Assembly (NCBI GenBank): GCA_902538565.1
Contig: CACBFQ010000001.1
Coordinates: 62,001-126,000 of the forward strand
From: an uncultured Fidelibacterota bacterium
Lineage (GTDB): Bacteria > Fidelibacterota > Marinisomatia > Marinisomatales > Marinisomataceae
Length of the DNA: 64,000 nt
Direction of reading: 5' to 3'
The notes below the pieces were generated by a model. That model ran no database searches and was not told the origin of the DNA. It worked only from the letters and a program-made list of their open reading frames with translations. A program made the position numbers and the translations under genes. Shown here piece after piece: positions 1 to 64,000 of this stretch (position 1 is its first letter; each line of letters begins with the position of its first letter).

Positions 1-1124
1 ATTGAGTTATTTGCAATTTTTTTATTCATTTCTGATATAAAACTAAAGAAAACTCCAATCGCTCCTGGAGTATTTAAATCATCATTAAGAGCATCAATAA
101 ATAATTCATGTTCACTTGAAAATTTTAGTTCAATATTTTTGCTATCAATATTAAAGTTTTTTGCAAATCTTTTAATTTTTTCAATCATTTTTTTGCATTC
201 ATTTAATTTTTTTTGACTGAAAGATACCTTAGTTCTATAATGAGCAGAAAGTAGAAATAATCTAACTACATCCGAACCATTTTTTTCTATGAGAGTACTT
301 ACATCAATAAAGTTACCTAATGACTTGCTCATCTTTTCATCATCCATATTCAAATGTTCAGAATGAAGCCAATAATTAGATAGATTATGTTTTTGAATAG
401 CTTCAATTTGGGCGCTCTCATTTTCATGATGAGGAAATTTTAGATCTATTCCTCCACAATGTATGTCAAGACGACCATCAAAAAGGGTCTTGATCATCAC
501 AGCGCATTCGGTATGCCATCCAGGCCTTCCCTTACCCCACTCGCTGTTCCAGAAAATATCACCATCTGAGTCCTTTTTTGCCTTCCATAATGTAAAATCA
601 TTACGATTTTTTTTTGATAATTCATTATCTTCTGTTTCAAGGTCATCGCTAATGTTTACAAATTTTCCATATTTTGGATAAGCTTCTATTTCAAAAAAAA
701 TATTTCCGTTCATTTCATAGGCTAAATCTTGATTTATTAAAGCCTGAATGAATTCGATCATTTCTTCTACATACTCTGTTGCTCTTGGATTATGATTGTT
801 AGGTAAAATTCTTAAGGACTTTGACAATTCCAGGAATGATAGTTCATATTTTGAAGTTATTTCCTTTAAAGAAGTATTCTCCTGATTAACTCTATCAATA
901 ATCTTGTCATCAATATCAGTTATGTTAACTGCAGTTTCCGTCTCATAACCGTTTAACTGTAGAACTCTGTTTAATAAATCATAAAATACAAAGGTTCTAA
1001 AATTTCCTATGTGAGGATCGTTATAGACTGTTGGACCGCAACCATAAGTTTTAACTTTTTTATCAGAAATTGATTTGAAGACTTCTTTTTTACTTGAAAG
1101 TGAATTATATAATTTTAAGCTCAT
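1..1124 (-). CDS. cysS: cysteinyl-tRNA synthetase (3-prime end cut by window)
   Basis: Charges tRNA-Cys with cysteine in the cytoplasm. The reading frame opens with ATG at 1124 and runs off the left edge of the window with no stop, so about 374 N-terminal residues of roughly 450-500 are present. Class I synthetase landmarks are visible: YGCGPTVY and the HIGN signature near residues 28-40, GRPGWHTECA, GGIDLKFPHHENE with zinc/cysteine-binding residues, and the KMSKS loop followed by LGN. Its ATG overlaps the ddl stop by 4 bp (ATGA), suggesting translational coupling in one operon. Identification is secure; only the C-terminal anticodon-binding part is not seen. Confidence 0.96.
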   Translation of the reverse strand, partial: MSLKLYNSLSSKKEVFKSISDKKVKTYGCGPTVYNDPHIGNFRTFVFYDLLNRVLQLNGYETETAVNITDIDDKIIDRVNQENTSLKEITSKYELSFLELSKSLRILPNNHNPRATEYVEEMIEFIQALINQDLAYEMNGNIFFEIEAYPKYGKFVNISDDLETEDNELSKKNRNDFTLWKAKKDSDGDIFWNSEWGKGRPGWHTECAVMIKTLFDGRLDIHCGGIDLKFPHHENESAQIEAIQKHNLSNYWLHSEHLNMDDEKMSKSLGNFIDVSTLIEKNGSDVVRLFLLSAHYRTKVSFSQKKLNECKKMIEKIKRFAKNFNIDSKNIELKFSSEHELFIDALNDDLNTPGAIGVFFSFISEMNKKIANNS

Positions 1125-2020
1125 TTTTGTAAAGACAATTTAATAATTTTATTAATTATATCTTTAAAAGAAAATCCATGTCTCTTAGCAGCCATAGGAA
1201 ATAAACTAGTTTCAGTCATTCCAGGAAGAGTATTTATTTCTAAAAAATAGAAATTATCGTCATAAAATTTAAAGTCAACTCTTGAATAAACATCACATTT
1301 GAGCATCTTGTGAACACTCAATGCGCAATCTTGAACAAATTGATATTTTTCTAAAGTAAGAACAGCAGGACAAGTATATTTTGATTCGCCGGCTGTATAT
1401 TTTGATTTGTAATCATATATACCAGATTTGGGTTCAATTTCAATAACAGGAAGTGGTTCGTTCCCCAAAATTGGAACGGTAATTTCTCTTCCATCAATAA
1501 ACTCTTCAATTAATACGGAATTGTCAAAATCTAAAGCTATGTCAATGGCATCGTTTAAATTTTCAAAATTATCAATCACATTAAAACCAACAGAGCTTCC
1601 TTGTGAATTTGGTTTAACAATATATTTTTCAGACTTGAAATCAAGATGATCATTGCATGTATTTGAAGAAGTTTGATAATATTTTGGAGATAAAACTCCC
1701 TGATTCATAACAATTTCTTTTGTCACAGATTTATCAAAGCAATTTCGAGAAGATTTTTCACCTGAACCGTTAAAAGGAATATTATTTTTTGATAAAATTG
1801 ATTGAATGCCTCCATCCTCACCAAAAGAACCATGCAATGCAATGAAGATAAAATCATGTGCTTTTAAATCATTTAAGATAAAATCAATTGAATCTGAATC
1901 CAGAACAAATATTGAAGTATTATAACCTAATTGATTACAAGCTTCAACAACAGCTTCACCAGTTCTTATAGAAACTAATCGCTCCTCTGAATTTCCTCCC
2001 GATATTACTGCAATATTAAT
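1121..2020 (-). CDS. ddl: D-alanine--D-alanine ligase, probable AUU start
   Basis: ATP-grasp enzyme joining two D-Ala for the peptidoglycan stem peptide; it pairs functionally with alr further along the window. The first ATG (1837, Met-His-Gly-Ser) would delete the N-terminal domain, yet the frame stays open upstream and encodes the expected INIAVISGGNSEERLVS start. No ATG, GTG or TTG occurs in that upstream stretch. The best start is ATT at 2020, six bases after AAGGGA (2027-2032), giving 299 residues, normal for Ddl. C-terminal motifs REITVPILG and FLEINTLPGMTETS (metal and D-Ala binding) are intact. It overlaps the upstream phosphatase gene by 16 bp. Alternative: a base error hides a normal start. 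Confidence 0.93.
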   Translation of the reverse strand: MNIAVISGGNSEERLVSIRTGEAVVEACNQLGYNTSIFVLDSDSIDFILNDLKAHDFIFIALHGSFGEDGGIQSILSKNNIPFNGSGEKSSRNCFDKSVTKEIVMNQGVLSPKYYQTSSNTCNDHLDFKSEKYIVKPNSQGSSVGFNVIDNFENLNDAIDIALDFDNSVLIEEFIDGREITVPILGNEPLPVIEIEPKSGIYDYKSKYTAGESKYTCPAVLTLEKYQFVQDCALSVHKMLKCDVYSRVDFKFYDDNFYFLEINTLPGMTETSLFPMAAKRHGFSFKDIINKIIKLSLQK

Positions 2021-2556
2021 TTTAAATCCCTTGCTGCTTCAAGTAAATTATTAGATACCAAATCAACATCGCAACTAGATTGAACATCATTTAAATAATC
2101 ATTTCCCATTCCAGTTAATAAAAATATTGTTTTCATTTTAAGTCTATCCCCAACTTGCATATCAACAATTGAATCACCAATCATCAAACAATTTTCTAGA
2201 TTGATATTAAATTCCTCTGACGCTTTTTGAAACATTCCTATTCCTGGTTTTCTCATTGAGAAATAGTCTTCATCATAATTATCAGCAAAATAAATATTTT
2301 TCAAAGGTAATTTTCTTTTTCTGAACTCATCATTAATGTAAGCATGTATACTTTCCAAATTATCGATGTCAATTTTACCCGTTGAAAGTCCTGATTGGTT
2401 TGTAACAATAAAAAATTTGTCGCTGTATTGATGCAATAGTTCTAATGCTTCAAAAGTAAATTCAAAAAAATCATAATCTTTGACATCATTTATGTAGCCA
2501 TAAGGATCATGACTAATAGTTCCATCTCTATCTAAAAAGATTGCATCAAACTTCAA
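2005..2556 (-). CDS. HAD-IIIA phosphatase, GmhB / histidinol-phosphatase type
   Basis: Cytoplasmic HAD phosphatase. Motif I FLDRDGT carries the nucleophile and acid/base aspartates, motif II is VTNQSG, the lysine sits in RKPGIGM, and motif IV is MIGDSIVDM. The fold and length fit the D-glycero-D-manno-heptose-1,7-bisphosphate phosphatase group. However, the Cys/His cluster that binds zinc in GmhB is absent around the RKP motif, so the substrate is not certain. An ATG at 2589 would overlap the previous gene by 32 bp. The TTG at 2556 follows GGAGA and lies one base after the upstream stop, so I prefer it; it also places the start just before the first beta strand, as in relatives. Confidence 0.8.
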   Translation of the reverse strand: MKFDAIFLDRDGTISHDPYGYINDVKDYDFFEFTFEALELLHQYSDKFFIVTNQSGLSTGKIDIDNLESIHAYINDEFRKRKLPLKNIYFADNYDEDYFSMRKPGIGMFQKASEEFNINLENCLMIGDSIVDMQVGDRLKMKTIFLLTGMGNDYLNDVQSSCDVDLVSNNLLEAARDLKLILQ

Positions 2557-2557
2557 T

Positions 2558-3109
2558 TTATCTCCAATCAATTGTTGTCCATGAATCATCTATATTTAAA
2601 AATTTTAAAGGATTCTGGTATTTATTAATATCAACTATCTTACATTCAAATATAGAATTTTCTGCTTGAAATAGACTGATTTCTTTAACCATACTTTGTG
2701 AATTATTAAAATTAATTAATAAAATATTATTGTAAAAATTATAATAATAAATTGAGTTTTCATTTTCAATTTCAATTTTTATAAGGGAAGCATTTTCAAG
2801 ATTTTTATATGAAAAAAAATCTAGTATATTTTTTTCTGAATTTTCGATGATTATATTTTTTTTGGATAAATCGTAAGAAGTAATCACATTTTTTTCAAAC
2901 AATGATACAGTGCTATCTACTTCAATAGTTTCAAAATAAATTTTTGGATCATTTAATGATATGTTTGCATTAAAAACTGATTGATTTTCAAAAATTTCAA
3001 TGAGAATAGTTTTATTATTTAAACTGTTGAAATAATCTTTTATCTGAGTATCTTGACTTTGACTAAAAAGTGAAGTAGTTAGTAAAAAGAGTATTAAGCT
3101 AATCTTCAT
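2558..3109 (-). CDS. LolA-like periplasmic lipoprotein carrier (divergent)
   Basis: Predicted exported protein of 183 residues with a signal peptide (MKISLILFLLTTSLFSQ, cleavage near residue 17-19) and no further membrane segment. The middle is a run of short beta-rich segments (FETIEV, TSYDLSKKNIIIENSEKNILDFF) in the style of LolA, which ferries lipoproteins from the inner to the outer membrane. The position directly downstream of ftsK, overlapping it by 11 bp, matches the common ftsK-lolA order. Sequence similarity visible by eye is weak, so the call rests largely on context and general layout. A generic outer-membrane lipoprotein-sorting or unknown periplasmic protein is the alternative. 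Confidence 0.55.
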   Translation of the reverse strand: MKISLILFLLTTSLFSQSQDTQIKDYFNSLNNKTILIEIFENQSVFNANISLNDPKIYFETIEVDSTVSLFEKNVITSYDLSKKNIIIENSEKNILDFFSYKNLENASLIKIEIENENSIYYYNFYNNILLINFNNSQSMVKEISLFQAENSIFECKIVDINKYQNPLKFLNIDDSWTTIDWR

Positions 3110-5417
3110 TAATTGCTTCTAAATAAGATTCGTCAACTAATACTTCTCTTGCCTTACTTCCAGTAAACGGACCTACAATTTTTAGTCTTTCCATCTCATC
3201 TATTAGTCTTGCTGCTCTCGAATAACCAACCGATAATCTTCTTTGTAATAATGAAATAGAACCTTGCTTACTCATAACAATAATTTCAATTGCTTTATGC
3301 AGTAAATCATCATCAATTCCGTCTCCATCAACCATTGAACTTGATTCTTCTTTATAAGTTTCAATAATTACTTCACTTGGTTTTGGTTGAGATGAAATAT
3401 GAGCAACTAAATCTTCAATTTCTTTTAAAGTTATAAAAGCACCATGCATTCTAACTGGCGCAGGTGATCCCGGTTTTTGATACAACATATCACCTTTCCC
3501 AATAAGCTTGTCTGCTCCATTTTCATCTAAAATAGTTCTTGAGTCAATTTTGGTTGCAACTTGAAAGGCAATTCTTGCTGGGAAATTAGCCTTTATGACT
3601 CCTGTAATTACATCTACAGATGGTCTTTGTGTAGCAACAATCAAGTGAATACCAACAGCCCTAGCTAGCTGGGCTAATCTTGCAATAGGCGCTTCAACAT
3701 CTCTTGGACTGTACATCATCAAATCAGCAAGTTCATCGATCATCAAAACAATATAAGGCATTAAATCTTTTTTAGATTTTTTCATCATATCATTGTATTC
3801 AGAAATATTTCTTTTACCAGCCTCAGCTAATAAATCGTATCTTGAATCCATTTCTTTTTCAAGAGATCTTAGTGCTAAAATTGCATTGTCTTTCTTAGTA
3901 ATGATTGATTCATCAATACCATTAAATTTTAATAAGTAGTGGTTTTCAAGTCCTCTATAAAGCGACATTTCAACCTTTTTAGGATCAATGATTACAAATT
4001 TTACTTCTTCAGGTTTTAATTGATAAAGAAGGCTTACGATTATAGTGTTTAATGAAACCGACTTTCCTGAACCTGTTGTTCCTGCAATAAGTAAATGAGG
4101 CATTTCAACAAGGTCAAGAATAGATATATCTCCAAGAGTTCCTTTTCCAATAGCTAGTTTTAACTTTGCTTTAGATTTAAGATATTTTTCAGAATTAATT
4201 ACATTTTTTAAATAAATAGTTTGAGGGTTGACATTTGGAATTTCAACACCAACATGATTTGAGCCAGGTATTGGAGCAAGGACTCTCACGCTCTGTGCCT
4301 CCATCACCCTAGCAATGTCATCTGAAAGCTGAACAAATTTATTAACCCTTACACCTTCAGCAGGTAAAATCTCAAAAAGTGTAATTATTGGGCCAGTCTT
4401 GATTGCTCCCGATGAACCTTCTACACCAAAATTTGAAAGAGAATTTTTAAGTAGCTCAGATCTATCTCTGATATCATCTTCATTTATTTCACTTGATTCA
4501 TCTGATGATTCTAAAATATCTGTTGAGGGAAACTTCCACTCAACTTTTAAAATTGATTTATTTCTTTGATCATCAATTTCTGCTTCTTTTTCAATGATTG
4601 CTTTTTCAATTGAAATGGGATCTAATTCTTCATTTTGATCTATTTCTTGATCCACTTCAACTTTAGGTTTATCAGCAGTTGTATTAATTTCAGTATCTTC
4701 AACAGGTTCAGTTGAAGATTCCTTTTCATCCACCTGATTTAAAGATTCTATGCTTTCTTCAGCATTAATGTTTTCAAGAAATGAATCATCTTCAATAATT
4801 TTGACTCTTTCTTTTTTGTCATTCTCTTTTTTAAAGTCAGGTAAAATTTTCTTGAAATCAAATTCTACTTTAGAAATTTTATTAATTAAAATACTTGGTA
4901 TATCTTTCAAAGATTTATATAAATCAATTTTGAAAAATGATACTAAAAATAAAGCTATTGAAGAAAAGAGAATTAAAACTGAACCATAAAATCCAGTCAA
5001 ATCATAAATAAGACTAAATATTAAGCCTCCTAAAAGCCCTGAATCTTCAAAATTTTGAACCTCTTTAAATTCTGATAAATAGCTTACATTACTAATAAAA
5101 CCTAATAGAACAGAAAGAAGAACCAGTAATAGAATCTCAAATCGCAATAATCTTGAAACATTAAATGAAAAATTAGAAATCAAATAAAATGAAATCGTTG
5201 CTAATATAATTGGAATTAATAGAGCCGCATAACCAAAACCCAATTTCATTAAATAAAATCCAATATATACTCCCATTATATTAAATGGGTTATTAATTTT
5301 TTGTGCTACAAGCGTCGGCTCTTCCGTCAAATCATAACCAATCATTGAACCAGCAATCAATAAAGAAATGATCAATAATAACCAACCAATAATTTGAATC
5401 TTTAACTTGTCTTTCAT
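3099..5417 (-). CDS. ftsK: DNA translocase FtsK/SpoIIIE
   Basis: Septum-located ATPase that pumps chromosome ends during division and supports dimer resolution. Order seen: four hydrophobic membrane segments in residues 1-175; a charged, Glu/Asp-rich linker to about 290; an alpha/beta motor with Walker A GTTGSGKS near residue 447 and Walker B-type VLMIDELADL; and a C-terminal winged-helix gamma domain (QRRLSVGYSRAARLIDEME) that reads KOPS-like sequences. At 772 residues it is the short-linker form typical outside Enterobacteria. It overlaps gcvT upstream by 4 bp and the LolA-like gene downstream by 11 bp. Confidence 0.96.
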   Translation of the reverse strand: MKDKLKIQIIGWLLLIISLLIAGSMIGYDLTEEPTLVAQKINNPFNIMGVYIGFYLMKLGFGYAALLIPIILATISFYLISNFSFNVSRLLRFEILLLVLLSVLLGFISNVSYLSEFKEVQNFEDSGLLGGLIFSLIYDLTGFYGSVLILFSSIALFLVSFFKIDLYKSLKDIPSILINKISKVEFDFKKILPDFKKENDKKERVKIIEDDSFLENINAEESIESLNQVDEKESSTEPVEDTEINTTADKPKVEVDQEIDQNEELDPISIEKAIIEKEAEIDDQRNKSILKVEWKFPSTDILESSDESSEINEDDIRDRSELLKNSLSNFGVEGSSGAIKTGPIITLFEILPAEGVRVNKFVQLSDDIARVMEAQSVRVLAPIPGSNHVGVEIPNVNPQTIYLKNVINSEKYLKSKAKLKLAIGKGTLGDISILDLVEMPHLLIAGTTGSGKSVSLNTIIVSLLYQLKPEEVKFVIIDPKKVEMSLYRGLENHYLLKFNGIDESIITKKDNAILALRSLEKEMDSRYDLLAEAGKRNISEYNDMMKKSKKDLMPYIVLMIDELADLMMYSPRDVEAPIARLAQLARAVGIHLIVATQRPSVDVITGVIKANFPARIAFQVATKIDSRTILDENGADKLIGKGDMLYQKPGSPAPVRMHGAFITLKEIEDLVAHISSQPKPSEVIIETYKEESSSMVDGDGIDDDLLHKAIEIIVMSKQGSISLLQRRLSVGYSRAARLIDEMERLKIVGPFTGSKAREVLVDESYLEAINED

Positions 5418-6487
5418 TTTAAATAAGTCCCATTTTTATAGAATGGTAATTTAGTTTTTTCAAAAATAAAGAAATTATCTCTTATTCTAATCAAAAATTC
5501 TTTCTCTAACCTCATTTCATAATCAACATAGGCAAGAGCAATTCCTTTTTTTAAACACGGAGACATCCCTCCGCTTGTAACTACGCCCACTTCTTTTTTT
5601 TCTTTCGAAAATATCTTATAACCTGATCTCGGTATAGCTCTTTCCTCTGATATAAGTGCGATTAATTTCTTAGATGGTAAATTATCTTGCATTGACTTTG
5701 AACCGATAAAACTTGTTTCATGCTTTGTTATCCATGATAATCCTGCTTCAATTGTTGTCGTTTGCTCATTAAGCTCATTTCCGTACAAACAATATCCCAT
5801 TTCAAGCCTCAATGAGTCTCTACATCCTAATCCAACAGGTAATACATCATCTGAAAGAGATAAAATTTCATTCCAAAGTTTTAAAATGATTGAATTAGGT
5901 GCATAAATTTCAAAACCTAACTCACCTGAATAACCAGTTCTTGCAACTATAACTTCGTTATTGTCTGGAAGCAATGTTTCATAATATTTTAAATCTTCAA
6001 TTTTTGGATAGAGTTTTTTTAGGTGAGTTCTTGATAAAGGGCCTTGCAAAGCCAACAAAGACATGGTATCAGATTTATCTTTCAATGATACATCATCAAT
6101 TAACTTTGAAGAAAGCCATTCAAAGTTTTTTTCAATATTTGAAGCATTTACTACCAACATATAGTAATCGCCAAGATGATACACCAGCAAATCATCAATA
6201 ACTCCACCGGAATCGTTACAGAAAGCAGAATATTGAACTTTTCCAGCTTCCAGGTTTTGAATATCATTGGTGGTTACATCCTGTAAAAAAGTTTTAGCAC
6301 TATTTCCAGAAACAATAAACTCACCCATATGACTTACATCAAATAATCCACTCTTTGAGCGCACATGATAATGCTCTTTTATTATGCTTGAATATTGGAG
6401 AGGCATCCAAAATCCAGAAAATGGGACTAATTTTGCTTTTAAACTTTGATGAGAATCGTACAGTTTAGTTTTTCTATAATCGCTCAT
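5414..6487 (-). CDS. gcvT: aminomethyltransferase (glycine cleavage T protein)
   Basis: Tetrahydrofolate-dependent T protein of the glycine cleavage system, releasing ammonia and making methylene-THF. The 357-residue protein has the family's usual length. Visible family features: an N-terminal PFSGFWMPLQY segment, GLFDVSHMGEF, a Y-S-A-F-C-N-x-x-G-G-V-I-D-D-L segment, and RTGYSGELGFEIY. The folate-binding Asp and Arg positions appear intact (CRDSLRLEMGY). No gcvH or gcvP is in the window, so the other subunits must be elsewhere. Its stop overlaps ftsK by 4 bp and its start overlaps ruvA by 4 bp. The choice between true GcvT and a YgfZ-like folate protein favours GcvT by length and motifs. Confidence 0.94.
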   Translation of the reverse strand: MSDYRKTKLYDSHQSLKAKLVPFSGFWMPLQYSSIIKEHYHVRSKSGLFDVSHMGEFIVSGNSAKTFLQDVTTNDIQNLEAGKVQYSAFCNDSGGVIDDLLVYHLGDYYMLVVNASNIEKNFEWLSSKLIDDVSLKDKSDTMSLLALQGPLSRTHLKKLYPKIEDLKYYETLLPDNNEVIVARTGYSGELGFEIYAPNSIILKLWNEILSLSDDVLPVGLGCRDSLRLEMGYCLYGNELNEQTTTIEAGLSWITKHETSFIGSKSMQDNLPSKKLIALISEERAIPRSGYKIFSKEKKEVGVVTSGGMSPCLKKGIALAYVDYEMRLEKEFLIRIRDNFFIFEKTKLPFYKNGTYLK

Positions 6488-7077
6488 CGAATGATAGCCA
6501 AAATTCTTTTAATTACATTTTCAATATCACCTTCATATGAACCTTCATCATTTAATTTTTTTACTGCCTTATCAATTTGTGACTTTTTGTAACCCAGTGA
6601 AGAGAGTGCAGTATAAATATCATCGTAAGAAAAGTCTAACTTATCATTATCAAGGTTTTGCGTCGAAATTGGTGTTGATGTTATCTTCTCCTTAATATCT
6701 AAAATAATTCTTTTTGCTGTTTTATGACCTATTCCAGGAATAAGACTAAGCGATTTAACATCTTCAGAAACAATGTTATCCTTGAAGCTTGATACAGATG
6801 CATTTGAAAGAAGGTTGATAGCAGTTCTAGGCCCAATTCCTGATACATCAATTAAATTTAAAAAAAGAGATCTTCGTTCTAAATCCATAAAACCATAAAG
6901 CTCCATTAAATTTTCTTTTACATTAAGATATGTATATATAAAAATATTTTCATTTTCTGATGGCAATTTTTCATAATCTCTTAAACAAATTGAAATACTA
7001 AAAACTATTCCATTATTTTCAATGTATAATGTAGTTGGTTCTTTTTTGAAAATTTTTCCTGAAATTGAATTAATCAT
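6484..7077 (-). CDS. ruvA: Holliday junction helicase subunit RuvA
   Basis: Tetrameric junction-binding protein that loads RuvB on Holliday junctions. At 197 residues it shows the N-terminal OB fold (MINSISGKIFKKEP), a central double helix-hairpin-helix (LNLIDVSGIGPRTA and LSLIPGIGHKTAKRI), and a C-terminal domain (YTALSSLGYKKSQIDKAV) that contacts RuvB. The gene starts one base after the ruvC stop, so ruvC-ruvA form a resolution unit. ruvB is not in the window. Confidence 0.96.
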   Translation of the reverse strand: MINSISGKIFKKEPTTLYIENNGIVFSISICLRDYEKLPSENENIFIYTYLNVKENLMELYGFMDLERRSLFLNLIDVSGIGPRTAINLLSNASVSSFKDNIVSEDVKSLSLIPGIGHKTAKRIILDIKEKITSTPISTQNLDNDKLDFSYDDIYTALSSLGYKKSQIDKAVKKLNDEGSYEGDIENVIKRILAIIR

Positions 7078-7548
7078 CTATGTCCTATTTATTCCGCACC
7101 ACGCAACTGCAATTGCATCTGAGATATCATTTTTCTTTAAAACTTTATCATCTAATTTAAATATTTTTTTTACCATAAATGCAACCTGTTCTTTTGATGC
7201 TGAACCATTACCTACAATTGATTGCTTTATTTCTCTTGGGCTAAATTCTTTTGAGATAATACTATTATGTTCTGCTGCAAGCATCACTGATGACTTTGCC
7301 TGACCTAACTTAATCGCTGATTGAACATTTTTTCCATAAAAGACATTTTCAACATACAACACTTCGGGTTTAAATTTTTTTATTAAATTATTTGTTTCAA
7401 AAAATATAGTATATAATCTTTCCGATACTTCTTTTCCTTTTTTAGGACTAATTAATCCGCACTCAACCATTGTTATTTCGTTACTTTTTTTTCTCAAAAC
7501 AGCATAACCTGTATTAGTTAACCCTGGATCAAAGCCAATAATTACCAT
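7078..7548 (-). CDS. ruvC: Holliday junction resolvase RuvC
   Basis: Endonuclease that cuts Holliday junctions after RuvAB migration. The 156-residue protein has the RNase H-like fold. The first catalytic aspartate is D7 in GFDPGLTNTGYAV, the glutamate lies in LYVENVF, and the C-terminal acidic pair is in KNDISDAIAVAWC. The gene is wedged between yebC, with a 1-bp overlap (TAATG), and ruvA. The order yebC-ruvC-ruvA is a very common bacterial arrangement. Confidence 0.96.
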   Translation of the reverse strand: MVIIGFDPGLTNTGYAVLRKKSNEITMVECGLISPKKGKEVSERLYTIFFETNNLIKKFKPEVLYVENVFYGKNVQSAIKLGQAKSSVMLAAEHNSIISKEFSPREIKQSIVGNGSASKEQVAFMVKKIFKLDDKVLKKNDISDAIAVAWCGINRT

Positions 7549-8276
7549 TAGCTTTTTCCTAGTGATTGGTTTGAAAATACATTTTGCACATCCTCTAAAT
7601 CATCTAAGAATTCTAATAATTTTTCAACTTTTTGATTTTCATCTTCACTTAAATCTATTTCATCCTTGGGCACATATGCCAAAAAAGAAGAATCTACATT
7701 AATGCTTAATTTTTCGAGAATATCAAGCTTGTTATAAAGATCATTTGAATTGAAATGCAATCTATAGCACTCTTTATCTTCAAAAAATTCAATACAATCA
7801 TTTTCAATTGAAAATTCAAAGATTTCATTTTCAGAAATTTCATTTTTGTCAATAAGAATTATACCATTTCTTTCAAAATTCCAAGAAACGCTACCAGCTT
7901 GACCAAGAGAACCGCCAAATTTTGAAAGCGCATGCCTAATATCGGCAACTGTTCTATTCTTATTATCCGTTATTGCTTCTATAAGTATTGCTACTCCAAA
8001 AGGTCCATAACCTTCATATGAAACCTCTTCAATAATTACATTATCTAATTCTCCGACACCTTTTTTAATTGCTTTATCAATATTTGAGTTTGGCATATTT
8101 AATGACTTTGCTTTCTTTACTGCCTGTCGTAGTCTGGGGTTTGAATCAATATCTTTTCCACCCAATCTTGAAGATACAGTTATTTCTTTACTTATTGTTG
8201 AAAAAATCTTACCTCTCTTCTGATCGAGAGCACCTTTTTTTCGTTTTATAGTTGACCACTTACTATGACCAGCCAT
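7548..8276 (-). CDS. yebC: YebC/PmpR family DNA-binding / translation factor
   Basis: Conserved cytoplasmic protein with the canonical MAGHSKWSTIKRKKG start, the GRNRT-like DNKNRTVADIRHAL segment, and a glycine-rich GGSLGQAGSVSWNFER segment. Its 242 residues match the family. YebC proteins were described as transcription regulators, and recent work on the family links some members to translation through proline-rich stretches; which applies here cannot be told. It sits directly upstream of ruvC, as in most genomes, and abuts the SPOR-domain gene with a 1-bp overlap. Confidence 0.95.
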   Translation of the reverse strand: MAGHSKWSTIKRKKGALDQKRGKIFSTISKEITVSSRLGGKDIDSNPRLRQAVKKAKSLNMPNSNIDKAIKKGVGELDNVIIEEVSYEGYGPFGVAILIEAITDNKNRTVADIRHALSKFGGSLGQAGSVSWNFERNGIILIDKNEISENEIFEFSIENDCIEFFEDKECYRLHFNSNDLYNKLDILEKLSINVDSSFLAYVPKDEIDLSEDENQKVEKLLEFLDDLEDVQNVFSNQSLGKS

Positions 8277-8689
8277 TAATCGTCCTTTTCAATCATCGTG
8301 GGAACAACCCAGGCTGTTCTATAACCTAATCTCACAATTTTTTTCTGAAAACTTTCAGCCTCTTTCCTATTAACAAAATTTCCAACTCTTAATTTATAAT
8401 TTGGCAATTCAAAAATAATGTAAATTTGCTCATTAATTGATTTTTCAATTTCAGTCTTAATATCTTGTAGTTCCTGTTCATTTTGCGAAATAACAATTTG
8501 AACTCTATATCCCTTTATTAAATTAATCTCATCAGTTGAGGAAATGTCTTCTATTTCATCTTGATTAGAAAATGAAGGTAAATTGACGGTAGGAAATTTT
8601 GGAGGATTATCATTGAAATCACTTGGCTTTAAAAAGTCAGATTGGCAAAGTGCGTTACTAATAAAGAAAAGGATTAAAAAATATCTCAT
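8276..8689 (-). CDS. exported SPOR-domain protein
   Basis: Small exported protein of 137 residues. The start is set at ATG 8689, where a signal peptide begins (MRYFLILFFISNALCQ); a longer frame to 8767 would put hydrophilic residues in front of it and overlap the batE gene. The C-terminal 70 residues (YRVQIVISQNEQEL... YKLRVGNFVNRKEAESF... GYRTAWVV) are a SPOR domain, which binds denuded glycan strands in septal peptidoglycan. A role in envelope or division is inferred. It sits between batE and yebC. Confidence 0.8.
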   Translation of the reverse strand: MRYFLILFFISNALCQSDFLKPSDFNDNPPKFPTVNLPSFSNQDEIEDISSTDEINLIKGYRVQIVISQNEQELQDIKTEIEKSINEQIYIIFELPNYKLRVGNFVNRKEAESFQKKIVRLGYRTAWVVPTMIEKDD

Positions 8690-8690
8690 A

Positions 8691-9437
8691 TTAATACAAA
8701 TTTCTAACATCTTGAGCTCGAATCCAACCTTTTCTTCCATCAAAAGTTGAAACTTCAATCCACACATCAGTTTTTTGATGAATTTTTACTTTATTCCCTC
8801 TATAAAATACTGATTGTTCTATTGCTTGATTTAAAAAAGGAGCAGAATAAACTATAACTTCTTCATCAACAATAATTGCATATAAATTATTTTGATCCCA
8901 AATATTTTTAGTAAAAGAAATTAAAACTGATATAAATACGATTATTGACATCAAATAAAAAATTCTTTTAAGCACTTTTAATAGAAATACTTTCATTAAA
9001 AAAAATGATAAAGCAGTCAAAAGAATAAAATATGAATTAATCAAAAGAAATTGGCTAAGTGAAAGTGATTGAAAAAAAATATTTATTATATCAATTAAGT
9101 TATTTTTAGGTAACTCAATGTAGCCATCAATATATGCTTTATTAACATTATTATTATTTTTCAAATCAGAATTGATTGGATTTAATTTTAAACCCATTTC
9201 ATATGACCATCTAGCTTTGCCAAAATTGGATTCATGAAAATAAGCATTACCTAAATTCAAAAATAAATCCTCTGAAAAGAAGCCATTTTCTAATATCTTT
9301 TCATAATTTGAAATTGCTTCTTTATAATTATTTTGACTATAAAATTCATTCCCATTATCAAAAAGCTCATTGATGTTTTGTGAAAAAACAATTGTCAAAT
9401 TAAAAAAAATAATAATGATAACTTTAAACATATTCAT
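8691..9437 (-). CDS. batE: BatE-like TPR and SH3-domain membrane protein
   Basis: Last gene of the Bat (Bacteroides aerotolerance) operon. About 248 residues: a signal peptide, two TPR-like units (residues 20-95, NNYKEAISNYEKIL and LFLNLGNAYFHESNFGKA), two membrane helices around 125-180, and a C-terminal bacterial SH3 fold (VIVYSAPFLNQAIEQSVFYRGNKVKI... GRKGWI). This TPR-TM-TM-SH3 order is that of BatE. ATG at 9437 follows AAGG; ATG 9431 is an alternative. It overlaps batD by 14 bp. Bat proteins are linked to oxidative-stress tolerance in Bacteroides and to other phenotypes in Leptospira and Francisella; the molecular role is unresolved. Confidence 0.8.
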   Translation of the reverse strand: MNMFKVIIIIFFNLTIVFSQNINELFDNGNEFYSQNNYKEAISNYEKILENGFFSEDLFLNLGNAYFHESNFGKARWSYEMGLKLNPINSDLKNNNNVNKAYIDGYIELPKNNLIDIINIFFQSLSLSQFLLINSYFILLTALSFFLMKVFLLKVLKRIFYLMSIIVFISVLISFTKNIWDQNNLYAIIVDEEVIVYSAPFLNQAIEQSVFYRGNKVKIHQKTDVWIEVSTFDGRKGWIRAQDVRNLY

Positions 9438-11130
9438 CAATCCTTTTTAAAATTTTCTTTAAAGATTTCTTAATATTCTCTTCATCTTTATCATCTTTAA
9501 GCTGAGAATATGATTTAGCTTGAAATTCATCCAAAAGCTTTGATATATCATCAAAATCATTTGATTTAATTTTATCTTTTAAAATGCTCTTCAATGAAGT
9601 GATATCAATATTTATTGAACTTAAAATATTTTTTTGATTAAAATATTTTTTGATGATTTTTATTCCGTCCTCATATATTGAATGTGATAAATCAAGTTTT
9701 TTTAATGAATTGTTTAAAGCAGTATTCAATTTTATATATTGATTTATATATCTTCTAAGATTTCTAAAACTTGATTCAAAATATGGTATTATAAATAATA
9801 TGAAGGCTATAAAAAGTATAAAGAAAATCGAATTTTGAATTTTGAATTTTGATGAAGATATCCAGTTCTGTTCACCTATTCTAATATATCTAATCAGATT
9901 TGAATTTGAATTCAAAATTTCTTTATCAGATATATCAAAGATTGTGCTCTTATTAACATTTAAATTTATATTTTTTGATAATGCTTTTGTCCATGATTTA
10001 GTATCCGAACTAAAAAAAGGTATTTCAATTGAATCAATTATATAAGAGCCGTCTTTTCTGGGAATTAAATTGTACTCCCAGGTAATCAAGCCAGAAAAAT
10101 CATCGGTAATATTTTTTTCAATTTTGGTTTCACCTTCAAAAATATCAAAATCGTCTGGAAATACGATTTTTGGTCTTCCTATATTAGAAAGATTTCCTTC
10201 TCCCTTTAAAGTCACCTTAAATACTACGGGAGATCCTTCGTCAATATTTGAATTCGATAGCGATGAATTGAGAGTAAAATCTCCAACTGCACCAGTAAAA
10301 TTTTCTGGGATATTTTGTAAAGGTAACACCTTAATTGAAACTGGGTCAGAAACAAGCAGTTTAGCTCTAGTTCTTTGAGAAAATGTATCAAAAAATGGAT
10401 CATCCCAAAAAAGCCTATTAAATGATGAGTCTTTATTTTTTGTCTCAATCTTCATAATCATTGACTCGAGATTATAAATTCCTTCTTCAATTGGAAATAA
10501 AGCTACTTCATAGATTTTTAAAGATTTGTAATTATATCCATCAATTTCTATATCAGTCCAACTTTCTGGAGTAAATTGAATTCCAACTGGGTCAAATAAT
10601 TTTTCAACCCAAAAGTCATTATATTCAGGAAATTCTGTAGATAACACCTTTGATGCTACTCTAGTGTAAAAAGTATATGTTAATTTAATTTGTTCTCCTA
10701 CATAAGCTTCGTTTGCACTTACTTTGACTTCCAGAAAAAGATCTTTAGTGGCTTGATCAGCAGTTTGTTTAGAAACTTGAATTTTGTGAGGTTCAGTTAT
10801 TAATATTTTTTGACCAATATTGACTTTCAAGGATGGTATTTCAAGCATTCCATGTTCTTTTGCAATCAAGGTCCAAGAAATTGATCTAGAAGAGGTTCTG
10901 TCGCCATTTACAAACCTATATTCACTTCCAATATTTGGACCTGAAATAATTGAAAAAGAATCTTCAATTTTTGATATATCAACCGACGGATTTTCATCAA
11001 CGTCCGAAATTTTAATTGTAAAAATTATTGATTCAGTAATACTTATATTTTTAGTTGAGACTGAAGATGATATTTCTTGTGCATTTATAAAACCTATGAA
11101 TGAAGTAATAATAAAAAAAATTCTTACCAT
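9424..11130 (-). CDS. batD: BatD aerotolerance protein
   Basis: Large exported and membrane-anchored protein of 568 residues. A signal peptide (to about residue 18) is followed by several Ig-like beta domains of the BatD type (SVSTKNISITESIIFTIKI; EVKVSANEAYVGEQIKLTY; FTLNSSLSNSNIDEGSPVVFKV). One membrane helix lies near residue 440 (FFILFIAFILFIIPYF), followed by a cytoplasmic helical tail. The gene lies between batC and batE with overlaps on both sides. It probably works with the two VWA proteins in one membrane assembly, by analogy with known Bat operons. Confidence 0.87.
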   Translation of the reverse strand: MVRIFFIITSFIGFINAQEISSSVSTKNISITESIIFTIKISDVDENPSVDISKIEDSFSIISGPNIGSEYRFVNGDRTSSRSISWTLIAKEHGMLEIPSLKVNIGQKILITEPHKIQVSKQTADQATKDLFLEVKVSANEAYVGEQIKLTYTFYTRVASKVLSTEFPEYNDFWVEKLFDPVGIQFTPESWTDIEIDGYNYKSLKIYEVALFPIEEGIYNLESMIMKIETKNKDSSFNRLFWDDPFFDTFSQRTRAKLLVSDPVSIKVLPLQNIPENFTGAVGDFTLNSSLSNSNIDEGSPVVFKVTLKGEGNLSNIGRPKIVFPDDFDIFEGETKIEKNITDDFSGLITWEYNLIPRKDGSYIIDSIEIPFFSSDTKSWTKALSKNINLNVNKSTIFDISDKEILNSNSNLIRYIRIGEQNWISSSKFKIQNSIFFILFIAFILFIIPYFESSFRNLRRYINQYIKLNTALNNSLKKLDLSHSIYEDGIKIIKKYFNQKNILSSINIDITSLKSILKDKIKSNDFDDISKLLDEFQAKSYSQLKDDKDEENIKKSLKKILKRIDEYV

Positions 11131-11852
11131 TCTTTTCCACTTTCGTTAGAGAAATTGTTTTGTTTTCGCTTTTTATTTACTTTTTCATTCTCTTTCATAG
11201 CATTTAAAATATTTTCAACATTTTGGTCAATTTCAATTTGTTTTTCTTCGTTGTTTTCCTGTTGTTTTGATTGTGATATATCTTGATTTTTTGGACCATC
11301 ATCATTATTATTTTTTTCGGGATTTCTATCAGAATTATTTGAATTATCATCCTTGTTTTTGTTTTGTTGATTCTGATCTTCGTTTTGTTTGTTTTCATTA
11401 TTTTCTGAATCTTCGCGATTATCATCCTGGTCTTGATTCTGTTGTTGAGCTTGTTGATTTTTTTCAATTTCATTCTTTACAAATTCATAGTTTTTTCTTG
11501 CATCATTATCTTCTGGATTTTTAAGAAGTGCATCTCTGTAAGATTTCAAACTTTTATCTAACATTTTTGATCTATAAAGCAAATTTCCTCGGTTATAACT
11601 TAATTCTGAAGATGGATTTAAACTATCTTGCATAGCATAATCAAAAAACTCTTCTGCTTTTTTTAGACTATCTATGGATGAATATATTGTAGCTAGATTG
11701 TAGAGAATATCATCTTTAGATAAATTCTCTTCATTTAGTAAATATTCATAATAATTTAGAGCTGATTCATAATCTCCATTATCAATCATTTTTTGTCCTA
11801 TATCCTGAGATATAACTTTTGAAAAAAGTAATATAATTATTAAAAATCTCAT
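11124..11852 (-). CDS. batC: BatC-like TPR protein with Asn/Gln/Asp-rich linker
   Basis: Exported TPR protein of 242 residues: a signal peptide (residues 1-16), three or four TPR units (about 22-125, including DNGDYESALNYYEYLL and AEEFFDYAMQDS), then about 90 residues of extreme low complexity made of N, Q, D, E and K, ending in a short basic segment. The family also has a TPR region followed by a disordered polar tail. It overlaps batB by 4 bp and batD by 7 bp. The codon bias of the tail makes open frames on both strands, which are artefacts. Confidence 0.82.
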   Translation of the reverse strand: MRFLIIILLFSKVISQDIGQKMIDNGDYESALNYYEYLLNEENLSKDDILYNLATIYSSIDSLKKAEEFFDYAMQDSLNPSSELSYNRGNLLYRSKMLDKSLKSYRDALLKNPEDNDARKNYEFVKNEIEKNQQAQQQNQDQDDNREDSENNENKQNEDQNQQNKNKDDNSNNSDRNPEKNNNDDGPKNQDISQSKQQENNEEKQIEIDQNVENILNAMKENEKVNKKRKQNNFSNESGKEW

Positions 11853-12844
11853 ATTTTTCTTTTTCCTGACGAAATTAAATAAGATATCATTAGAAGTAAT
11901 ATTGTAACTGCTAATGGATACTGAAATTTATGTTCATAGTCTGAAAATTCAAATGAACTGATTAAAGAGTCTTCCCCTTTTTTTATAATATCTATAATAT
12001 TTTCGCTTATTGGCTCACTCTTTGAGATTCGTAATAATTTTCCATTGTTTAATAACGATATTTCTCTTAAAAAATTTAAATTTATTTTTGAGAGGACTAA
12101 TTCACCTGACTCATCTTTTAAAAAAGAGTTTTGCTTACTACGAATAGGAATTAGCGATCCTTTTGAACTCCCTACGCCAATAACGTGTAGATCAATTCTA
12201 TCATTAACTAAGTAAGATATATCATCAATGGACAAATCGCTGTGATCTTCACCATCTGTAAAAAGGAAAATCATTTTTTGTTGATCATCTTCATTATCAA
12301 AAGCTTCAACTGAGGTTTTTATTGCGTTTGGTATATCAGTTCCTCTTGAAGATATCATTGAAGTATCAATACTTTTAATAAAAAGTTTTGATGCGTCGTA
12401 ATCCATTGTTAAAGGAAGATAAAGGAAATTTGAGCCAGAAAAAACTACAACGCCAATTCTATCCCCTTCAAGATTATCAACGATTTTGAATAGTTCAAAT
12501 TTAACCTTATCAATTCTTGAAGGTTTAATATCTTGAGCATCCATGCTTAAAGAAACGTCAACACAAAAAACTATATCAACACCTTTTCTTTCAACGGGTT
12601 TTACAGTTACTCCTGTCTTTATCCCTGAAATAGCAATTATTAAACTTAAAATTCCTATTAATCTAAGGAGGATTTTTAATGAAATTGTGCTTGAATTGCC
12701 AATAAATAAACTACTAAAGAAGTTTTTTGAAAAATTTTTGTTATCGAAAATTCTATATCTACTTGATCTATAAAATGAAAAGGTTATCGTTAAAAAAAAC
12801 ACAGCTAAACAAATAAGAGCAAAGTTTAAATATTCAAAGATCAT
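11849..12844 (-). CDS. batB: BatB-type von Willebrand factor A membrane protein
   Basis: 331-residue inner-membrane protein: two N-terminal hydrophobic segments, a VWA domain (about 85-280) with an intact MIDAS motif (VFCVDVSLSMDAQD, the conserved Thr in SSRGTDIPNAI and LFTDGEDHS), and a C-terminal membrane helix (PLAVTILLLMISYLI). VWA domains bind metal-dependent protein ligands. Two adjacent VWA genes followed by a TPR gene is the hallmark of Bat operons. It overlaps both neighbours by 4 bp, giving tight coupling. Confidence 0.88.
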   Translation of the reverse strand: MIFEYLNFALICLAVFFLTITFSFYRSSRYRIFDNKNFSKNFFSSLFIGNSSTISLKILLRLIGILSLIIAISGIKTGVTVKPVERKGVDIVFCVDVSLSMDAQDIKPSRIDKVKFELFKIVDNLEGDRIGVVVFSGSNFLYLPLTMDYDASKLFIKSIDTSMISSRGTDIPNAIKTSVEAFDNEDDQQKMIFLFTDGEDHSDLSIDDISYLVNDRIDLHVIGVGSSKGSLIPIRSKQNSFLKDESGELVLSKINLNFLREISLLNNGKLLRISKSEPISENIIDIIKKGEDSLISSFEFSDYEHKFQYPLAVTILLLMISYLISSGKRKI

Positions 12845-13806
12845 ATAACTCTCCTGAAATAATATGATCTTAAAATTTCATGAATTATGAGTAAGAAAAA
12901 TCCAATAGAAAGAAACCAAATATAGATTTCTTGATAACTTGAAAAATAACTTACAGTAATTTCGGATTTTTCTAAATTATCAATTTCTGAATAGATTCCG
13001 GACAAGCTTTCTTTGTCTGTAGCCCTAAAATATTTTGCATTTGTTACTTCAGCTATTCCTTTTAAGGTTTCTTCATCAATTTCATTTCTTACAAATCCCC
13101 TTCCTGGTATCTGGGTGATAGATTGGTTGGTTCCTGCTCCGATTGTATAAACTTTAATATTATATTCTTTTGCAATTTTTGCTGCTGAAATTGGATCAAT
13201 TGAACCTACATTATTACTTCCATCCGAAAGTAGAATAATTACCTTACTTTCTGAATCACTGTTTCTGAGCCTATTTACTCCATTTGCAATAGCAACGCCT
13301 ATTGCTGTTCCATCATATTTAGGCTCCATAACAGTAACTTCAGACAATAAATTATTTAAAACACTATAGTCAATTGTTAATGGGCATTGTATAAAAGTGT
13401 CCTTGCCAAAAACTAATAAACCAATTCTATCACCATTTCTATTTTCAATAAATTCTTTCGCAGCATCTTTAACAGCTTCCAATCTATTTGGCTTAAAATC
13501 ATCTGCAAGCATACTACTGCTTGTATCTAATACAAGAACGATGTCTATAACCTCTACTGTTATATCTTTATCAACAGAGGATATTCTAGGTCTTGCTAAA
13601 CCTATTATGATAGAAACTAATGCAATAATAAAAAGAGAATTAATTAAAAATACTTTTAATTTACCCTGATATCCGAAGAAATTTTTAAGACCGTTAAAAT
13701 TGGAAACTTGAATAGATGTAGATTTTTTGAAAAAAAATTTTTTAAAAATAATTAAAACCAAAAACAATGGTATTATAAATAAAAAATTTGGGTATAAAAA
13801 TTCCAT
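12841..13806 (-). CDS. batA: BatA-type von Willebrand factor A membrane protein
   Basis: First bat gene, 321 residues, with the same plan as batB: membrane segments at about 5-25 and 52-70, a VWA domain with MIDAS residues in VLDTSSSMLADD, the threonine in KYDGTAIGVAI and LLSDGSNNVG, and a C-terminal helix (IYIWFLSIGFFLLIIHEIL). Start ATG at 13806 overlaps the gatA stop by 1 bp. The genes that often precede batA, a MoxR AAA+ ATPase and a DUF58 protein, are not next to it here; gatA takes that place. Confidence 0.88.
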   Translation of the reverse strand: MEFLYPNFLFIIPLFLVLIIFKKFFFKKSTSIQVSNFNGLKNFFGYQGKLKVFLINSLFIIALVSIIIGLARPRISSVDKDITVEVIDIVLVLDTSSSMLADDFKPNRLEAVKDAAKEFIENRNGDRIGLLVFGKDTFIQCPLTIDYSVLNNLLSEVTVMEPKYDGTAIGVAIANGVNRLRNSDSESKVIILLSDGSNNVGSIDPISAAKIAKEYNIKVYTIGAGTNQSITQIPGRGFVRNEIDEETLKGIAEVTNAKYFRATDKESLSGIYSEIDNLEKSEITVSYFSSYQEIYIWFLSIGFFLLIIHEILRSYYFRRVI

Positions 13807-15167
13807 TAATTTGCTTCAAAAATTTCCTCTTCTCTTAATATATGAGCTAAACTGAATAAAGTTTCCTCTTTAAAAGAATTTGAAACTAACTGAAGTCCAA
13901 TTGGAAGATTGTCAGATGAAAACCCTGCAGGAATATTTAACGAAGCTATTCCAGCTAAATTTATGGGAACAGTAAAAATATCAGATAAATACATTTTCAA
14001 TGGATCTTCTAAATTATTTTTAAGTTTAAATGGTAATTCAGGAGCGGTAGGTATTAATAAATTTTCACATTTATTAAATAATTCTGAATAACCATTTTTT
14101 ATTAATCTTCTGACTTTTAAAGCTTTAGAAAAGTATGCATCATAATACCCTGAGGAGAGAACATAAGTTCCAGTCATAATTCTTCTTTTTACCTCGTCTG
14201 AAAATCCTTTTGACCTAGTTTCAATATAAAGCTCTGAAAGGTCTTTTGTATTGGCTCTATTACCATACCTTACTCCATCAAATCTTGATAAATTTGACGA
14301 AGCTTCAGCCATAGTTAAAACATAGTATGCAGGTATACAATAATTTAAATAAGGTAAATCAATTTCAATTATTTTTACTTTTTTCGACTTAAAGAAATCA
14401 ACTAACTGGCGATATTTTCCTGCTATTTCAACATTTATATTTTTTAGAATTTTATCAGAAACTACTCCTACTGATTTAGGAAGTTTTGAATCTTCAAAAG
14501 ATGGATTTTTAGGAACGTTAGCATCTACGCTAGTTGAATCTTTATGATCTTGACCTGAAATTGTACAAAAAGTGTTATAAACATCTTTAATAGATTTAGA
14601 CATAATACCTATTGTATCAAAAGATGATGCATGAGCTACTAAGCCATATCTGGATATACTTCCGTAAGATGGTTTTAAACCATAGATACCACAAAACGCA
14701 GCGGGCTGCCTTACTGAACCACCTGTATCAGAACCCAAAGCAATATCAGAGAGACCTTCGGCAATCGCTGCTGCAGACCCACCGCTAGAACCTCCTGCAA
14801 CTAAATTATGATCAAAAGGATTTCTAACAGATCCATAAATCGAAAATTCAGAAGATGAACCCATTGCAAACTCATCACAATTAGTTTGACCAATAATAAC
14901 ACCTCCTTCAAGTTCAATCCTATCTATTACTGTTGCATTATATGGGGAAATATATGATTCTAATATACTTGATGCACAGGTTAAAGGCTCATCCTTGATT
15001 GCAATATTATCTTTTATTAGAAATGTTTTATCTTTTAAAAGACCTTCTCTAGTTTTTTTTAAATCAATACGTTTAATACGATTTCTGATAACAGAATTTG
15101 TCTTGCTAGCAGAAATTTTATCCTTAATAATAAGTAATTTCTGCTCTAAAGAATTAGATGGATTCAT
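13806..15167 (-). CDS. gatA: glutamyl-tRNA(Gln)/aspartyl-tRNA(Asn) amidotransferase subunit A
   Basis: Amidase subunit that hydrolyses glutamine to supply ammonia for converting Glu-tRNA-Gln (or Asp-tRNA-Asn) within GatCAB. The 453-residue protein carries the amidase signature with the Ser-cisSer-Lys triad: the lysine in LIKDNIAIKDE, and the serines in AGGSSGGSAAAI and GSDTGGSVRQPAAFCG. Length is slightly short of the usual 480 but without a visible gap in the core. gatB and gatC are not in this window. It is likely co-transcribed with tatA upstream, 6 bp away, and the bat genes downstream. Confidence 0.94.
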   Translation of the reverse strand: MNPSNSLEQKLLIIKDKISASKTNSVIRNRIKRIDLKKTREGLLKDKTFLIKDNIAIKDEPLTCASSILESYISPYNATVIDRIELEGGVIIGQTNCDEFAMGSSSEFSIYGSVRNPFDHNLVAGGSSGGSAAAIAEGLSDIALGSDTGGSVRQPAAFCGIYGLKPSYGSISRYGLVAHASSFDTIGIMSKSIKDVYNTFCTISGQDHKDSTSVDANVPKNPSFEDSKLPKSVGVVSDKILKNINVEIAGKYRQLVDFFKSKKVKIIEIDLPYLNYCIPAYYVLTMAEASSNLSRFDGVRYGNRANTKDLSELYIETRSKGFSDEVKRRIMTGTYVLSSGYYDAYFSKALKVRRLIKNGYSELFNKCENLLIPTAPELPFKLKNNLEDPLKMYLSDIFTVPINLAGIASLNIPAGFSSDNLPIGLQLVSNSFKEETLFSLAHILREEEIFEAN

Positions 15168-15173
15168 CTAAAT

Positions 15174-15350
15174 TTATTTATCGGAATTTTCTGATTTTTT
15201 AATTTCTTCCTTAGTATCGTCTAAAGCACCACGAAACTCTCTTAAAGAATTTGCGAATCCTCTAGCAATACCAGGAAGTCTTTTACCACCAAAAAGAAGT
15301 AAAAGTATTAAAAAAATTAAAACTAATTCACCAGTACCTAAATTGAACAT
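15174..15350 (-). CDS. tatA: Sec-independent translocase subunit TatA/E (58 aa)
   Basis: A 58-residue protein. It begins MFNLGTGELVLIFLILLLL, has the FG-x-KRLPG hinge (FGGKRLPGIARG), and continues with an amphipathic helix (FANSLREFRGAL) and a charged tail, which is the complete TatA/TatE layout. TatA oligomers form the pore that exports folded twin-arginine substrates with TatC. Start ATG is at 15350 and stop TAA at 15174-15176, 6 bp before gatA. tatC is not seen nearby. TatB is less likely because the tail is very short. Confidence 0.93.
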   Translation of the reverse strand: MFNLGTGELVLIFLILLLLFGGKRLPGIARGFANSLREFRGALDDTKEEIKKSENSDK

Positions 15351-15364
15351 ATAAACCTCATAAT

Positions 15365-15643
15365 TTATCTAAAGTATTTTAATAAATAATATGCAATGCC
15401 GAAACCAATAATGCTACAAACATTAAATTTTAAAATAAAACCAAAATCTATAACAATTACACCGAGATTAATAAGATAATCACTGTTCATTGATCCAAAA
15501 GTAAAATCATATGAAATTAGAAAAAATTGTTTTACTGCACTACCATCCGGTAGTAGAAAAGCAAGAATATTTCCAACAAAAGTTCCTATTAAAGCTCCGG
15601 TACAAAGACCAAAAATAATTAGTTTAATGCTTCTTCTATTCAT
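15365..15643 (-). CDS. DUF4321-type small membrane protein
   Basis: 92-residue predicted inner-membrane protein. It has an N-terminal helix with GLCTGALIGTFVGNILAFLLP, a central segment ending in a short FTFGSMNSDYLINLGVIVIDFGFILKFN stretch read here as two parts, and a C-terminal helix (IIGFGIAYYLLKYF). This pattern (basic start, glycine-rich helix, LP, FG, then LKFN before the last helix) recalls the DUF4321 family of unknown function. It overlaps the protease gene upstream by 4 bp and precedes tatA by 14 bp. No function can be assigned. Confidence 0.7.
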   Translation of the reverse strand: MNRRSIKLIIFGLCTGALIGTFVGNILAFLLPDGSAVKQFFLISYDFTFGSMNSDYLINLGVIVIDFGFILKFNVCSIIGFGIAYYLLKYFR

Positions 15644-16740
15644 ACTTCGCCTAATGTTAATTTTATATCCTTAAAATTATCTTCTCTAAGGACTGTTAAT
15701 ATAATTTCGTCTCCAGCTCTGAAGTCTAATTTAACTAAAACTGCTTTAATTTCCTCTAATGATTCAATTTTATAACCTTCAATTGCAACTATAATATCTC
15801 CCCTATACAACTCTTCGTTTATGGCGGTCGAATTGTAATCTACTTTATCTATAAATAACCCAATTTCATCTTTTGCTGGACCATATAAATACTGTCGGGC
15901 ATTTAATCCAAAAGAAACTCTTCTATCAATCACTCCTTTGAGCCTTAATTCATTTGCTATTTTTTTTGCAAAATTTATTGGAATAGCAAATCCTAAATTT
16001 TGTGAATCTGCTCTTATAAATGTGTTAATTGCAATAACGTTACCTTTTGCGTCAATTAATGGACCTCCACTATTTCCAGGATTTAATGATGCATCAGTCT
16101 GAATCATATTATCTAATAATTTTATATCAGGTAACAATTCTCCTGAAGAATCTAATAATCTGCCAGATCTGGAATCAATACTAAAGTCTGCATTAACTGC
16201 ACTAACGATACCAGCAGATGCAATGGGTTGATATTGAACATTTGAGATTAAGTTTCTAGGATTACCTAAGGCAATTGCCCATTCACCAACTTTTACATCA
16301 TCAGAATTACCTAAATTACAGTATTCGAAGTCATCTCCTTCAATCTTTAGTAATGCAATATCAGAAACAGTATCCACTCCAACTATTGCCGCATCATAGG
16401 TTTGCCCTCCAGGTACAACTACAGTAACATTAATTTCTGTTGTAATAACAGCAGACGAAAAGCTATCTCTAATATTATGAGCATTAGTAAGTATATACCC
16501 ATCCTTACTAATTATAAATCCTGATCCATTTGAAGAAGCTGGCTTTAAATTTCTATATCCTCTCCATGTTCTTAGGACTCTCTCCTGACTTCTGTATATT
16601 CCCACAACTCCTGGACTTGCTAATTCAATAGCGTTAGAAATTGCAGTAGATTTAGAAGATGATAGTTGAATATCTTCTTTTTTTGCATTATTGCACCCTG
16701 CAAATAAAAAAACAATTAAAATAACATACTTAATTCTCAT
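15640..16740 (-). CDS. HtrA/Deg-like serine protease, lipoprotein
   Basis: Envelope quality-control protease of 366 residues. A lipoprotein signal (FLFAGC, acylated Cys16) anchors it. The trypsin-like domain has a complete triad: H88 in TNAHN, D127 in SDIALLKI, and S224 in NPGNSGGPL. A single PDZ domain follows (about 275-360, NEELYRGDIIVAIEGYKIESLEEI). The single PDZ resembles DegS-type proteins, but the lipid anchor replaces the transmembrane helix. The oxyanion loop and LNPGNSGGPLID strand look normal, so activity is expected. It overlaps truA by 11 bp. Confidence 0.9.
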   Translation of the reverse strand: MRIKYVILIVFLFAGCNNAKKEDIQLSSSKSTAISNAIELASPGVVGIYRSQERVLRTWRGYRNLKPASSNGSGFIISKDGYILTNAHNIRDSFSSAVITTEINVTVVVPGGQTYDAAIVGVDTVSDIALLKIEGDDFEYCNLGNSDDVKVGEWAIALGNPRNLISNVQYQPIASAGIVSAVNADFSIDSRSGRLLDSSGELLPDIKLLDNMIQTDASLNPGNSGGPLIDAKGNVIAINTFIRADSQNLGFAIPINFAKKIANELRLKGVIDRRVSFGLNARQYLYGPAKDEIGLFIDKVDYNSTAINEELYRGDIIVAIEGYKIESLEEIKAVLVKLDFRAGDEIILTVLREDNFKDIKLTLGEV

Positions 16741-17470
16741 ATAAAATTTCCTTTAAAACTAAACCATTAGAAGGAGCTTTATATATTTTTGCGTCCTTAA
16801 TAGGCTGATTTAATAAAGTCCTAAAATCATCAATTGAAATTTTATTTTGACTAACTGCAATCATGCTTCCAACTAAATACCTTACCATATGATGTAAAAA
16901 TCTATTTCCATGAATAATATATAATAGTTTTTTATGATTTTTATCATCAAAAACCCATTTTGAAGTAAATATTTCACAATCATTATTTTGTTTGTTTGAA
17001 AATTTAGAAAAAGATAAAAAATTGTGTTTACCTTCAATTATTTTTGATACTTCCATTAATAACTTTATATCAATATTCTTTACATGATAATGATCTTTCA
17101 AATAAAGAGGATTATCACTTAAACAACATAAATAGTTGTACTCTTTACTCTTTGCATCAAACCTACTGTGAAAACTTTCTTCAATTTTTGACAAATGAGA
17201 TATTCTTATTTCTTTATTAAGTCTGGCATTTATTGCTCGATGTAGCTCATTATCAGTTAACTTAGAATCTAAATCAAAATGAGCAACTTGACCTAATGCG
17301 TGTACACCAGCATCGGTTCTGCTTGCACCAAAAATCTTAACTTTTTTATTATTATTTAAGGCAAATATTGATGATTCAATTTTATCTTGGATTCCGCTTT
17401 GATTTTTTTGTGACTGAAAGCCTGAAAAGTTAGTACCATCATATTGAATTACAATTTTATATCTAGTCAT
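16730..17470 (-). CDS. truA: tRNA pseudouridine(38-40) synthase
   Basis: Isomerises uridines 38-40 in the tRNA anticodon arm. The 246-residue protein shows the family start YKIVIQYDGTNFSGFQ, the catalytic aspartate in GASRTDAGVHALGQVAHFD, and HNFLSFSK and the C-terminal FLHHMVRYLVG motif. Full family length. It overlaps lnt upstream by 4 bp and the HtrA-like gene downstream by 11 bp. Confidence 0.95.
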   Translation of the reverse strand: MTRYKIVIQYDGTNFSGFQSQKNQSGIQDKIESSIFALNNNKKVKIFGASRTDAGVHALGQVAHFDLDSKLTDNELHRAINARLNKEIRISHLSKIEESFHSRFDAKSKEYNYLCCLSDNPLYLKDHYHVKNIDIKLLMEVSKIIEGKHNFLSFSKFSNKQNNDCEIFTSKWVFDDKNHKKLLYIIHGNRFLHHMVRYLVGSMIAVSQNKISIDDFRTLLNQPIKDAKIYKAPSNGLVLKEILYEN

Positions 17471-18855
17471 TTAATCCTAATAATTTTATTAAAAACATTT
17501 CTATCATCAATTTCTGACCTTACTAAAACTTCACCAGAAGGCAAAATAATACCAGATATTCCATTATTAGCGCTTTGAACGACCGGTACTCCTAATTCTA
17601 TTGAACGCAACTTTGCATGTTCAAAATGCTGATATGGCATAGCTTTACCAACATAAGAGTCATTAGTAATGACAAAAATTATTTCAGCTCCTTTGTTCAC
17701 CATTTTTTTTGCAATTTTGAAGCTGCTAGAATCATAACAAATTAAAATAGATGATTTAATGTCCCCAATTTGAAATGTATTAAAACTTTCTCCTGGAGTG
17801 AAACTTCCCATATCATCAAACTGATTAATTTTTGATAACCAGTTTTTAAAAAAAGGAACATATTCTGCAAATGGAACTAAAAAGATTTTTTGATAAGTAT
17901 CATAAAATCCATCTGGTCTTAAAAAAATTGCACTATTATAAACTTTAAGCTCATTTTTCAAATACATTCTTTGAGGAATACCAGTTATAAGAACTGAATC
18001 TTCAATTTTTTCCTGTAGTTTAATTCTTTCCTTTGAATCAGGAACAGCTAAGAATGATGTTAAAGCAGCTTCAGGCCAAACAATGACATCTGGATTTGAT
18101 TCTAAAGATTTCTCCAAAAGATCATTCATTATTTTTTTATTTCTATTTTTTAATTTTGGATTCCATTTTTCATCTGGATAAATCACAGGCTGTCCAATTG
18201 AAACATTAATCTGTTTTTTAAAATTTGTTGAATTATAATTTGAAATTAATGTTTGACCAATTACAGCGTTTATAAGTAAAGCTGATATAAAACTATAAAT
18301 ATATTTTCTTTGTTTTAATGAAATAAACTTATAAAAAAGAATATTCAGAAGGACAATAATAAATAAAGAAAGATCTTCGTGAATACTTACAATTTGAACC
18401 AATCTATTGTAACCTGTTTGACTAAGAGAAAAATTCAACCAAGGGGCAGCCAAGGGGCCGATATCTCTTAAATTTTCAATAAAAACCCAAATAAAAGGAA
18501 TTAATAATAACTGAATTTTATCTGATAATTTTCTTTTCTTAAAAAAATGTAGAATCAAACAAAATAAAACCCAATAAAATGAATAAAAAATGCATATGGC
18601 TAAATAAGAAATAATTGCAACTTGGACACTAGTTCCGGAATTTAGAGCTACCCAGTGTGTTATTATCGCATAGCTCGTAAAACCTGCTATATAGAAAAAT
18701 ATTATTTTTTCTGAAAGCTTAATTGATTTATCAAAAATATAAAATAGTGGAATCAAGAAAAACCACGCTAAAAAACCCAAATGAAACGGTGGAAATGAAA
18801 GACCTAACATTAGTCCACTCATTAAAGAAAACATTAAATTTTTTTTAGCTATCAA
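17467..18855 (-). CDS. lnt: apolipoprotein N-acyltransferase
   Basis: Inner-membrane enzyme adding the third acyl chain to lipoproteins, consistent with the lipoprotein signals seen on other proteins here. The 462 residues comprise five or six N-terminal membrane helices (to about 200), then a nitrilase-like periplasmic domain and a C-terminal region. The catalytic Glu lies in VWPEAAL, the lysine in QKIFLVPFAEYVPF (with the second essential Glu), and the nucleophile Cys in LICYDSSSF. E. coli Lnt has Cys-Tyr-Glu at the last site; here it is Cys-Tyr-Asp. It overlaps ruvX by 4 bp and truA by 4 bp. Confidence 0.92.
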   Translation of the reverse strand: MIAKKNLMFSLMSGLMLGLSFPPFHLGFLAWFFLIPLFYIFDKSIKLSEKIIFFYIAGFTSYAIITHWVALNSGTSVQVAIISYLAICIFYSFYWVLFCLILHFFKKRKLSDKIQLLLIPFIWVFIENLRDIGPLAAPWLNFSLSQTGYNRLVQIVSIHEDLSLFIIVLLNILFYKFISLKQRKYIYSFISALLINAVIGQTLISNYNSTNFKKQINVSIGQPVIYPDEKWNPKLKNRNKKIMNDLLEKSLESNPDVIVWPEAALTSFLAVPDSKERIKLQEKIEDSVLITGIPQRMYLKNELKVYNSAIFLRPDGFYDTYQKIFLVPFAEYVPFFKNWLSKINQFDDMGSFTPGESFNTFQIGDIKSSILICYDSSSFKIAKKMVNKGAEIIFVITNDSYVGKAMPYQHFEHAKLRSIELGVPVVQSANNGISGIILPSGEVLVRSEIDDRNVFNKIIRIK

Positions 18856-19268
18856 AAGGAACCTTTATCTAAAAATGATTGTAATATTATTGTTGATGCA
18901 ATTAAATCTATATGCTCTTTATTTTTTCCAGTCTTAATGTTCTGTTCATGCATAATCTTTTTTGCAGATTCGCTCGAAAGTCTTTCATCCTGAAGAAAAA
19001 CATTAAAATTTAAATTTTTAAGCTCTTCAAAAAAATCATCGACTAATTTTGTCATTTCATTTTTTTTATTATTCATATTTAATGGATAACCAATTACAAA
19101 AGATTTAACATCATTTTCAAATGCAATTTCTTTTAGCTTACTTAAAAGTTCTTCCCTTTTTTTATATTTGATTACTTTAAGTGGAATTGAAATAATCTTC
19201 GATGGATCTGAAATTGATAATCCTACTTTGGAAAGACCAAAATCTATACCTATTAATCTATCAGTCAT
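18852..19268 (-). CDS. ruvX: RuvX/YqgF pre-16S rRNA nuclease
   Basis: RNase H-fold nuclease implicated in 16S rRNA 5-prime end maturation. The 138-residue protein starts at ATG 19268 (MTDRLIGIDFGLSKVGLSISD); an upstream in-frame start at 19292 would only add residues inside relA/spoT and is rejected. The first catalytic Asp is in GIDFG, VIGYPLNM and QDERLSSESA follow as in the family, and the third acidic site is EHIDLIASTIILQ. It overlaps relA/spoT by 8 bp and lnt by 4 bp. Confidence 0.93.
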   Translation of the reverse strand: MTDRLIGIDFGLSKVGLSISDPSKIISIPLKVIKYKKREELLSKLKEIAFENDVKSFVIGYPLNMNNKKNEMTKLVDDFFEELKNLNFNVFLQDERLSSESAKKIMHEQNIKTGKNKEHIDLIASTIILQSFLDKGSF

Positions 19269-21423
19269 GTACACGCTCAACTGAATCAACATTTTTTAGT
19301 TTTTGAATGTCTTTTATCACAGAATTAAGCTTTGCTCTACTTTGAACTTTACAAATGATCCATATATTTGCAATGCCACCTTCAGTTACATCAGTTGATA
19401 CATCAACCATATTAACATTATTCTTTGAAATAATATTTGCAATTTCATTTAACATTCCAGCAGTATCTATGCAAGTTATATGAATCTTTGAACGAAAAGC
19501 CAAATTTTCTTTAGCATTCCAATTAACAGATACTAATCTGTCCTGCTTGGAAGTCAGAGAAGATAAATTTGTACAAGATAATTCATGTACAATTAATCCT
19601 CTACCTCTTGAAATATAACCTATAACATCATCTCCAGGTATTGGATTACAACATTTACCATAATTAACAACTAAGTTCTTTAAACCATCTAAATTAATTC
19701 CATCAACATCTGATCTTGCTGTGTCTACAAACTCGGTTTGATCAATTTCTTTTGGTAAATTTGTCTGCAAATCAGGGAAAATTTTTGGAATCACATCTTT
19801 TATAATTACTCCCCCTTTACCTATATCTGAAAGCATATTATTCGAAGTTTTAAAACCTGCTAACGCATACCCCTTTTTAAACTCATTTAACCTATCTAAA
19901 ATCTTTAATTTTCTTAAGGATTTCTCTAAAATCTCGTTTCCAATCTTAATACTTTCTTCAAGTTCAATTTTTCTCAAATATTTAGATATTTCATGTTTTG
20001 CTCTTGAGGTTTTGACAAACTTTAACCATCCACTGTTTGGAGTTTGATTTTTATTTGTTTCTATCTCAACTATATCTCCACTTTTTAAGCTGTAGCTTAG
20101 AGGAACTAGCTTCTTGTTAACTTTTGATCTAACTGTTGTAAAACCAAGACCTCCATGTATAGCAAATGCAAAATCTAATGGGGTTGAATTTATAGGGAGT
20201 TTTATCAAGTCTCCTTTTGGCGTAAAAACAAATATTTCGTCTTCAAACATATCTATTTTTAATAAATCCATTAATTCTTCAGGTTCTGAACTATCACTAT
20301 TAAGCATAGATAATAAATCTCTCAACCATGATACTTGTGAATCAAATTCTCCTATCTTATCATTGTCCTTATAAAGCCAATGTGCAGCAACACCAACTTC
20401 AGCAGTATTATCCATATCCTTTGTTCGAATCTGAAATTCTGTAAGCTTATTATCTTTAGTTAATACTGTTGTATGAATTGATTGATATCCATTGGTTTTT
20501 GGAGTAGCTATAAAATCTTTAAATCGATCTTGTAACGGAGGATAAATACTATGAATTACACCAAGAGCAAGATAACATTCCTCAATTTTATCAACTATGA
20601 TTCTTATTGCATACAAGTCATAGATATCTTCAAACTTTTTTCCTCTATTTTTAATTTTTCTATGAATGGATGAAATCGATTTATATCTACCGAAAATATT
20701 AGATTTAATTTTATAAGAACTTAGTTCGGTCTTTATTGGTCTTATTGCATTAGATAAAATATCCTCATTTAATCTAGTTGAGGTCTCAATTTTCTTTTTT
20801 ATACTATTAAAGGCTCTTAAATCTAAACATTTTAATGACAAATCTTCTAACTGCCATTTTAACTTTGCCATTCCCAATCTATGCGCTAAAGGCACAAATA
20901 TTTCTTTTGTTTCTAATGCAATTTCTTTTCTTTTATTTGAAGATAAATATTGAATTGTTTCCATATTGTTTAGTCTGTCAGCAAACTTAATAATGATTAC
21001 TCTCAAATCTCTTGCAAGAGAAAGAAATAATTTGGTGAAATTTTTGGCTTGTTTATGCTCTTTAGATCTAAAAGCAATATTTTCAACCTTTGTAACACCA
21101 TCAACAAGAGAAGCAACGTCTGAACCAAACTCTTCTTCGATATCAGATAATTTTACTTCAGTATCTTCAACAACATCATGTAATAAAGCACTTACAACAG
21201 TTGTATGATCCATATTCCAATCAATTAAAATATTAGCAACATCAATACAGTGACTTACAAAAGGAAGTCCAGACTTTCTTACTTGACCCTCATGCATTTT
21301 AATAGAATATTCAAGTGCATTTTCAACTTGCTTTCTGTTTTTTTTTACAGGAATTCTTTTTAGAAGAGCTTTACTTTTATTAGCAATAACCTCGTCATTA
21401 TTTTTAATAACATTACTGCTCAT
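19261..21423 (-). CDS. relA/spoT: bifunctional (p)ppGpp synthetase/hydrolase
   Basis: Long RSH alarmone enzyme of 720 residues. Order: HD hydrolase domain with metal residues H58 and the H82-D83 pair (LLHDVVEDTEV); synthetase domain (YDLYAIRIIV, ATPKTNGYQSIHTTVL, EFQIRT); TGS domain (VFTPKGDLIKLPINSTPLDFAF); helical and zinc-finger-like region (YGKCCNPIPGDDVIGYISRGRG); and a C-terminal ACT domain (AGMLNEIANIISKNNVNMVDVS). Both catalytic halves look intact, so it is probably the bifunctional Rel type. It sits 3 bp downstream of dnaB and overlaps ruvX. Confidence 0.95.
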   Translation of the reverse strand: MSSNVIKNNDEVIANKSKALLKRIPVKKNRKQVENALEYSIKMHEGQVRKSGLPFVSHCIDVANILIDWNMDHTTVVSALLHDVVEDTEVKLSDIEEEFGSDVASLVDGVTKVENIAFRSKEHKQAKNFTKLFLSLARDLRVIIIKFADRLNNMETIQYLSSNKRKEIALETKEIFVPLAHRLGMAKLKWQLEDLSLKCLDLRAFNSIKKKIETSTRLNEDILSNAIRPIKTELSSYKIKSNIFGRYKSISSIHRKIKNRGKKFEDIYDLYAIRIIVDKIEECYLALGVIHSIYPPLQDRFKDFIATPKTNGYQSIHTTVLTKDNKLTEFQIRTKDMDNTAEVGVAAHWLYKDNDKIGEFDSQVSWLRDLLSMLNSDSSEPEELMDLLKIDMFEDEIFVFTPKGDLIKLPINSTPLDFAFAIHGGLGFTTVRSKVNKKLVPLSYSLKSGDIVEIETNKNQTPNSGWLKFVKTSRAKHEISKYLRKIELEESIKIGNEILEKSLRKLKILDRLNEFKKGYALAGFKTSNNMLSDIGKGGVIIKDVIPKIFPDLQTNLPKEIDQTEFVDTARSDVDGINLDGLKNLVVNYGKCCNPIPGDDVIGYISRGRGLIVHELSCTNLSSLTSKQDRLVSVNWNAKENLAFRSKIHITCIDTAGMLNEIANIISKNNVNMVDVSTDVTEGGIANIWIICKVQSRAKLNSVIKDIQKLKNVDSVERVHD

Positions 21424-21426
21424 ATT

Positions 21427-22770
21427 TTAAAACTCTTGATGATTATCAAATCTTGCATACGTATCTATAAACGTTGCAGTGACTCTTCCAGTTGGACCAT
21501 TTCTTTGTTTTGCTACAATTAAATAAGCAAGACCTTTCAAATCTTGATCTTCTTTATCGTATACTGCTGGTCTGTAAAGGAATATTACTACATCAGCATC
21601 TTGTTCTATTGCACCACTTTCTCTTAAATCTGAAAGTATTGGCTCTTTTTTTGTTCTTTGCTCTACTGCTCTAGAAAGCTGTGAAAGCGCAATTACTGGA
21701 ATATCTAATTCTTTAGCTAAAGCTTTAAGAGATTGAGTAATTTGTGAAATTTCATTCTGTCTATTCTCAGAATTTTTTGGACCTTGCATTAGCTGTAAGT
21801 AATCAACAATAAGCAGTTCTATATTTCTTTCTCTTTTTAATCTTCTAGCTCTTGATCTTAGATCTAATATTGACAATGCTGGTGTATCATCTATGTAAAG
21901 AGGAGCTTGAGCAAGTTTTCCTGAAGCAATATTAATATTTTTCCATTTTATATTTGGACTTCCTCTTCTTACAAGAGCATTATCTACTCTAGCTTCAGAC
22001 GTTAATAATCTTTGTCCAAGTTGATCACTTGACATTTCTAAACTAAATATTGCAGTTGAAGATTTATTTTCAATTGCTGCATTTCTAGCAATAGTCAATG
22101 CCAAAGCAGTTTTTCCCATAGATGGCCTTCCTGCTAAAATAATTAAATCACCGTTCTGAAACCCTGCGGTCAACTTGTCTAAATCAATAATACCTGATGG
22201 GACTCCAATTATTGATCCTGGATTTGCAGCCATATTTTCTATTCTCTTAACTGTACTTGAAAGAATTGGTTCAATATGTTGATAAATTTTTGAATCTTTC
22301 TGTTCCGTTAAACTAAAAATTGACTGTTCAGCTTCATCTAGAATTGATCCAACAGAATCTCCAGCATCTAAAGCTTTTTTAGAAATTTGATGTGAAGTAG
22401 TAATCAAGTCTCTTAACATACCCTTTTCTTTAACGATTTCAGCATAAGTTTCGACTCTTGCAGACGTTGGCACTTTATCAACTAAGCCTGTTAAATAATA
22501 AATTCCTCCGACTGATTTCAAGTTTTTACCTTTTTTAAGTTCATCGGATACAGAAACTGTATCAATAGGATCGCTATTGTTCATTAAAATTAGCATAGCT
22601 TCAAAGATTTTTTTATGAGAATCTTTATAAAAATAATGACTTGAACCTAAGATGCTTATAGCCTTATTTGCAGCATCTTCATCGATCATTATTGATCCCA
22701 ATACTGCTTCTTCAGCTTCAAGCGCTTGAGGTTGTAAATTTAAACCTTCAGTTTTTTTATTTTCAGCCAT
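21427..22770 (-). CDS. dnaB: replicative DNA helicase
   Basis: Hexameric helicase at the replication fork. The 447 residues split into an N-terminal DnaG-contacting domain (PQALEAEEAVLGSIMID) and a RecA-type motor with Walker A ILAGRPSMGKTALAL, Walker B LLIVDYLQLM, and the arginine-finger region LSQLSRAVEQR and LSDLRESGAIEQDAD. No intein is present. A perfect DnaA-box-like nonamer lies 7 bp upstream of the start (22777-22785). The next gene, relA/spoT, follows after 3 bp. Confidence 0.96.
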   Translation of the reverse strand: MAENKKTEGLNLQPQALEAEEAVLGSIMIDEDAANKAISILGSSHYFYKDSHKKIFEAMLILMNNSDPIDTVSVSDELKKGKNLKSVGGIYYLTGLVDKVPTSARVETYAEIVKEKGMLRDLITTSHQISKKALDAGDSVGSILDEAEQSIFSLTEQKDSKIYQHIEPILSSTVKRIENMAANPGSIIGVPSGIIDLDKLTAGFQNGDLIILAGRPSMGKTALALTIARNAAIENKSSTAIFSLEMSSDQLGQRLLTSEARVDNALVRRGSPNIKWKNINIASGKLAQAPLYIDDTPALSILDLRSRARRLKRERNIELLIVDYLQLMQGPKNSENRQNEISQITQSLKALAKELDIPVIALSQLSRAVEQRTKKEPILSDLRESGAIEQDADVVIFLYRPAVYDKEDQDLKGLAYLIVAKQRNGPTGRVTATFIDTYARFDNHQEF

Positions 22771-22776
22771 TTTTAT

Positions 22777-22785
22777 TTATCCACA
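22777..22785. promoter_or_regulatory. DnaA-box-like nonamer upstream of dnaB
   Basis: The plus strand reads TTATCCACA, identical to the strong DnaA-box consensus, 7 bases upstream of the dnaB ATG. A single copy was seen in this leader. In AT-rich DNA about one chance match per window this size is expected, so its placement before a replication gene is suggestive only. Confidence 0.3.
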
Positions 22786-22848
22786 CTCTTTCAACAATTG
22801 AAATTTTATTTTTTAATAGATTAATGATGTTTTAATAATCTGACAAGC

Positions 22849-22869
22849 TAATCCTTGATAATAGGATTA
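22849..22869 (-). other. short inverted repeat after ung
   Basis: Perfect 7-bp arms TAATCCT (22849-22855) and AGGATTA (22863-22869) around a 7-base loop; the ung stop codon is part of one arm. On the transcribed strand no T-run follows, so it could be a weak processing or attenuation hairpin rather than an intrinsic terminator. The rest of the ung-dnaB spacer (22771-22866) shows only AT-rich sequence and the DnaA-like site. Confidence 0.35.
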
Positions 22870-23640
22870 TTTATTTAATTTCCAATTAATAGGTCTAATG
22901 TTTTTAGACTTTAAAAACTTATTAGTCTTAGAAAATGGATTTGATCCAAAAAATCCTCTATGAGCTGATAGAGGTGAAGGATGAACTGAAGTAATTATAT
23001 AATGCTTAGATGTGTCAATTACATTTTCAATTGAGTGCGCTTGCTTACCCCATAAAATGAAAACTATGTTTTCTAATTCAGATGAAACTATTTCGATTGC
23101 CTTCTTTGTAAAGATCTCCCATCCCAAGTCTTTATGAGAATTTGCATTATCTTTTTCTACAGTTAAGACGGTATTTAAAAGCAAAACTCCTTGATCAGCC
23201 CATGATTGTAAATTTCCTGAATTAGGAATTGGTATATTTAGATCAGATTCTAGTTCTTTAAAAATATTCAAGAGCGACGGTGGAATTGCAATACCATCAT
23301 TTACGCTAAACGACAAACCGTTTGCCTGACCTTGACCGTGATATGGGTCCTGTCCAATTATTACCACCTTTACATTGTTTAAATGTGTCGAATTGAAAGC
23401 ATTAAACATTAAGGAAGGTTTTGGATAAATAATTTTATTTTTGTAAAAATTTCTAACCTTAGCAGAAAGCTCTATCCAATACTTTTTTTCAAATTCTTCC
23501 TTGAGTTCAGAATACCATGAATCATGAATCTTAACTTTTTTTTGGATATTTAATTGTGAGAGTTGGTTGAGATATATCTCGTTACCGAACAACTGCTTAT
23601 TTTGATTGATAAATGTCTTTTTTAAAGATTTAGTGCTCAA
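22867..23640 (-). CDS. ung: uracil-DNA glycosylase
   Basis: Family 1 UDG that removes uracil from DNA; dut elsewhere in the window limits uracil incorporation. Catalytic motif GQDPYHGQGQANGLSFSV with the water-activating Asp, LLLNTVLTVE, and HPSPLSAHRGFFG are all present. No ATG lies near the expected start. The open frame reaches a GTG at 23673, 44 bp into rpoZ; the TTG at 23640, overlapping the rpoZ stop by 11 bp, is chosen here. Either choice leaves about 40 residues more than a typical Ung before the conserved HDSWYSEL, so the N-terminus is uncertain. Confidence 0.94.
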   Translation of the reverse strand: MSTKSLKKTFINQNKQLFGNEIYLNQLSQLNIQKKVKIHDSWYSELKEEFEKKYWIELSAKVRNFYKNKIIYPKPSLMFNAFNSTHLNNVKVVIIGQDPYHGQGQANGLSFSVNDGIAIPPSLLNIFKELESDLNIPIPNSGNLQSWADQGVLLLNTVLTVEKDNANSHKDLGWEIFTKKAIEIVSSELENIVFILWGKQAHSIENVIDTSKHYIITSVHPSPLSAHRGFFGSNPFSKTNKFLKSKNIRPINWKLNK

Positions 23641-23917
23641 TTGATTCTTCGGTCTTATTCCAATCAATATCACCGTCTAAGAACTCATCTAAGGCAACAG
23701 AGGTGACTTTTTCTTCATTGTCAAAATCAATATTTTCCCTAATAACGGGCTCTGCAAGAATACCATCTTCAGAAATTTCTTCATTTTCATCAATCATTTG
23801 CTTAACAATTCTATCTTGAAGAATTTGTTTTGCTCTTTTTGATGAGACAACAACAGCTTCATAAATATCATCTGTCTTTTTTAAAAGCTTGCTAAACGAA
23901 ATTGGGTCTACAGCCAT
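23630..23917 (-). CDS. rpoZ: RNA polymerase omega subunit
   Basis: 95-residue small acidic protein. The position directly after gmk in the yicC-gmk-rpoZ order, which is common in bacteria, and the core helix VVVSSKRAKQILQ (A-x-R-A-x-Q/R pattern) support RpoZ. Omega helps fold and stabilise beta-prime and in some bacteria mediates ppGpp binding, relevant because relA/spoT is nearby. The acidic C-terminal half (residues 45-95) is family-variable. Confidence 0.87.
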   Translation of the reverse strand: MAVDPISFSKLLKKTDDIYEAVVVSSKRAKQILQDRIVKQMIDENEEISEDGILAEPVIRENIDFDNEEKVTSVALDEFLDGDIDWNKTEESIEH

Positions 23918-23918
23918 T

Positions 23919-24479
23919 TTAATCCTCTTTTTTGTGTCTATTTATAATTTCTTTAATTTTTTCAAACGTGGTTTCGAAGTTATCATTAATAAGATTATAG
24001 TCAAATTCTTTTTTTAAGTTATCCTCTTCTTCAAACCTGCTTAATCTTTTATTAATTTCATCTTCAGTTTCAGTTGATCTTAAAACTAATCTTTTTCTTA
24101 GTTCTTCCATATTAGGAGGTGATAAAAAAATCGATATAGTATTGCTTGGATAATAGTTCATTAAACTAACTGCCCCATTGACATCTAGCTCAAAAAATAA
24201 ATGCTTATTATTATCAATATACTGTTCCAAGCTTCTTAATGTAGTGCCATATAAATCTCCGTGAACATTTTCATGTTCAAGAAATAGTTTTTCTTCAATC
24301 ATTTTTTCAAATTGTTCTTTTTTTATAAAATTATAGTGGACACCATCAATTTCATACTTTCTTTTATTTCTAGTTGTATATGAAACAGAAATTTCAATGT
24401 TCAAATCTCTTGAAAGTAATTCTAACAAAGTAGTTTTACCTGAGCCTGATGATCCGGAAATAATGATAAAATTTTTCAT
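23919..24479 (-). CDS. gmk: guanylate kinase
   Basis: Phosphorylates GMP to GDP with ATP. The 186-residue protein has the P-loop SGSSGSGKTTLL at residues 8-19, the GMP-binding segment SYTTRNKRKYEIDGVHYNFI, and the lid/LID region LVLRSTETEDEINKRL. One base separates it from rpoZ, and its start overlaps the yicC stop by 4 bp. Confidence 0.96.
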   Translation of the reverse strand: MKNFIIISGSSGSGKTTLLELLSRDLNIEISVSYTTRNKRKYEIDGVHYNFIKKEQFEKMIEEKLFLEHENVHGDLYGTTLRSLEQYIDNNKHLFFELDVNGAVSLMNYYPSNTISIFLSPPNMEELRKRLVLRSTETEDEINKRLSRFEEEDNLKKEFDYNLINDNFETTFEKIKEIINRHKKED

Positions 24480-25276
24480 AAAATATTTCCTATTTGCTCT
24501 CTTAATTTTTCAGCTTGCATTTTTAAGCTTATTGCATGCTTAGATACTCTTTTATCTAAAAACTTAGATAATATTGTATTAGACTCTCTATTGATTTCCT
24601 GTAAAATGAAATTAATTTTTTTTCCAGATAATTGCTTTGATTTAATTGATTGAGATATCTGACTTAAATGACTATTAATTCTATCAATCTCTTCTGAAAT
24701 ATCAATCTTTTCTATCTCATCAATTACGTCATTATTTGACTTTAAATTTATTTTACTTGCATGTACTTTTTCTTGAATTTTTTCAATCTTCAATAAATCT
24801 TTTTTAGCTATATCCAAATACCCATAAAATTCTTTTTCTATTATAGCTCCTTCTTTATTGCGCATATCAATCAATTCTTTTGTTGCAATTTTTAATGATG
24901 AGAAAATCTTTTTTTGAATTGAATTACTATGAGGTACATAACTTAAAATATCATTATTTCTTAGTAATTGGCTGTAATTCAAATCAATATCGTACTTTTT
25001 TTCAATTTCTTTATATGCTTTTAAAACACTCGATGTTTTTTGACTATTAAATTTGAAAGTATCTTTTGAATCTACTTTTATAAACAATGTAACTGAACCT
25101 CTCAATAATTGTTTTTTTAAATAGTTTCTAATCTTGTATTCAAGTGGACCAGATAAATCAAAAGATTTTGTGTTTAATTCGAAATACCTTGAGTTAAAAG
25201 ATTTTAATTCAATATTTATTGAAAGTCTGGAATCCTCGTAACTCGAAGAACCAAAGCCTGTCATACTAACTAACAT
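24476..25276 (-). CDS. yicC: YicC family endoribonuclease
   Basis: 266-residue protein with the characteristic start MLVSMTGFGSSSYED and NIELKSFNSRYFEL, and the C-terminal GKKINFILQEINRESNTILSK helical motif. E. coli YicC is reported as an endoribonuclease that acts on RyhB and other RNAs; family members precede gmk almost universally, as here. It overlaps the MFS transporter gene by 7 bp. Confidence 0.93.
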   Translation of the reverse strand: MLVSMTGFGSSSYEDSRLSINIELKSFNSRYFELNTKSFDLSGPLEYKIRNYLKKQLLRGSVTLFIKVDSKDTFKFNSQKTSSVLKAYKEIEKKYDIDLNYSQLLRNNDILSYVPHSNSIQKKIFSSLKIATKELIDMRNKEGAIIEKEFYGYLDIAKKDLLKIEKIQEKVHASKINLKSNNDVIDEIEKIDISEEIDRINSHLSQISQSIKSKQLSGKKINFILQEINRESNTILSKFLDKRVSKHAISLKMQAEKLREQIGNIL

Positions 25277-26415
25277 TGTGCTTCAACCTTTCTTTTCATA
25301 TTCAATAAATAAAGTAATAATACTCCAACAGGAAACAGTAGTGAAAATATAGGGAAAATTAATTTAAAACTATAGTTATCTGCTATTAATCCTCCTAAAA
25401 ATGCTGCTAAACCTGAAAGACCAAACATTAAGAAAAAGTTTAAACCAAAAACGACTGATCTTATCCTTAATGGAGTAATGTCTTTAATTATGGAATTAAT
25501 TAATGGTTGAATTGAGTACATAATAATTGCCAAAAGAACTGAAACAATTACAATCAATGTTTTTCCGACAAATATTATTGATATAAATAAAGGAAGAAGT
25601 AGGAGAAAAACTGCTGACAATAATTTAATTCTATCAAACTTATCTCCAAGATATCCTGAAAGAATTTGTCCTAAAAAACCTGTTAACATAATTGCTGATA
25701 CAATAGAATTTGCGTTTGAGCCAAAATCTAAATTAAACACTGAAGGAATAAATGTATTAAATACTGTAAATGATAAACCTACAACGAAAGAAATTAGGAA
25801 AAAAATTGATAAAATTGAGTTCTGTTTTTTATCGTTAAAGTCATTTAGGCTAATAATGTCCATTTTTTCAGTATTTGGGATAAACTTCATTGAAAGAGGC
25901 AATAAAAAAGCATTTAAAATTGCAGTGATAATAAATGCATAATGCCAACTAAAATACAATAAAGAAAAATATGATATTAGAGGACCTAAAGAAACACCAA
26001 TTGATCCAAAGACTCCATGAAATGCATTTGCCTTTGCAATATTTTTGTCGAAAGTTTCTGAAATTAATGTTAGAGAAACAGGATGATGAATACTTGCGAA
26101 AAGTCCCAAAAGAATACTGCTTAGCGAAAACATTAGAACACTATTTGAAACACTCACTAAAAGCGCAGAAAATAAAATTCCCAATTGAGAAAATACTATT
26201 AATTTTTTTGGTCCGTGCTTATTGTACAAAAAGGACATTGGAAGGGAGCCAACACCAAAAAAGAAACTCACAATACCAAATATTAGCCCTACTTCGGCTG
26301 CATTTAAAGAAAAAAAATCAATTAAATTTATATACATACTTGGAATCAACATCATAATGATGTGATTTGACATGTGAGATAAACTTAAAACAAATAGAAT
26401 GGATCTAGAAGGCAA
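25270..26415 (-). CDS. MFS transporter, fosmidomycin-resistance-like
   Basis: 381-residue inner-membrane protein with twelve predicted helices. The region SLSHMSNHIIMMLIPSMY near the start, the loop-2 motif with NKHGPKKL and the ASIHHPVSLTLIS segment in helix 5 recall the Fsr (fosmidomycin resistance) group of the major facilitator superfamily. A central cytoplasmic loop splits two six-helix halves (about 185-205). The substrate is unknown; its insertion between rplS and yicC gives no hint. ispG of the fosmidomycin-targeted MEP pathway is in this window, but no link can be claimed. Confidence 0.8.
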   Translation of the reverse strand: MPSRSILFVLSLSHMSNHIIMMLIPSMYINLIDFFSLNAAEVGLIFGIVSFFFGVGSLPMSFLYNKHGPKKLIVFSQLGILFSALLVSVSNSVLMFSLSSILLGLFASIHHPVSLTLISETFDKNIAKANAFHGVFGSIGVSLGPLISYFSLLYFSWHYAFIITAILNAFLLPLSMKFIPNTEKMDIISLNDFNDKKQNSILSIFFLISFVVGLSFTVFNTFIPSVFNLDFGSNANSIVSAIMLTGFLGQILSGYLGDKFDRIKLLSAVFLLLLPLFISIIFVGKTLIVIVSVLLAIIMYSIQPLINSIIKDITPLRIRSVVFGLNFFLMFGLSGLAAFLGGLIADNYSFKLIFPIFSLLFPVGVLLLYLLNMKRKVEAQC

Positions 26416-26418
26416 GCT

Positions 26419-26739
26419 TTACTTCTTTTCTGCAAGACGAGCAGCTTTACCAGACAATCCACGTAAATAGTACAATTTAGCTCTTCTTACTTTATTTACT
26501 CTATCAACTTTTATAGATGCTATTGATGGAGAATGAAGTGGAAAAATTCTTTCGACTCCAATACCATTAGAAATTTTTCTTACAGTAATTGTTTCAGCGA
26601 TACCGGACCCCTTACGAGCAATAACAGTACCTTTATATAACTGCTGTCTTACTTTTTGACCTTCTCTAACATTAACGTAGATTGAAAGGACATCTCCTGC
26701 TTTAAAATTTGGTATATCTTCTCTTAATGTATTACTCAT
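26419..26739 (-). CDS. rplS: 50S ribosomal protein L19
   Basis: 106-residue ribosomal protein at the 30S-50S interface. Family motifs seen: [55 protein letters not shown] and the C-terminal [18 protein letters not shown]. It follows trmD by 1 bp, as in the conserved rpsP-(rimM)-trmD-rplS operon. Confidence 0.97.
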
Positions 26740-26740
26740 T

Positions 26741-27436
26741 TTATTTTTTCTCCAAAAGATCAGGTCTTCTGTCTTTTGTAATTTCTAACTTTTTATCATT
26801 ACGCCATTTTTCAATTGCCTTATGATCGCCAGATAATAATACTTCTGGGACTTTTAATCCATCAATTTCATTAGGCCGCGTAAAATAAGGAGCATCAAGT
26901 AAATCGTCAACAAAAGAATCAGTCATTGCTGAATTTAAATCATTCAAAACACCTGGAATTAATCGTGCAATTGAATCAAAAATAATCATTGTTGATAATT
27001 CACCGTTTGAAATGATAAAATCTCCAATTGATATTTCTAAATCGACATATTTTTCAATAACTCTTTCATCTATACCTTTATAATGTCCACAAATAAAAAT
27101 TAAAGAGCTCTCATTGCTAAGATTACTACTTATTTTATGATTTAAAACTTTTCCTTTTGGCGAAGGAAAAATTATTTTAGGCTTTTTTTGTGATTTTGAT
27201 ATACAATATTCAATAGCGCTAAACAATGGTTCGCACATCATAACCATTCCACTTCCACCTCCATAAGGTTCATCATCGATCTTTTTATAATTATCTTTGG
27301 TGAAACCTCTAAGATTAACAGTTTCAATGGTAAGGAGACCTTTTTTAACCCCTTGATTGGCTATATTATTTTCGATTAGAATATTTATCGAATCAGGGAA
27401 TGGCGTTATAATATAAACTTCCATATCATTTGACAA
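26741..27436 (-). CDS. trmD: tRNA (guanine-37-N1) methyltransferase
   Basis: SPOUT methyltransferase making m1G37, which prevents frameshifting. The 231-residue protein has the trefoil-knot motifs [35 protein letters not shown] and the C-terminal [17 protein letters not shown]-like [11 protein letters not shown]. The start ATG lies 18 bp after the far stop of the rpsP repeat tail (27455). rimM, which usually sits between rpsP and trmD, is absent. Confidence 0.96.
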
Positions 27437-27454
27437 AAAATTAAGTTTAAAAAC

Positions 27455-27631
27455 TTATTTTTTTTCTTGTACTGGCTCTTCTTCAGCTTCTTCTACTACT
27501 TTTTCTACAGGAGCCTCTTCAGCTGGTACTTCTTCTGCTGGAGTTTCTTCTGCTTCTTCTACAGGTGCTTCTTCAGCTTCTTCTACAGGTGCTTCTTCTG
27601 CTGGAGTTTCTTCGGCTTCTTCTGCAGGTGC
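27455..27631 (-). pseudogene. out-of-protein remainder of the rpsP repeat tail
   Basis: Past the TAA at 27632-27634 the rpsP frame continues without a break for 58 more codons of the same repeat (units such as PAEEAPVEEAEE), ending VQEKK and TAA at 27455-27457, 18 bp before trmD. At the stop, a TAA replaces the GAA found in equivalent repeat units, and three codons before it a CCT replaces ACT. This looks like a single nonsense change, or a read error, in a tail that was originally 58 residues longer (224 residues in all). Confidence 0.7.
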
Positions 27632-27760
27632 TTATTCTGCTGGAGGTTCTTCGGCTTCTTCTGCAGGTGCTTTATCAGCTGGTGCTTCTTCTGCTGGAGT
27701 TTCTTCGGCTTCTTCTGCAGGTGCTTCTTCTGCAGGTGCTTTCTCAGCTTTTACTTTTTC
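27458..27760 (-). repeat. rpsP: Ala/Glu/Pro-rich tandem repeats at the rpsP 3-prime end
   Basis: Degenerate in-frame repeats encode short units built from P-A-E-E-A, P-V-E-E-A-E-E and P-A-D-K-A. The DNA alternates TCTTCTGC/AGG-type blocks. Low complexity here creates long open frames on the plus strand that are not genes. It is a likely hotspot for slippage and assembly error. Confidence 0.85.
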
Positions 27761-28129
27761 TTTTTTAGCTTCATTAGCCTTAATTCTATCTTGGATTACT
27801 TTATCTCTTTCTTTTTTCCATTCTTCAACAGCTTTATCTATTTCTTTTTCTGACAAACCCTGCTTCATTAAATGCCATCTGTATGATAATCCTGATCTTT
27901 TCATTAATTTGTTTACAGGATCTGTAACTTGTGCTCCAAGCTTCAACCATTCAAGAATTTTATCTTCTTTTAAGGCATAATTTTTCTCTTTATTGCTTTC
28001 AATTGGATTATACCAACCTACTTGCTCTATTGCAGAACCGTCTCTTCTTTTTCGCGAATCAATAATAATAATTCTATAAAAAGGTCTATTCCTACGACCA
28101 ATTCTTTTAAGTCTAATTTTTGTTGCCAT
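27632..28129 (-). CDS. rpsP: 30S ribosomal protein S16 with acidic repeat tail
   Basis: Assembly protein of the 30S subunit. Residues 1-85 are a normal S16 (ATKIRLKRIGRRNRPFYRIIIIDSRKRRDG, then VGWYNPIES and WLKLGAQVTDPV). After a basic helix (EWKKERDKVIQDRIKANEAKK) comes an A/E/P repeat tail, so the product is 165 residues rather than 80-90. Acidic or alanine-rich S16 extensions are known from Bacteroidetes-type genomes. The tail ends at an in-frame TAA inside the repeat, while the frame continues to 27455. It is the first gene of the rpsP-trmD-rplS cluster; rimM is missing. Confidence 0.95.
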   Translation of the reverse strand: MATKIRLKRIGRRNRPFYRIIIIDSRKRRDGSAIEQVGWYNPIESNKEKNYALKEDKILEWLKLGAQVTDPVNKLMKRSGLSYRWHLMKQGLSEKEIDKAVEEWKKERDKVIQDRIKANEAKKEKVKAEKAPAEEAPAEEAEETPAEEAPADKAPAEEAEEPPAE

Positions 28130-28212
28130 AAACTATTTTTCTCTTTTTTTAATTTTGTTATTAAAACAGGCGTAATTTGTTTAAAAGTAATGAATACTAC
28201 AAATGATTTATT

Positions 28213-30276
28213 TTATGAAAAATCAATGGACATAAGTTTTGAAATTCCTTGTTTTTCAGCTGTTACACCATAAATGCAATCTGCTGATTCCATTGTCAAT
28301 TTATTATGAGTTACCATAATAAATTGGGTAGTTTTACTGTAATCTTTTATAACATCAGTAAACTTTTTGATATTTATATCATCAAGAGGTGCATCTATTT
28401 CATCCAATATACAAAATGGGCTTGGCTTGAATTGATAAATAGAAAACAGTAATGCAATTGCAGTTAAGGACTTTTCCCCGGCAGATAACATCTTAAGTGA
28501 GTTATTTCTTTTTCCAGGAGGCTGAGCAAAAATATTTATATCTGAATTTAAGGGATCATTTGGATCAGATAATTCAATTGTACCCTTACCTCCATTGAAA
28601 AAAACTGTAAACATCTTCTCAAAATTTTCTTCTACCTGATTATATGTATCTAAAAACTGTTCTTCAGCTACAATATCAATTTTTTTAATAGCTTCTTTTA
28701 AATTATTTTCTGCATCAATCAAATCAGACCTTTGCTGCAAAAGATTATTCAGTCTTTCAGTTTTTTCTTCATGTTCATCTTTGACCGCCCAATTAATTGG
28801 ACCAATAGAATCTATACTTCTTTTAATTTTTTCTACTCTAAAAACCATATCAGAAATGTTGTATTCTTTCAAATCACTCAAAACAAAATCATTTCCAAAT
28901 TTTTCAGAAATATTCTGCTCAATTTGAGTTTTTTTAATTTTTGATTCTGCAATTTTCATTTCAGCTTCTTTGATTTCATAAAAAAGATCATCTTTGCTAA
29001 ATTTTTCTGAATCGAGCTTTGCTCTTATTGACTCCATCTTAATAAAAGCTTTATTTACTTCATTTTCTTTGTTTTCAAGCTCAAGATTATTTGAATTAAT
29101 TTGATCTTGAATCTTTTTTATTGATGCATCCATTTTAGAAAAATCAAATTCTTTTTCTTTTTTATATTCATCTATTTTGTCTCTGTAATCTTCAATACTA
29201 GCCTTAAGCTTTTCATACTTCTTGTCTGTTTCAATTATGTTTTTTCCACATTCATTACATTCAGAAACAATTTTAAGGTAATCTGTGTCAAAGTGATTAA
29301 GTTGTTTAATCTTCTTTTGAAGCTCATCCTCAAGTAATCCAACACCTTTGGATGATTCTTGATTTTTTTCTTGAATTTCTAAAAGTAGCTTTTCTGTGAG
29401 CTTATCAACCTCTGCTTTCATTTTTGAAAGCGACTCTTTCTCATTTAAATATTTATCTCTTGCATTATCAAATTCGACGGTTTCAATCTCTTTTTTTGAA
29501 GTATTTTTTTGCAAAAGATTATTCTTCTTTTTTAACATCTTTTCTAAAGGGCGAATTATATTATTTAAATCATTAATCCTTGCTGAAGCTAAATCTAATT
29601 CTAATTCTTTTAATTCATTTGTTAGCTTCTCATGCCTTTTAAACCTTTTTAATTGTAAATCTAATGCCTTTACTTGTATTTCAATCTCAACAATTATATC
29701 ATCAATTCTCTCTAAATCTCTTGAATTTAAATCGAACTTTTTCATAGCAGATCTTCTTTTAGCTTTGTACTTATTTACTCCAGCAGCTTCTTCGAACATT
29801 TGCCTTCTACTATCATCTTTATCAGACAATATTTGTTCTATCATATTTAATTCAATTACAGAGTATGCATCTGAGGTTAATCCTGTATCAACAAAAAGAT
29901 TGGAAATATCTTTTAATCTACAATTGTTTCTATTTATAAAATATTCGCTTTCACCAGATCTATATAATCTTCTTCCAATTTCAACTTCTGAGTATTCAAC
30001 AGGTAGCAATCCTTTATTATTTTCAATTGTTAAATAAACCTCACATAGACCTAAAGGATTTACATTGGAAGCACCATTAAAAATCACGTCTTCCATTTTT
30101 GAACTTCTTAATCTTTTAGTCTTTTGCTCACCTAAAACCCATCTGATTGCATCTACAATATTTGTTTTACCGCAACCATTAGGACCGACTATTCCTGTGA
30201 TTCCAGAATTGAAAAGAACAGTTTCTTTTTTTGCAAAAGACTTAAAACCAAAAATTTCTAATTTTGAAATATGCAT
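28213..30276 (-). CDS. smc: miniature SMC ATPase lacking a hinge, with central CxxC
   Basis: Chromosome-organising ABC-type ATPase. Heads are canonical SMC: HISKLEIFGFKSFAKKE, Walker A GPNGCGKTN (31-39), MEDVIFNGASN, QMFEEAAGVNKYKAKRR (about 157-173), the SIGPINWAV segment (about 488-497), signature LSAGEKSLTA (about 595-604) and Walker B CILDEIDAPLDD (about 620). The whole protein is 687 residues against about 1150-1200 normally. No glycine-rich hinge domain is visible; each coiled-coil arm is about 170-190 residues, half of normal. At the exact middle lies ECNECGKNIIE, with C340 and C343, resembling a Rad50 zinc hook. No frameshift is seen. The gene is flanked by rpsP and a HIT gene. Confidence 0.9.
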   Translation of the reverse strand: MHISKLEIFGFKSFAKKETVLFNSGITGIVGPNGCGKTNIVDAIRWVLGEQKTKRLRSSKMEDVIFNGASNVNPLGLCEVYLTIENNKGLLPVEYSEVEIGRRLYRSGESEYFINRNNCRLKDISNLFVDTGLTSDAYSVIELNMIEQILSDKDDSRRQMFEEAAGVNKYKAKRRSAMKKFDLNSRDLERIDDIIVEIEIQVKALDLQLKRFKRHEKLTNELKELELDLASARINDLNNIIRPLEKMLKKKNNLLQKNTSKKEIETVEFDNARDKYLNEKESLSKMKAEVDKLTEKLLLEIQEKNQESSKGVGLLEDELQKKIKQLNHFDTDYLKIVSECNECGKNIIETDKKYEKLKASIEDYRDKIDEYKKEKEFDFSKMDASIKKIQDQINSNNLELENKENEVNKAFIKMESIRAKLDSEKFSKDDLFYEIKEAEMKIAESKIKKTQIEQNISEKFGNDFVLSDLKEYNISDMVFRVEKIKRSIDSIGPINWAVKDEHEEKTERLNNLLQQRSDLIDAENNLKEAIKKIDIVAEEQFLDTYNQVEENFEKMFTVFFNGGKGTIELSDPNDPLNSDINIFAQPPGKRNNSLKMLSAGEKSLTAIALLFSIYQFKPSPFCILDEIDAPLDDINIKKFTDVIKDYSKTTQFIMVTHNKLTMESADCIYGVTAEKQGISKLMSIDFS

Positions 30277-30282
30277 TGTCTA

Positions 30283-30627
30283 TTATCCTGGAGGCCATCC
30301 TAAAGATCTACCTCCAATGAAATGTAGATGAATATGGTAAACTGTTTGACCTCCATCTTTATTACAATTAAAAATAGTCCTATATCCTGATTTATCTATA
30401 CCTAGCTTGATTGCCATCTTTTTAGCTGCTTGAAACATTTTACCAATTAATTCAGTATCCTCAGCATTCAAATCGTTTAATGTCTCAATTTTTTTTTTTG
30501 GAATGATTAAAAGATGTATAGGTGCTACAGGATTAATATCATCAATTATAATTAAATCATCATCTTCATGATGAATAGTAGCAGGGATTTCCCTTAAAAT
30601 TATTTTTTCGAAAATTGTTTTAGTCAT
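30283..30627 (-). CDS. HIT family nucleotide-binding hydrolase
   Basis: 114-residue histidine-triad protein of the HINT/HinT branch (purine nucleoside phosphoramidase type). The nucleotide pocket DDLIIIDDINPVAPIHLLIIPKK and the triad H98-x-H100-x-H102 (VYHIHLHFIGG) with the C-terminal WPPG are present. The cellular substrate is not known for most bacterial members. It overlaps rsmE by 8 bp and precedes smc by 6 bp. Confidence 0.93.
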   Translation of the reverse strand: MTKTIFEKIILREIPATIHHEDDDLIIIDDINPVAPIHLLIIPKKKIETLNDLNAEDTELIGKMFQAAKKMAIKLGIDKSGYRTIFNCNKDGGQTVYHIHLHFIGGRSLGWPPG

Positions 30628-31342
30628 TATTTATCAATAATTCATTTATGATTGATATCAAAGAAACTATAGCAGTTTCAGTCCTTAATATAGTTCTCCC
30701 AAGATTAACTTTAATGAAATTTTTTTCATTTATTATTTTTTTTTCATTCTCTGAAAAATCACCTTCAGGCCCTACAATTAAATTAATTTTTTTATTTTTA
30801 GATAAATTTTTAATTATATCTATTTGTTCAATAATAGTTTTATCTGAATTAATCAAACATACAATATTTACAGATTGATCATCGTACCATTCAGTAAAAT
30901 TTTTTAATTTATTTAATCTTGGAAAATAAGCTCTCATGCTTTGTTTACATGCAGAATGAATCGAAGATAAAAGCTTATCGTGATTTATTGAAGATTTTAC
31001 AGATTTATCAAATCTAATTGGGGTTAATTCATCAACTCCGAGCTCAACAGATTTTTCAAGAGCTATCTTGAATCTATTATTTTTAATTAAAGGCACTGCA
31101 AGATGAATTTTATAATTTCTTTCATGTTTAATAAACTCTTTATTTAAAATTTTACCTTTAACGGCCTTTTTATGCGCTTCATTTACAATAGCTTTGTAAA
31201 TAGTTCCCTGTCCATCTGTAAGAGTTAATTGATCGTTATCTTTAAGCCTAAGGACAGAAACAACATGATGGGATTCTCTTTCATCAAGAACAAAGGTTGA
31301 ATTCTTGATGTTTTCCTTATTTATAAGTGAATAATTACTCAC
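30620..31342 (-). CDS. rsmE: 16S rRNA (uracil-1498-N3) methyltransferase
   Basis: SPOUT-class enzyme of 240 residues that methylates U1498 in 16S rRNA. An N-terminal PUA-like domain (HHVVSVLRLKDNDQLTLTDGQG) precedes the knotted domain with LIVGPEGDFSENE and VNLGRTILRTETAIV, which are the family hallmarks. The start overlaps the outer-membrane protein gene by 8 bp and the stop overlaps the HIT gene by 8 bp. Confidence 0.95.
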   Translation of the reverse strand: MSNYSLINKENIKNSTFVLDERESHHVVSVLRLKDNDQLTLTDGQGTIYKAIVNEAHKKAVKGKILNKEFIKHERNYKIHLAVPLIKNNRFKIALEKSVELGVDELTPIRFDKSVKSSINHDKLLSSIHSACKQSMRAYFPRLNKLKNFTEWYDDQSVNIVCLINSDKTIIEQIDIIKNLSKNKKINLIVGPEGDFSENEKKIINEKNFIKVNLGRTILRTETAIVSLISIINELLINND

Positions 31343-31919
31343 GATTTATCTGATACTTTAGGAATAGATAACCTCCTCCAAAATCATCTTTAGAGTGAAT
31401 TGGTTTATCTACATTTAAGTGGTCATAACCTAGCCCAAGAGATAATGTATTACCTGAAGGTTGAGAAAAATTAATACCAAATCCTAAAGAGGCACCTAAA
31501 TTAGTTTGCGATTCGGTACTGCTCCATTTTTTTGAAAAACTTGAAATTGTCTCATCACCATCAACAGCAATAAAAGGTCCTATTGAAAATGTTATATATG
31601 GCCTTAAACTGTTCGCTATTTGACCATCAAATAAATAATAGTTTGTTCTAAAAAATAAAGGGAAAAGTAAGATATCTTTTTCTCCGGCAACTGTGAACTG
31701 ATTATAGTATGGATCATAAATTGGATATTCATCATTTCTTACATCGTAAAATCTCAAATCTAAACCAATTGAGACGTTTGATTTTTGAAATTTTTCATAT
31801 TCATACCCAAATCCATATCCATTATTTGCAAAAAGAAAATTTATATTTTGAATCTTATCTTGCGCATTCAATGGACCAATCATAAAGATGGTTATTAACA
31901 GAATTATATTTTTATTCAT
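31335..31919 (-). CDS. small outer-membrane beta-barrel protein
   Basis: Predicted outer-membrane protein. Start is set at ATG 31919, giving a clean signal peptide (MNKNIILLITIFMIGPLNAQ); the longer frame to 31937 places five extra residues in front. The mature part (about 175 residues) alternates aromatic and hydrophobic residues in amphipathic strands (GYGFGYEYEKF, VSIGLDLRFYD, LGASLGFGINF, LSLGLGYDHL) and ends YLFLKYQINRE. It resembles OmpW/OmpA-like eight-stranded barrels in design, but no family could be assigned. It shares 8 bp with the small membrane protein upstream. Confidence 0.6.
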   Translation of the reverse strand: MNKNIILLITIFMIGPLNAQDKIQNINFLFANNGYGFGYEYEKFQKSNVSIGLDLRFYDVRNDEYPIYDPYYNQFTVAGEKDILLFPLFFRTNYYLFDGQIANSLRPYITFSIGPFIAVDGDETISSFSKKWSSTESQTNLGASLGFGINFSQPSGNTLSLGLGYDHLNVDKPIHSKDDFGGGYLFLKYQINRE

Positions 31920-32055
31920 TATCTTCAAACTCAGCATCCTTTATTTTTTTAAAATCAATTTTTGTATCTTTTTTAACAATAATTTTTTCATCTTTTTTTG
32001 TTGAAATCCTATATAAAAACCATAAGACTGCTACTGCAATAATGTATTTTATCAT
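31912..32055 (-). CDS. 47-residue single-helix membrane protein, unknown
   Basis: Small frame beginning MIKYIIAVAVLWFLYRIS, followed by a highly charged Lys/Asp/Glu tail (KKDEKIIVKKDTKI and KKIKDAEFEDNE). One N-terminal membrane helix with the tail probably cytoplasmic. It starts 1 bp after the kinase stop and its stop overlaps the ATG of the outer-membrane barrel gene by 8 bp, so the three look translationally coupled. Codon use matches the neighbours. I do not recognise the family; the coding call rests on spacing and on the coherent helix-plus-tail pattern. Confidence 0.6.
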   Translation of the reverse strand: MIKYIIAVAVLWFLYRISTKKDEKIIVKKDTKIDFKKIKDAEFEDNE

Positions 32056-32056
32056 A

Positions 32057-32698
32057 TTATGATGGATTAAAATATTTTATACCTTGATGAGGCTGATGGA
32101 TTTCATTAAGAAGATTTTCAAAATCCTCTGAATTTTCTACAAAGTCTATATTATTTGTATTGATAATTAATAATGGACCTGCTTCATAATTAACAAAAAA
32201 TTCTTGGTAACGTTCATTAACTTGATTGATATAATCTTGTGTTACATGCTTTTCAAAATCTCTACCTCTTTTTTTAATATTCTTCATGAGTCTGGGTGTA
32301 TCTGCCTGTAAATAAACTACCAAATCAGGTTTGACGATATCTTTCTCTAAAATATCAGCAACGTGTGAATAAAGTTTGAATTCTGCTTCTGAATTAAGAG
32401 TAAAATCGGCAAAAAGTCTGTCTTTTTCAAACATATAATCTGTAACTACCCCTTTTTGCAGAAGATTCAATTGTCTAATATCTTTTTGTTGCTGTTGATA
32501 TCTTTGAAGAAGGAAAAAAATTTGTGTCTGAAATGCATTTGATTCTGGATCATCATAAAAATCTTTTAGAAAAGGATTTTCCTCAAATTTCTCAAATACT
32601 TTCCTTGCATTTAGCTTGTCTGCAACAAGTGTGGCAAGACTTGTTTTTCCAACACCTATCGGTCCTTCAATTGCAATGTATATATCTAATTCTTTCAT
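32057..32698 (-). CDS. deoxynucleoside kinase
   Basis: 213-residue salvage kinase of the deoxyadenosine/deoxyguanosine kinase family. P-loop GPIGVGKTS at residues 12-20, substrate-site EENPFLKDFYDD, DYMFEKDRLFA (the D-R motif), and the lid region KRGRDFEKHVTQDY are visible. It phosphorylates deoxynucleosides for dNTP supply; the exact base preference cannot be read from sequence. It overlaps folK by 4 bp. The folK-kinase pairing is common in several phyla. Confidence 0.92.
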   Translation of the reverse strand: MKELDIYIAIEGPIGVGKTSLATLVADKLNARKVFEKFEENPFLKDFYDDPESNAFQTQIFFLLQRYQQQQKDIRQLNLLQKGVVTDYMFEKDRLFADFTLNSEAEFKLYSHVADILEKDIVKPDLVVYLQADTPRLMKNIKKRGRDFEKHVTQDYINQVNERYQEFFVNYEAGPLLIINTNNIDFVENSEDFENLLNEIHQPHQGIKYFNPS

Positions 32699-33204
32699 GC
32701 TTTCTTATCAATAATATATTTTTGAACTACTGAAGTATCAGGACACTTTTCAAGTAAATCAACAATTTTAATATTAGTTTTAGGAAAAATTTCATCTGAA
32801 GCTAGCTCTGCTAAGGGAATCAAAACAAATTTTCTTAATAAAGCCCCTGGATGTGGTATTTGTAAATCCGGAGTATCTATAAAACTATCTTTGAAAATTA
32901 TTATATCAATATCAATTGTTCGAGGTTGATTTTTTTGTCTTTTTTCTTCTCTACCTAACATTCTTTCAATTTCATGAATCTTATCTAAGAGCTGAAAAGC
33001 AGTTAGAGTTGTTTCAAGTTCTAAAACAATGTTAAGAAAAGATGGTTGATTTTCATTATAAAGAGGTTCTGTTTTGTAAAATGAAGAGGATCTTATTTTT
33101 GAAACTTCGATATATGAACCCAACATTGCAATAGATGAGGCAATATTCGATTCTCTATCTCCAATATTTGATCCAATAGATAAATAAACTTTATTTTTAA
33201 ACAT
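32695..33204 (-). CDS. folK: HPPK, folate biosynthesis pyrophosphokinase
   Basis: 2-amino-4-hydroxy-6-hydroxymethyl-dihydropteridine pyrophosphokinase, 169 residues. Signature motifs: YLSIGSNIGDRESN at the start, SSFYKTEPLYNENQPSFLN, and the catalytic RTIDIDIIIF and PHPGALLRKFVLIPLAEL. It makes the pterin pyrophosphate that dihydropteroate synthase uses. It is the first gene of a short unit that runs folK, kinase, small membrane protein, barrel protein, rsmE. Confidence 0.95.
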   Translation of the reverse strand: MFKNKVYLSIGSNIGDRESNIASSIAMLGSYIEVSKIRSSSFYKTEPLYNENQPSFLNIVLELETTLTAFQLLDKIHEIERMLGREEKRQKNQPRTIDIDIIIFKDSFIDTPDLQIPHPGALLRKFVLIPLAELASDEIFPKTNIKIVDLLEKCPDTSVVQKYIIDKKA

Positions 33205-33221
33205 AATACTATTTTACAAAC

Positions 33222-33249
33222 AAAAAACCCTCATATGAGAGGGTTTTTT
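33222..33249 (-). terminator. intrinsic terminator after groEL
   Basis: A6-CCCTC-ATATGA-GAGGG-T6 (arms 33228-33232 and 33239-33243). The A and T tracts extend the stem and allow termination in either direction, but on the minus strand it ends the groES-groEL transcript 30 bp after the groEL stop, insulating folK. Confidence 0.9.
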
Positions 33250-33279
33250 GTATTTTATTTTCAATGAAATGAAAATGAA

Positions 33280-34920
<1,641 letters not shown>

Positions 34921-34930
34921 TTAATCCTCC

Positions 34931-35221
34931 TTATAAAATTGCCAGAACATCACTCTCTCTCATGATAAGCAAGTCTTTGCCTTCATAGGTGATTTCTGTA
35001 CCTGAATATTTACCATATAATACTACGTCGCCTGTCTTAACAGACATTTTGCTAGTAGTACCATCTTCATTATTTTTTCCTGGACCAACCACAACTACAG
35101 TACCTTGTTGAGGTTTTTCTTGAGCAGTATCAGGAAGAATAATTCCACTAGCTGTTGTTTCATCAGCAGCCATTGCTTCTACAACTACTCTATCTTCGAG
35201 TGGTTTAATTTTTAAAGTCAT
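34931..35221 (-). CDS. groES: 10 kDa co-chaperonin GroES
   Basis: 96-residue lid of the chaperonin. Motifs: [35 protein letters not shown] (mobile loop) and [30 protein letters not shown]. It lies 10 bp before groEL in the usual groES-groEL order, with its own AGGAT-type ribosome-binding site before the ATG at 35221. Confidence 0.98.
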
Positions 35222-35379
35222 TGTTTCATCCTTTTGTTAGTTAAATAATCTAAAATTATCAATGCAAAAAATGTGCCATTAAACATTTTGACTATTTTTT
35301 ATGCAAAAATGTCATATTTACTCATTTTTTGCACGGTAATTTTAAAATTTAGTAGCTTAAAAAACAAATGAAATATTAA
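35222..35379 (-). promoter_or_regulatory. groESL leader with three TGCAAAAA(A)TG copies
   Basis: The 158-bp gap upstream of groES is the likely groESL promoter region. It holds two direct copies, TGCAAAAAATG (35263-35273) and TGCAAAAATG (35302-35311), and an inverted one, CATTTTTTGCA (35323-35333). On the transcribed strand each gives a TTGCAT- or TTGCAC-like hexamer, one followed after about 17 bp by TTTAAT, which could be -35/-10 elements. No CIRCE repeat is present. The regulator is unknown. Confidence 0.4.
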
Positions 35380-35817
35380 TTATCTGCCTGTACTACCAAA
35401 TCCTCCTTCTCCTCGGCTCGATTCAGACAACTCTTCCACTAATTCAAAATCAATAGGAGAACTATCAACAGCAACTAATTGAAAATATCTTTCTCCTCTT
35501 TTAATATGGAAATCTTTATCATATATATTATCAACCATACCAACTAACTCACCTCTATAACCACCATCAATTAGACCAATTGAATTAGCAAGTCTCAATG
35601 GAGTTTTAGATATACTAGACCTTGGAAATAAATAGTACGCTTTGTTATCTAAATTTTCGCAAGCTATTTGTAGTGGAATTGGTTGTGTACTTTTGGCTGG
35701 AATAGTCTGATCTTCAACAATAAATAAATCTAATCCAGCATCGCCAGAATGAAAATGTGAATGATTTTCATAGAGCTCTTTTGCTCTAGCATTAAAAGCT
35801 TTAATCCTTAATTTCAT
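35380..35817 (-). CDS. dut: dUTP diphosphatase
   Basis: Trimeric dUTPase of 145 residues that hydrolyses dUTP to dUMP, keeping uracil out of DNA. All five motifs are seen: GDAGLDLF, PRSSISKT, GLIDGGYRGELVG (uracil-binding hairpin), RGERYFQLV and the P-loop-like C-terminal RGEGGFGSTGR. It overlaps the MscS gene by 17 bp and is followed by the groESL promoter region. Confidence 0.96.
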   Translation of the reverse strand: MKLRIKAFNARAKELYENHSHFHSGDAGLDLFIVEDQTIPAKSTQPIPLQIACENLDNKAYYLFPRSSISKTPLRLANSIGLIDGGYRGELVGMVDNIYDKDFHIKRGERYFQLVAVDSSPIDFELVEELSESSRGEGGFGSTGR

Positions 35818-36847
35818 TCTTATGAATAAGAGTTCTAATTGGATAAGGAATATCGATTTTTTCCTCTTTAAACTTTTTATGAAGCTTTTTTATGTAACTA
35901 TTTAGAATAGTGTTATGATCACCAAAGTTCTTACCTTGAAAATAAATGAAAAAATTAATACTTGAATCTGCAAATTCTCTAAATCTTATAACTGGTTTAT
36001 AAGATTTACTGACGCAATCCAGCTCTTCATAAATTTCATTTGCAACTTCTAAAGCAACTTTTTCAACATGGTCAAGATCACTATCGTATGAAACCCCAAT
36101 TTGAATAGGAACTCTAAAAGCAGAATCCATAGAAGAGAAGTTTTTAGATATTGAACCTGAAAGCACAGAATTGGGAATAGAAATTATATTATTAGCTCTT
36201 TCGCGAATTGTAGTATATCTCCAACCAACGTTTTCAACATAACCTTGGTATCCGTTGTCTAGCTGAACATAATCACCTTCTTGCATTGTTTTACTCAAGA
36301 GAATATTGATTCCTCCAAATAAATCAGACAATGTATCTTTTAATGCTAAGGAAACTGCTAAACCACCAACACCAAGAGCAGTAATTAAAGGTGTAATTGA
36401 GATACCAAAAGATTGGAGAATAAATAATATACCAATAGAAAAGATTGCAACATTTGTTAAGCCTTTAAAAATACCTGTTGAAGGAAGAGATTTATTTGTC
36501 TGAGACCAAATATCAAGCAGTCCCAACACCACCTTCGAAGCAGTAAAACTAATAGAAATAATTAAAAAAGCTGATATAATCTTTTGGTAGATATCTTCTG
36601 GGCCAGGAAGATCTGCATTTCCAATAGCCATTGAAGAAAAAGCCAAAAAGAACCAAAATACAATAACTGAATCAATTGCATTGATAACTACGTCATCGCT
36701 TTGCCAATTGTTTTTCTCTGATAGAGATTTTAACCTAGAAACAAGAAATTTTTTGAAAAAGAGCCCTAAAACAATCCCCAAAAAGATTGTAACAATCGGT
36801 TCTATCCAAAGCAATAAATTTGCTGGTATATAGTTTTCTAACCCCAT
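35801..36847 (-). CDS. MscS-family mechanosensitive channel
   Basis: 348-residue small-conductance mechanosensitive channel with about four or five N-terminal helices. The pore-lining helix is glycine/alanine-rich (ITALGVGGLAVSLALKDTLSDLFGGI), followed by the beta domain (EGDYVQLDNGYQGYVENVGWRYTTIRE split across two motifs) and SIPNSVLSGSISKNF. It relieves turgor during hypo-osmotic shock. It has more helices than E. coli MscS (three), as in many YnaI-type relatives. It overlaps dut by 17 bp. Confidence 0.92.
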   Translation of the reverse strand: MGLENYIPANLLLWIEPIVTIFLGIVLGLFFKKFLVSRLKSLSEKNNWQSDDVVINAIDSVIVFWFFLAFSSMAIGNADLPGPEDIYQKIISAFLIISISFTASKVVLGLLDIWSQTNKSLPSTGIFKGLTNVAIFSIGILFILQSFGISITPLITALGVGGLAVSLALKDTLSDLFGGINILLSKTMQEGDYVQLDNGYQGYVENVGWRYTTIRERANNIISIPNSVLSGSISKNFSSMDSAFRVPIQIGVSYDSDLDHVEKVALEVANEIYEELDCVSKSYKPVIRFREFADSSINFFIYFQGKNFGDHNTILNSYIKKLHKKFKEEKIDIPYPIRTLIHKNEIKD

Positions 36848-36892
36848 GAAATGACTTTACACATAAAAGTTTAATTGTTCAAGCAATGTAAG

Positions 36893-38686
36893 TTAATTTT
36901 TGGGATCGACCCAATCGTCATTTTCTTTAATTAACTGAATCAATTCATCCACAGCTTGCTCACTTGAAATATTTCTTTTAACTAATTCTTTGCCTTTATA
37001 AAGAGATATAACTCCATCTCCAGACCCTACATAACCATAGTCCGCATCTGCCATTTCTCCAGGTCCATTGACAATACAACCCATCACTGAAATTTTTAAT
37101 CCTTTCAAATGATTTGTATGTTCTTTAACTAAAGCTGTAGTTTCTTGTAAATCAAATTTTGTTCTTCCACATGAAGGACATGATATATAGTCAGTTTTAA
37201 ATATTCTGGTTCTAGTATTTTGTAAAATCAAAAATGAAAGTTCATTTATCTTTGAATCAAAATCATTTGTTAAAATCCATATTCCATTTCCCATCCCTTC
37301 CAACAAAATTGAACCTATATCGATTGAGGCATCTATTGCAACTTTCTCAAAGTCTGAACTTTGATAACTACCTTTTAAAATAACTGGAATTTTTATTCGT
37401 TTTTCTTCGAAAAAATTAAAAGCTCTTATTAAATCATGTCTATTTGCATTATCAACATTTAAAACTATTACAACATTATTTGAGAATGTTTGCATAATAG
37501 TGTTAGTTATTTTTGACAATTCAATCTCAATGAAATTTAAAGTATTTGAAACAGCTTCAGACTTTCTAAAATCTTTTAAAGAATTAAAATAAGGAAAAAT
37601 ATTTTTTGAAAGATTTTTATTCCAATCTTTGCCCTCGATAATATATTTTTTTGAGTCGTCAAGATTATCAAGATCATCGATAAATAAATAATCTGGAAAA
37701 TTTCCTTCAAAATCATTTGAACTGTTTGAAATTACAATGGGCGGATTTTTCTCTCCAATATTTTTAATAGATTCAGTTTCTCTTTTAAAAAATGAAAAAG
37801 CTCTTTTATCAGTATTTTTAAGTCTTATTTTTTTAGAAATACTATCTATTTTTTCGAGAATTTTTTCAGCTGCAGGAATTTCAAACTCAGGATCTTCAGT
37901 TAATGATACTCGAATTGTATCTCCTATGCCTTCTGTTAGAAGGGTTCCTATACCTAATGCGGATTTTATTCTTCCGTCAAGTCCATCTCCTGCTTCAGTA
38001 ACTCCTAAATGAAGAGGATAATGCATATTTTCATTTTCCATGGATTTAACGAGCAACCTATATGCATGAATCATTACAATTGGATTGCTTGATTTCATTG
38101 ATAAAACAATTTGATCATAGTCATTTTGTTTGCAAATCCTTAAAAACTCCATTGCTGATTCAACCATACCTAATGGAGTATCACCAAATCTATTCATTAC
38201 TCTATCTGACAATGATCCATGATTCGTACCAATTCTCATAGCTACACCATTTTCTTTACAAGAATTAATTAAGGGAATAAATTTCTCTTCAATTTTTAAA
38301 AGCTCATCTTGATAAGATTCGTCATCATATTCTTTTACTTCAAATTTTTTCTTATCGACATAATTTCCAGGATTAATTCTTACTTTTTCCACAATTTTTG
38401 ATGCTTCTAATGCAGCATTTGGAGTAAAATGAATATCAGCAACTAGTGGATCATCATAACCTTTTTCAACCAAAGCATTTTTAATGTTTAATAAATTTTT
38501 TGCTTCATTAATATTTGGAGCTGTAAATCTAACTAGTTTTCCACCTGCTTGAATGATTCTTATGGCTTCATCAACACTTTGATTGGTATCCATAGTGGAT
38601 GCTGTTGTCATAGATTGGGTTTTGATGCTATGATCGCTTCCAATAAAGACCTTACCTATTTTAACACTTAAAGTTTTTCTTCTCAT
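36893..38686 (-). CDS. ispG: HMBPP synthase, long-form IspG
   Basis: 4Fe-4S enzyme of the MEP isoprenoid pathway, converting MEcPP to HMBPP. At 597 residues it is the long form with an inserted domain of about 180 residues (roughly 290-470) between the TIM barrel and the cluster domain, as in Bacteroidetes, Chlamydiae and plants; the E. coli enzyme has about 370. Barrel motifs TQSMTTASTMDT, RINPGNY and IGTNHGSLSDR are intact. Cluster cysteines are in SCPSCGRT and VMGCIVNGPGE. It follows mraY by 1 bp and probably shares its operon. Confidence 0.95.
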   Translation of the reverse strand: MRRKTLSVKIGKVFIGSDHSIKTQSMTTASTMDTNQSVDEAIRIIQAGGKLVRFTAPNINEAKNLLNIKNALVEKGYDDPLVADIHFTPNAALEASKIVEKVRINPGNYVDKKKFEVKEYDDESYQDELLKIEEKFIPLINSCKENGVAMRIGTNHGSLSDRVMNRFGDTPLGMVESAMEFLRICKQNDYDQIVLSMKSSNPIVMIHAYRLLVKSMENENMHYPLHLGVTEAGDGLDGRIKSALGIGTLLTEGIGDTIRVSLTEDPEFEIPAAEKILEKIDSISKKIRLKNTDKRAFSFFKRETESIKNIGEKNPPIVISNSSNDFEGNFPDYLFIDDLDNLDDSKKYIIEGKDWNKNLSKNIFPYFNSLKDFRKSEAVSNTLNFIEIELSKITNTIMQTFSNNVVIVLNVDNANRHDLIRAFNFFEEKRIKIPVILKGSYQSSDFEKVAIDASIDIGSILLEGMGNGIWILTNDFDSKINELSFLILQNTRTRIFKTDYISCPSCGRTKFDLQETTALVKEHTNHLKGLKISVMGCIVNGPGEMADADYGYVGSGDGVISLYKGKELVKRNISSEQAVDELIQLIKENDDWVDPKN

Positions 38687-38687
38687 G

Positions 38688-39797
38688 TTATCTTACTTTG
38701 AAAGTAGTCAAAGACATTAGAGCAAAAAGTATTCCTATTATCCAAAATCTTGTAACGACTCTTGATTCAGGCCATCCCTTTAGCTCAAAATGATGATGAA
38801 TTGGTGCCATTAGAAAGAATTTTTTACCAGTACCGTATTTGTTTTTTGTATATCTAAAATATAAAACCTGAACGATAACAGATAAGGTTTCAATAACAAA
38901 AACTCCTCCAACAATTAATAATAATACTTCTTTCTTAAGAAGAATTGCTAATGTTCCCAAAGCAGCTCCGGTTGATAAAGATCCTACATCTCCCATAAAA
39001 ATCTCAGCAGGCTTTGCATTAAACCATAAGAAACCAAGACAACCACCAAAAAACGCAGTGGCAAATATTGTTAGTTCACTAGCTAATGGTAAATATTCGA
39101 TATATAGGTAGTCGGTAAAATCAACTCTTCCAGAAATATATGCAATAACACCAAATACACTTACAGAAATAGCTAATAGTCCAGCAGCTAGCCCATCGAG
39201 ACCATCAGTAAGATTTACTGCATTTGATGTAGCTGAAACAACTAAAATAATAAAGACGGCATAAATAATAGGATAAAAGAAGTTAATAGAAACATTTTTT
39301 AAAAAAGGAACAAAAGTTAAAAGAGTATAGTCCCCATAAACATTTGAACTTATAATTATATATGAAATGAATACTCCGAGAATAGTTTGAGCTAGCAATT
39401 TATACCTTCCGCTCAAACCGTCTTTTCTTTTCTTGACAACTTTCAAATAATCATCATAAAAACCAACTAGCCCCATCCACACCATTGAAATACATATTAT
39501 TTGAATGAATAAATTATTTAAATCAGCTAGTAGGACGGTAGGGATAATTGTAGAAAGAATAATCAATACTCCTCCCATAGTAGGAGTACCCTGTTTTTCT
39601 TTATGGGAATCTGGACCATGATCTCTTATGGATTCACCTATCTGAAGATTTATTAATTTTTTTACAACGAAAGGTCCAAATATAAAGCTAATTAATAGAG
39701 CAAGAATCGCACTTGCACCAGCTCTAAAAGTGATGTATTCAAAAAGATTTAAGAAACCAAAATATTCTCTTAGTGGTAATAATAATTCATTTAACAT
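38688..39797 (-). CDS. mraY: phospho-N-acetylmuramoyl-pentapeptide transferase
   Basis: Ten-helix membrane enzyme making lipid I from UDP-MurNAc-pentapeptide and undecaprenyl phosphate. The 369-residue protein has the Asp-rich site DDYLKVVKK, NAVNLTDGLDGLAAG, FMGDVGSLSTGAALG and the HHHFELKGWPE loop. It overlaps murF by 11 bp. ispG follows, where murD is more usual in a dcw cluster. Confidence 0.97.
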   Translation of the reverse strand: MLNELLLPLREYFGFLNLFEYITFRAGASAILALLISFIFGPFVVKKLINLQIGESIRDHGPDSHKEKQGTPTMGGVLIILSTIIPTVLLADLNNLFIQIICISMVWMGLVGFYDDYLKVVKKRKDGLSGRYKLLAQTILGVFISYIIISSNVYGDYTLLTFVPFLKNVSINFFYPIIYAVFIILVVSATSNAVNLTDGLDGLAAGLLAISVSVFGVIAYISGRVDFTDYLYIEYLPLASELTIFATAFFGGCLGFLWFNAKPAEIFMGDVGSLSTGAALGTLAILLKKEVLLLIVGGVFVIETLSVIVQVLYFRYTKNKYGTGKKFFLMAPIHHHFELKGWPESRVVTRFWIIGILFALMSLTTFKVR

Positions 39798-41025
39798 TTT
39801 TTAATTCATTAATTAATTGATCAAGTTGCATACTTCTGGACCCCTTAATCAAAACAATGTCTCCGTCTGTTAAAAGTTCATTTAACTTTTCTAATAAAGA
39901 AAGATTATCATTGAAATGTAAGCTTAATGCAAAGTTATTACTATTAGATTGTGCATTTTTAGCCAACTTGCCAACAGTAAATAAAATATCTGTTTTTTCA
40001 ACTGCATATTGACCTATTTTTTTATGAAACATCTCTTCACTATCTCCAAGCTCCTTCATATCTCCAAAAACAAAAAATTTTCTACATTCTTTAAAAGTAC
40101 TCAAATGATCTAATGCCGCTTTAACAGATTCTGGATTTGCATTGTATGAATCATCTATAATTTTAAACTTATTCAATGAGAAAATGTCACCTCTACCTGG
40201 AGGCATTTTGAAACTTTCTAAGCAATTAATTAATAAATTCCCATTCAATTCAGGAAAATTACTATCATTAAAGATATTATTAGCAACATGAGAAGCAATT
40301 TCTAAATTTTTAATAAAAATATTACTTTTATTTTCTTTAAAATTAACGGCTAAAGAGTTTGGCTTTTTCTCATGGAAGTTAAATTTCTTTGCTGAATGGT
40401 TGAGTATAGATTTTTTTTCTTTTTCAATATTTTCTATTGAACCAAATCCATCAAGATGTGCTGCAGCAATACTTGTAATTACTCCATAGTCTGGTTTGAC
40501 TATTGAGGATAAGTATTCTATATCTCCAACTTTATTTGCTCCTAATTCAAGAACATATATTTCAGAATCAAGTGCAAAAGAAAGAATTGATAAAGGAACG
40601 CTTATTGAGGTGTTATAATTACCAAAAGTTTTTTCAACTTTAAACTTTGATTGGAGAAGGTGTGCTATCAAATCCTTGGTTGTGGTTTTCCCGTTTGAAC
40701 CTGTGATTCCTACAATTCTTCCATTAAAACTCTCTAACCAGTTAATTAATAACTCTTTTATGAAAACATTTAAATCCTCAACTAAAAGATGATGGCTACT
40801 TTCATTTTCATATGATGATAACGTATAACTTGCACCATCTTGTAAAGCTTGATCAACAAAATCATTACCATCAAAGTTTTCTCCTTTAATAGCAATAAAT
40901 AGATCATTTTTTTTGATATTTCTGCTATCTATCGATATTCCATTTATCGGCCTATTCATAGATTGATCAAAAAAAGCTTCAAAAACTGTTAAAAAATGTT
41001 TTTTTTCCTTTAAATCAACTCTCAT
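39787..41025 (-). CDS. murF: UDP-MurNAc-tripeptide--D-Ala-D-Ala ligase
   Basis: Mur ligase adding D-Ala-D-Ala, which is supplied by ddl and alr. The start is ATG 41025 (MRVDLKEKKHFLTVF); a longer frame to 41106 lies inside murE and is rejected. At 412 residues it is slightly short. P-loop GITGSNGKTTTKDL, the glutamate/His-bearing ELGANKVGDIEYL, AAAHLDGFGS and the second-domain DDSYNANPESVKAAL motif support MurF. It overlaps murE by 11 bp and mraY by 11 bp. Confidence 0.96.
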   Translation of the reverse strand: MRVDLKEKKHFLTVFEAFFDQSMNRPINGISIDSRNIKKNDLFIAIKGENFDGNDFVDQALQDGASYTLSSYENESSHHLLVEDLNVFIKELLINWLESFNGRIVGITGSNGKTTTKDLIAHLLQSKFKVEKTFGNYNTSISVPLSILSFALDSEIYVLELGANKVGDIEYLSSIVKPDYGVITSIAAAHLDGFGSIENIEKEKKSILNHSAKKFNFHEKKPNSLAVNFKENKSNIFIKNLEIASHVANNIFNDSNFPELNGNLLINCLESFKMPPGRGDIFSLNKFKIIDDSYNANPESVKAALDHLSTFKECRKFFVFGDMKELGDSEEMFHKKIGQYAVEKTDILFTVGKLAKNAQSNSNNFALSLHFNDNLSLLEKLNELLTDGDIVLIKGSRSMQLDQLINELKNVK

Positions 41026-42454
41026 AAAATTCTTTAATAATATTACTATCAGAATAAAAATGTTTTGTACCATTAATTTCTTGATACTCTTCCATTCCTT
41101 TTCCAAAAATAATTAATATTTCATCAGACTTTAAATTTCTTAATGCAAATTTAAGCGCTTCTTTTCTATCATTGAAAATATGATGATTTTCATTAGAAAA
41201 TCCTTTAATTACATCATTATTTATTAATTCAATGTCTTCAAATCTAGGATTATCAGGCGCTAGATAACATTCTGTAGAATATTTTTCAACAACTTCCGCC
41301 ATTTTTGGTCTTTTAGACTTATCTCTACCTCCTCCAGCGCCAAAAAGAACTTTCAAAGGACGACTAAAGTTTTCTTTTAGAGCTTTTAATGTCTTATTAT
41401 ATGCATCAGGTGAATGTGCATAATCTAAAAATATCATTTGATTACTTTTATTTTTAACCAGATGAAGTCTTCCATCTATATTTTCACAATTTTTAATTCC
41501 TTCCAAAATATATTGTCTAGAAATGTTAAGCTCAATTGCAATAGATGCAGCAAGAATCAGGTTTTCTAAATTAAATGAACCAATAAGCTTTGATTCAAAG
41601 TCTAGAGTTTTGGAGTCCCATGCTAAAGTACCTGCTATTCCTAAACTATTAATGCTATATGATGTGCAAAAATAATTAGCATCTTCAGTTTTAAGTGATA
41701 TACATTTGACATTTGAATTTAACTCAGTAATTCTCTTACCATACTCATCATCAATCATTACAACAGAAGAACCATTATCTTTATTTAAATTAAAAAGTTT
41801 AAGTTTTTCACTAAAATATTCATCCATTGTCTTATGATAATCTAAATGATCAAGAGAAAGATTTGTAAATGCAGTTATATCAAAAAAAATGTTTTCAATT
41901 CTTCTTTGTGATAATGCGTGAGAAGAAACCTCTAATATAACATTTTTGTAATTTTCATTAACTGCATGATTTAATATTTCATACAAATCAAAAATATCTG
42001 GCGTAGTTCGTCCAGAAATGATCTCAACAGAAGGCTTTATTCCACTTGTACCTATCTGTAACGTCTTTTCATTCGTCGCATCTAAAATGCTTTTTAAAAT
42101 GGTTGATGTTGATGTTTTGCCATTCGTACCAGTAATTCCTATCAACTTTACTTTATTTTGAGGATAATTGTAAAAATTTGAACAAGCAATGCCTGCAGCA
42201 ACTCTTACATCTTTAACTTTAACTACATTTTTTTGAGATTCTAACTTATCAGAATCGGTAATCGCTAAGCAAGCTCCGTTTTTAAATGCATCTTCAATGA
42301 AGTCATTTCCATCATTATTCTCTCCTTTAAAAGCAAAAAAAATGTATCCTTTTTTTACTTTTAAGGAATTATTAGTAAGACCCTGAACTAATACTTTAGA
42401 AAGTTCAATAGATTCATTTAGAATAGTATTTAATACTTTATCTATTTCTATCAT
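41015..42454 (-). CDS. murE: UDP-MurNAc-tripeptide synthetase
   Basis: Adds the third residue to UDP-MurNAc-L-Ala-D-Glu. The 479-residue protein has P-loop GITGTNGKTSTS, the carbamylated-lysine region and LEVSSHALSQRRIENIFFD split across the active site, and the substrate-selecting DNPR motif (YLAPDNPRFEDIE). DNPR points to meso-diaminopimelate rather than lysine in the peptidoglycan. It overlaps murF by 11 bp and the upstream unknown gene by 17 bp. Confidence 0.97.
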   Translation of the reverse strand: MIEIDKVLNTILNESIELSKVLVQGLTNNSLKVKKGYIFFAFKGENNDGNDFIEDAFKNGACLAITDSDKLESQKNVVKVKDVRVAAGIACSNFYNYPQNKVKLIGITGTNGKTSTSTILKSILDATNEKTLQIGTSGIKPSVEIISGRTTPDIFDLYEILNHAVNENYKNVILEVSSHALSQRRIENIFFDITAFTNLSLDHLDYHKTMDEYFSEKLKLFNLNKDNGSSVVMIDDEYGKRITELNSNVKCISLKTEDANYFCTSYSINSLGIAGTLAWDSKTLDFESKLIGSFNLENLILAASIAIELNISRQYILEGIKNCENIDGRLHLVKNKSNQMIFLDYAHSPDAYNKTLKALKENFSRPLKVLFGAGGGRDKSKRPKMAEVVEKYSTECYLAPDNPRFEDIELINNDVIKGFSNENHHIFNDRKEALKFALRNLKSDEILIIFGKGMEEYQEINGTKHFYSDSNIIKEFYES

Positions 42455-42989
42455 AAATCGTATTTATCTCTGAATGATTGATTACTGGGGGCATGTGAAT
42501 ATATCTAATATAATCATCCAGTGATCTTTGATCCCATGGGTCTTTAAAATAATTGTCAGAATCTAAAAAACCTTTTCTTGAGTTGTAATATGTGAACTTA
42601 TCAAGAGATGAATTAAAAAAACCACTTGAATAGGAATCGTTATTATTAGAAATATATTTGCTTGCTTCAACCCAGCCAGGTAATCCAGCATCAAGATAAA
42701 GCGATGTAGAAGTATTTACAGGAAAAAACATTCCAGTATTATTCTTTCGAGCAAATCTGTTGTATTCTGGAGCATTAAGTTTAATTGACTCATTAATCAC
42801 ATCTAGTCTAAAAAAAGTTTCTAGGGTTTCATTTGTATTGATATTTGCAATTAACATTAATTCTAAGTCAGATAATTCCTCAACGAGCAAAGGTTGAATA
42901 TTGTCAGAAATATTGTCAGAAATATTGTCACTGACATCTTGCCCATAAAGACTTACAAAAAATAATAGAGATAAAATCAACCTAATCAT
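42438..42989 (-). CDS. unknown exported protein with SDNI repeats
   Basis: 183 residues with a signal peptide (MIRLILSLLFFVSLYG). Right after it, three identical SDNI units (residues 20-31) come from a 12-bp tandem repeat in the DNA. The rest is polar and rich in Asn, Asp, Ser and Tyr with no repeats or membrane segments, ending IYDRNR. No family is recognised. The gene sits between arfB and murE with overlaps on both sides, where ftsL/ftsI would be in a classic dcw cluster, but neither length nor topology fits them. A periplasmic or surface role is inferred only from the signal peptide. Confidence 0.6.
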   Translation of the reverse strand: MIRLILSLLFFVSLYGQDVSDNISDNISDNIQPLLVEELSDLELMLIANINTNETLETFFRLDVINESIKLNAPEYNRFARKNNTGMFFPVNTSTSLYLDAGLPGWVEASKYISNNNDSYSSGFFNSSLDKFTYYNSRKGFLDSDNYFKDPWDQRSLDDYIRYIHMPPVINHSEINTIYDRNR

Positions 42990-43380
42990 CTAAACTTACC
43001 TTCATTCTACTTTTTTTTACCTGTGATCTTCTTTTTTTAGTTTCAACTCTTTTTACTTTAGAACTCCTCGAAGGTTTCGTAGGAATTCTTTTTGCTTGTA
43101 TTTTAATATCGCTAAATAATTTTTCTAATCTATTTATAGCATCATCTTTATTTTTTTTCTGGGATTTAAAAGATTGAGCAATAATTGTTATAAATCCATT
43201 TTTTGAAATTCTTTTTCCATAGGCAGATATAAATCTCTGTCTCATCTCATCAGAAATATCTGATTCAAATATATTATATTTTAATTGAACAGCTGTTGAA
43301 ACTTTATTGACATGTTGTCCGCCTGGCCCGCTAGATCTAACAAAGGAAAAATGTAACTCTGATTCTTTAATTTTTATCAT
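42982..43380 (-). CDS. arfB: ArfB/YaeJ alternative ribosome-rescue hydrolase
   Basis: Peptidyl-tRNA hydrolase that frees ribosomes stalled on mRNAs without stop codons. The 132-residue protein has the GGQ motif (residues 20-22, in SSGPGGQHVNKVST) and the release-factor-like fold. Its lysine/arginine-rich C-terminal tail (from SSKVKRVETKKRRSQVKK onward) inserts into the mRNA channel in known ArfB. RF1/RF2 are excluded by the short length. It is divergently arranged with rlmB (32 bp apart). Confidence 0.93.
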   Translation of the reverse strand: MIKIKESELHFSFVRSSGPGGQHVNKVSTAVQLKYNIFESDISDEMRQRFISAYGKRISKNGFITIIAQSFKSQKKNKDDAINRLEKLFSDIKIQAKRIPTKPSRSSKVKRVETKKRRSQVKKSRMKVSLDD

Positions 43381-43412
43381 TAAAATTGTTTATAAAATTT
43401 ACAGAAATTTTT

Positions 43413-44156
43413 ATGAATAGTTTTACAAAACATCGCATAACAGTTTTTGGCATAAATGGATGCCATGATGCTATTAAATCATCAATCATTGATGTTAATC
43501 AAGTAATCATTGAAAGAAATTCTCCTGCAGATAACAGTGAAAAAATGAATACTGTACTGACAGAGATACCACAAAATCTAATTGAGAAAGTTGATTCTGA
43601 AAGCTTTAAAAGATATGTTGATAATAATAGAGCACAAGGCATCTATATCAAAGCCCAAGCCAAAACCTTTCACGAACTACCGATACTTGAAAATGAAACT
43701 GCTTGTTTTGTTGTTCTTGATCAGGTTCAAGATCCTCACAACTTAGGACAAATCTTAAGAATTTGTGCTGGTGGAAATATTGACGGAGTTGTTATTACGG
43801 ATCGAAACAGTGTTTCAATGACAAGCGCTGTAGCGCAAGTCAGTCAAGGAGGGTTCTCAAAAGTGCCTTTATTTTCAGTAACAAATATCAATAAAGCTAT
43901 TAGTCATTTTAAAGACAATGACTTTTGGATAACAAGTTTCGAAAATAATATTGAAGCAAAAGATTGGTATGCTATTGATCTAAAAGGAAGATCTGTCTTG
44001 ATTTTTGGAGGTGAAGGAAGCGGTATTAGCAAACAAGTACTTAAAAATTCAGATTTTCTTGCAACGATTCCTATGTCCCATGATATGAATTCTTTAAATG
44101 TTGCTACTGCAGTAAGCGCTATAGTCTTTGAAAGATTAAGACAAGTACTTAGTTAA
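43413..44156 (+). CDS. rlmB: 23S rRNA (guanosine-2251-2'-O) methyltransferase-like
   Basis: SPOUT enzyme methylating the ribose of a guanosine in the 23S peptidyl-transferase region (by family). Start chosen at ATG 43413 (MNSFTKHRITVFGINGCHDAI), about 247 residues; an earlier ATG at 43386 adds nine residues next to arfB. Motifs: VLDQVQDPHNLGQILR, IFGGEGSGISK and PMSHDMNSLNVATAVSA, which form the knotted active site. First plus-strand gene; its stop overlaps the M19 dipeptidase stop by 8 bp (convergent). Other TrmH-family targets are possible. Confidence 0.88.
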   Translation: MNSFTKHRITVFGINGCHDAIKSSIIDVNQVIIERNSPADNSEKMNTVLTEIPQNLIEKVDSESFKRYVDNNRAQGIYIKAQAKTFHELPILENETACFVVLDQVQDPHNLGQILRICAGGNIDGVVITDRNSVSMTSAVAQVSQGGFSKVPLFSVTNINKAISHFKDNDFWITSFENNIEAKDWYAIDLKGRSVLIFGGEGSGISKQVLKNSDFLATIPMSHDMNSLNVATAVSAIVFERLRQVLS

Positions 44157-45357
44157 GTTTGGCGAACTCTTCAGTTGCTTTCCAAACTCTCCATACATTC
44201 TTATAGCAAATTTTTTCAATTTCCTCTTCCGTATATCCTCTTTTTAGAAGATGAAAAATAACCATTGGAAAACCTTCTGGGCCTTTTAAATCTTTTGGAA
44301 GTGTATAACCAACTCCGTCGAAATCAGAACCAAAACCTACATGATCAATACCAACTAAATTGACAACATGATCAATATGATCAGCAACTTTTTCAGAGCT
44401 AACATATAAAAATCTTTTATCGTATTGCTCTTTTCTATACTCATCGTAAGAAGCATAATCAGTTGGATCTAAATTATTATCTTTAATATACTTTGCAACA
44501 TCAGCATCAATTGGAGCTTTGGTATCTTTCGATGCTTGATCAACAAAATATGATGCAAAATTTATTTGAACAACTCCACCGTTTTCTGCAAGTCTTTTAA
44601 TCATATCATCATCCATATTTCTTTCCCAATCAGGAGTAAAATGTCTACATGATGAGTGTGAAGCAATTGCTGGAACTTGAGTAACATCCATAACTTGATA
44701 AAATGCGTCATCAGAAACGTGTGAAATATCTACCATAATACCTACACGATTCATTTCTTTCACAACTTCTCTTCCGTAAGCACTTAGACCATTATGTGTA
44801 CGTTTTCCAAGATTGTATGATGAGTCGCAAATTGCGTTATCTTCTGAGTGCGTAAGTGTAATGTAGCTAATGCCTTTGTCATGAAAATATTGAACGTTGG
44901 ATAAATCTCTTTCGAGAGGAGCTCCGTTTTCCATACCCATTGGTAATGCTATTTTTCCTTCTGACACGATTCTTTCAGCTTCTTCAGGACTATGAGCAAT
45001 CTCAAATTTATCTGGATGATCAGAAACTATTCTTTCAACAATAGCTATTAATTCTTCTGCTTTTTCTTTAGCACCACCAGTTACTTGGTAAGTTGCAGGA
45101 ACATAGATAGCCATAAAAGGAACATCTAACCCACCTTCTTTAGCTCTAACATAATCAAAGTCACCTGGAGACCTTTTTGAAATATCTTCATAACCCCACT
45201 TATGCATTCTCCATGGAGTATCAATGTGGCCATCAGTAATAATAAATTTTTGAGATAATTCTTTAGCTTTTTCCATCAATTGTTCATCATTATTGGAATT
45301 ACAATTCATAATTAGTAGTGTTGAAAGAACGATTAAAAAAGATTTGTATAACTTCAT
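44149..45357 (-). CDS. M19 family membrane dipeptidase
   Basis: 402-residue zinc peptidase of the renal dipeptidase family (PF01244 type). The N-terminus is a signal peptide with a Cys at about residue 19 (IMNCNSNN), suggesting a lipoprotein with an atypical lipobox. Metal ligands are visible: DGHIDTP (His-x-Asp), the bridging Glu in GMENGAPL, and histidines in DISHVSDDAF and ASHSSCRHF, plus GFGSDFDG. These enzymes hydrolyse dipeptides, including D-residue ones. The gene lies 30 bp downstream of the initiator tRNA on the same strand and is preceded by an AAGGAT site. Confidence 0.93.
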   Translation of the reverse strand: MKLYKSFLIVLSTLLIMNCNSNNDEQLMEKAKELSQKFIITDGHIDTPWRMHKWGYEDISKRSPGDFDYVRAKEGGLDVPFMAIYVPATYQVTGGAKEKAEELIAIVERIVSDHPDKFEIAHSPEEAERIVSEGKIALPMGMENGAPLERDLSNVQYFHDKGISYITLTHSEDNAICDSSYNLGKRTHNGLSAYGREVVKEMNRVGIMVDISHVSDDAFYQVMDVTQVPAIASHSSCRHFTPDWERNMDDDMIKRLAENGGVVQINFASYFVDQASKDTKAPIDADVAKYIKDNNLDPTDYASYDEYRKEQYDKRFLYVSSEKVADHIDHVVNLVGIDHVGFGSDFDGVGYTLPKDLKGPEGFPMVIFHLLKRGYTEEEIEKICYKNVWRVWKATEEFAKLN

Positions 45358-45387
45358 TATTTGTATCCTTTTTCATTTGGAGGTTAG

Positions 45388-45461
<74 letters not shown>

Positions 45462-45530
45462 ATCTGTTTGTATAATAACTATAAATAGAAAAAGGAGGAA
45501 CTTTTTTTTAAAAAAAACATAAGTATTAAT

Positions 45531-45605
45531 GAGGAGCAAGTTAAAGTTTAAAATTACCTCTTAATTCCTTTCTCTTACCCTTGGTTAGGTTTTAATTTGC
45601 TCCTC
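45531..45605 (-). ncRNA. 75-nt stem-loop between alr and tRNA-fMet, possible structured RNA
   Basis: Arms GAGGAGCAAGTTAAA (45531-45545) and TTTAATTTGCTCCTC (45591-45605) pair over 15 positions with one mismatch/wobble. A further ACCT (45556-45559) pairs with AGGT (45587-45590), leaving a 10-nt bulge and a 27-nt pyrimidine-rich terminal region. It begins 3 bp after the alr stop and is followed on the transcribed strand, after 14 nt, by a T8 run. No known RNA family was recognised. It may be an alr 3-prime structure, an unusual terminator or a separate small RNA. Confidence 0.4.
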
Positions 45606-45608
45606 GAA

Positions 45609-46706
45609 TTAATAAATTCTTTTAGGACGAATTCCAAGCGCAGTAACTAAAACATAAGAAGTAGAATCAATTTTTTTTGCAATGTGATTAATATCAATAT
45701 TTCCATGCTCATTTGCTCCAAAAATCAATACTTCATCCCCTAAGTTTAAATCAGCAGATCCTATGTCAATCATTAACTGATCCATACAAATTCTTCCAGT
45801 AATTTTAAAATCTTGATTTTGAAAATTTACAAAACCATCAATATACCAAGGACGTGGGACTCCATCAGCAAAACCAGCTTGTACAACAGCTATTCGAGTA
45901 TCTGATTTGGTTTTATAAACCCCACCATAGCTAATTTGAGTACCAGCTTTAACGTCCCTAATTTCAACAATAGGAGCCGTAAATGTCATAACTGGTTTAA
46001 TTGGAAGCTCTTGAGGTACTTCATCAGATGGAAAAGCTCCATAAAGAAGCATTCCAGTTCTAACCATATTAAATCTGGAATCTTCAACATTCAAAATAGC
46101 TCCACTGTTACTACAATGAACAAAATCAAAGGACATATCTAATTTTTTAGAAATTTCTACAACGTCACAAAATTTACTGAGTTGACTATTAGCATAGGAA
46201 AGGTCTCCTTCATCTGCAGTGGCAAAATGAGAGTACAATCCCTCCAATTCAATAGTATCAAGCTGATTTGCTTCTTGCAAAAATGCTTCAGCTTCTTCAA
46301 ATGGGACTCCTAATCTTGTCATACCTGTATCAATCTTTAAATGAACTTTGACAGTATTTCCAACGTGTGCTTTTAGCGCTTTCAAATCATCAAATGATGA
46401 GATATTGAGAGTAAGGTTATACTTTGAAGCTTCATCAATTCTTGATGGATCAAATTTTGCGTAGATGAAAATATCCGTTTTAATGCCAGCATCTCGCAAT
46501 TCAATGCCTTCATCAATAGTGAACACAGCTAAATATCTCACTCCCTCTTCTTCAAGAGCTTTAGATACTTCTACAGCTCCATGCCCATACGCATTAGCCT
46601 TTACTGTAGCCATGATAGGAATCTCTCCAACTTCACTCTTAACTATTTGATAGTTTTTTTTCAGTTGGTGTAAATCAATATAAACTTTTGGACCTAAATA
46701 ACTCAT
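45609..46706 (-). CDS. alr: alanine racemase
   Basis: PLP enzyme interconverting L- and D-Ala, feeding ddl. The 365-residue protein has the PLP lysine K36 in ATVKANAYGHGAVE, RTGMLLYG, and the catalytic tyrosine region ISYGGVYKT, plus GRICMDQLMIDIG and ALGIRPKRIY at the C-terminus. It overlaps polA by 1 bp and is followed by the 75-nt hairpin. Confidence 0.96.
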   Translation of the reverse strand: MSYLGPKVYIDLHQLKKNYQIVKSEVGEIPIMATVKANAYGHGAVEVSKALEEEGVRYLAVFTIDEGIELRDAGIKTDIFIYAKFDPSRIDEASKYNLTLNISSFDDLKALKAHVGNTVKVHLKIDTGMTRLGVPFEEAEAFLQEANQLDTIELEGLYSHFATADEGDLSYANSQLSKFCDVVEISKKLDMSFDFVHCSNSGAILNVEDSRFNMVRTGMLLYGAFPSDEVPQELPIKPVMTFTAPIVEIRDVKAGTQISYGGVYKTKSDTRIAVVQAGFADGVPRPWYIDGFVNFQNQDFKITGRICMDQLMIDIGSADLNLGDEVLIFGANEHGNIDINHIAKKIDSTSYVLVTALGIRPKRIY

Positions 46707-49420
46707 TAATGCGCCTCATACCATGAAGGACCAATACCAAAATCTATTTCAATTGGAACATCAAGCTTCATTGCATTTCTCATATGTTCAATTACCATTT
46801 TTGAAATATAATCAATTTCATCTTGATGGACTTCTAATAACAACTCATCATGAATTTGCATTATAAGTTTAGATTTTAAATTTTCTTTATTCATTTGACG
46901 ATGAATTTTAATCATGGCCAATTTAATCATTTCTGCAGCAGTCCCTTGAATTGGCATATTAATTGCCATTCGCTCAGCCGCATCTCTTCGAATTTTATTT
47001 TGACTGTCTGAGTCCCAAACAGCTCTTTTTCTTCCTAATAAAGTTTCAACAGATTTGGTTTCTTTAATCTGTAGCTTAGAATTTTCAATATATTGTTCAA
47101 TTCCTTGATATTTCTGAAAGTATGCATCTTTAATTTGCTTTGCTTCTCCAAATGGAATATCAAGCTCTTGACTTAATCTAAATGGACCTGCTCCATACAT
47201 TATCCCAAAGTTTACAATTTTAGCAATCCTTCTCATTTCTGGAAGGACCATATCATCATTATCAACATTGAAAATATTTTTTGCAGTGAAAGTATGTATA
47301 TCTTCGCCATTATTTAATGCAGAAATTAATGATTCATCTCCACTTAGATGCGCCATTACTCTTAATTCTACTTGCGAATAGTCTGCAGAAAAAATTTGGT
47401 ATTCATTTGATTGAGCTTTAATTGCTTTTCTTATTTCTTTACCATCTTCCGTTCTAATTGGAATGTTTTGAAAATTAGGGCTGCTTGTAGACAATCTCCC
47501 AGTAGCGGTCATAGTTTGATTGAAAGATGAGTGAACTCTCTGGGTATCTGAAATAATATAAGACGGCAATGGATCCAAATAAGTATTTTTTAACTTATAC
47601 AACTTTCTGTATGAAAGAATTAACTCTGGCAAAGGATGTTTATCCTTCAACTCACTTAAAACAGCTTCTGCAGTTGACCTTTTCTTAATCATCGGAAGTT
47701 TTAACTTATCAAAAAGTATGACTGCAAGCTGTTGCGATGAATTAAGGTTAAATTCTTCTCCAGCTAGATTAATTATCTCTAATTCCAATGATTCAATTTT
47801 TTTTCCAATCTTATTGGATCTGTTTTCTAAGTATTCTTTATCAATAAAAATACCATTGAATTGCATATCTATGAGCACAGGTAATAAATCTATTTCGATG
47901 GACTTAAAATAATTAAACAACTTTTGTTTTTTTAAGTCTTTCATAAAAATTTCGGTCAGTTCAATAACAACATCTGCATCTTCTGCAGCATAAAAAGAGA
48001 TATCATCTAAAGAAACTTGATCCATAGTAATTTGATTTTTTCCAACTCCAATTAAGTCTTTAATCGGTACCATTTTGTAGTTCAAATGAGCTAACGATAG
48101 GTTATCAAGCTTATATGACCTAGCGTTTGGATTTAATAAATGTGCAGCAATCATAGTATCAAATTCAATACCCTTAAGATCAATTCCAAAACGCTTCATA
48201 ATAAGAGCGTCGTACTTAATATTTTGTCCTGTTTTTGGAATGTTTTCATCTTCTAAAAATGGTTTTAATATTCTAATTACTTCATCTAAATCGTTGTTCC
48301 CAAATAAATTTTCTTTTTTATCCTTAAATAAAATTGGAACATAAAATCCAGTGTCTTTCTTTGTTGAAAAGCTAAAGCCAACAATTTCAGCTGCCATAGG
48401 ATTTACGGAGGTAGTTTCTAAATCAACTGATAACCATTTGCCCTGCTCTAACGATTCGACAAAACCGATTAAATCTTCTAAATTTAGAATGTTTTTATAA
48501 TCTTTCTTTCTATCTACAGATTTTTGTTCAATAGTTTCAGTAGATCCAATCTTTTTAAGTAAGCCAGAAAACTCCAACTCTTTGAAAATTTCCTCAAGTT
48601 TTAAAGTATTCATTTCCTTGATTTCAAAATCTTCAACAGAATAATCAATGTTTACATCAGTAAGAATGGTTACAAGCTGTTTACTTAATAATGCATTATC
48701 TTTATCTGATAGTAATTTATCTTTCATTTTTTCATTTTTAATAGAATTTATGTTCTCATAAATATTTTCAATATTTCCGTACTCTTGAATAAGCTTCATA
48801 GCTGTTTTTGGACCAACTCCTTGGACACCTGGAACATTATCAGAGCTATCTCCCATAAGACCAAGCAAATCAATGATATTTTCGGGACCTACTCCCCATT
48901 TTTCTACAACTTTTTTAATATCAAATATTTCTTTTTCTCTCTTTCTAGCTTGAGGAGCATATAGAAATGTTGAATCATTAATTAATTGCATAAAATCTTT
49001 ATCACCGCTTACAATATTACACTGTAAATCACTATCACCACATTGCTTAGCAACAGTTCCAATAATATCATCGGCTTCAACGCCATCTACTCTTAAAACA
49101 GGGATATTCATACCTTTAAGTAATTTCCATAAGTATGGTAATTGAGTCTGTATTTCATCTGGCATTTCAGATCGATTAGCTTTGTATTCTTCAAAAATTT
49201 CATGTCTAAAATTTTTCCCTTTTGAATCAAATGCAGCTACTAAATAGTCTGGTTTTTCCTCTTCAATTAATTGAAAAACTTGATTTGCGAAACCAAAGAT
49301 AGCACTTGTAGGAGTTCCAGCAGAATTGGTAAGTGGATTTCTAATTAATGCGTAATGCGCTCGATATAAGGTGGCATAACCATCAATAATAAATAATCTT
49401 TTTTGTTTTGTTGAGCTCAT
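46706..49420 (-). CDS. polA: DNA polymerase I
   Basis: 904-residue repair and Okazaki-processing polymerase. Domains in order: 5-prime nuclease (FIIDGYATLYRAHYAL; GVEADDIIGT; GLMGDSSDNVPG); 3-prime exonuclease with the catalytic set intact (DLETT, a G-Q-N-I-K-Y-D segment and YAAEDADV), so proofreading is likely; then the polymerase (motif A FSADYSQVELRVMAHL, motif B RRIAKIVNFGIMYGAG, motif C MQIHDELLLEV). Start ATG 49420 is preceded directly by an 11-bp hairpin and lacks an obvious Shine-Dalgarno. It is upstream of alr. Confidence 0.97.
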   Translation of the reverse strand: MSSTKQKRLFIIDGYATLYRAHYALIRNPLTNSAGTPTSAIFGFANQVFQLIEEEKPDYLVAAFDSKGKNFRHEIFEEYKANRSEMPDEIQTQLPYLWKLLKGMNIPVLRVDGVEADDIIGTVAKQCGDSDLQCNIVSGDKDFMQLINDSTFLYAPQARKREKEIFDIKKVVEKWGVGPENIIDLLGLMGDSSDNVPGVQGVGPKTAMKLIQEYGNIENIYENINSIKNEKMKDKLLSDKDNALLSKQLVTILTDVNIDYSVEDFEIKEMNTLKLEEIFKELEFSGLLKKIGSTETIEQKSVDRKKDYKNILNLEDLIGFVESLEQGKWLSVDLETTSVNPMAAEIVGFSFSTKKDTGFYVPILFKDKKENLFGNNDLDEVIRILKPFLEDENIPKTGQNIKYDALIMKRFGIDLKGIEFDTMIAAHLLNPNARSYKLDNLSLAHLNYKMVPIKDLIGVGKNQITMDQVSLDDISFYAAEDADVVIELTEIFMKDLKKQKLFNYFKSIEIDLLPVLIDMQFNGIFIDKEYLENRSNKIGKKIESLELEIINLAGEEFNLNSSQQLAVILFDKLKLPMIKKRSTAEAVLSELKDKHPLPELILSYRKLYKLKNTYLDPLPSYIISDTQRVHSSFNQTMTATGRLSTSSPNFQNIPIRTEDGKEIRKAIKAQSNEYQIFSADYSQVELRVMAHLSGDESLISALNNGEDIHTFTAKNIFNVDNDDMVLPEMRRIAKIVNFGIMYGAGPFRLSQELDIPFGEAKQIKDAYFQKYQGIEQYIENSKLQIKETKSVETLLGRKRAVWDSDSQNKIRRDAAERMAINMPIQGTAAEMIKLAMIKIHRQMNKENLKSKLIMQIHDELLLEVHQDEIDYISKMVIEHMRNAMKLDVPIEIDFGIGPSWYEAH

Positions 49421-49450
49421 AATTTAGCGGGCAATAGTACCCGCTAAATT
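49421..49450 (-). other. perfect 11-bp hairpin abutting the polA start
   Basis: Arms AATTTAGCGGG (49421-49431) and CCCGCTAAATT (49440-49450) surround an 8-base loop. It lies between the TonB receptor stop (14 bp away) and the polA ATG, and its inner end touches the ATG. No T-tract follows on the transcribed strand, so it is not a textbook terminator; it would cover the polA ribosome-binding region. Confidence 0.6.
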
Positions 49451-49464
49451 ATAAAAATAAGACA

Positions 49465-51678
49465 TTAGAAACTATATGTTAATGACATTCCAATTTCTCT
49501 TGGAGGGCCAAAAGATGTATATAGTTTTTCAGAGTATTGTGGTGGCTCTAATCCAAAAATAAAACCTCGATCAGTATATGACTCATCTAGAATATTTTTA
49601 GCATAAAATCCTAATTTTACCTTATCAAATGTTTGAGAATAGTATGCATTCAATAAATGATATGGTTCTGACTCGTACTCATCATGCATTGAATCAAAAA
49701 CAAAAGCATCCTTACCAGCAATTTCTACCATTAATGAACCATCTTCTGTGAAATTGTAGTTAAAAGTTAAGCTATAATTCCAATTTGGAGCATGAGCTTT
49801 TTTTCCATGCTCAGCATGTCCTTCATTTTCATCGTGGTCATCATGATCTTCATCGTGATCTTCATCATGATCTTCATCGTGATCTTCATCATGATCATCT
49901 TCACCGTGCTCATCGCCATGCTCAGCATGGTCCCCGAATTCAATTTCACCACTCAACAAGCCAAGTGATAATCCCATTGAGAATCTATCATTAAGTTTGA
50001 ATTCACCGCTTGTTTCAGATCCATACTCATATCCTGAATCAGCATTTTGTTTAAAAAATGCAAAAGCATTTGGATTTAATGGATCTAACTGCTCTGAAGT
50101 CTCAAAAATGTGACCATCATGTTCTAAATAAAACAATGAAGTTGATAACTTAATGTTATCTGTATACCATCTAATACCTGTCGTCACATCAATGTAGATT
50201 TCATCATCATAAGTTTTATCTTCCATATCTAAGTAAGGATTCTGATTTACACCAGCTGGATGATAACCTTCAGCAGCGTATATATACCAATGAAGATTAC
50301 TTGTTGGATGCATCTCATAGGCAATTTTATATGATGTGTTCCAATCTCCATCAAGTTCAAAGGAAGCGCTTGGATTATCAAAATCGAAATAATCAATATC
50401 TCTTGCCTCATGCCTAAATCCAACTGATAAAGTTGAACTATTTTCAAAATTGTATGCTAGTTCTCCATACAATGATTTTGATACGATATCATAACCAGTA
50501 GATAGTCCAGTTGCAGATCCTCCGAAAACATATCCGGCTGCATCTGTTGTTTCCTCATAGTTTGAGTTATAAATACCAAAAACATAATCAACTTTATTAT
50601 TATTTTCGACATTAGATCTGAATCGTAAATCCACTGTTCTTGTGTCAATCTCTCTATCAAATGAATCAAAAAAGTCGTATTGATAACCCTCTACGTCTGG
50701 ATTAAAGTTATAAGGCTCATCAAACCAAAAACTATAATTTCCCCAGTCTGAATCATAGCTGTGTAATGTTTCATTGCTGGACATCCCAACATTTAAGTCA
50801 ACAATTTGCTCACCTAAATCATATTTGTAATCAGCAATAAAGATTTGTGACTTTTGACTATCTTTTCCTGGATTATCGGAATAAGTAATGTTATCAGTAT
50901 TATTATCTGGTGCCCAATTATCATATCCATTATCAAAGTCAGAACTGATTATGGTATATTTTTGAGAAATTAAATCACCTTTTTTGAGTATTTTTACTCT
51001 CAAAGATGTTTCATTTCTATCAGCAGATGCATAATTACCTAATGCAACATTTTCTTTAAAACCATCTGAAACATTTGAATGTCCAACTAGTCTTACTTTC
51101 CATCCATTTTCGAATGGTAAATTATAGACTAGACCATTGGTGTAGGTATTATATGAACCAAACTGAGTCATAACATAGCCACCTTTTTCGTCCGTGGGAT
51201 CGTTAGTTTTAAAATTAATTAAACCTGATGAAGCTGAGGCTCCAAACAAGCTTGTTTGAACACCCATTAAAACTTCAACTTGTTGCATATCAAATAATGG
51301 TGTAATCATTCCTAGTTCAGAAATATCCATTCCATCTAGAACCAAACCAACATATGGACTTGGTGGTCCTTGGTCCGCATATCTACTTACTGAACCTTCC
51401 CCTCTAATTTGAAAAAATCTTGGCCTTGAAGTACCACCAGCATAATTTAAATTAGGAACTCTGTAAAGAAGATCACTAAAGTGTTGTCCTTGCATGAATT
51501 CTAATTCATCATTAAAGATAATAGCAGAAGCTGCTAAATCACCCTCATTGACTTGTCTTAAAGATGAATATACTTCAACACCTTCAAGTTCAATTGGGTT
51601 CAATGAGTCTGATTCGGTTACAACGTTTTGTGCAAATAATGAACTTATTAATATTATTAAACTAAAATTGTTTTTCAT
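49465..51678 (-). CDS. TonB-dependent receptor with His/Asp-rich segment, candidate metal receptor
   Basis: 737-residue outer-membrane receptor: signal peptide to about residue 16, plug domain (SLRQVNEGDLAASAIIF, LLYRVPNLNYAGG, RPRFFQIRGEG), then a barrel of alternating strands ending in an aromatic SLTYSF. A His/Asp/Glu-rich segment at about residues 584-630 contains four DEDH units (597-612). His/Asp-rich loops occur in zinc receptors such as ZnuD, so zinc or another divalent metal is a reasonable but unproven ligand. AGGAGA (51683-51688) is the ribosome-binding site. The His-rich small protein upstream probably belongs to the same unit. Confidence 0.85.
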   Translation of the reverse strand: MKNNFSLIILISSLFAQNVVTESDSLNPIELEGVEVYSSLRQVNEGDLAASAIIFNDELEFMQGQHFSDLLYRVPNLNYAGGTSRPRFFQIRGEGSVSRYADQGPPSPYVGLVLDGMDISELGMITPLFDMQQVEVLMGVQTSLFGASASSGLINFKTNDPTDEKGGYVMTQFGSYNTYTNGLVYNLPFENGWKVRLVGHSNVSDGFKENVALGNYASADRNETSLRVKILKKGDLISQKYTIISSDFDNGYDNWAPDNNTDNITYSDNPGKDSQKSQIFIADYKYDLGEQIVDLNVGMSSNETLHSYDSDWGNYSFWFDEPYNFNPDVEGYQYDFFDSFDREIDTRTVDLRFRSNVENNNKVDYVFGIYNSNYEETTDAAGYVFGGSATGLSTGYDIVSKSLYGELAYNFENSSTLSVGFRHEARDIDYFDFDNPSASFELDGDWNTSYKIAYEMHPTSNLHWYIYAAEGYHPAGVNQNPYLDMEDKTYDDEIYIDVTTGIRWYTDNIKLSTSLFYLEHDGHIFETSEQLDPLNPNAFAFFKQNADSGYEYGSETSGEFKLNDRFSMGLSLGLLSGEIEFGDHAEHGDEHGEDDHDEDHDEDHDEDHDEDHDDHDENEGHAEHGKKAHAPNWNYSLTFNYNFTEDGSLMVEIAGKDAFVFDSMHDEYESEPYHLLNAYYSQTFDKVKLGFYAKNILDESYTDRGFIFGLEPPQYSEKLYTSFGPPREIGMSLTYSF
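49843..49890 (-). repeat. four 12-bp tandem units encoding DEDH in the TonB receptor
   Basis: Four adjacent 12-bp units (GATGAAGATCAY on the coding strand) alternate by one silent base, so the true period may be 24 bp twice. They encode DEDH four times within a larger His/Asp segment. The alternation suggests duplication of a 24-bp block; it is a likely site of copy-number variation. Confidence 0.85.
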
Positions 51679-51707
51679 TTTTTCTCCTAAAATGATTTGT
51701 TAAAACT

Positions 51708-51728
51708 CCGATATTAAATTGATATCGG
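51708..51728 (-). promoter_or_regulatory. palindrome in the TonB receptor leader
   Basis: CCGATAT (51708-51714) and ATATCGG (51722-51728) are perfect 7-bp arms with a 7-base loop, lying 30 bp before the receptor ATG and 16 bp after the His-rich protein stop. It could be an operator for a metal-sensing repressor or an mRNA processing hairpin. No recognised Zur or Fur box match was seen. Confidence 0.35.
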
Positions 51729-51743
51729 CTTGTGGTAATAAGA

Positions 51744-52019
51744 TTATTGTGGTGGGGATTTGTTTAAGAAACAAAATATATTAAACATCATGTAATTAGA
51801 TACATATTGTTTATAAATAATATTTTTAAAGTTTATTTTTGCAGAAGTAGTCGATATTTCTACAAAATTATTTTCACTATTAAACTGGCAAAAATCACAG
51901 CCTTCCTCTACCGTATTATAATTTGAAGCATGATCTGCATGATCATCTTCATGAATATGTACATGTAAACTAAGGTAGGTAAAAGAAAGTAATGTTATTG
52001 CAATTATAGTTTTTTTCAT
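51744..52019 (-). CDS. small exported His-rich protein with CxxC, candidate metal-binding
   Basis: 91 residues: a hydrophobic N-terminal signal (MKKTIIAITLLSFTYLSL), then HVHIHEDDHADHA with histidines 19, 21, 23, 27 and 30, and a GCDFCQF pair of cysteines (41, 44). The C-terminal half is hydrophobic and may be a second membrane segment (MMFNIFCFL). No family is recognised. The high His content and position directly upstream of the His/Asp-rich TonB receptor suggest a metal-binding or sensing partner. It is divergent from the OPT transporter, 31 bp apart. Confidence 0.6.
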   Translation of the reverse strand: MKKTIIAITLLSFTYLSLHVHIHEDDHADHASNYNTVEEGCDFCQFNSENNFVEISTTSAKINFKNIIYKQYVSNYMMFNIFCFLNKSPPQ

Positions 52020-52050
52020 TTTTACTTTAAAAATTTATTAAGTTAAGATT

Positions 52051-53892
52051 ATGAAAAATGAAATAACTCTCAAAGCCTTTTTTTTGAGTATTTTCTTATC
52101 TATAATCTTATCATCTGCAATGGTATATTTAGGTCTTTATGCAGGAATGACTATTTCAGCATCAATTCCTGCAGCTATTATGTCAATGGGGATTCTTAGA
52201 CTTTTTAAAAATTCAAACATCTTAGAAAACAATATTGTACAAACGGCAGCATCTGCTGGTGAATCATTAGCTGCTGGAGTTATTTTTACATTACCAGCTC
52301 TTTTGCTTATAGGTTATTGGGATACCATTAGCTATTGGGAAGTAACAAAAATTGCTATGGTTGGTGGAATTTTAGGTGCATTATTTACTGTACCATTGAG
52401 AAGAGCGTTAATTTTAAAAGCACAACTTCGCTTTCCTGAAGGTGTTGCAACAGCAGCTGTGCTAAAAACTGGTCATGAAACTAATGCAGAAAAATCTCAA
52501 CAAAGTTTGAAGATTATTGGTATATCCGCTCTTGTTGGAGGATTTGTCAAGCTTGGAGAGTTGGCTTTTAGTATTTGGTCGAGTGCATTGGGTGGCGCTA
52601 TAGCTATTAAAGGAGCAATATTTGGAATGGGAGCAAGCCTGTCACCTTCATTGTTTAGCGTTGGTTATATTGTTGGAAGAAATATTGGTATTCTTGCCTT
52701 TACAGGAGGATTAATATCATGGGCTGTTGCCATACCTATCTATTCTTATCTATATGGATTTGAAGGAGACAATTATTTTGAGAGTGCCAATGTAATCTGG
52801 AATGCTAAGATACGTTATCTTGGTGTTGGTGCAATGGTTGTTGGTGGTATTTGGTCTGTTATTCAGCTTGCTAGACCGCTAATTGAAAGCATTCAACTTA
52901 GCTTAAAAACACTTAAAGAGAGTTCAGATAATATTTCATTGGAAGAAAGAGATCTACCAATTAACTATGTTTTCGTAGCTATCATAGCAATGCTAGTTCC
53001 AATCTCTCTTACTTACTTTGGAATTATAGGTTCATGGACATCTGCAATTATATTGTCATTTGTTATGCTTATTTTTGGCTTTTTATTCTCAGCTGTTGCA
53101 GCCTATATGGCTGGAGTAGTTGGATCATCTAATAATCCTATCTCAGGAGTAACAATTGCAACTATTTTATTTAGCTCACTTTTAATCATAAGCTTCTTTG
53201 ATATTGATTCTTCAAAAGGAGCTGCAGCTGCAATACTAATTGGTGCTGTAGTGTGTTGTGCTGCTGCTATTGGAGGTGACAATCTTCAAGATTTAAAGAC
53301 AGGAAATATCGTTGGAGCAACACCTTGGAAACAACAATTAATGCAATTGGTAGGTGTTGTTAGTGCCGCCTTAACTCTTGGAATAGTTTTAACCCTTCTA
53401 CATGAAGCATATGGTATTGGTAGTTCAGTCTTACCAGCCCCTCAAGCTGTTTTGATGACTAATGTAGCAAATGGAGTTTTTGCAGGTAATTTGGAATGGG
53501 GAATGATTTATGCTGGAGCATTTTTAGGAATAATTATTATTCTGATTGACCAATATCAAGCTTACAGAAAAGCAGATTTCAGAGTACCAATTTTAGCAGT
53601 AGCAATAGGAATCTATCTTCCTATTGAACTAACTCTTCCTATATTTATTGGGGGAATGTTAAACCATATTGCAAGTAAAACTGCTTCTGAAGAAGGTAAA
53701 AATAATGGATTGTTAATAGCTTCAGGATTAATTACTGGTGAAGCATTAATGGCTATTTTTATTGCAGTTCCACTGTTCTTTGATAAAAACTATTGGCCAA
53801 ATCTATCTTTATCATCTCCTTTTAATGACTTTGTTGGAATTGCCATTATAGCAATAATTCTTCATAGATTATTTTTAGTATCTAAAAAATAG
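52051..53892 (+). CDS. OPT family oligopeptide or metal-chelate transporter
   Basis: 613-residue inner-membrane protein with about 14-16 helices. NIVQTAASAGESLAAGVIFTLPALLL near the start, RFPEGVATAAVLKTGHE, SSNNPISGVTIAT and DLKTGNIVGATPWKQQ are typical of prokaryotic OPT members. OPT proteins carry peptides or metal complexes into cells; the latter, known for the related YSL branch, would fit the neighbouring His-rich genes, but that is inference. The gene is plus-strand, divergent from the His-rich gene, and its stop abuts the stop of the convergent SPOR gene. Confidence 0.88.
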   Translation: MKNEITLKAFFLSIFLSIILSSAMVYLGLYAGMTISASIPAAIMSMGILRLFKNSNILENNIVQTAASAGESLAAGVIFTLPALLLIGYWDTISYWEVTKIAMVGGILGALFTVPLRRALILKAQLRFPEGVATAAVLKTGHETNAEKSQQSLKIIGISALVGGFVKLGELAFSIWSSALGGAIAIKGAIFGMGASLSPSLFSVGYIVGRNIGILAFTGGLISWAVAIPIYSYLYGFEGDNYFESANVIWNAKIRYLGVGAMVVGGIWSVIQLARPLIESIQLSLKTLKESSDNISLEERDLPINYVFVAIIAMLVPISLTYFGIIGSWTSAIILSFVMLIFGFLFSAVAAYMAGVVGSSNNPISGVTIATILFSSLLIISFFDIDSSKGAAAAILIGAVVCCAAAIGGDNLQDLKTGNIVGATPWKQQLMQLVGVVSAALTLGIVLTLLHEAYGIGSSVLPAPQAVLMTNVANGVFAGNLEWGMIYAGAFLGIIIILIDQYQAYRKADFRVPILAVAIGIYLPIELTLPIFIGGMLNHIASKTASEEGKNNGLLIASGLITGEALMAIFIAVPLFFDKNYWPNLSLSSPFNDFVGIAIIAIILHRLFLVSKK

Positions 53893-54528
53893 CTAGAAAC
53901 CACTGATAGTAAATTTAGTCTTATTCTTCAGTTTCTTGCTGTGATTCAGAGCTTTATCATAAGAACTGAAATGATTGCTTCTCACATAATAAATCATTTT
54001 ACCATTTTTAAAAACTTGATCAATTTGGATATTATTAATTTTTTCTTCTGAAAGTACATCTTTCAATATTGTTGCATTTTCAATTGAAGAAAATGCTCCG
54101 AATTGAATGAACCACACTCTATTGGTTGATTTTTTTGATGTATTTTTTTTGACTTTATTAGTTGATAATAATTTTTGATAAACTTTTAATGAATCAGATT
54201 CCCCTGCTGCATCCAAAGACTTATATAATAGATCTTTGGACGACTGACTCAAAAGATGAGTTGGTGCATTTAGATTAAATTCTTTCAATATATTTGAGGA
54301 TGTGATATAGGAACCAGTTGCATAAAACATTTCAGCTTTCTTAAGCTTTGAAAGCCATACATAATCCGAGTCTTCATTTGTATTGATGATGCGTTGATAA
54401 ATTTGTAGTGCCTCATTTGCATTAGTTAGTTTGGTGGCTCTTTCATACTCCAGAGCCAAATCTTTGCCTTGAGCAAATACACCGCTTGATATTGCGATAA
54501 ATAAAAAAAGGTTATTTAATAATTTCAT
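53893..54528 (-). CDS. exported SPOR-domain protein with N-terminal helical repeats
   Basis: 211 residues: signal peptide (MKLLNNLFLFIAISSGVFAQ), a TPR-like helical region (about 22-115, EALQIYQRIINTNEDSDY; KAEMFYATGSYITSSNIL), a basic linker, and a C-terminal SPOR domain (VWFIQFGAFSSIENATIL; IQIDQVFKNGKMIYYVRSNHFSSY). SPOR domains bind septal peptidoglycan. Its start overlaps the LapB-like gene by 17 bp. It faces the OPT transporter tail to tail with no spacer. Confidence 0.8.
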   Translation of the reverse strand: MKLLNNLFLFIAISSGVFAQGKDLALEYERATKLTNANEALQIYQRIINTNEDSDYVWLSKLKKAEMFYATGSYITSSNILKEFNLNAPTHLLSQSSKDLLYKSLDAAGESDSLKVYQKLLSTNKVKKNTSKKSTNRVWFIQFGAFSSIENATILKDVLSEEKINNIQIDQVFKNGKMIYYVRSNHFSSYDKALNHSKKLKNKTKFTISGF

Positions 54529-55561
54529 CTTTAATCATTTCGTTACATAATGAAGAAATAGATTTTTTTACTTCAAAACTTTCAGATTCTAATTTTAGTT
54601 TGTTTAATCTAATTGAGTGACATGAATGATTACTTTTCATAAATCTATCAACTAAATCATTGGCATCAGCAACTTCATTTTTTTCTAAAAGAATATCTAC
54701 TAATCTATTTAAAGCAAAACCATCAAAGCTATTTTCTAATAATTCTCTATACAAATTTTCAACTTCATCATACTGTTGATTATCAAATAATATATTTTCT
54801 ATCTTATTATAAGCCAGGGTTCTTTGAGGTGGCTTATGTTTTGCATATAGCTTGTAATATGAAATTGCTTTATCTGCATTATCTTTATTATGATTAGCAA
54901 GTTCTAATGCTGACTCCGGATAAATATTTTCAGCAGCTGCACTTTTTTCAAGATAATGTACATAATTTTTGATTTTATCTTTTGACTTATAATCCATGGC
55001 TATGTAGTAATTCAACATAGATTCATCATTTTTTTTATGATGTATATCTACTTTCATTAACTTTTTTTCATGCTTCAAGGCTTCTTTCCAATTTTTATTT
55101 TCCGTTGCAATATCTTTGAGCTTTAGTAAAGCCCATTTATTTGATGAATCCATATTTAATATGTTATTTAGCTCTTCTTCAGCTTTAGAAATATTACCAC
55201 TTTTGATAAAATCTTTTGAAAGAGCAGTATGTGCTTCAATTTTTTTTGATTGTGAAATATGTGGTCTTAGAATCACAGTTTGATGAATTTTTATTGCTTG
55301 ATTAACATCTTTTTCTCTTACAAGATCTCCAAGCAGTAAGAAAGCATCAATATTGTTTGAATCTTTTGAAATAATTTCTCTTAAAAGATGATAAGCCTTA
55401 TCCTTTTCTCCGTTAACTAAAGCTTTAAGTGCATAATTAAAAGCTTCAGCATCAGTAGGAATATTTTTAGATCGATTACTAACTAATAAGAAAATTATTA
55501 AAGATAAAACTACAACGATGATTATGAAAATTTGCAGATTGCTTAAAGCAGAAAATTCCAA
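54512..55561 (-). CDS. lapB: LapB/YciM-like TPR membrane protein
   Basis: TPR protein of 349 residues anchored by one N-terminal helix (IFIIIVVVLSLIIFLLV), with eight or so TPR units facing the cytoplasm (AFNYALKALVNGEKDKAYHLLREII; AEEELNNILNMDSSNKWALL). In E. coli, LapA-LapB (YciS-YciM) regulate LPS synthesis; here lapA overlaps directly upstream, supporting the call. The C-terminal rubredoxin-like zinc domain of E. coli LapB is not visible: only two isolated Cys are left. Start TTG 55561 follows AAGGAG by 7 bases; an ATG at 55600 would lie inside lapA. Confidence 0.78.
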   Translation of the reverse strand: MEFSALSNLQIFIIIVVVLSLIIFLLVSNRSKNIPTDAEAFNYALKALVNGEKDKAYHLLREIISKDSNNIDAFLLLGDLVREKDVNQAIKIHQTVILRPHISQSKKIEAHTALSKDFIKSGNISKAEEELNNILNMDSSNKWALLKLKDIATENKNWKEALKHEKKLMKVDIHHKKNDESMLNYYIAMDYKSKDKIKNYVHYLEKSAAAENIYPESALELANHNKDNADKAISYYKLYAKHKPPQRTLAYNKIENILFDNQQYDEVENLYRELLENSFDGFALNRLVDILLEKNEVADANDLVDRFMKSNHSCHSIRLNKLKLESESFEVKKSISSLCNEMIKDEIIK

Positions 55562-55565
55562 AGAA

Positions 55566-55880
55566 TTACTCCTTATCGGAAAAACTAAATTCTTCGCCAA
55601 CAGCTACATTCCTAAGACCATCAAGCTCTTCTGAAATTTCTTTGTTTGATTTAACTAACTTTGAAATTTCAGATCTATATGAAAAGAAAGTTTTGAGAGA
55701 AATTATATAACCAATAATTACACCAATCATAATAAATCCAATAAACGCAAGATACCCAGGAATATCGTAACCATTATCTCTAAAAAAGTAAATAGTTATA
55801 CTTTCACTATTCTTGTCAAACAACAAGAAAGTTCCGGCCAATATAGCTAATAATAATAAAACTCTAATAACTCTAAACAT
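55566..55880 (-). CDS. lapA: LapA-domain membrane protein
   Basis: 104-residue protein with two membrane helices (LLLLAILAGTFLLFDKN; IPGYLAFIGFIMIGVIIGYIISL) followed by a helical cytoplasmic region (ISKLVKSNKEISEELDGLRN), the layout of LapA/YciS (DUF1049). It partners with LapB in E. coli. It overlaps miaB upstream by 1 bp. The AAGGAG near its end is the ribosome-binding site for lapB. Confidence 0.82.
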   Translation of the reverse strand: MFRVIRVLLLLAILAGTFLLFDKNSESITIYFFRDNGYDIPGYLAFIGFIMIGVIIGYIISLKTFFSYRSEISKLVKSNKEISEELDGLRNVAVGEEFSFSDKE

Positions 55881-57205
55881 TATGCTCCTGTAATCTCTTT
55901 ACCGTGCAATATTACACCTGTTGCGTCAGATATTTCAACAGGTACAATATCTTTAATATTACTATTATTTTTCTCAATTATCACCCATTCATTGGAATCA
56001 GTTCTACCAGCCCAATGCAAATTAGATTTTTTACTTTCTTTTTCAATTAATACTTGCTGGAAAGTTCCTACCATGTTTTGATTAAGTTCCAACGTATGTT
56101 TTCTTTGAAGAATTAACATTTCATCAAGGCGAGATTTTTTAATGTCCTCAGAAATATGATCTGAAAATTGTTCAGCTTTTGTGTAGGGTCTTGGTGAATA
56201 TTTAAATGTAAATGCAGAATTAAATTTTATTTCTTCCATTAAATCTAAAGTTTCTCTGAACTGTTCATCTGTTTCGCCTGGAAAACCAACAATAATATCT
56301 GTTGAAAGACCGCAATTTGGCATGATTTCTCTAATCTTCATTGCCATATCATAAAAATGCTCTCTGGTGTAAGTTCGATTCATCCTCTTTAACACTTCGT
56401 TTGATCCAGATTGCATGGGAAAATGAACATAATTACAAATATTTTTTCTTGATGCCATCACTTCAAGTAATTCTACATTTATGTCCTGAGGATGTGGTGA
56501 AGTATACCTAATTCTTTTCACACCATTTATATACGATACAGCCAATAATAAATCTGAAAAAGATTTACCTTCAAAATTGTAAGAGTTGACATTTTGACCA
56601 AGAAGAGTAATTTCAACAAAGCCTTGATCAACAGCTTTTTTTACCTCCTCAACAACACTTTCTACGCTTCTACTACGCTCTCTCCCTCTAGTAAAAGGAA
56701 CTATACAAAATGAACAAAATTTATCACATCCTCGCATAATCGAAACCCAGGCATTAAATGTATCTCCTCTACTTGGAAAAAGATTTTCATATACCTCATA
56801 TCTTGAAAGCTTTGTATCAACAATACTCTTATTATCTTTAACATGTCTATTAATTAAATCAGGAATTTTTCTGTAAGAATCAGGGCCAAGAATAATGTCT
56901 ACATAAGGTTTATTTTTTAGTAAATCATCTTTTAGGTTCTGAGCCATACAACCTAATACACCAATTATCAAGTGAGGCTTATTAAGTTTTATTTTATGAA
57001 GATTACCAAGCTTTGAATGTACTTTAGTTTCAGCATTTTCTCTTATAGCACATGTATTTAAGAAAATTGCATCTGCTTCATCATAATTAGCAGTTTTTTC
57101 AAGACCGAGATTTGTCAAAATACCTTCGACAAGTTCTGAATCTGCAACGTTCATTTGGCAGCCATAAGTTTCTAAGGCGAATTTTTTAATTATTGAGGAG
57201 TCCAT
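55880..57205 (-). CDS. miaB: tRNA-2-methylthio-N6-dimethylallyladenosine synthase
   Basis: Radical-SAM methylthiotransferase acting on i6A37 of tRNAs. The 441 residues comprise the N-terminal UPF0004 domain with three cluster Cys (TYGCQMNVADSE, LNTCAIRENAE, GVLGCMAQ), the radical-SAM CxxxCxxC (GCDKFCSFC) and a C-terminal TRAM domain. Of methylthiotransferase subfamilies, MiaB fits best (RGRERSR and RMNRTYTREHF). It overlaps the M23 gene by 1 bp. Confidence 0.95.
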   Translation of the reverse strand: MDSSIIKKFALETYGCQMNVADSELVEGILTNLGLEKTANYDEADAIFLNTCAIRENAETKVHSKLGNLHKIKLNKPHLIIGVLGCMAQNLKDDLLKNKPYVDIILGPDSYRKIPDLINRHVKDNKSIVDTKLSRYEVYENLFPSRGDTFNAWVSIMRGCDKFCSFCIVPFTRGRERSRSVESVVEEVKKAVDQGFVEITLLGQNVNSYNFEGKSFSDLLLAVSYINGVKRIRYTSPHPQDINVELLEVMASRKNICNYVHFPMQSGSNEVLKRMNRTYTREHFYDMAMKIREIMPNCGLSTDIIVGFPGETDEQFRETLDLMEEIKFNSAFTFKYSPRPYTKAEQFSDHISEDIKKSRLDEMLILQRKHTLELNQNMVGTFQQVLIEKESKKSNLHWAGRTDSNEWVIIEKNNSNIKDIVPVEISDATGVILHGKEITGA

Positions 57206-58104
57206 TAATCAATATAGCCTGTAAAAAAATATTTTAGCGGATCTACTGTTTTATTATTCTTGTGAACTTCATAGTGTAAATGGAATCCAGCAGCTCTTCC
57301 GCTATTTCCAGATTTTCCAATTTTATCTCCACGTTTAACTTTTTGACCCTTTTTGACGTTAATTTTCCAAAGATGAGCATATACGGTTTCATATCCATAA
57401 CCATGATCAATTTTAATATATCTACCCCATCCTGAATCATACTGTGCTTTTGTGACTACTCCATCACCGGTTGCCACAACATCTGTATTTAGATTAACTG
57501 GGAAATCAAGACCAGAATGCATTCTTCTTTTTCCATCGATTGGGTCTGTTCTATATCCATATTTTGAACCTATATATCCTTTAACAGGAGATATGGAAGG
57601 AATGTGTCTATACATAGTTTCATTTGATTTAATCTTATTAAAAATAGAATCATAGCTATCTTTCTGGATATTTATAGCAAAAGCTAATGAATCTACTCTG
57701 TCCTTAAGCAACATTATAGTACTGTCATCAATATCTTCAATGAGTATCTCCTTTTCCGGTGAACCTCCAACACCTTGAGCTTTAACATCATCGCTTAATG
57801 GTTCTAAAGTAGCATAAGTTCTTAATTCTGAATCTTTTTCTTCGATTAACCTTAACTCTTCTTCAAGTTGTGTAATTTTATTCAACAATTCTTGCGAAAC
57901 TTCTGAATATTTCTCATCCGTTTCTTCCAACTTTATCTTATAATACTCATCCGAAAACCTTAAAGATAAGGCATAATTCAAACTGATAAATGCGGCTGTA
58001 AATACCCCCGAAAAAATTAAAAAATTTGATAAAGAAAAATTTATTTGGTGCAATCTATCAGATGATAGAAATTGAAAAGAGAACTTTTTTTTATTCATCA
58101 TCAA
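57205..58104 (-). CDS. M23 peptidoglycan endopeptidase (MepM-like)
   Basis: 299-residue inner-membrane-anchored enzyme: a cytoplasmic start, one membrane helix (about 27-47), a coiled coil (60-100), and a C-terminal M23 metallopeptidase domain. Zinc ligands are in MHSGLDFP (His-x3-Asp) and FHLHYEVH, and YETVYAHL supplies the third histidine. It cleaves cross-linked peptides for wall growth. The first three codons are ATG-rich, so the exact start may be within a few residues. It overlaps the small coiled-coil gene by 14 bp. Confidence 0.92.
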   Translation of the reverse strand: MMMNKKKFSFQFLSSDRLHQINFSLSNFLIFSGVFTAAFISLNYALSLRFSDEYYKIKLEETDEKYSEVSQELLNKITQLEEELRLIEEKDSELRTYATLEPLSDDVKAQGVGGSPEKEILIEDIDDSTIMLLKDRVDSLAFAINIQKDSYDSIFNKIKSNETMYRHIPSISPVKGYIGSKYGYRTDPIDGKRRMHSGLDFPVNLNTDVVATGDGVVTKAQYDSGWGRYIKIDHGYGYETVYAHLWKINVKKGQKVKRGDKIGKSGNSGRAAGFHLHYEVHKNNKTVDPLKYFFTGYID

Positions 58105-58417
58105 TTATCTCTTTATTTTCTGAATTATTTTCATGATTTATTTCTTTTTTTATATCTGCAATTTCTGATTTAATAGATTCAACGCTATCAACAATAGAAA
58201 GATATCTTTTATCTCCAACAAAGTTCAAAACATTTTTTTCTTTTGTTTTGGAAAATACGTATAAGCCTAACTTTACATAATGACTAGATAGTTTTCTTTC
58301 TAATTGAAGTACATCTATTCTTAACTTACTTGTGTGCGTAAATTCCTCAGCTTTTTCTGAAGCTACAATACTCCACTCTGTAATGTTCTTTTTTAAATCT
58401 TCCCAAAAGTTTGCCAT
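58091..58417 (-). CDS. small helical coiled-coil protein, unknown
   Basis: 108 residues, no signal or membrane helix. The N-terminal half, MANFWEDLKKNITEWSIVASEKAEEF, is followed by a heptad-like helix (LRIDVLQLERKLSSHYVKLGLYVFS) and a Lys/Glu-rich acidic tail. Such short helical proteins occur near envelope genes in many genomes, but I assign no family. It is expressed with the M23 peptidase, with which it overlaps by 14 bp, and follows a hairpin terminator for ftsA. Confidence 0.6.
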   Translation of the reverse strand: MANFWEDLKKNITEWSIVASEKAEEFTHTSKLRIDVLQLERKLSSHYVKLGLYVFSKTKEKNVLNFVGDKRYLSIVDSVESIKSEIADIKKEINHENNSENKEIIDDE

Positions 58418-58457
58418 AATTCAGAATTTAATAGAACCGAGATAGATAGCAAAGGTT

Positions 58458-58502
58458 AAAAGATGCTCCCAATTTCAATGAAATCAGGAGCGATCTTTTT
58501 TT
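58458..58502 (-). terminator. terminator between ftsA and the coiled-coil gene
   Basis: AAAAGAT-GCTCC (58458-58469) pairs with GGAGC-G-ATCTTTT (58487-58499), with an inner ATTT/AAAT extension and a 5-nt loop. On the ftsA strand it is followed by a short T-run (T4); on the plus strand T7 follows. It lies 20 bp after the ftsA stop and closes the division operon. Confidence 0.75.
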
Positions 58503-58519
58503 ATGGTAGCCAACCAAAA

Positions 58520-59761
58520 TTATTCAAAAATTCCTTTTAAAAGTGTCGATATACTTTTTTTAATGCCACTAACGTCTTTTATTTTTAAAGAAGAGGATTT
58601 GTCTTCTACATTAAATATTGGCCAAGCTAATAAGCCAAAAAGTGTAATATATTCTCTTTTGTCCTCAAAATTTTCTTTATAAACAATATTTTTAATCTTC
58701 ATAAGATCTACAGGAACATCTGCAAAATGTTTTTTAAAGAGCAGATCTAGATTTCGAATTTTAGATCCACCTCCAGAAAGCTTTATTCCTGACTTAAAGT
58801 CAGTAATTGATTTTCCAATATTTTTTAATTGTACTTCAATTTGGTCAATGACATCTTCAAATCTTAATTCTACTATTTTTGAAATTTCTTTTTCATTCAC
58901 ATTTTTCTTTAAATCATCATTTGGAATTTGAACTTCAAAAACTTTTGATTCATCTGCAAAATCTGAAAAAGCAGAAACATGTTCAATTTTTACTCTTTCA
59001 GCCTCTGCAATTGAGGTCTGAAGATATGCTGCTAAATCTTTTGTTACTAATCTAGATCCGATTGGAATAACTTTGGAGTGTATCAAATAATTATCTTTAA
59101 AAATCAAAATATTTGTTTTATCAGATCCTATGTCAACAAAGATTACGCCTAATTCTTTCTCATCATGTGTTAAATTTGATGATGAAGCAGCATATCCATC
59201 AAATACTGGAAAAGGTTCAATACTTAAGTCTTCATTAAAACAGTAATCTAATTGAGAAAGATTAAAATTTCGAACATGGATGACGTGGGCTTTAGCATCA
59301 ATAGACTTACCAACCATTCCTATAGGGTTTCTTATTAATGGAGAACTTCCTATATAATATCCTTGCTCTATGTTATGTAAAACATATCTATCAGACGAAA
59401 CTTGAACGTCAGAGCATTGATTAAGTAGTTTTTGTTTTATTTCTTCATCAATTTCAAAGTCTGTATTTTCCCTAGAACGAATTCTTGTTGATGAATTTAT
59501 TGATCTAACTCCACGTCCAGAAACTGATACCCATGCATCCTCATCAATATTGATTTTTGCATCTTTTTCCATTTTTTCTATCAAAATTTCAAGATGTGAT
59601 AGTAATAAATCTTTATCTACGATATCTCCGCAATCAATGCTTTTACTTTGAATTTCTGCAATAGATAAAACTTCAATTTTTCCATTTGGCTGAATTCTAC
59701 CAACAGCACTTTTTATACTATGCGACCCTAAGTCAAATGCTACTTGAATTTTGTTTCTCAT
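58520..59761 (-). CDS. ftsA: cell division protein FtsA
   Basis: Actin-like membrane tether of the Z ring. The 413 residues show subdomains 1A (VAFDLGSHSIKSAVG, phosphate-1), 1C (SVSGRGVRSINS region), phosphate-2 VIFVDIGSDKTNI and the SGGGSKIRN adenosine motif. The C-terminal amphipathic helix (ISTLLKGIFE) anchors to the membrane. It follows ftsQ with a 1-bp overlap. No ftsZ follows; a terminator and unrelated genes do. Confidence 0.93.
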   Translation of the reverse strand: MRNKIQVAFDLGSHSIKSAVGRIQPNGKIEVLSIAEIQSKSIDCGDIVDKDLLLSHLEILIEKMEKDAKINIDEDAWVSVSGRGVRSINSSTRIRSRENTDFEIDEEIKQKLLNQCSDVQVSSDRYVLHNIEQGYYIGSSPLIRNPIGMVGKSIDAKAHVIHVRNFNLSQLDYCFNEDLSIEPFPVFDGYAASSSNLTHDEKELGVIFVDIGSDKTNILIFKDNYLIHSKVIPIGSRLVTKDLAAYLQTSIAEAERVKIEHVSAFSDFADESKVFEVQIPNDDLKKNVNEKEISKIVELRFEDVIDQIEVQLKNIGKSITDFKSGIKLSGGGSKIRNLDLLFKKHFADVPVDLMKIKNIVYKENFEDKREYITLFGLLAWPIFNVEDKSSSLKIKDVSGIKKSISTLLKGIFE

Positions 59762-60504
59762 TATGCTTCTTTTACAATTACTTGGTTGTTAAATCTCAAA
59801 TCAATGTATCTATAATCTGTAATCTTTTTTTCCTCTTTTAAAGCTTCTTGGAAAGACTCTAAATATTTTATTTTCAATTTAAGATTTTGAGATCCTAAAA
59901 ATATTCTAGTTCTACCATTCTTTAAAATTATTTCATACTCGCTATCTTCATTAAAAACAAACTCAGAAATATTATCATAAATCATTGAATGATTATCCTT
60001 AGTAAACTTCATAAGGTTTATAGAGCTCAATACATTGGTAGATGCAGTTGTTGATCCTTTTGGATACAATTCAGGATTTGATTTAAAATTGCTTAAAATC
60101 GGTAAAGATAAATCGCAATATTCAACTGGTAAACACACACCCTCTGAATCTAAAATGATTAATTCATCGCTACTTATTAGCGCTATAGGCTCTCTTTCAT
60201 AGATTGTAATATCAATTGTTGAAGGAAACTTTCTTGAAATTTTGCAATCTATGATATGGTCAAATTTTAACATTTCATTTTTATAATTTCCTAATTCTGT
60301 ATCAAATATATTATATGACTTTAAAACGTCACTTTTTTCCTCGATTATTGATTGATCAAAAAAATTGGTGCCATAAATATTTATCTCATCTATATCGTAT
60401 ATTTTCTTAAAGTTTGACCAATTAAATGACAATGTACAAAGCGCAATAAGAGAAAATAAAAATGCAGTCATGCTCAATATAGAACTATAAAATTGTTTTA
60501 ACAT
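59761..60504 (-). CDS. ftsQ: cell division protein FtsQ
   Basis: Bitopic division protein of 247 residues: a short cytoplasmic start, one membrane helix (about 8-30), a POTRA domain (IDEINIYGTNFFDQSIIEE to the ISRKFPSTIDITIYEREP motif) and a beta domain. The IYEREP element is characteristic. It overlaps murB upstream by 7 bp and ftsA downstream by 1 bp, which fits the murC-murB-ftsQ-ftsA order. Confidence 0.9.
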   Translation of the reverse strand: MLKQFYSSILSMTAFLFSLIALCTLSFNWSNFKKIYDIDEINIYGTNFFDQSIIEEKSDVLKSYNIFDTELGNYKNEMLKFDHIIDCKISRKFPSTIDITIYEREPIALISSDELIILDSEGVCLPVEYCDLSLPILSNFKSNPELYPKGSTTASTNVLSSINLMKFTKDNHSMIYDNISEFVFNEDSEYEIILKNGRTRIFLGSQNLKLKIKYLESFQEALKEEKKITDYRYIDLRFNNQVIVKEA

Positions 60505-61427
60505 AATCCCTCTATTTCTTCTTGATTAAAACCCATCAGCTTAACTTCAAGTGAAAGATTAACATTGAATTTATCTTTGACCTCTTTGTGTGCTTTTTTT
60601 ATTAACATTAGCATGTCTCTTGATGAAGCATCTCCGTCATTTATAAAAAAATTAGCGTGCTTTTCAGATATTTTAGCGTCCCCAAAACTGAAACCCTTTA
60701 AACCTGCTTCATCCAAAAGCTTTCCAGCTGAATTATTTTTAGGATTTTTAAATAAACTTCCAGCTGATCTTTTGTTCAAAGGTTGAGATTTTTTTCTACC
60801 GCTTTGAGCCTCAATAAAGTTTTCTTTAATAACATCTTTATCTGCTTTTTGAAGATTGAATTTTGCTGATAATAATATATCATCTTTATTGAATGAAGAC
60901 TGTCTGTAAGAAAAATTTAAATCTTTCTTTTGAATTTTTTGAATTTCATTTTTTGAATTCATTATTTCAACATGAACTAGGTTTTCTGAAATTTCTCCTC
61001 CCCAAGCTCCAGCATTCATTATCAAAGCTCCACCCAATGTTCCTGGAACTCCATTCAGATTTTCTAAACCGATTAAATTATTTTTTACTGCATGTTTAAC
61101 AATTTTTCCTAGCATAGTACCACATTCTGCGTAAAGAATATTATTATCAACTTCTATTTTTTTTAATGAATTTTTTAAAGAAATAACCGCACCTCTTATT
61201 CCATTATCGCTTACAAGTACATTTGAACCTGAACCAAGAATTGTTAATTGGATTTTATTGTTATTAATGATTTCAATTACCTTAATTAAATCCTGCTTGC
61301 TTTTAGGAAAAATCATCAAATCTGCTGGACCACCTATTCCATACGTAGTATGTTTTTTAAGAGATTCATTCATTAAGCATAATGAAGCTGTCTTATTATT
61401 AATTTCGTTTATAACAGTTTCAATCAT
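60498..61427 (-). CDS. murB: UDP-N-acetylenolpyruvoylglucosamine reductase
   Basis: FAD enzyme completing UDP-MurNAc. The 309-residue protein has KKHTTYGIGGPADLMIFP, the FAD-binding LGSGSNVLVSDNGI and GVPGTLGGALIMNAGAWG, the catalytic serine in RSAGSLFKNP, and the C-terminal glutamate in LEVKLMG. The type II (Tyr-loop-less) form is suggested by length. It overlaps murC upstream by 8 bp. Confidence 0.96.
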   Translation of the reverse strand: MIETVINEINNKTASLCLMNESLKKHTTYGIGGPADLMIFPKSKQDLIKVIEIINNNKIQLTILGSGSNVLVSDNGIRGAVISLKNSLKKIEVDNNILYAECGTMLGKIVKHAVKNNLIGLENLNGVPGTLGGALIMNAGAWGGEISENLVHVEIMNSKNEIQKIQKKDLNFSYRQSSFNKDDILLSAKFNLQKADKDVIKENFIEAQSGRKKSQPLNKRSAGSLFKNPKNNSAGKLLDEAGLKGFSFGDAKISEKHANFFINDGDASSRDMLMLIKKAHKEVKDKFNVNLSLEVKLMGFNQEEIEGLC

Positions 61428-62787
61428 TGTAATATTTTCCTAGCTCTTCAGCATATCTCCAAATGTTTCCAGCTCCCATCGTTAAAAAAATATCTCCCTT
61501 AACTCCTCTAGACTTTATTTCCTCAACAATATCTTTTGAGGAAACATATGAAACATTCTTATGGTTTAATTTTAACATTTCATTAATTATTAAGTCTGAA
61601 GTAGTAGAATTATCCTCTTTTTCTCTAGAGCCAAAAATCTCAGTAATCATAACATTATCTGCCATCATTAAAGCTTTTGCAAAATCCTTATAAAATTCTT
61701 TTGTTCTTGAAAAAAGATGTGGCTGAAATATGACATTTAAATTTTTATTCCAATTGCTCTTTACAGTTTCTATCACATTTTGAACTTCAACAGGATGATG
61801 TGCATAGTCATCAATAATCATTATATCTTTGTTTGCTTTTATATCAAATCTTCTCCTCACACCGCTGAAATTACTAAGTGCTTTACATGCGCTTTCTAAA
61901 TCAATTCCCATTGTTTCACAAACTGAAAGTGCTGCAAGAGCATTATAGGCATTGTATTTACCTGGTACAGAAAGATTAACTGAAAATATTTGATCCTTAA
62001 CTTTTACATCAAATGAAATAGTACCGTTTTCCTGATGCAAATTTTCTGCCTTAATATCCACATTCTGACTTTCGATTCCATAAGTGATTATAGGTTTATC
62101 TATTTTTGATAATATTGATGCAACATTATTGGAATCTTTACATGCACAAACAGTACCGTAGAAAGGTACTGAATTTGCAAATTGAAGAAATGTATCTTTT
62201 AAATCATCAATATCATTGAAGCATTCAATATGTTCAAAATCAATATTGTTGATAACCGCAATTGTTGGACTCAAATGTAGCAAGCTTTTATTATATTCAT
62301 CAGCTTCAACAACAAATGTGTCACCTCCTCCTAAAACTGAATTTGATTCTAAAGACTTTACAACCCCACCAACAATAATTGTGGGATCTAAATTCATAGC
62401 TTTTAAAATAGTACCAACCATTGATGTTGTAGTGGTTTTTCCATGAGTTCCTGCAATAGCAACTGTAGAATTATTTAGCTTAGCTATTTCCGAAATCATT
62501 CTTGCTCTGGAATAAACTATTATATTTTTTGCTAATGCTTCTATCAACTCAGCATTATCTTTTGGGATAGCATCAGAGTATATTACAAGCTCAGCATCAG
62601 AAATATTTTTTTTATTATGACCAATAGATACATTTATTCCCAAATCAATTAGCCTCTGAACGTTTGGTGAGTCAGCAATATCAGAACCTGAAACCACAAA
62701 TTCCTTATTTTTTAGCAGCTCTGCTATTCCGCTCATTCCAATTCCACCTATTCCAATAAGATGTACTTTTTTGATACTATAAAGCAT
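61420..62787 (-). CDS. murC: UDP-N-acetylmuramate--L-alanine ligase
   Basis: Mur ligase adding L-Ala first. The start is ATG 62787 (MLYSIKKVHLIGIGGIGMSG), overlapping the murG stop by 11 bp; a longer frame to 62844 lies within murG and is rejected. The 455 residues have P-loop IAGTHGKTTTTSM, VEADEYNKSLL, NIDFEHIECF, and IIDDYAHHPVEVQ, all MurC diagnostics. Confidence 0.96.
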   Translation of the reverse strand: MLYSIKKVHLIGIGGIGMSGIAELLKNKEFVVSGSDIADSPNVQRLIDLGINVSIGHNKKNISDAELVIYSDAIPKDNAELIEALAKNIIVYSRARMISEIAKLNNSTVAIAGTHGKTTTTSMVGTILKAMNLDPTIIVGGVVKSLESNSVLGGGDTFVVEADEYNKSLLHLSPTIAVINNIDFEHIECFNDIDDLKDTFLQFANSVPFYGTVCACKDSNNVASILSKIDKPIITYGIESQNVDIKAENLHQENGTISFDVKVKDQIFSVNLSVPGKYNAYNALAALSVCETMGIDLESACKALSNFSGVRRRFDIKANKDIMIIDDYAHHPVEVQNVIETVKSNWNKNLNVIFQPHLFSRTKEFYKDFAKALMMADNVMITEIFGSREKEDNSTTSDLIINEMLKLNHKNVSYVSSKDIVEEIKSRGVKGDIFLTMGAGNIWRYAEELGKYYND

Positions 62788-63859
62788 ATTTCTTTTCCAT
62801 AATAAAGTTAGAAATAATTGACAAAGTATCTGGAACATTAACATTCTTAAAATTGCTTTTCATTGAACCTAAAATTCTATCATCTTGAGATAAATTTTTT
62901 AAAGTTGATACAAAAGTCTCATCATTGAAATCATCTTCTTTTATTAATTTTGAACAAAAATTATCTTGAAGGAATTTTGCATTAAAATGCTGATGATTTT
63001 CCGATGAAAATTTAAATGGAACTAATATTGAAGGCTTTTCAAATTTTATTAATTCAGCAATGGTCATTGCACCAGATCTTGATAATACCAAGTCAACATT
63101 TTGGTACAAAGAGGACATTTCATTACAGTAATCATAGATGATTATATTTTTTCTATTTAAATGTTTTAGAGATTCATAGTTATTTTTTCCAACTATCCAT
63201 ACTACGTTAATGAAATCTAATTTATCATTTTCCAAAGCTATCTTAATTTTTTGGTTCAAAAATTGAGATCCTTGACTTCCACCAAAAACCAATAAAGTCC
63301 TTAAATCATTATTCATATTTATATTTATTCTCTTACTTTTATGTAGAAGAACTGGATTTCCTGAAAAAATAGTATTTGTTTCATTTAAATATTTTTCAGC
63401 ATCTTTGAATCCTAAGAAAACTGCTTTTGCATTTTTACTAAAAAATTTTGTCACAACTCCCGGATAAGAATTTTGTTCATGTAACACGTAAGGAATATTA
63501 AGCATTTTTGCCACTTGCAAAGGCAGAAAGGATGAATATCCACCGGTGGAAATAACCAAATTAGGTTTTTGTTGTATGAAAAAGATTAATACACTAAAAA
63601 ATCCAATCATAATGTTTATTCCAACTATAGTATTTTGAAATAATGATTTAATTGAAAATTTTCTATTTAGACCAGAAATGCTAATAAGCTTAAAAGCAAT
63701 ACTTTCGCTATGAATCTTTGATTTTTCAATGCCCTTTTTTGCTCCAATAAAAGAAAAACGAAAATCTGACTTTGAATGAAGATCTTGTTTAATAGCCATT
63801 AATGGATAATAATGCCCTCCTGTTCCTCCTCCGCATAATAGAATATTCATTTTAGGCAT
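62777..63859 (-). CDS. murG: UDP-GlcNAc:lipid I N-acetylglucosaminyltransferase
   Basis: Peripheral inner-membrane GT-B enzyme making lipid II. The 360-residue protein has LCGGGTGGHYYPLMA (loop 1), STGGYSSFLPLQVA, ALHEQNSYPGVVTK-like VLHEQNSYPGVVTKFF, FGGSQGSQFLNQ and SRSGAMTIAELIKFEKPSILVPF split over the donor site. The ATG overlaps the ftsW stop by 8 bp. A second ATG three codons later is an alternative start. Confidence 0.96.
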   Translation of the reverse strand: MPKMNILLCGGGTGGHYYPLMAIKQDLHSKSDFRFSFIGAKKGIEKSKIHSESIAFKLISISGLNRKFSIKSLFQNTIVGINIMIGFFSVLIFFIQQKPNLVISTGGYSSFLPLQVAKMLNIPYVLHEQNSYPGVVTKFFSKNAKAVFLGFKDAEKYLNETNTIFSGNPVLLHKSKRININMNNDLRTLLVFGGSQGSQFLNQKIKIALENDKLDFINVVWIVGKNNYESLKHLNRKNIIIYDYCNEMSSLYQNVDLVLSRSGAMTIAELIKFEKPSILVPFKFSSENHQHFNAKFLQDNFCSKLIKEDDFNDETFVSTLKNLSQDDRILGSMKSNFKNVNVPDTLSIISNFIMEKKYAL

Positions 63860-64000
63860 TTACTCTTAATCTCCATCTTTTAACATTAAGCTTTCTTTGT
63901 GCTTTACTGATATTTAGCAATATAGCAATCATCATTAAATTGATGATCAATGAAGATCCTCCGTAACTAATAAATGGTAAAGGAACTCCTGTAACTGGAA
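63852..64000 (-). CDS. ftsW: FtsW/RodA-family glycosyltransferase, C-terminus only
   Basis: The last 48 codons of a SEDS protein enter from the right edge. The segment PVTGVPLPFISYGGSS is the SEDS C-terminal motif, followed by a membrane helix and a basic tail ending RVNA. The position directly before murG matches ftsW in dcw clusters rather than rodA. The rest of the gene is outside the window. Confidence 0.88.
   Translation of the reverse strand, partial: PVTGVPLPFISYGGSSLIINLMMIAILLNISKAQRKLNVKRWRLRVNA

Follow-up and report, generated by a model that had tools for sequence, protein, structure and literature searches.

Can a bacterial SMC protein do without its hinge, and what would then hold its two protomers together? 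The question is raised by a gene in the window (the whole 64,000-nucleotide stretch of Marinimicrobia DNA analysed here) whose product has the heads of an SMC and, where the hinge would be, a tip of nine residues with a pair of cysteines. The features of the gene that are needed below are as follows.

28213..30276, minus strand: the smc gene, encoding a hinge-less SMC ATPase of 687 amino acids (from the ORF and family profiles)
30160..30186, minus strand: Walker A motif GPNGCGKTN, residues 31-39 (from sequence)
28393..28488, minus strand: signature LSAGEKS to Walker B FCILDEID, residues 597-628 (from sequence)
28792..28803, minus strand: GPIN, residues 492-495, used as an arm-length landmark (from sequence)
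29128..29355, minus strand: apical stretch, residues 308-383, with helices 310-339 and 346-374 flanking the tip; proposed dimer interface (from sequence, AlphaFold2 and conservation)
29236..29262, minus strand: tip ECNECGKNI, in which C340 and C343 form the one CxxC of the window species; variable in the genus (from sequence)

The sequence-only reading of this ORF held that its SMC heads are complete, and Walker A, signature, Walker B and GPIN are all found, together with the EEAAGVNKYK segment. It also placed the CxxC at the midpoint, residue 344, and C340 and C343 indeed lie just N-terminal of it, at the apex. The absence of the hinge is borne out as well. A Pfam scan of the protein (E 0.001) finds neither a hinge domain nor a zinc-hook family, and the hinge profile PF06470, which matches in 10 of 14 control genomes, has no match across the whole 969,495-base, 96%-complete genome. 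The hinge is likewise unmatched in all 24 genomes of the window's family at E 0.001, which speaks against a separate hinge protein, whereas in the other families of the order it matches in 31 of 37 genomes. A second, full-length smc was looked for in the window genome and not found. The other four SMC_N matches there are weak; the best of them, L003, reads as an ABC transporter, and the remaining three are in frames of 222-238 residues. The 687-residue ORF is thereby confirmed as the sole SMC found in the genome, with complete heads, an absent hinge and half-length arms.

Two other ORFs of the window, both on the minus strand and both identified by reading, have unusual repetitive segments. 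A ribosomal protein S16-like ORF (27632-28129) has a C-terminal tail of about 40 residues that is repetitive and rich in Ala, Glu and Pro, and a TonB-receptor-like ORF (49465-51678) contains a run of His-Asp/Glu repeats that is possibly metal-binding.

The genus was sampled as the genomes of 24 species and is the sole genus sampled for its Marinimicrobia family. Merging of copies reduces 29 rows to 22 distinct proteins, with the broken copy of G001 and L052 (a partial sequence, seemingly of L022's gene) excluded. At 58-98% identity to the window protein, the arms of these proteins contain no gap cell. The N arm, from EEAAG to the end of the N helix, has 176 residues in 22 of 22 rows, and the C arm, from the start of the C helix to GPIN, has 144 in all 22 (its gaps were counted over 21 rows, with L055_L029 left out and the landmarks of that row counted separately). 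In full-length relatives 357-359 residues separate the same landmark from the start of the hinge (23 rows, retained after omission of those without a hinge match or landmarks), so that the arms are halved and nearly equal, as had been proposed. The part that was lost would amount to about 490 residues: the hinge together with the distal half of each arm.

While the arms are fixed, the tip is not. It is 9, 23 or 29 residues long in the genus, and it has one CxxC in six of the distinct proteins, two in seven and no cysteine in nine; a tip CxxC is therefore present in 13 of 22. On the best tree, which was built without the tip columns, these three states need a minimum of five changes. Windowed nucleotide and synonymous identity showed no clean tract of the kind expected from recent exchange of tips by recombination, so that these identities do not distinguish repeated tip change from recombination long ago. 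The spacing of the four-cysteine tips is one that we take to be like that of zinc ribbons. Zn_ribbon_6 matches one of the two four-cysteine proteins scanned (E 0.046, under its cut-off), and no zinc-ribbon family matches the other. The window-type ECNECGKN is similar to the second knuckle of four-cysteine tips (for example SECNHCGK in L025) and may be half of a ribbon.

Several observations agree with the proposal that the tip is a true Rad50-type zinc hook, that is, an essential dimer module in which one CxxC per protomer is joined to the other by zinc. The CxxC is at the apex, and in a second hinge-less lineage, described below, 18 of the 21 residues around the CxxC are identical between L084 and L132, proteins that are 76% identical overall. 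Furthermore, B. subtilis Smc carrying the Pyrococcus furiosus Rad50 hook is described in an excerpt of Buermann et al. (PMC5344682) as growing normally on rich medium. That a hook could take the place of the hinge, as the sequence-only reading supposed, is plausible on this ground, although later work found chromosome-folding defects in hinge-substituted B. subtilis Smc (PMC12647877, in excerpt). The extension of the idea to zinc coordination as a general dimerisation device is not supported: nine of 22 genus tips are free of cysteine, seven carry two CxxC, and the states need at least five changes on the best tree. The Cys pair is thus not conserved in close relatives, an outcome that the sequence-only reading had itself named as a refutation. 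In addition, no zinc-hook family is found in the window protein (E 0.001) or in three relatives (E 1). A zinc hook universal to the genus is ruled out by the cysteine-free and four-cysteine tips, and zinc is not needed in the genus since cysteine-free tips exist. An essential zinc hook is therefore an unlikely account of the apex.

Alternatively, the tips might never dimerise at all, and the heads would meet through ATP and ScpAB only, as in RecF-like ATPases. The variable sequence and length of the tip fit this proposal, as does the loss of the large dimerisation domain, but the stretch around the tip is conserved over the 22 rows. Conservation is 0.71-0.81 directly before the tip and 0.78 after it, and falls to 0.53-0.62 in the N arm below the apex (residues 226-285); the contrast on the C side is weaker, with arm blocks at 0.55 to 0.74, some of which (0.73-0.74) equal the apex. 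Arms held at an exact length also speak against free tips, as does the engineered core of Wadjet, in which opening of the ring abolished activity (PMC12647877, in excerpt). Tips that never meet are improbable on this evidence.

In the AlphaFold2 model of the window SMC, helices at 310-339 and 346-374 are bounded by breaks at 307-309 and 375-383, with a pLDDT of 53-70 over this apical stretch. Confidence is low for the model as a whole (64.2) and for the tip, and the N-terminal head is modelled poorly. A model of a four-cysteine relative again has the C-side break but not the N-side one, and its tip is a loop that lacks structure and has very low confidence. A separate apical hairpin is suggested, not settled, by these models. 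The origin of the apex in a relic of arm or hinge found no support. Among the loci analysed, an HMM of residues 285-390 retrieves only the genus's own proteins, with everything else, full-length and second-lineage SMCs included, at 2.9 bits or less, and the best PDB match to residues 293-398 has an E of 0.083.

With its Rad50-like overall shape, the protein might instead have left condensin work and act in repair like Rad50/SbcC, and no other long-coil SMC-type ATPase is listed in the genome. Its profile scores point the other way. The protein passes the equivalog cut-off of the NCBIfam model SMC_prok_B (TIGR02168) with 717.5 bits against 567.35, while the best Rad50 model gives 51.1 bits against a cut-off of 700 and the model for archaeal SMC-related proteins, or ASRPs (NF045487), gives 73.5 bits against 300. 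The partners of SMC are also retained. ScpA and ScpB, for which the sequence-only reading had advised a search, are each matched in 21 of 24 genus genomes, including all eight with a completeness of 90% or more (G002 has a partial ScpB), and scpA adjoins scpB in G000. A move to repair is consequently very improbable.

Of the 24 genus genomes, 23 have the short SMC, as 20 whole frames, two that reach a contig end (G010, G018) and one that is broken (G001, a 64%-complete draft); it was not found in G022, which is 72% complete. Most named records that contain the short protein are labelled Candidatus Marinimicrobia or Neomarinimicrobiota, and the AG-426-E20 and AH-736-N04 records, whose titles have no MAG label, also carry it. 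Names of this kind presumably denote single-cell genomes. The two are not counted as extra genomes because they encode the same proteins as G017 and G011. Outside the genus, among the matches listed in 130 genomes, frames that match both ends of the query have about 1,170-1,200 residues; shorter ones in the same set match one part of the query only and are taken as cut or broken. The 11 pairs tested have whole-gene dN/dS values of 0.037-0.146, by which measure the short smc is under purifying selection. A misassembly or decaying pseudogene, for which the draft state of the genomes and the one broken copy might speak, can be discounted in view of the 20 whole frames, the named records and the low dN/dS, and the recurrence of hinge absence across the genus argues likewise against a hinge region collapsed in assembly.

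The window SMC branches inside the full-length Marinimicrobia SMCs in an SMC tree from which eight full-length rows without the GPxN pattern were left out, and which held neither actinobacterial SMCs nor the sequences of Sussfeld et al. (2025). Judged from this placement, the window-type SMC is derived and not an intermediate between SMC and Rad50; the sequence-only reading had entertained such an intermediate, and the Rad50 scores far under their cut-offs speak against it too.

The second hinge-less lineage belongs to the same class and to a different order. It consists of L084 (isolate EAC25; G174) and L132 (G175), both of 867 residues. No hinge was found in the G174 and G175 genomes or in the L084 protein. 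ScpA is matched in G174 and was not found in G175, which is 80% complete. The CxxC is at 428-431, close to the midpoint of 434. From tip cysteine to landmarks the second lineage has 266 and 238 residues versus 178 and 149 in the window protein, so that its arms are longer by 88 and 89 residues per side. Buermann et al. reported that arm function in B. subtilis has a period of 91 residues, with natural arm-length modes of 238, 341 and 515 residues and possible minor ones of 163 and 423 (PMC5344682, in excerpt), and the difference of 88-89 residues lies near this period, although the arm landmarks used here differ from theirs; two natural points would agree with a period and do not prove one. 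The two hinge-less lineages stand apart in the SMC tree, each among full-length Marinimicrobia SMCs, and two changes are needed. An AU test does not reject a single clade of both (p 0.163). Two separate hinge losses rather than one origin are nevertheless favoured, since the arm lengths differ, the apices have no detectable likeness and full-length relatives lie on both sides.

Family f16 shows a further pattern. The second-lineage SMC is unmatched in its genera g40, g41, g44 and g46, in two of three g42 genomes and in G173 of g47 (at most three candidates were scored per genome), and neither hinge nor ScpA was found in the same genomes. G159-G163, G165, G166, G168, G172 and G173, which are of about 1.1-1.7 Mb and of which five are at least 90% complete, give no match to the second-lineage SMC, the hinge or ScpA. 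This suggests that those genomes, several of them incomplete or somewhat contaminated, lost the whole condensin. G164 has a hinge match (L154, G164:C2:22527-22880; E 1.5e-28) in a 1,002-residue frame, with ScpA unmatched and a second-lineage SMC match of only E 4.5e-23, and L154 is possibly a foreign or contaminating SMC. In G169-G171 (g45, in the family of the second hinge-less genus) the hinge matches with E 4.5e-9 to 1.3e-10, far weaker than most in the window's order, and it is possibly decaying.

The reading that we prefer, and hold to be somewhat probable, is that the protein serves as SMC subunit in a functioning SMC-ScpAB, a natural core-only condensin whose apex conserved helices would close, with help from zinc in some species. 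It builds on what the genes themselves record, namely intact heads, hinge loss, retention of ScpA and ScpB, purifying selection, fixed arms, a variable tip and placement within Marinimicrobia. The helices that flank the tip (about residues 308-383) would join the two protomers at the apex. Where a species has a single CxxC, as that of the window does, one zinc would be bound jointly by the two motifs of the dimer, as happens in Rad50; where it has two, each tip could bind a zinc of its own in ribbon-like fashion; and in cysteine-free species the helices alone would be enough. The complex would load on and extrude DNA as a core-only SMC. Without a hinge channel, large obstacles tethered by single-stranded nucleic acid should be impassable.

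This core-only condensin is proposed because exchanges of hook and hinge work, in B. subtilis Smc as described above and, with a hinge in place of the hook, in Rad50 (PMC6969161, in excerpt), and because an engineered Wadjet core has a like plan: with nine residues and a disulfide in place of the elbow-to-hinge segment, it retained cleavage of plasmid DNA and no longer bypassed obstacles (PMC12647877, in excerpt). Arm length counts against it. The arm-resizing screen in B. subtilis spanned 6-60 nm, and an arm near 165 residues has no engineered precedent there since the shortest functional arm had 253-267 residues, as reported in an excerpt of PMC5344682. SMCs without a hinge channel tend to longer arms, which are thought to aid by threading (PMC12647877, in excerpt), and this tendency, together with the folding defects of hinge-substituted B. 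subtilis Smc, also weighs against the core-only reading. So do the low AlphaFold2 confidence, the apical hairpin that the second model did not reproduce and the C-side arm blocks that appear as conserved as the apex.

The protein resembles several known systems in part. With the bacterial SMC of SMC-ScpAB it has in common the heads, the GPIN segment and the partners ScpA and ScpB; it differs in the absence of the hinge, in size (687 versus about 1,170-1,200 amino acids) and in arms about half as long. Sussfeld and coworkers described hinge-less SMCs in a marine clade that they assigned to Actinobacteria; in the excerpted text these have no CxxC and are reported as never accompanied by a regular SMC (PMC12153180). 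Both cases concern ocean bacteria with an SMC that lacks a hinge and no regular SMC beside it. The Sussfeld SMC branches with Actinobacteria and is without CxxC, whereas the protein described here is from Marinimicrobia and has a tip CxxC in the window species and in 13 of 22 genus proteins; ScpAB, fixed arms and a second lineage are features of the Marinimicrobia case. Rad50/SbcC shares the CxxC at the coil apex and the absence of a hinge, but the window SMC scores low on Rad50 models, its CxxC is unconserved in the genus and its genome has ScpA and ScpB. The ASRPs (coalescin, Sph) are also SMC-like ATPases, with a zinc hook in most members (PMC9389158, in excerpt), but they are an archaeal family distinct from SMC. 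The engineered core-only Wadjet, ecJET, has a nine-residue replacement where the window tip has nine residues; it is a defence SMC closed by a disulfide. Among the literature matches listed, which cover few subscription journals, no paper describes a hinge-less SMC from Marinimicrobia or a bacterial SMC with a natural zinc tip.

A broader proposition is more tentative, and we would put its chances somewhat below even. Two Marinimicrobia lineages may have separately trimmed SMC to its motor core, with arms shortened by whole multiples of about 90 residues and the ring closed by a new small apical module. The zinc chemistry of one lineage would switch among a four-cysteine ribbon, half-ribbons paired across the dimer like Rad50 and no metal, and in the other the zinc hook would be fixed. 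There would thus be natural condensins without the hinge and the obstacle-bypass channel.

These ocean bacteria with tiny genomes seem to organise their chromosomes with a cut-down ring protein, and nature thus provides a way to examine what role the missing domain has. Engineering work indicates that it makes little difference to growth which fold the dimerisation domain has (PMC5344682) and that obstacle bypass, not extrusion, is the function of the ring's outer half (PMC12647877). Evolution appears to have done a similar experiment, in which the outer half was lost, the arm length was kept exact and the tip was left free. The small proteins are a ready set with which to ask whether a hinge is needed, what the minimum arm length is and whether the tip is closed by zinc, by helices or by both. 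The arms fall below the lengths reported as functional in B. subtilis, so that either outcome would be informative.
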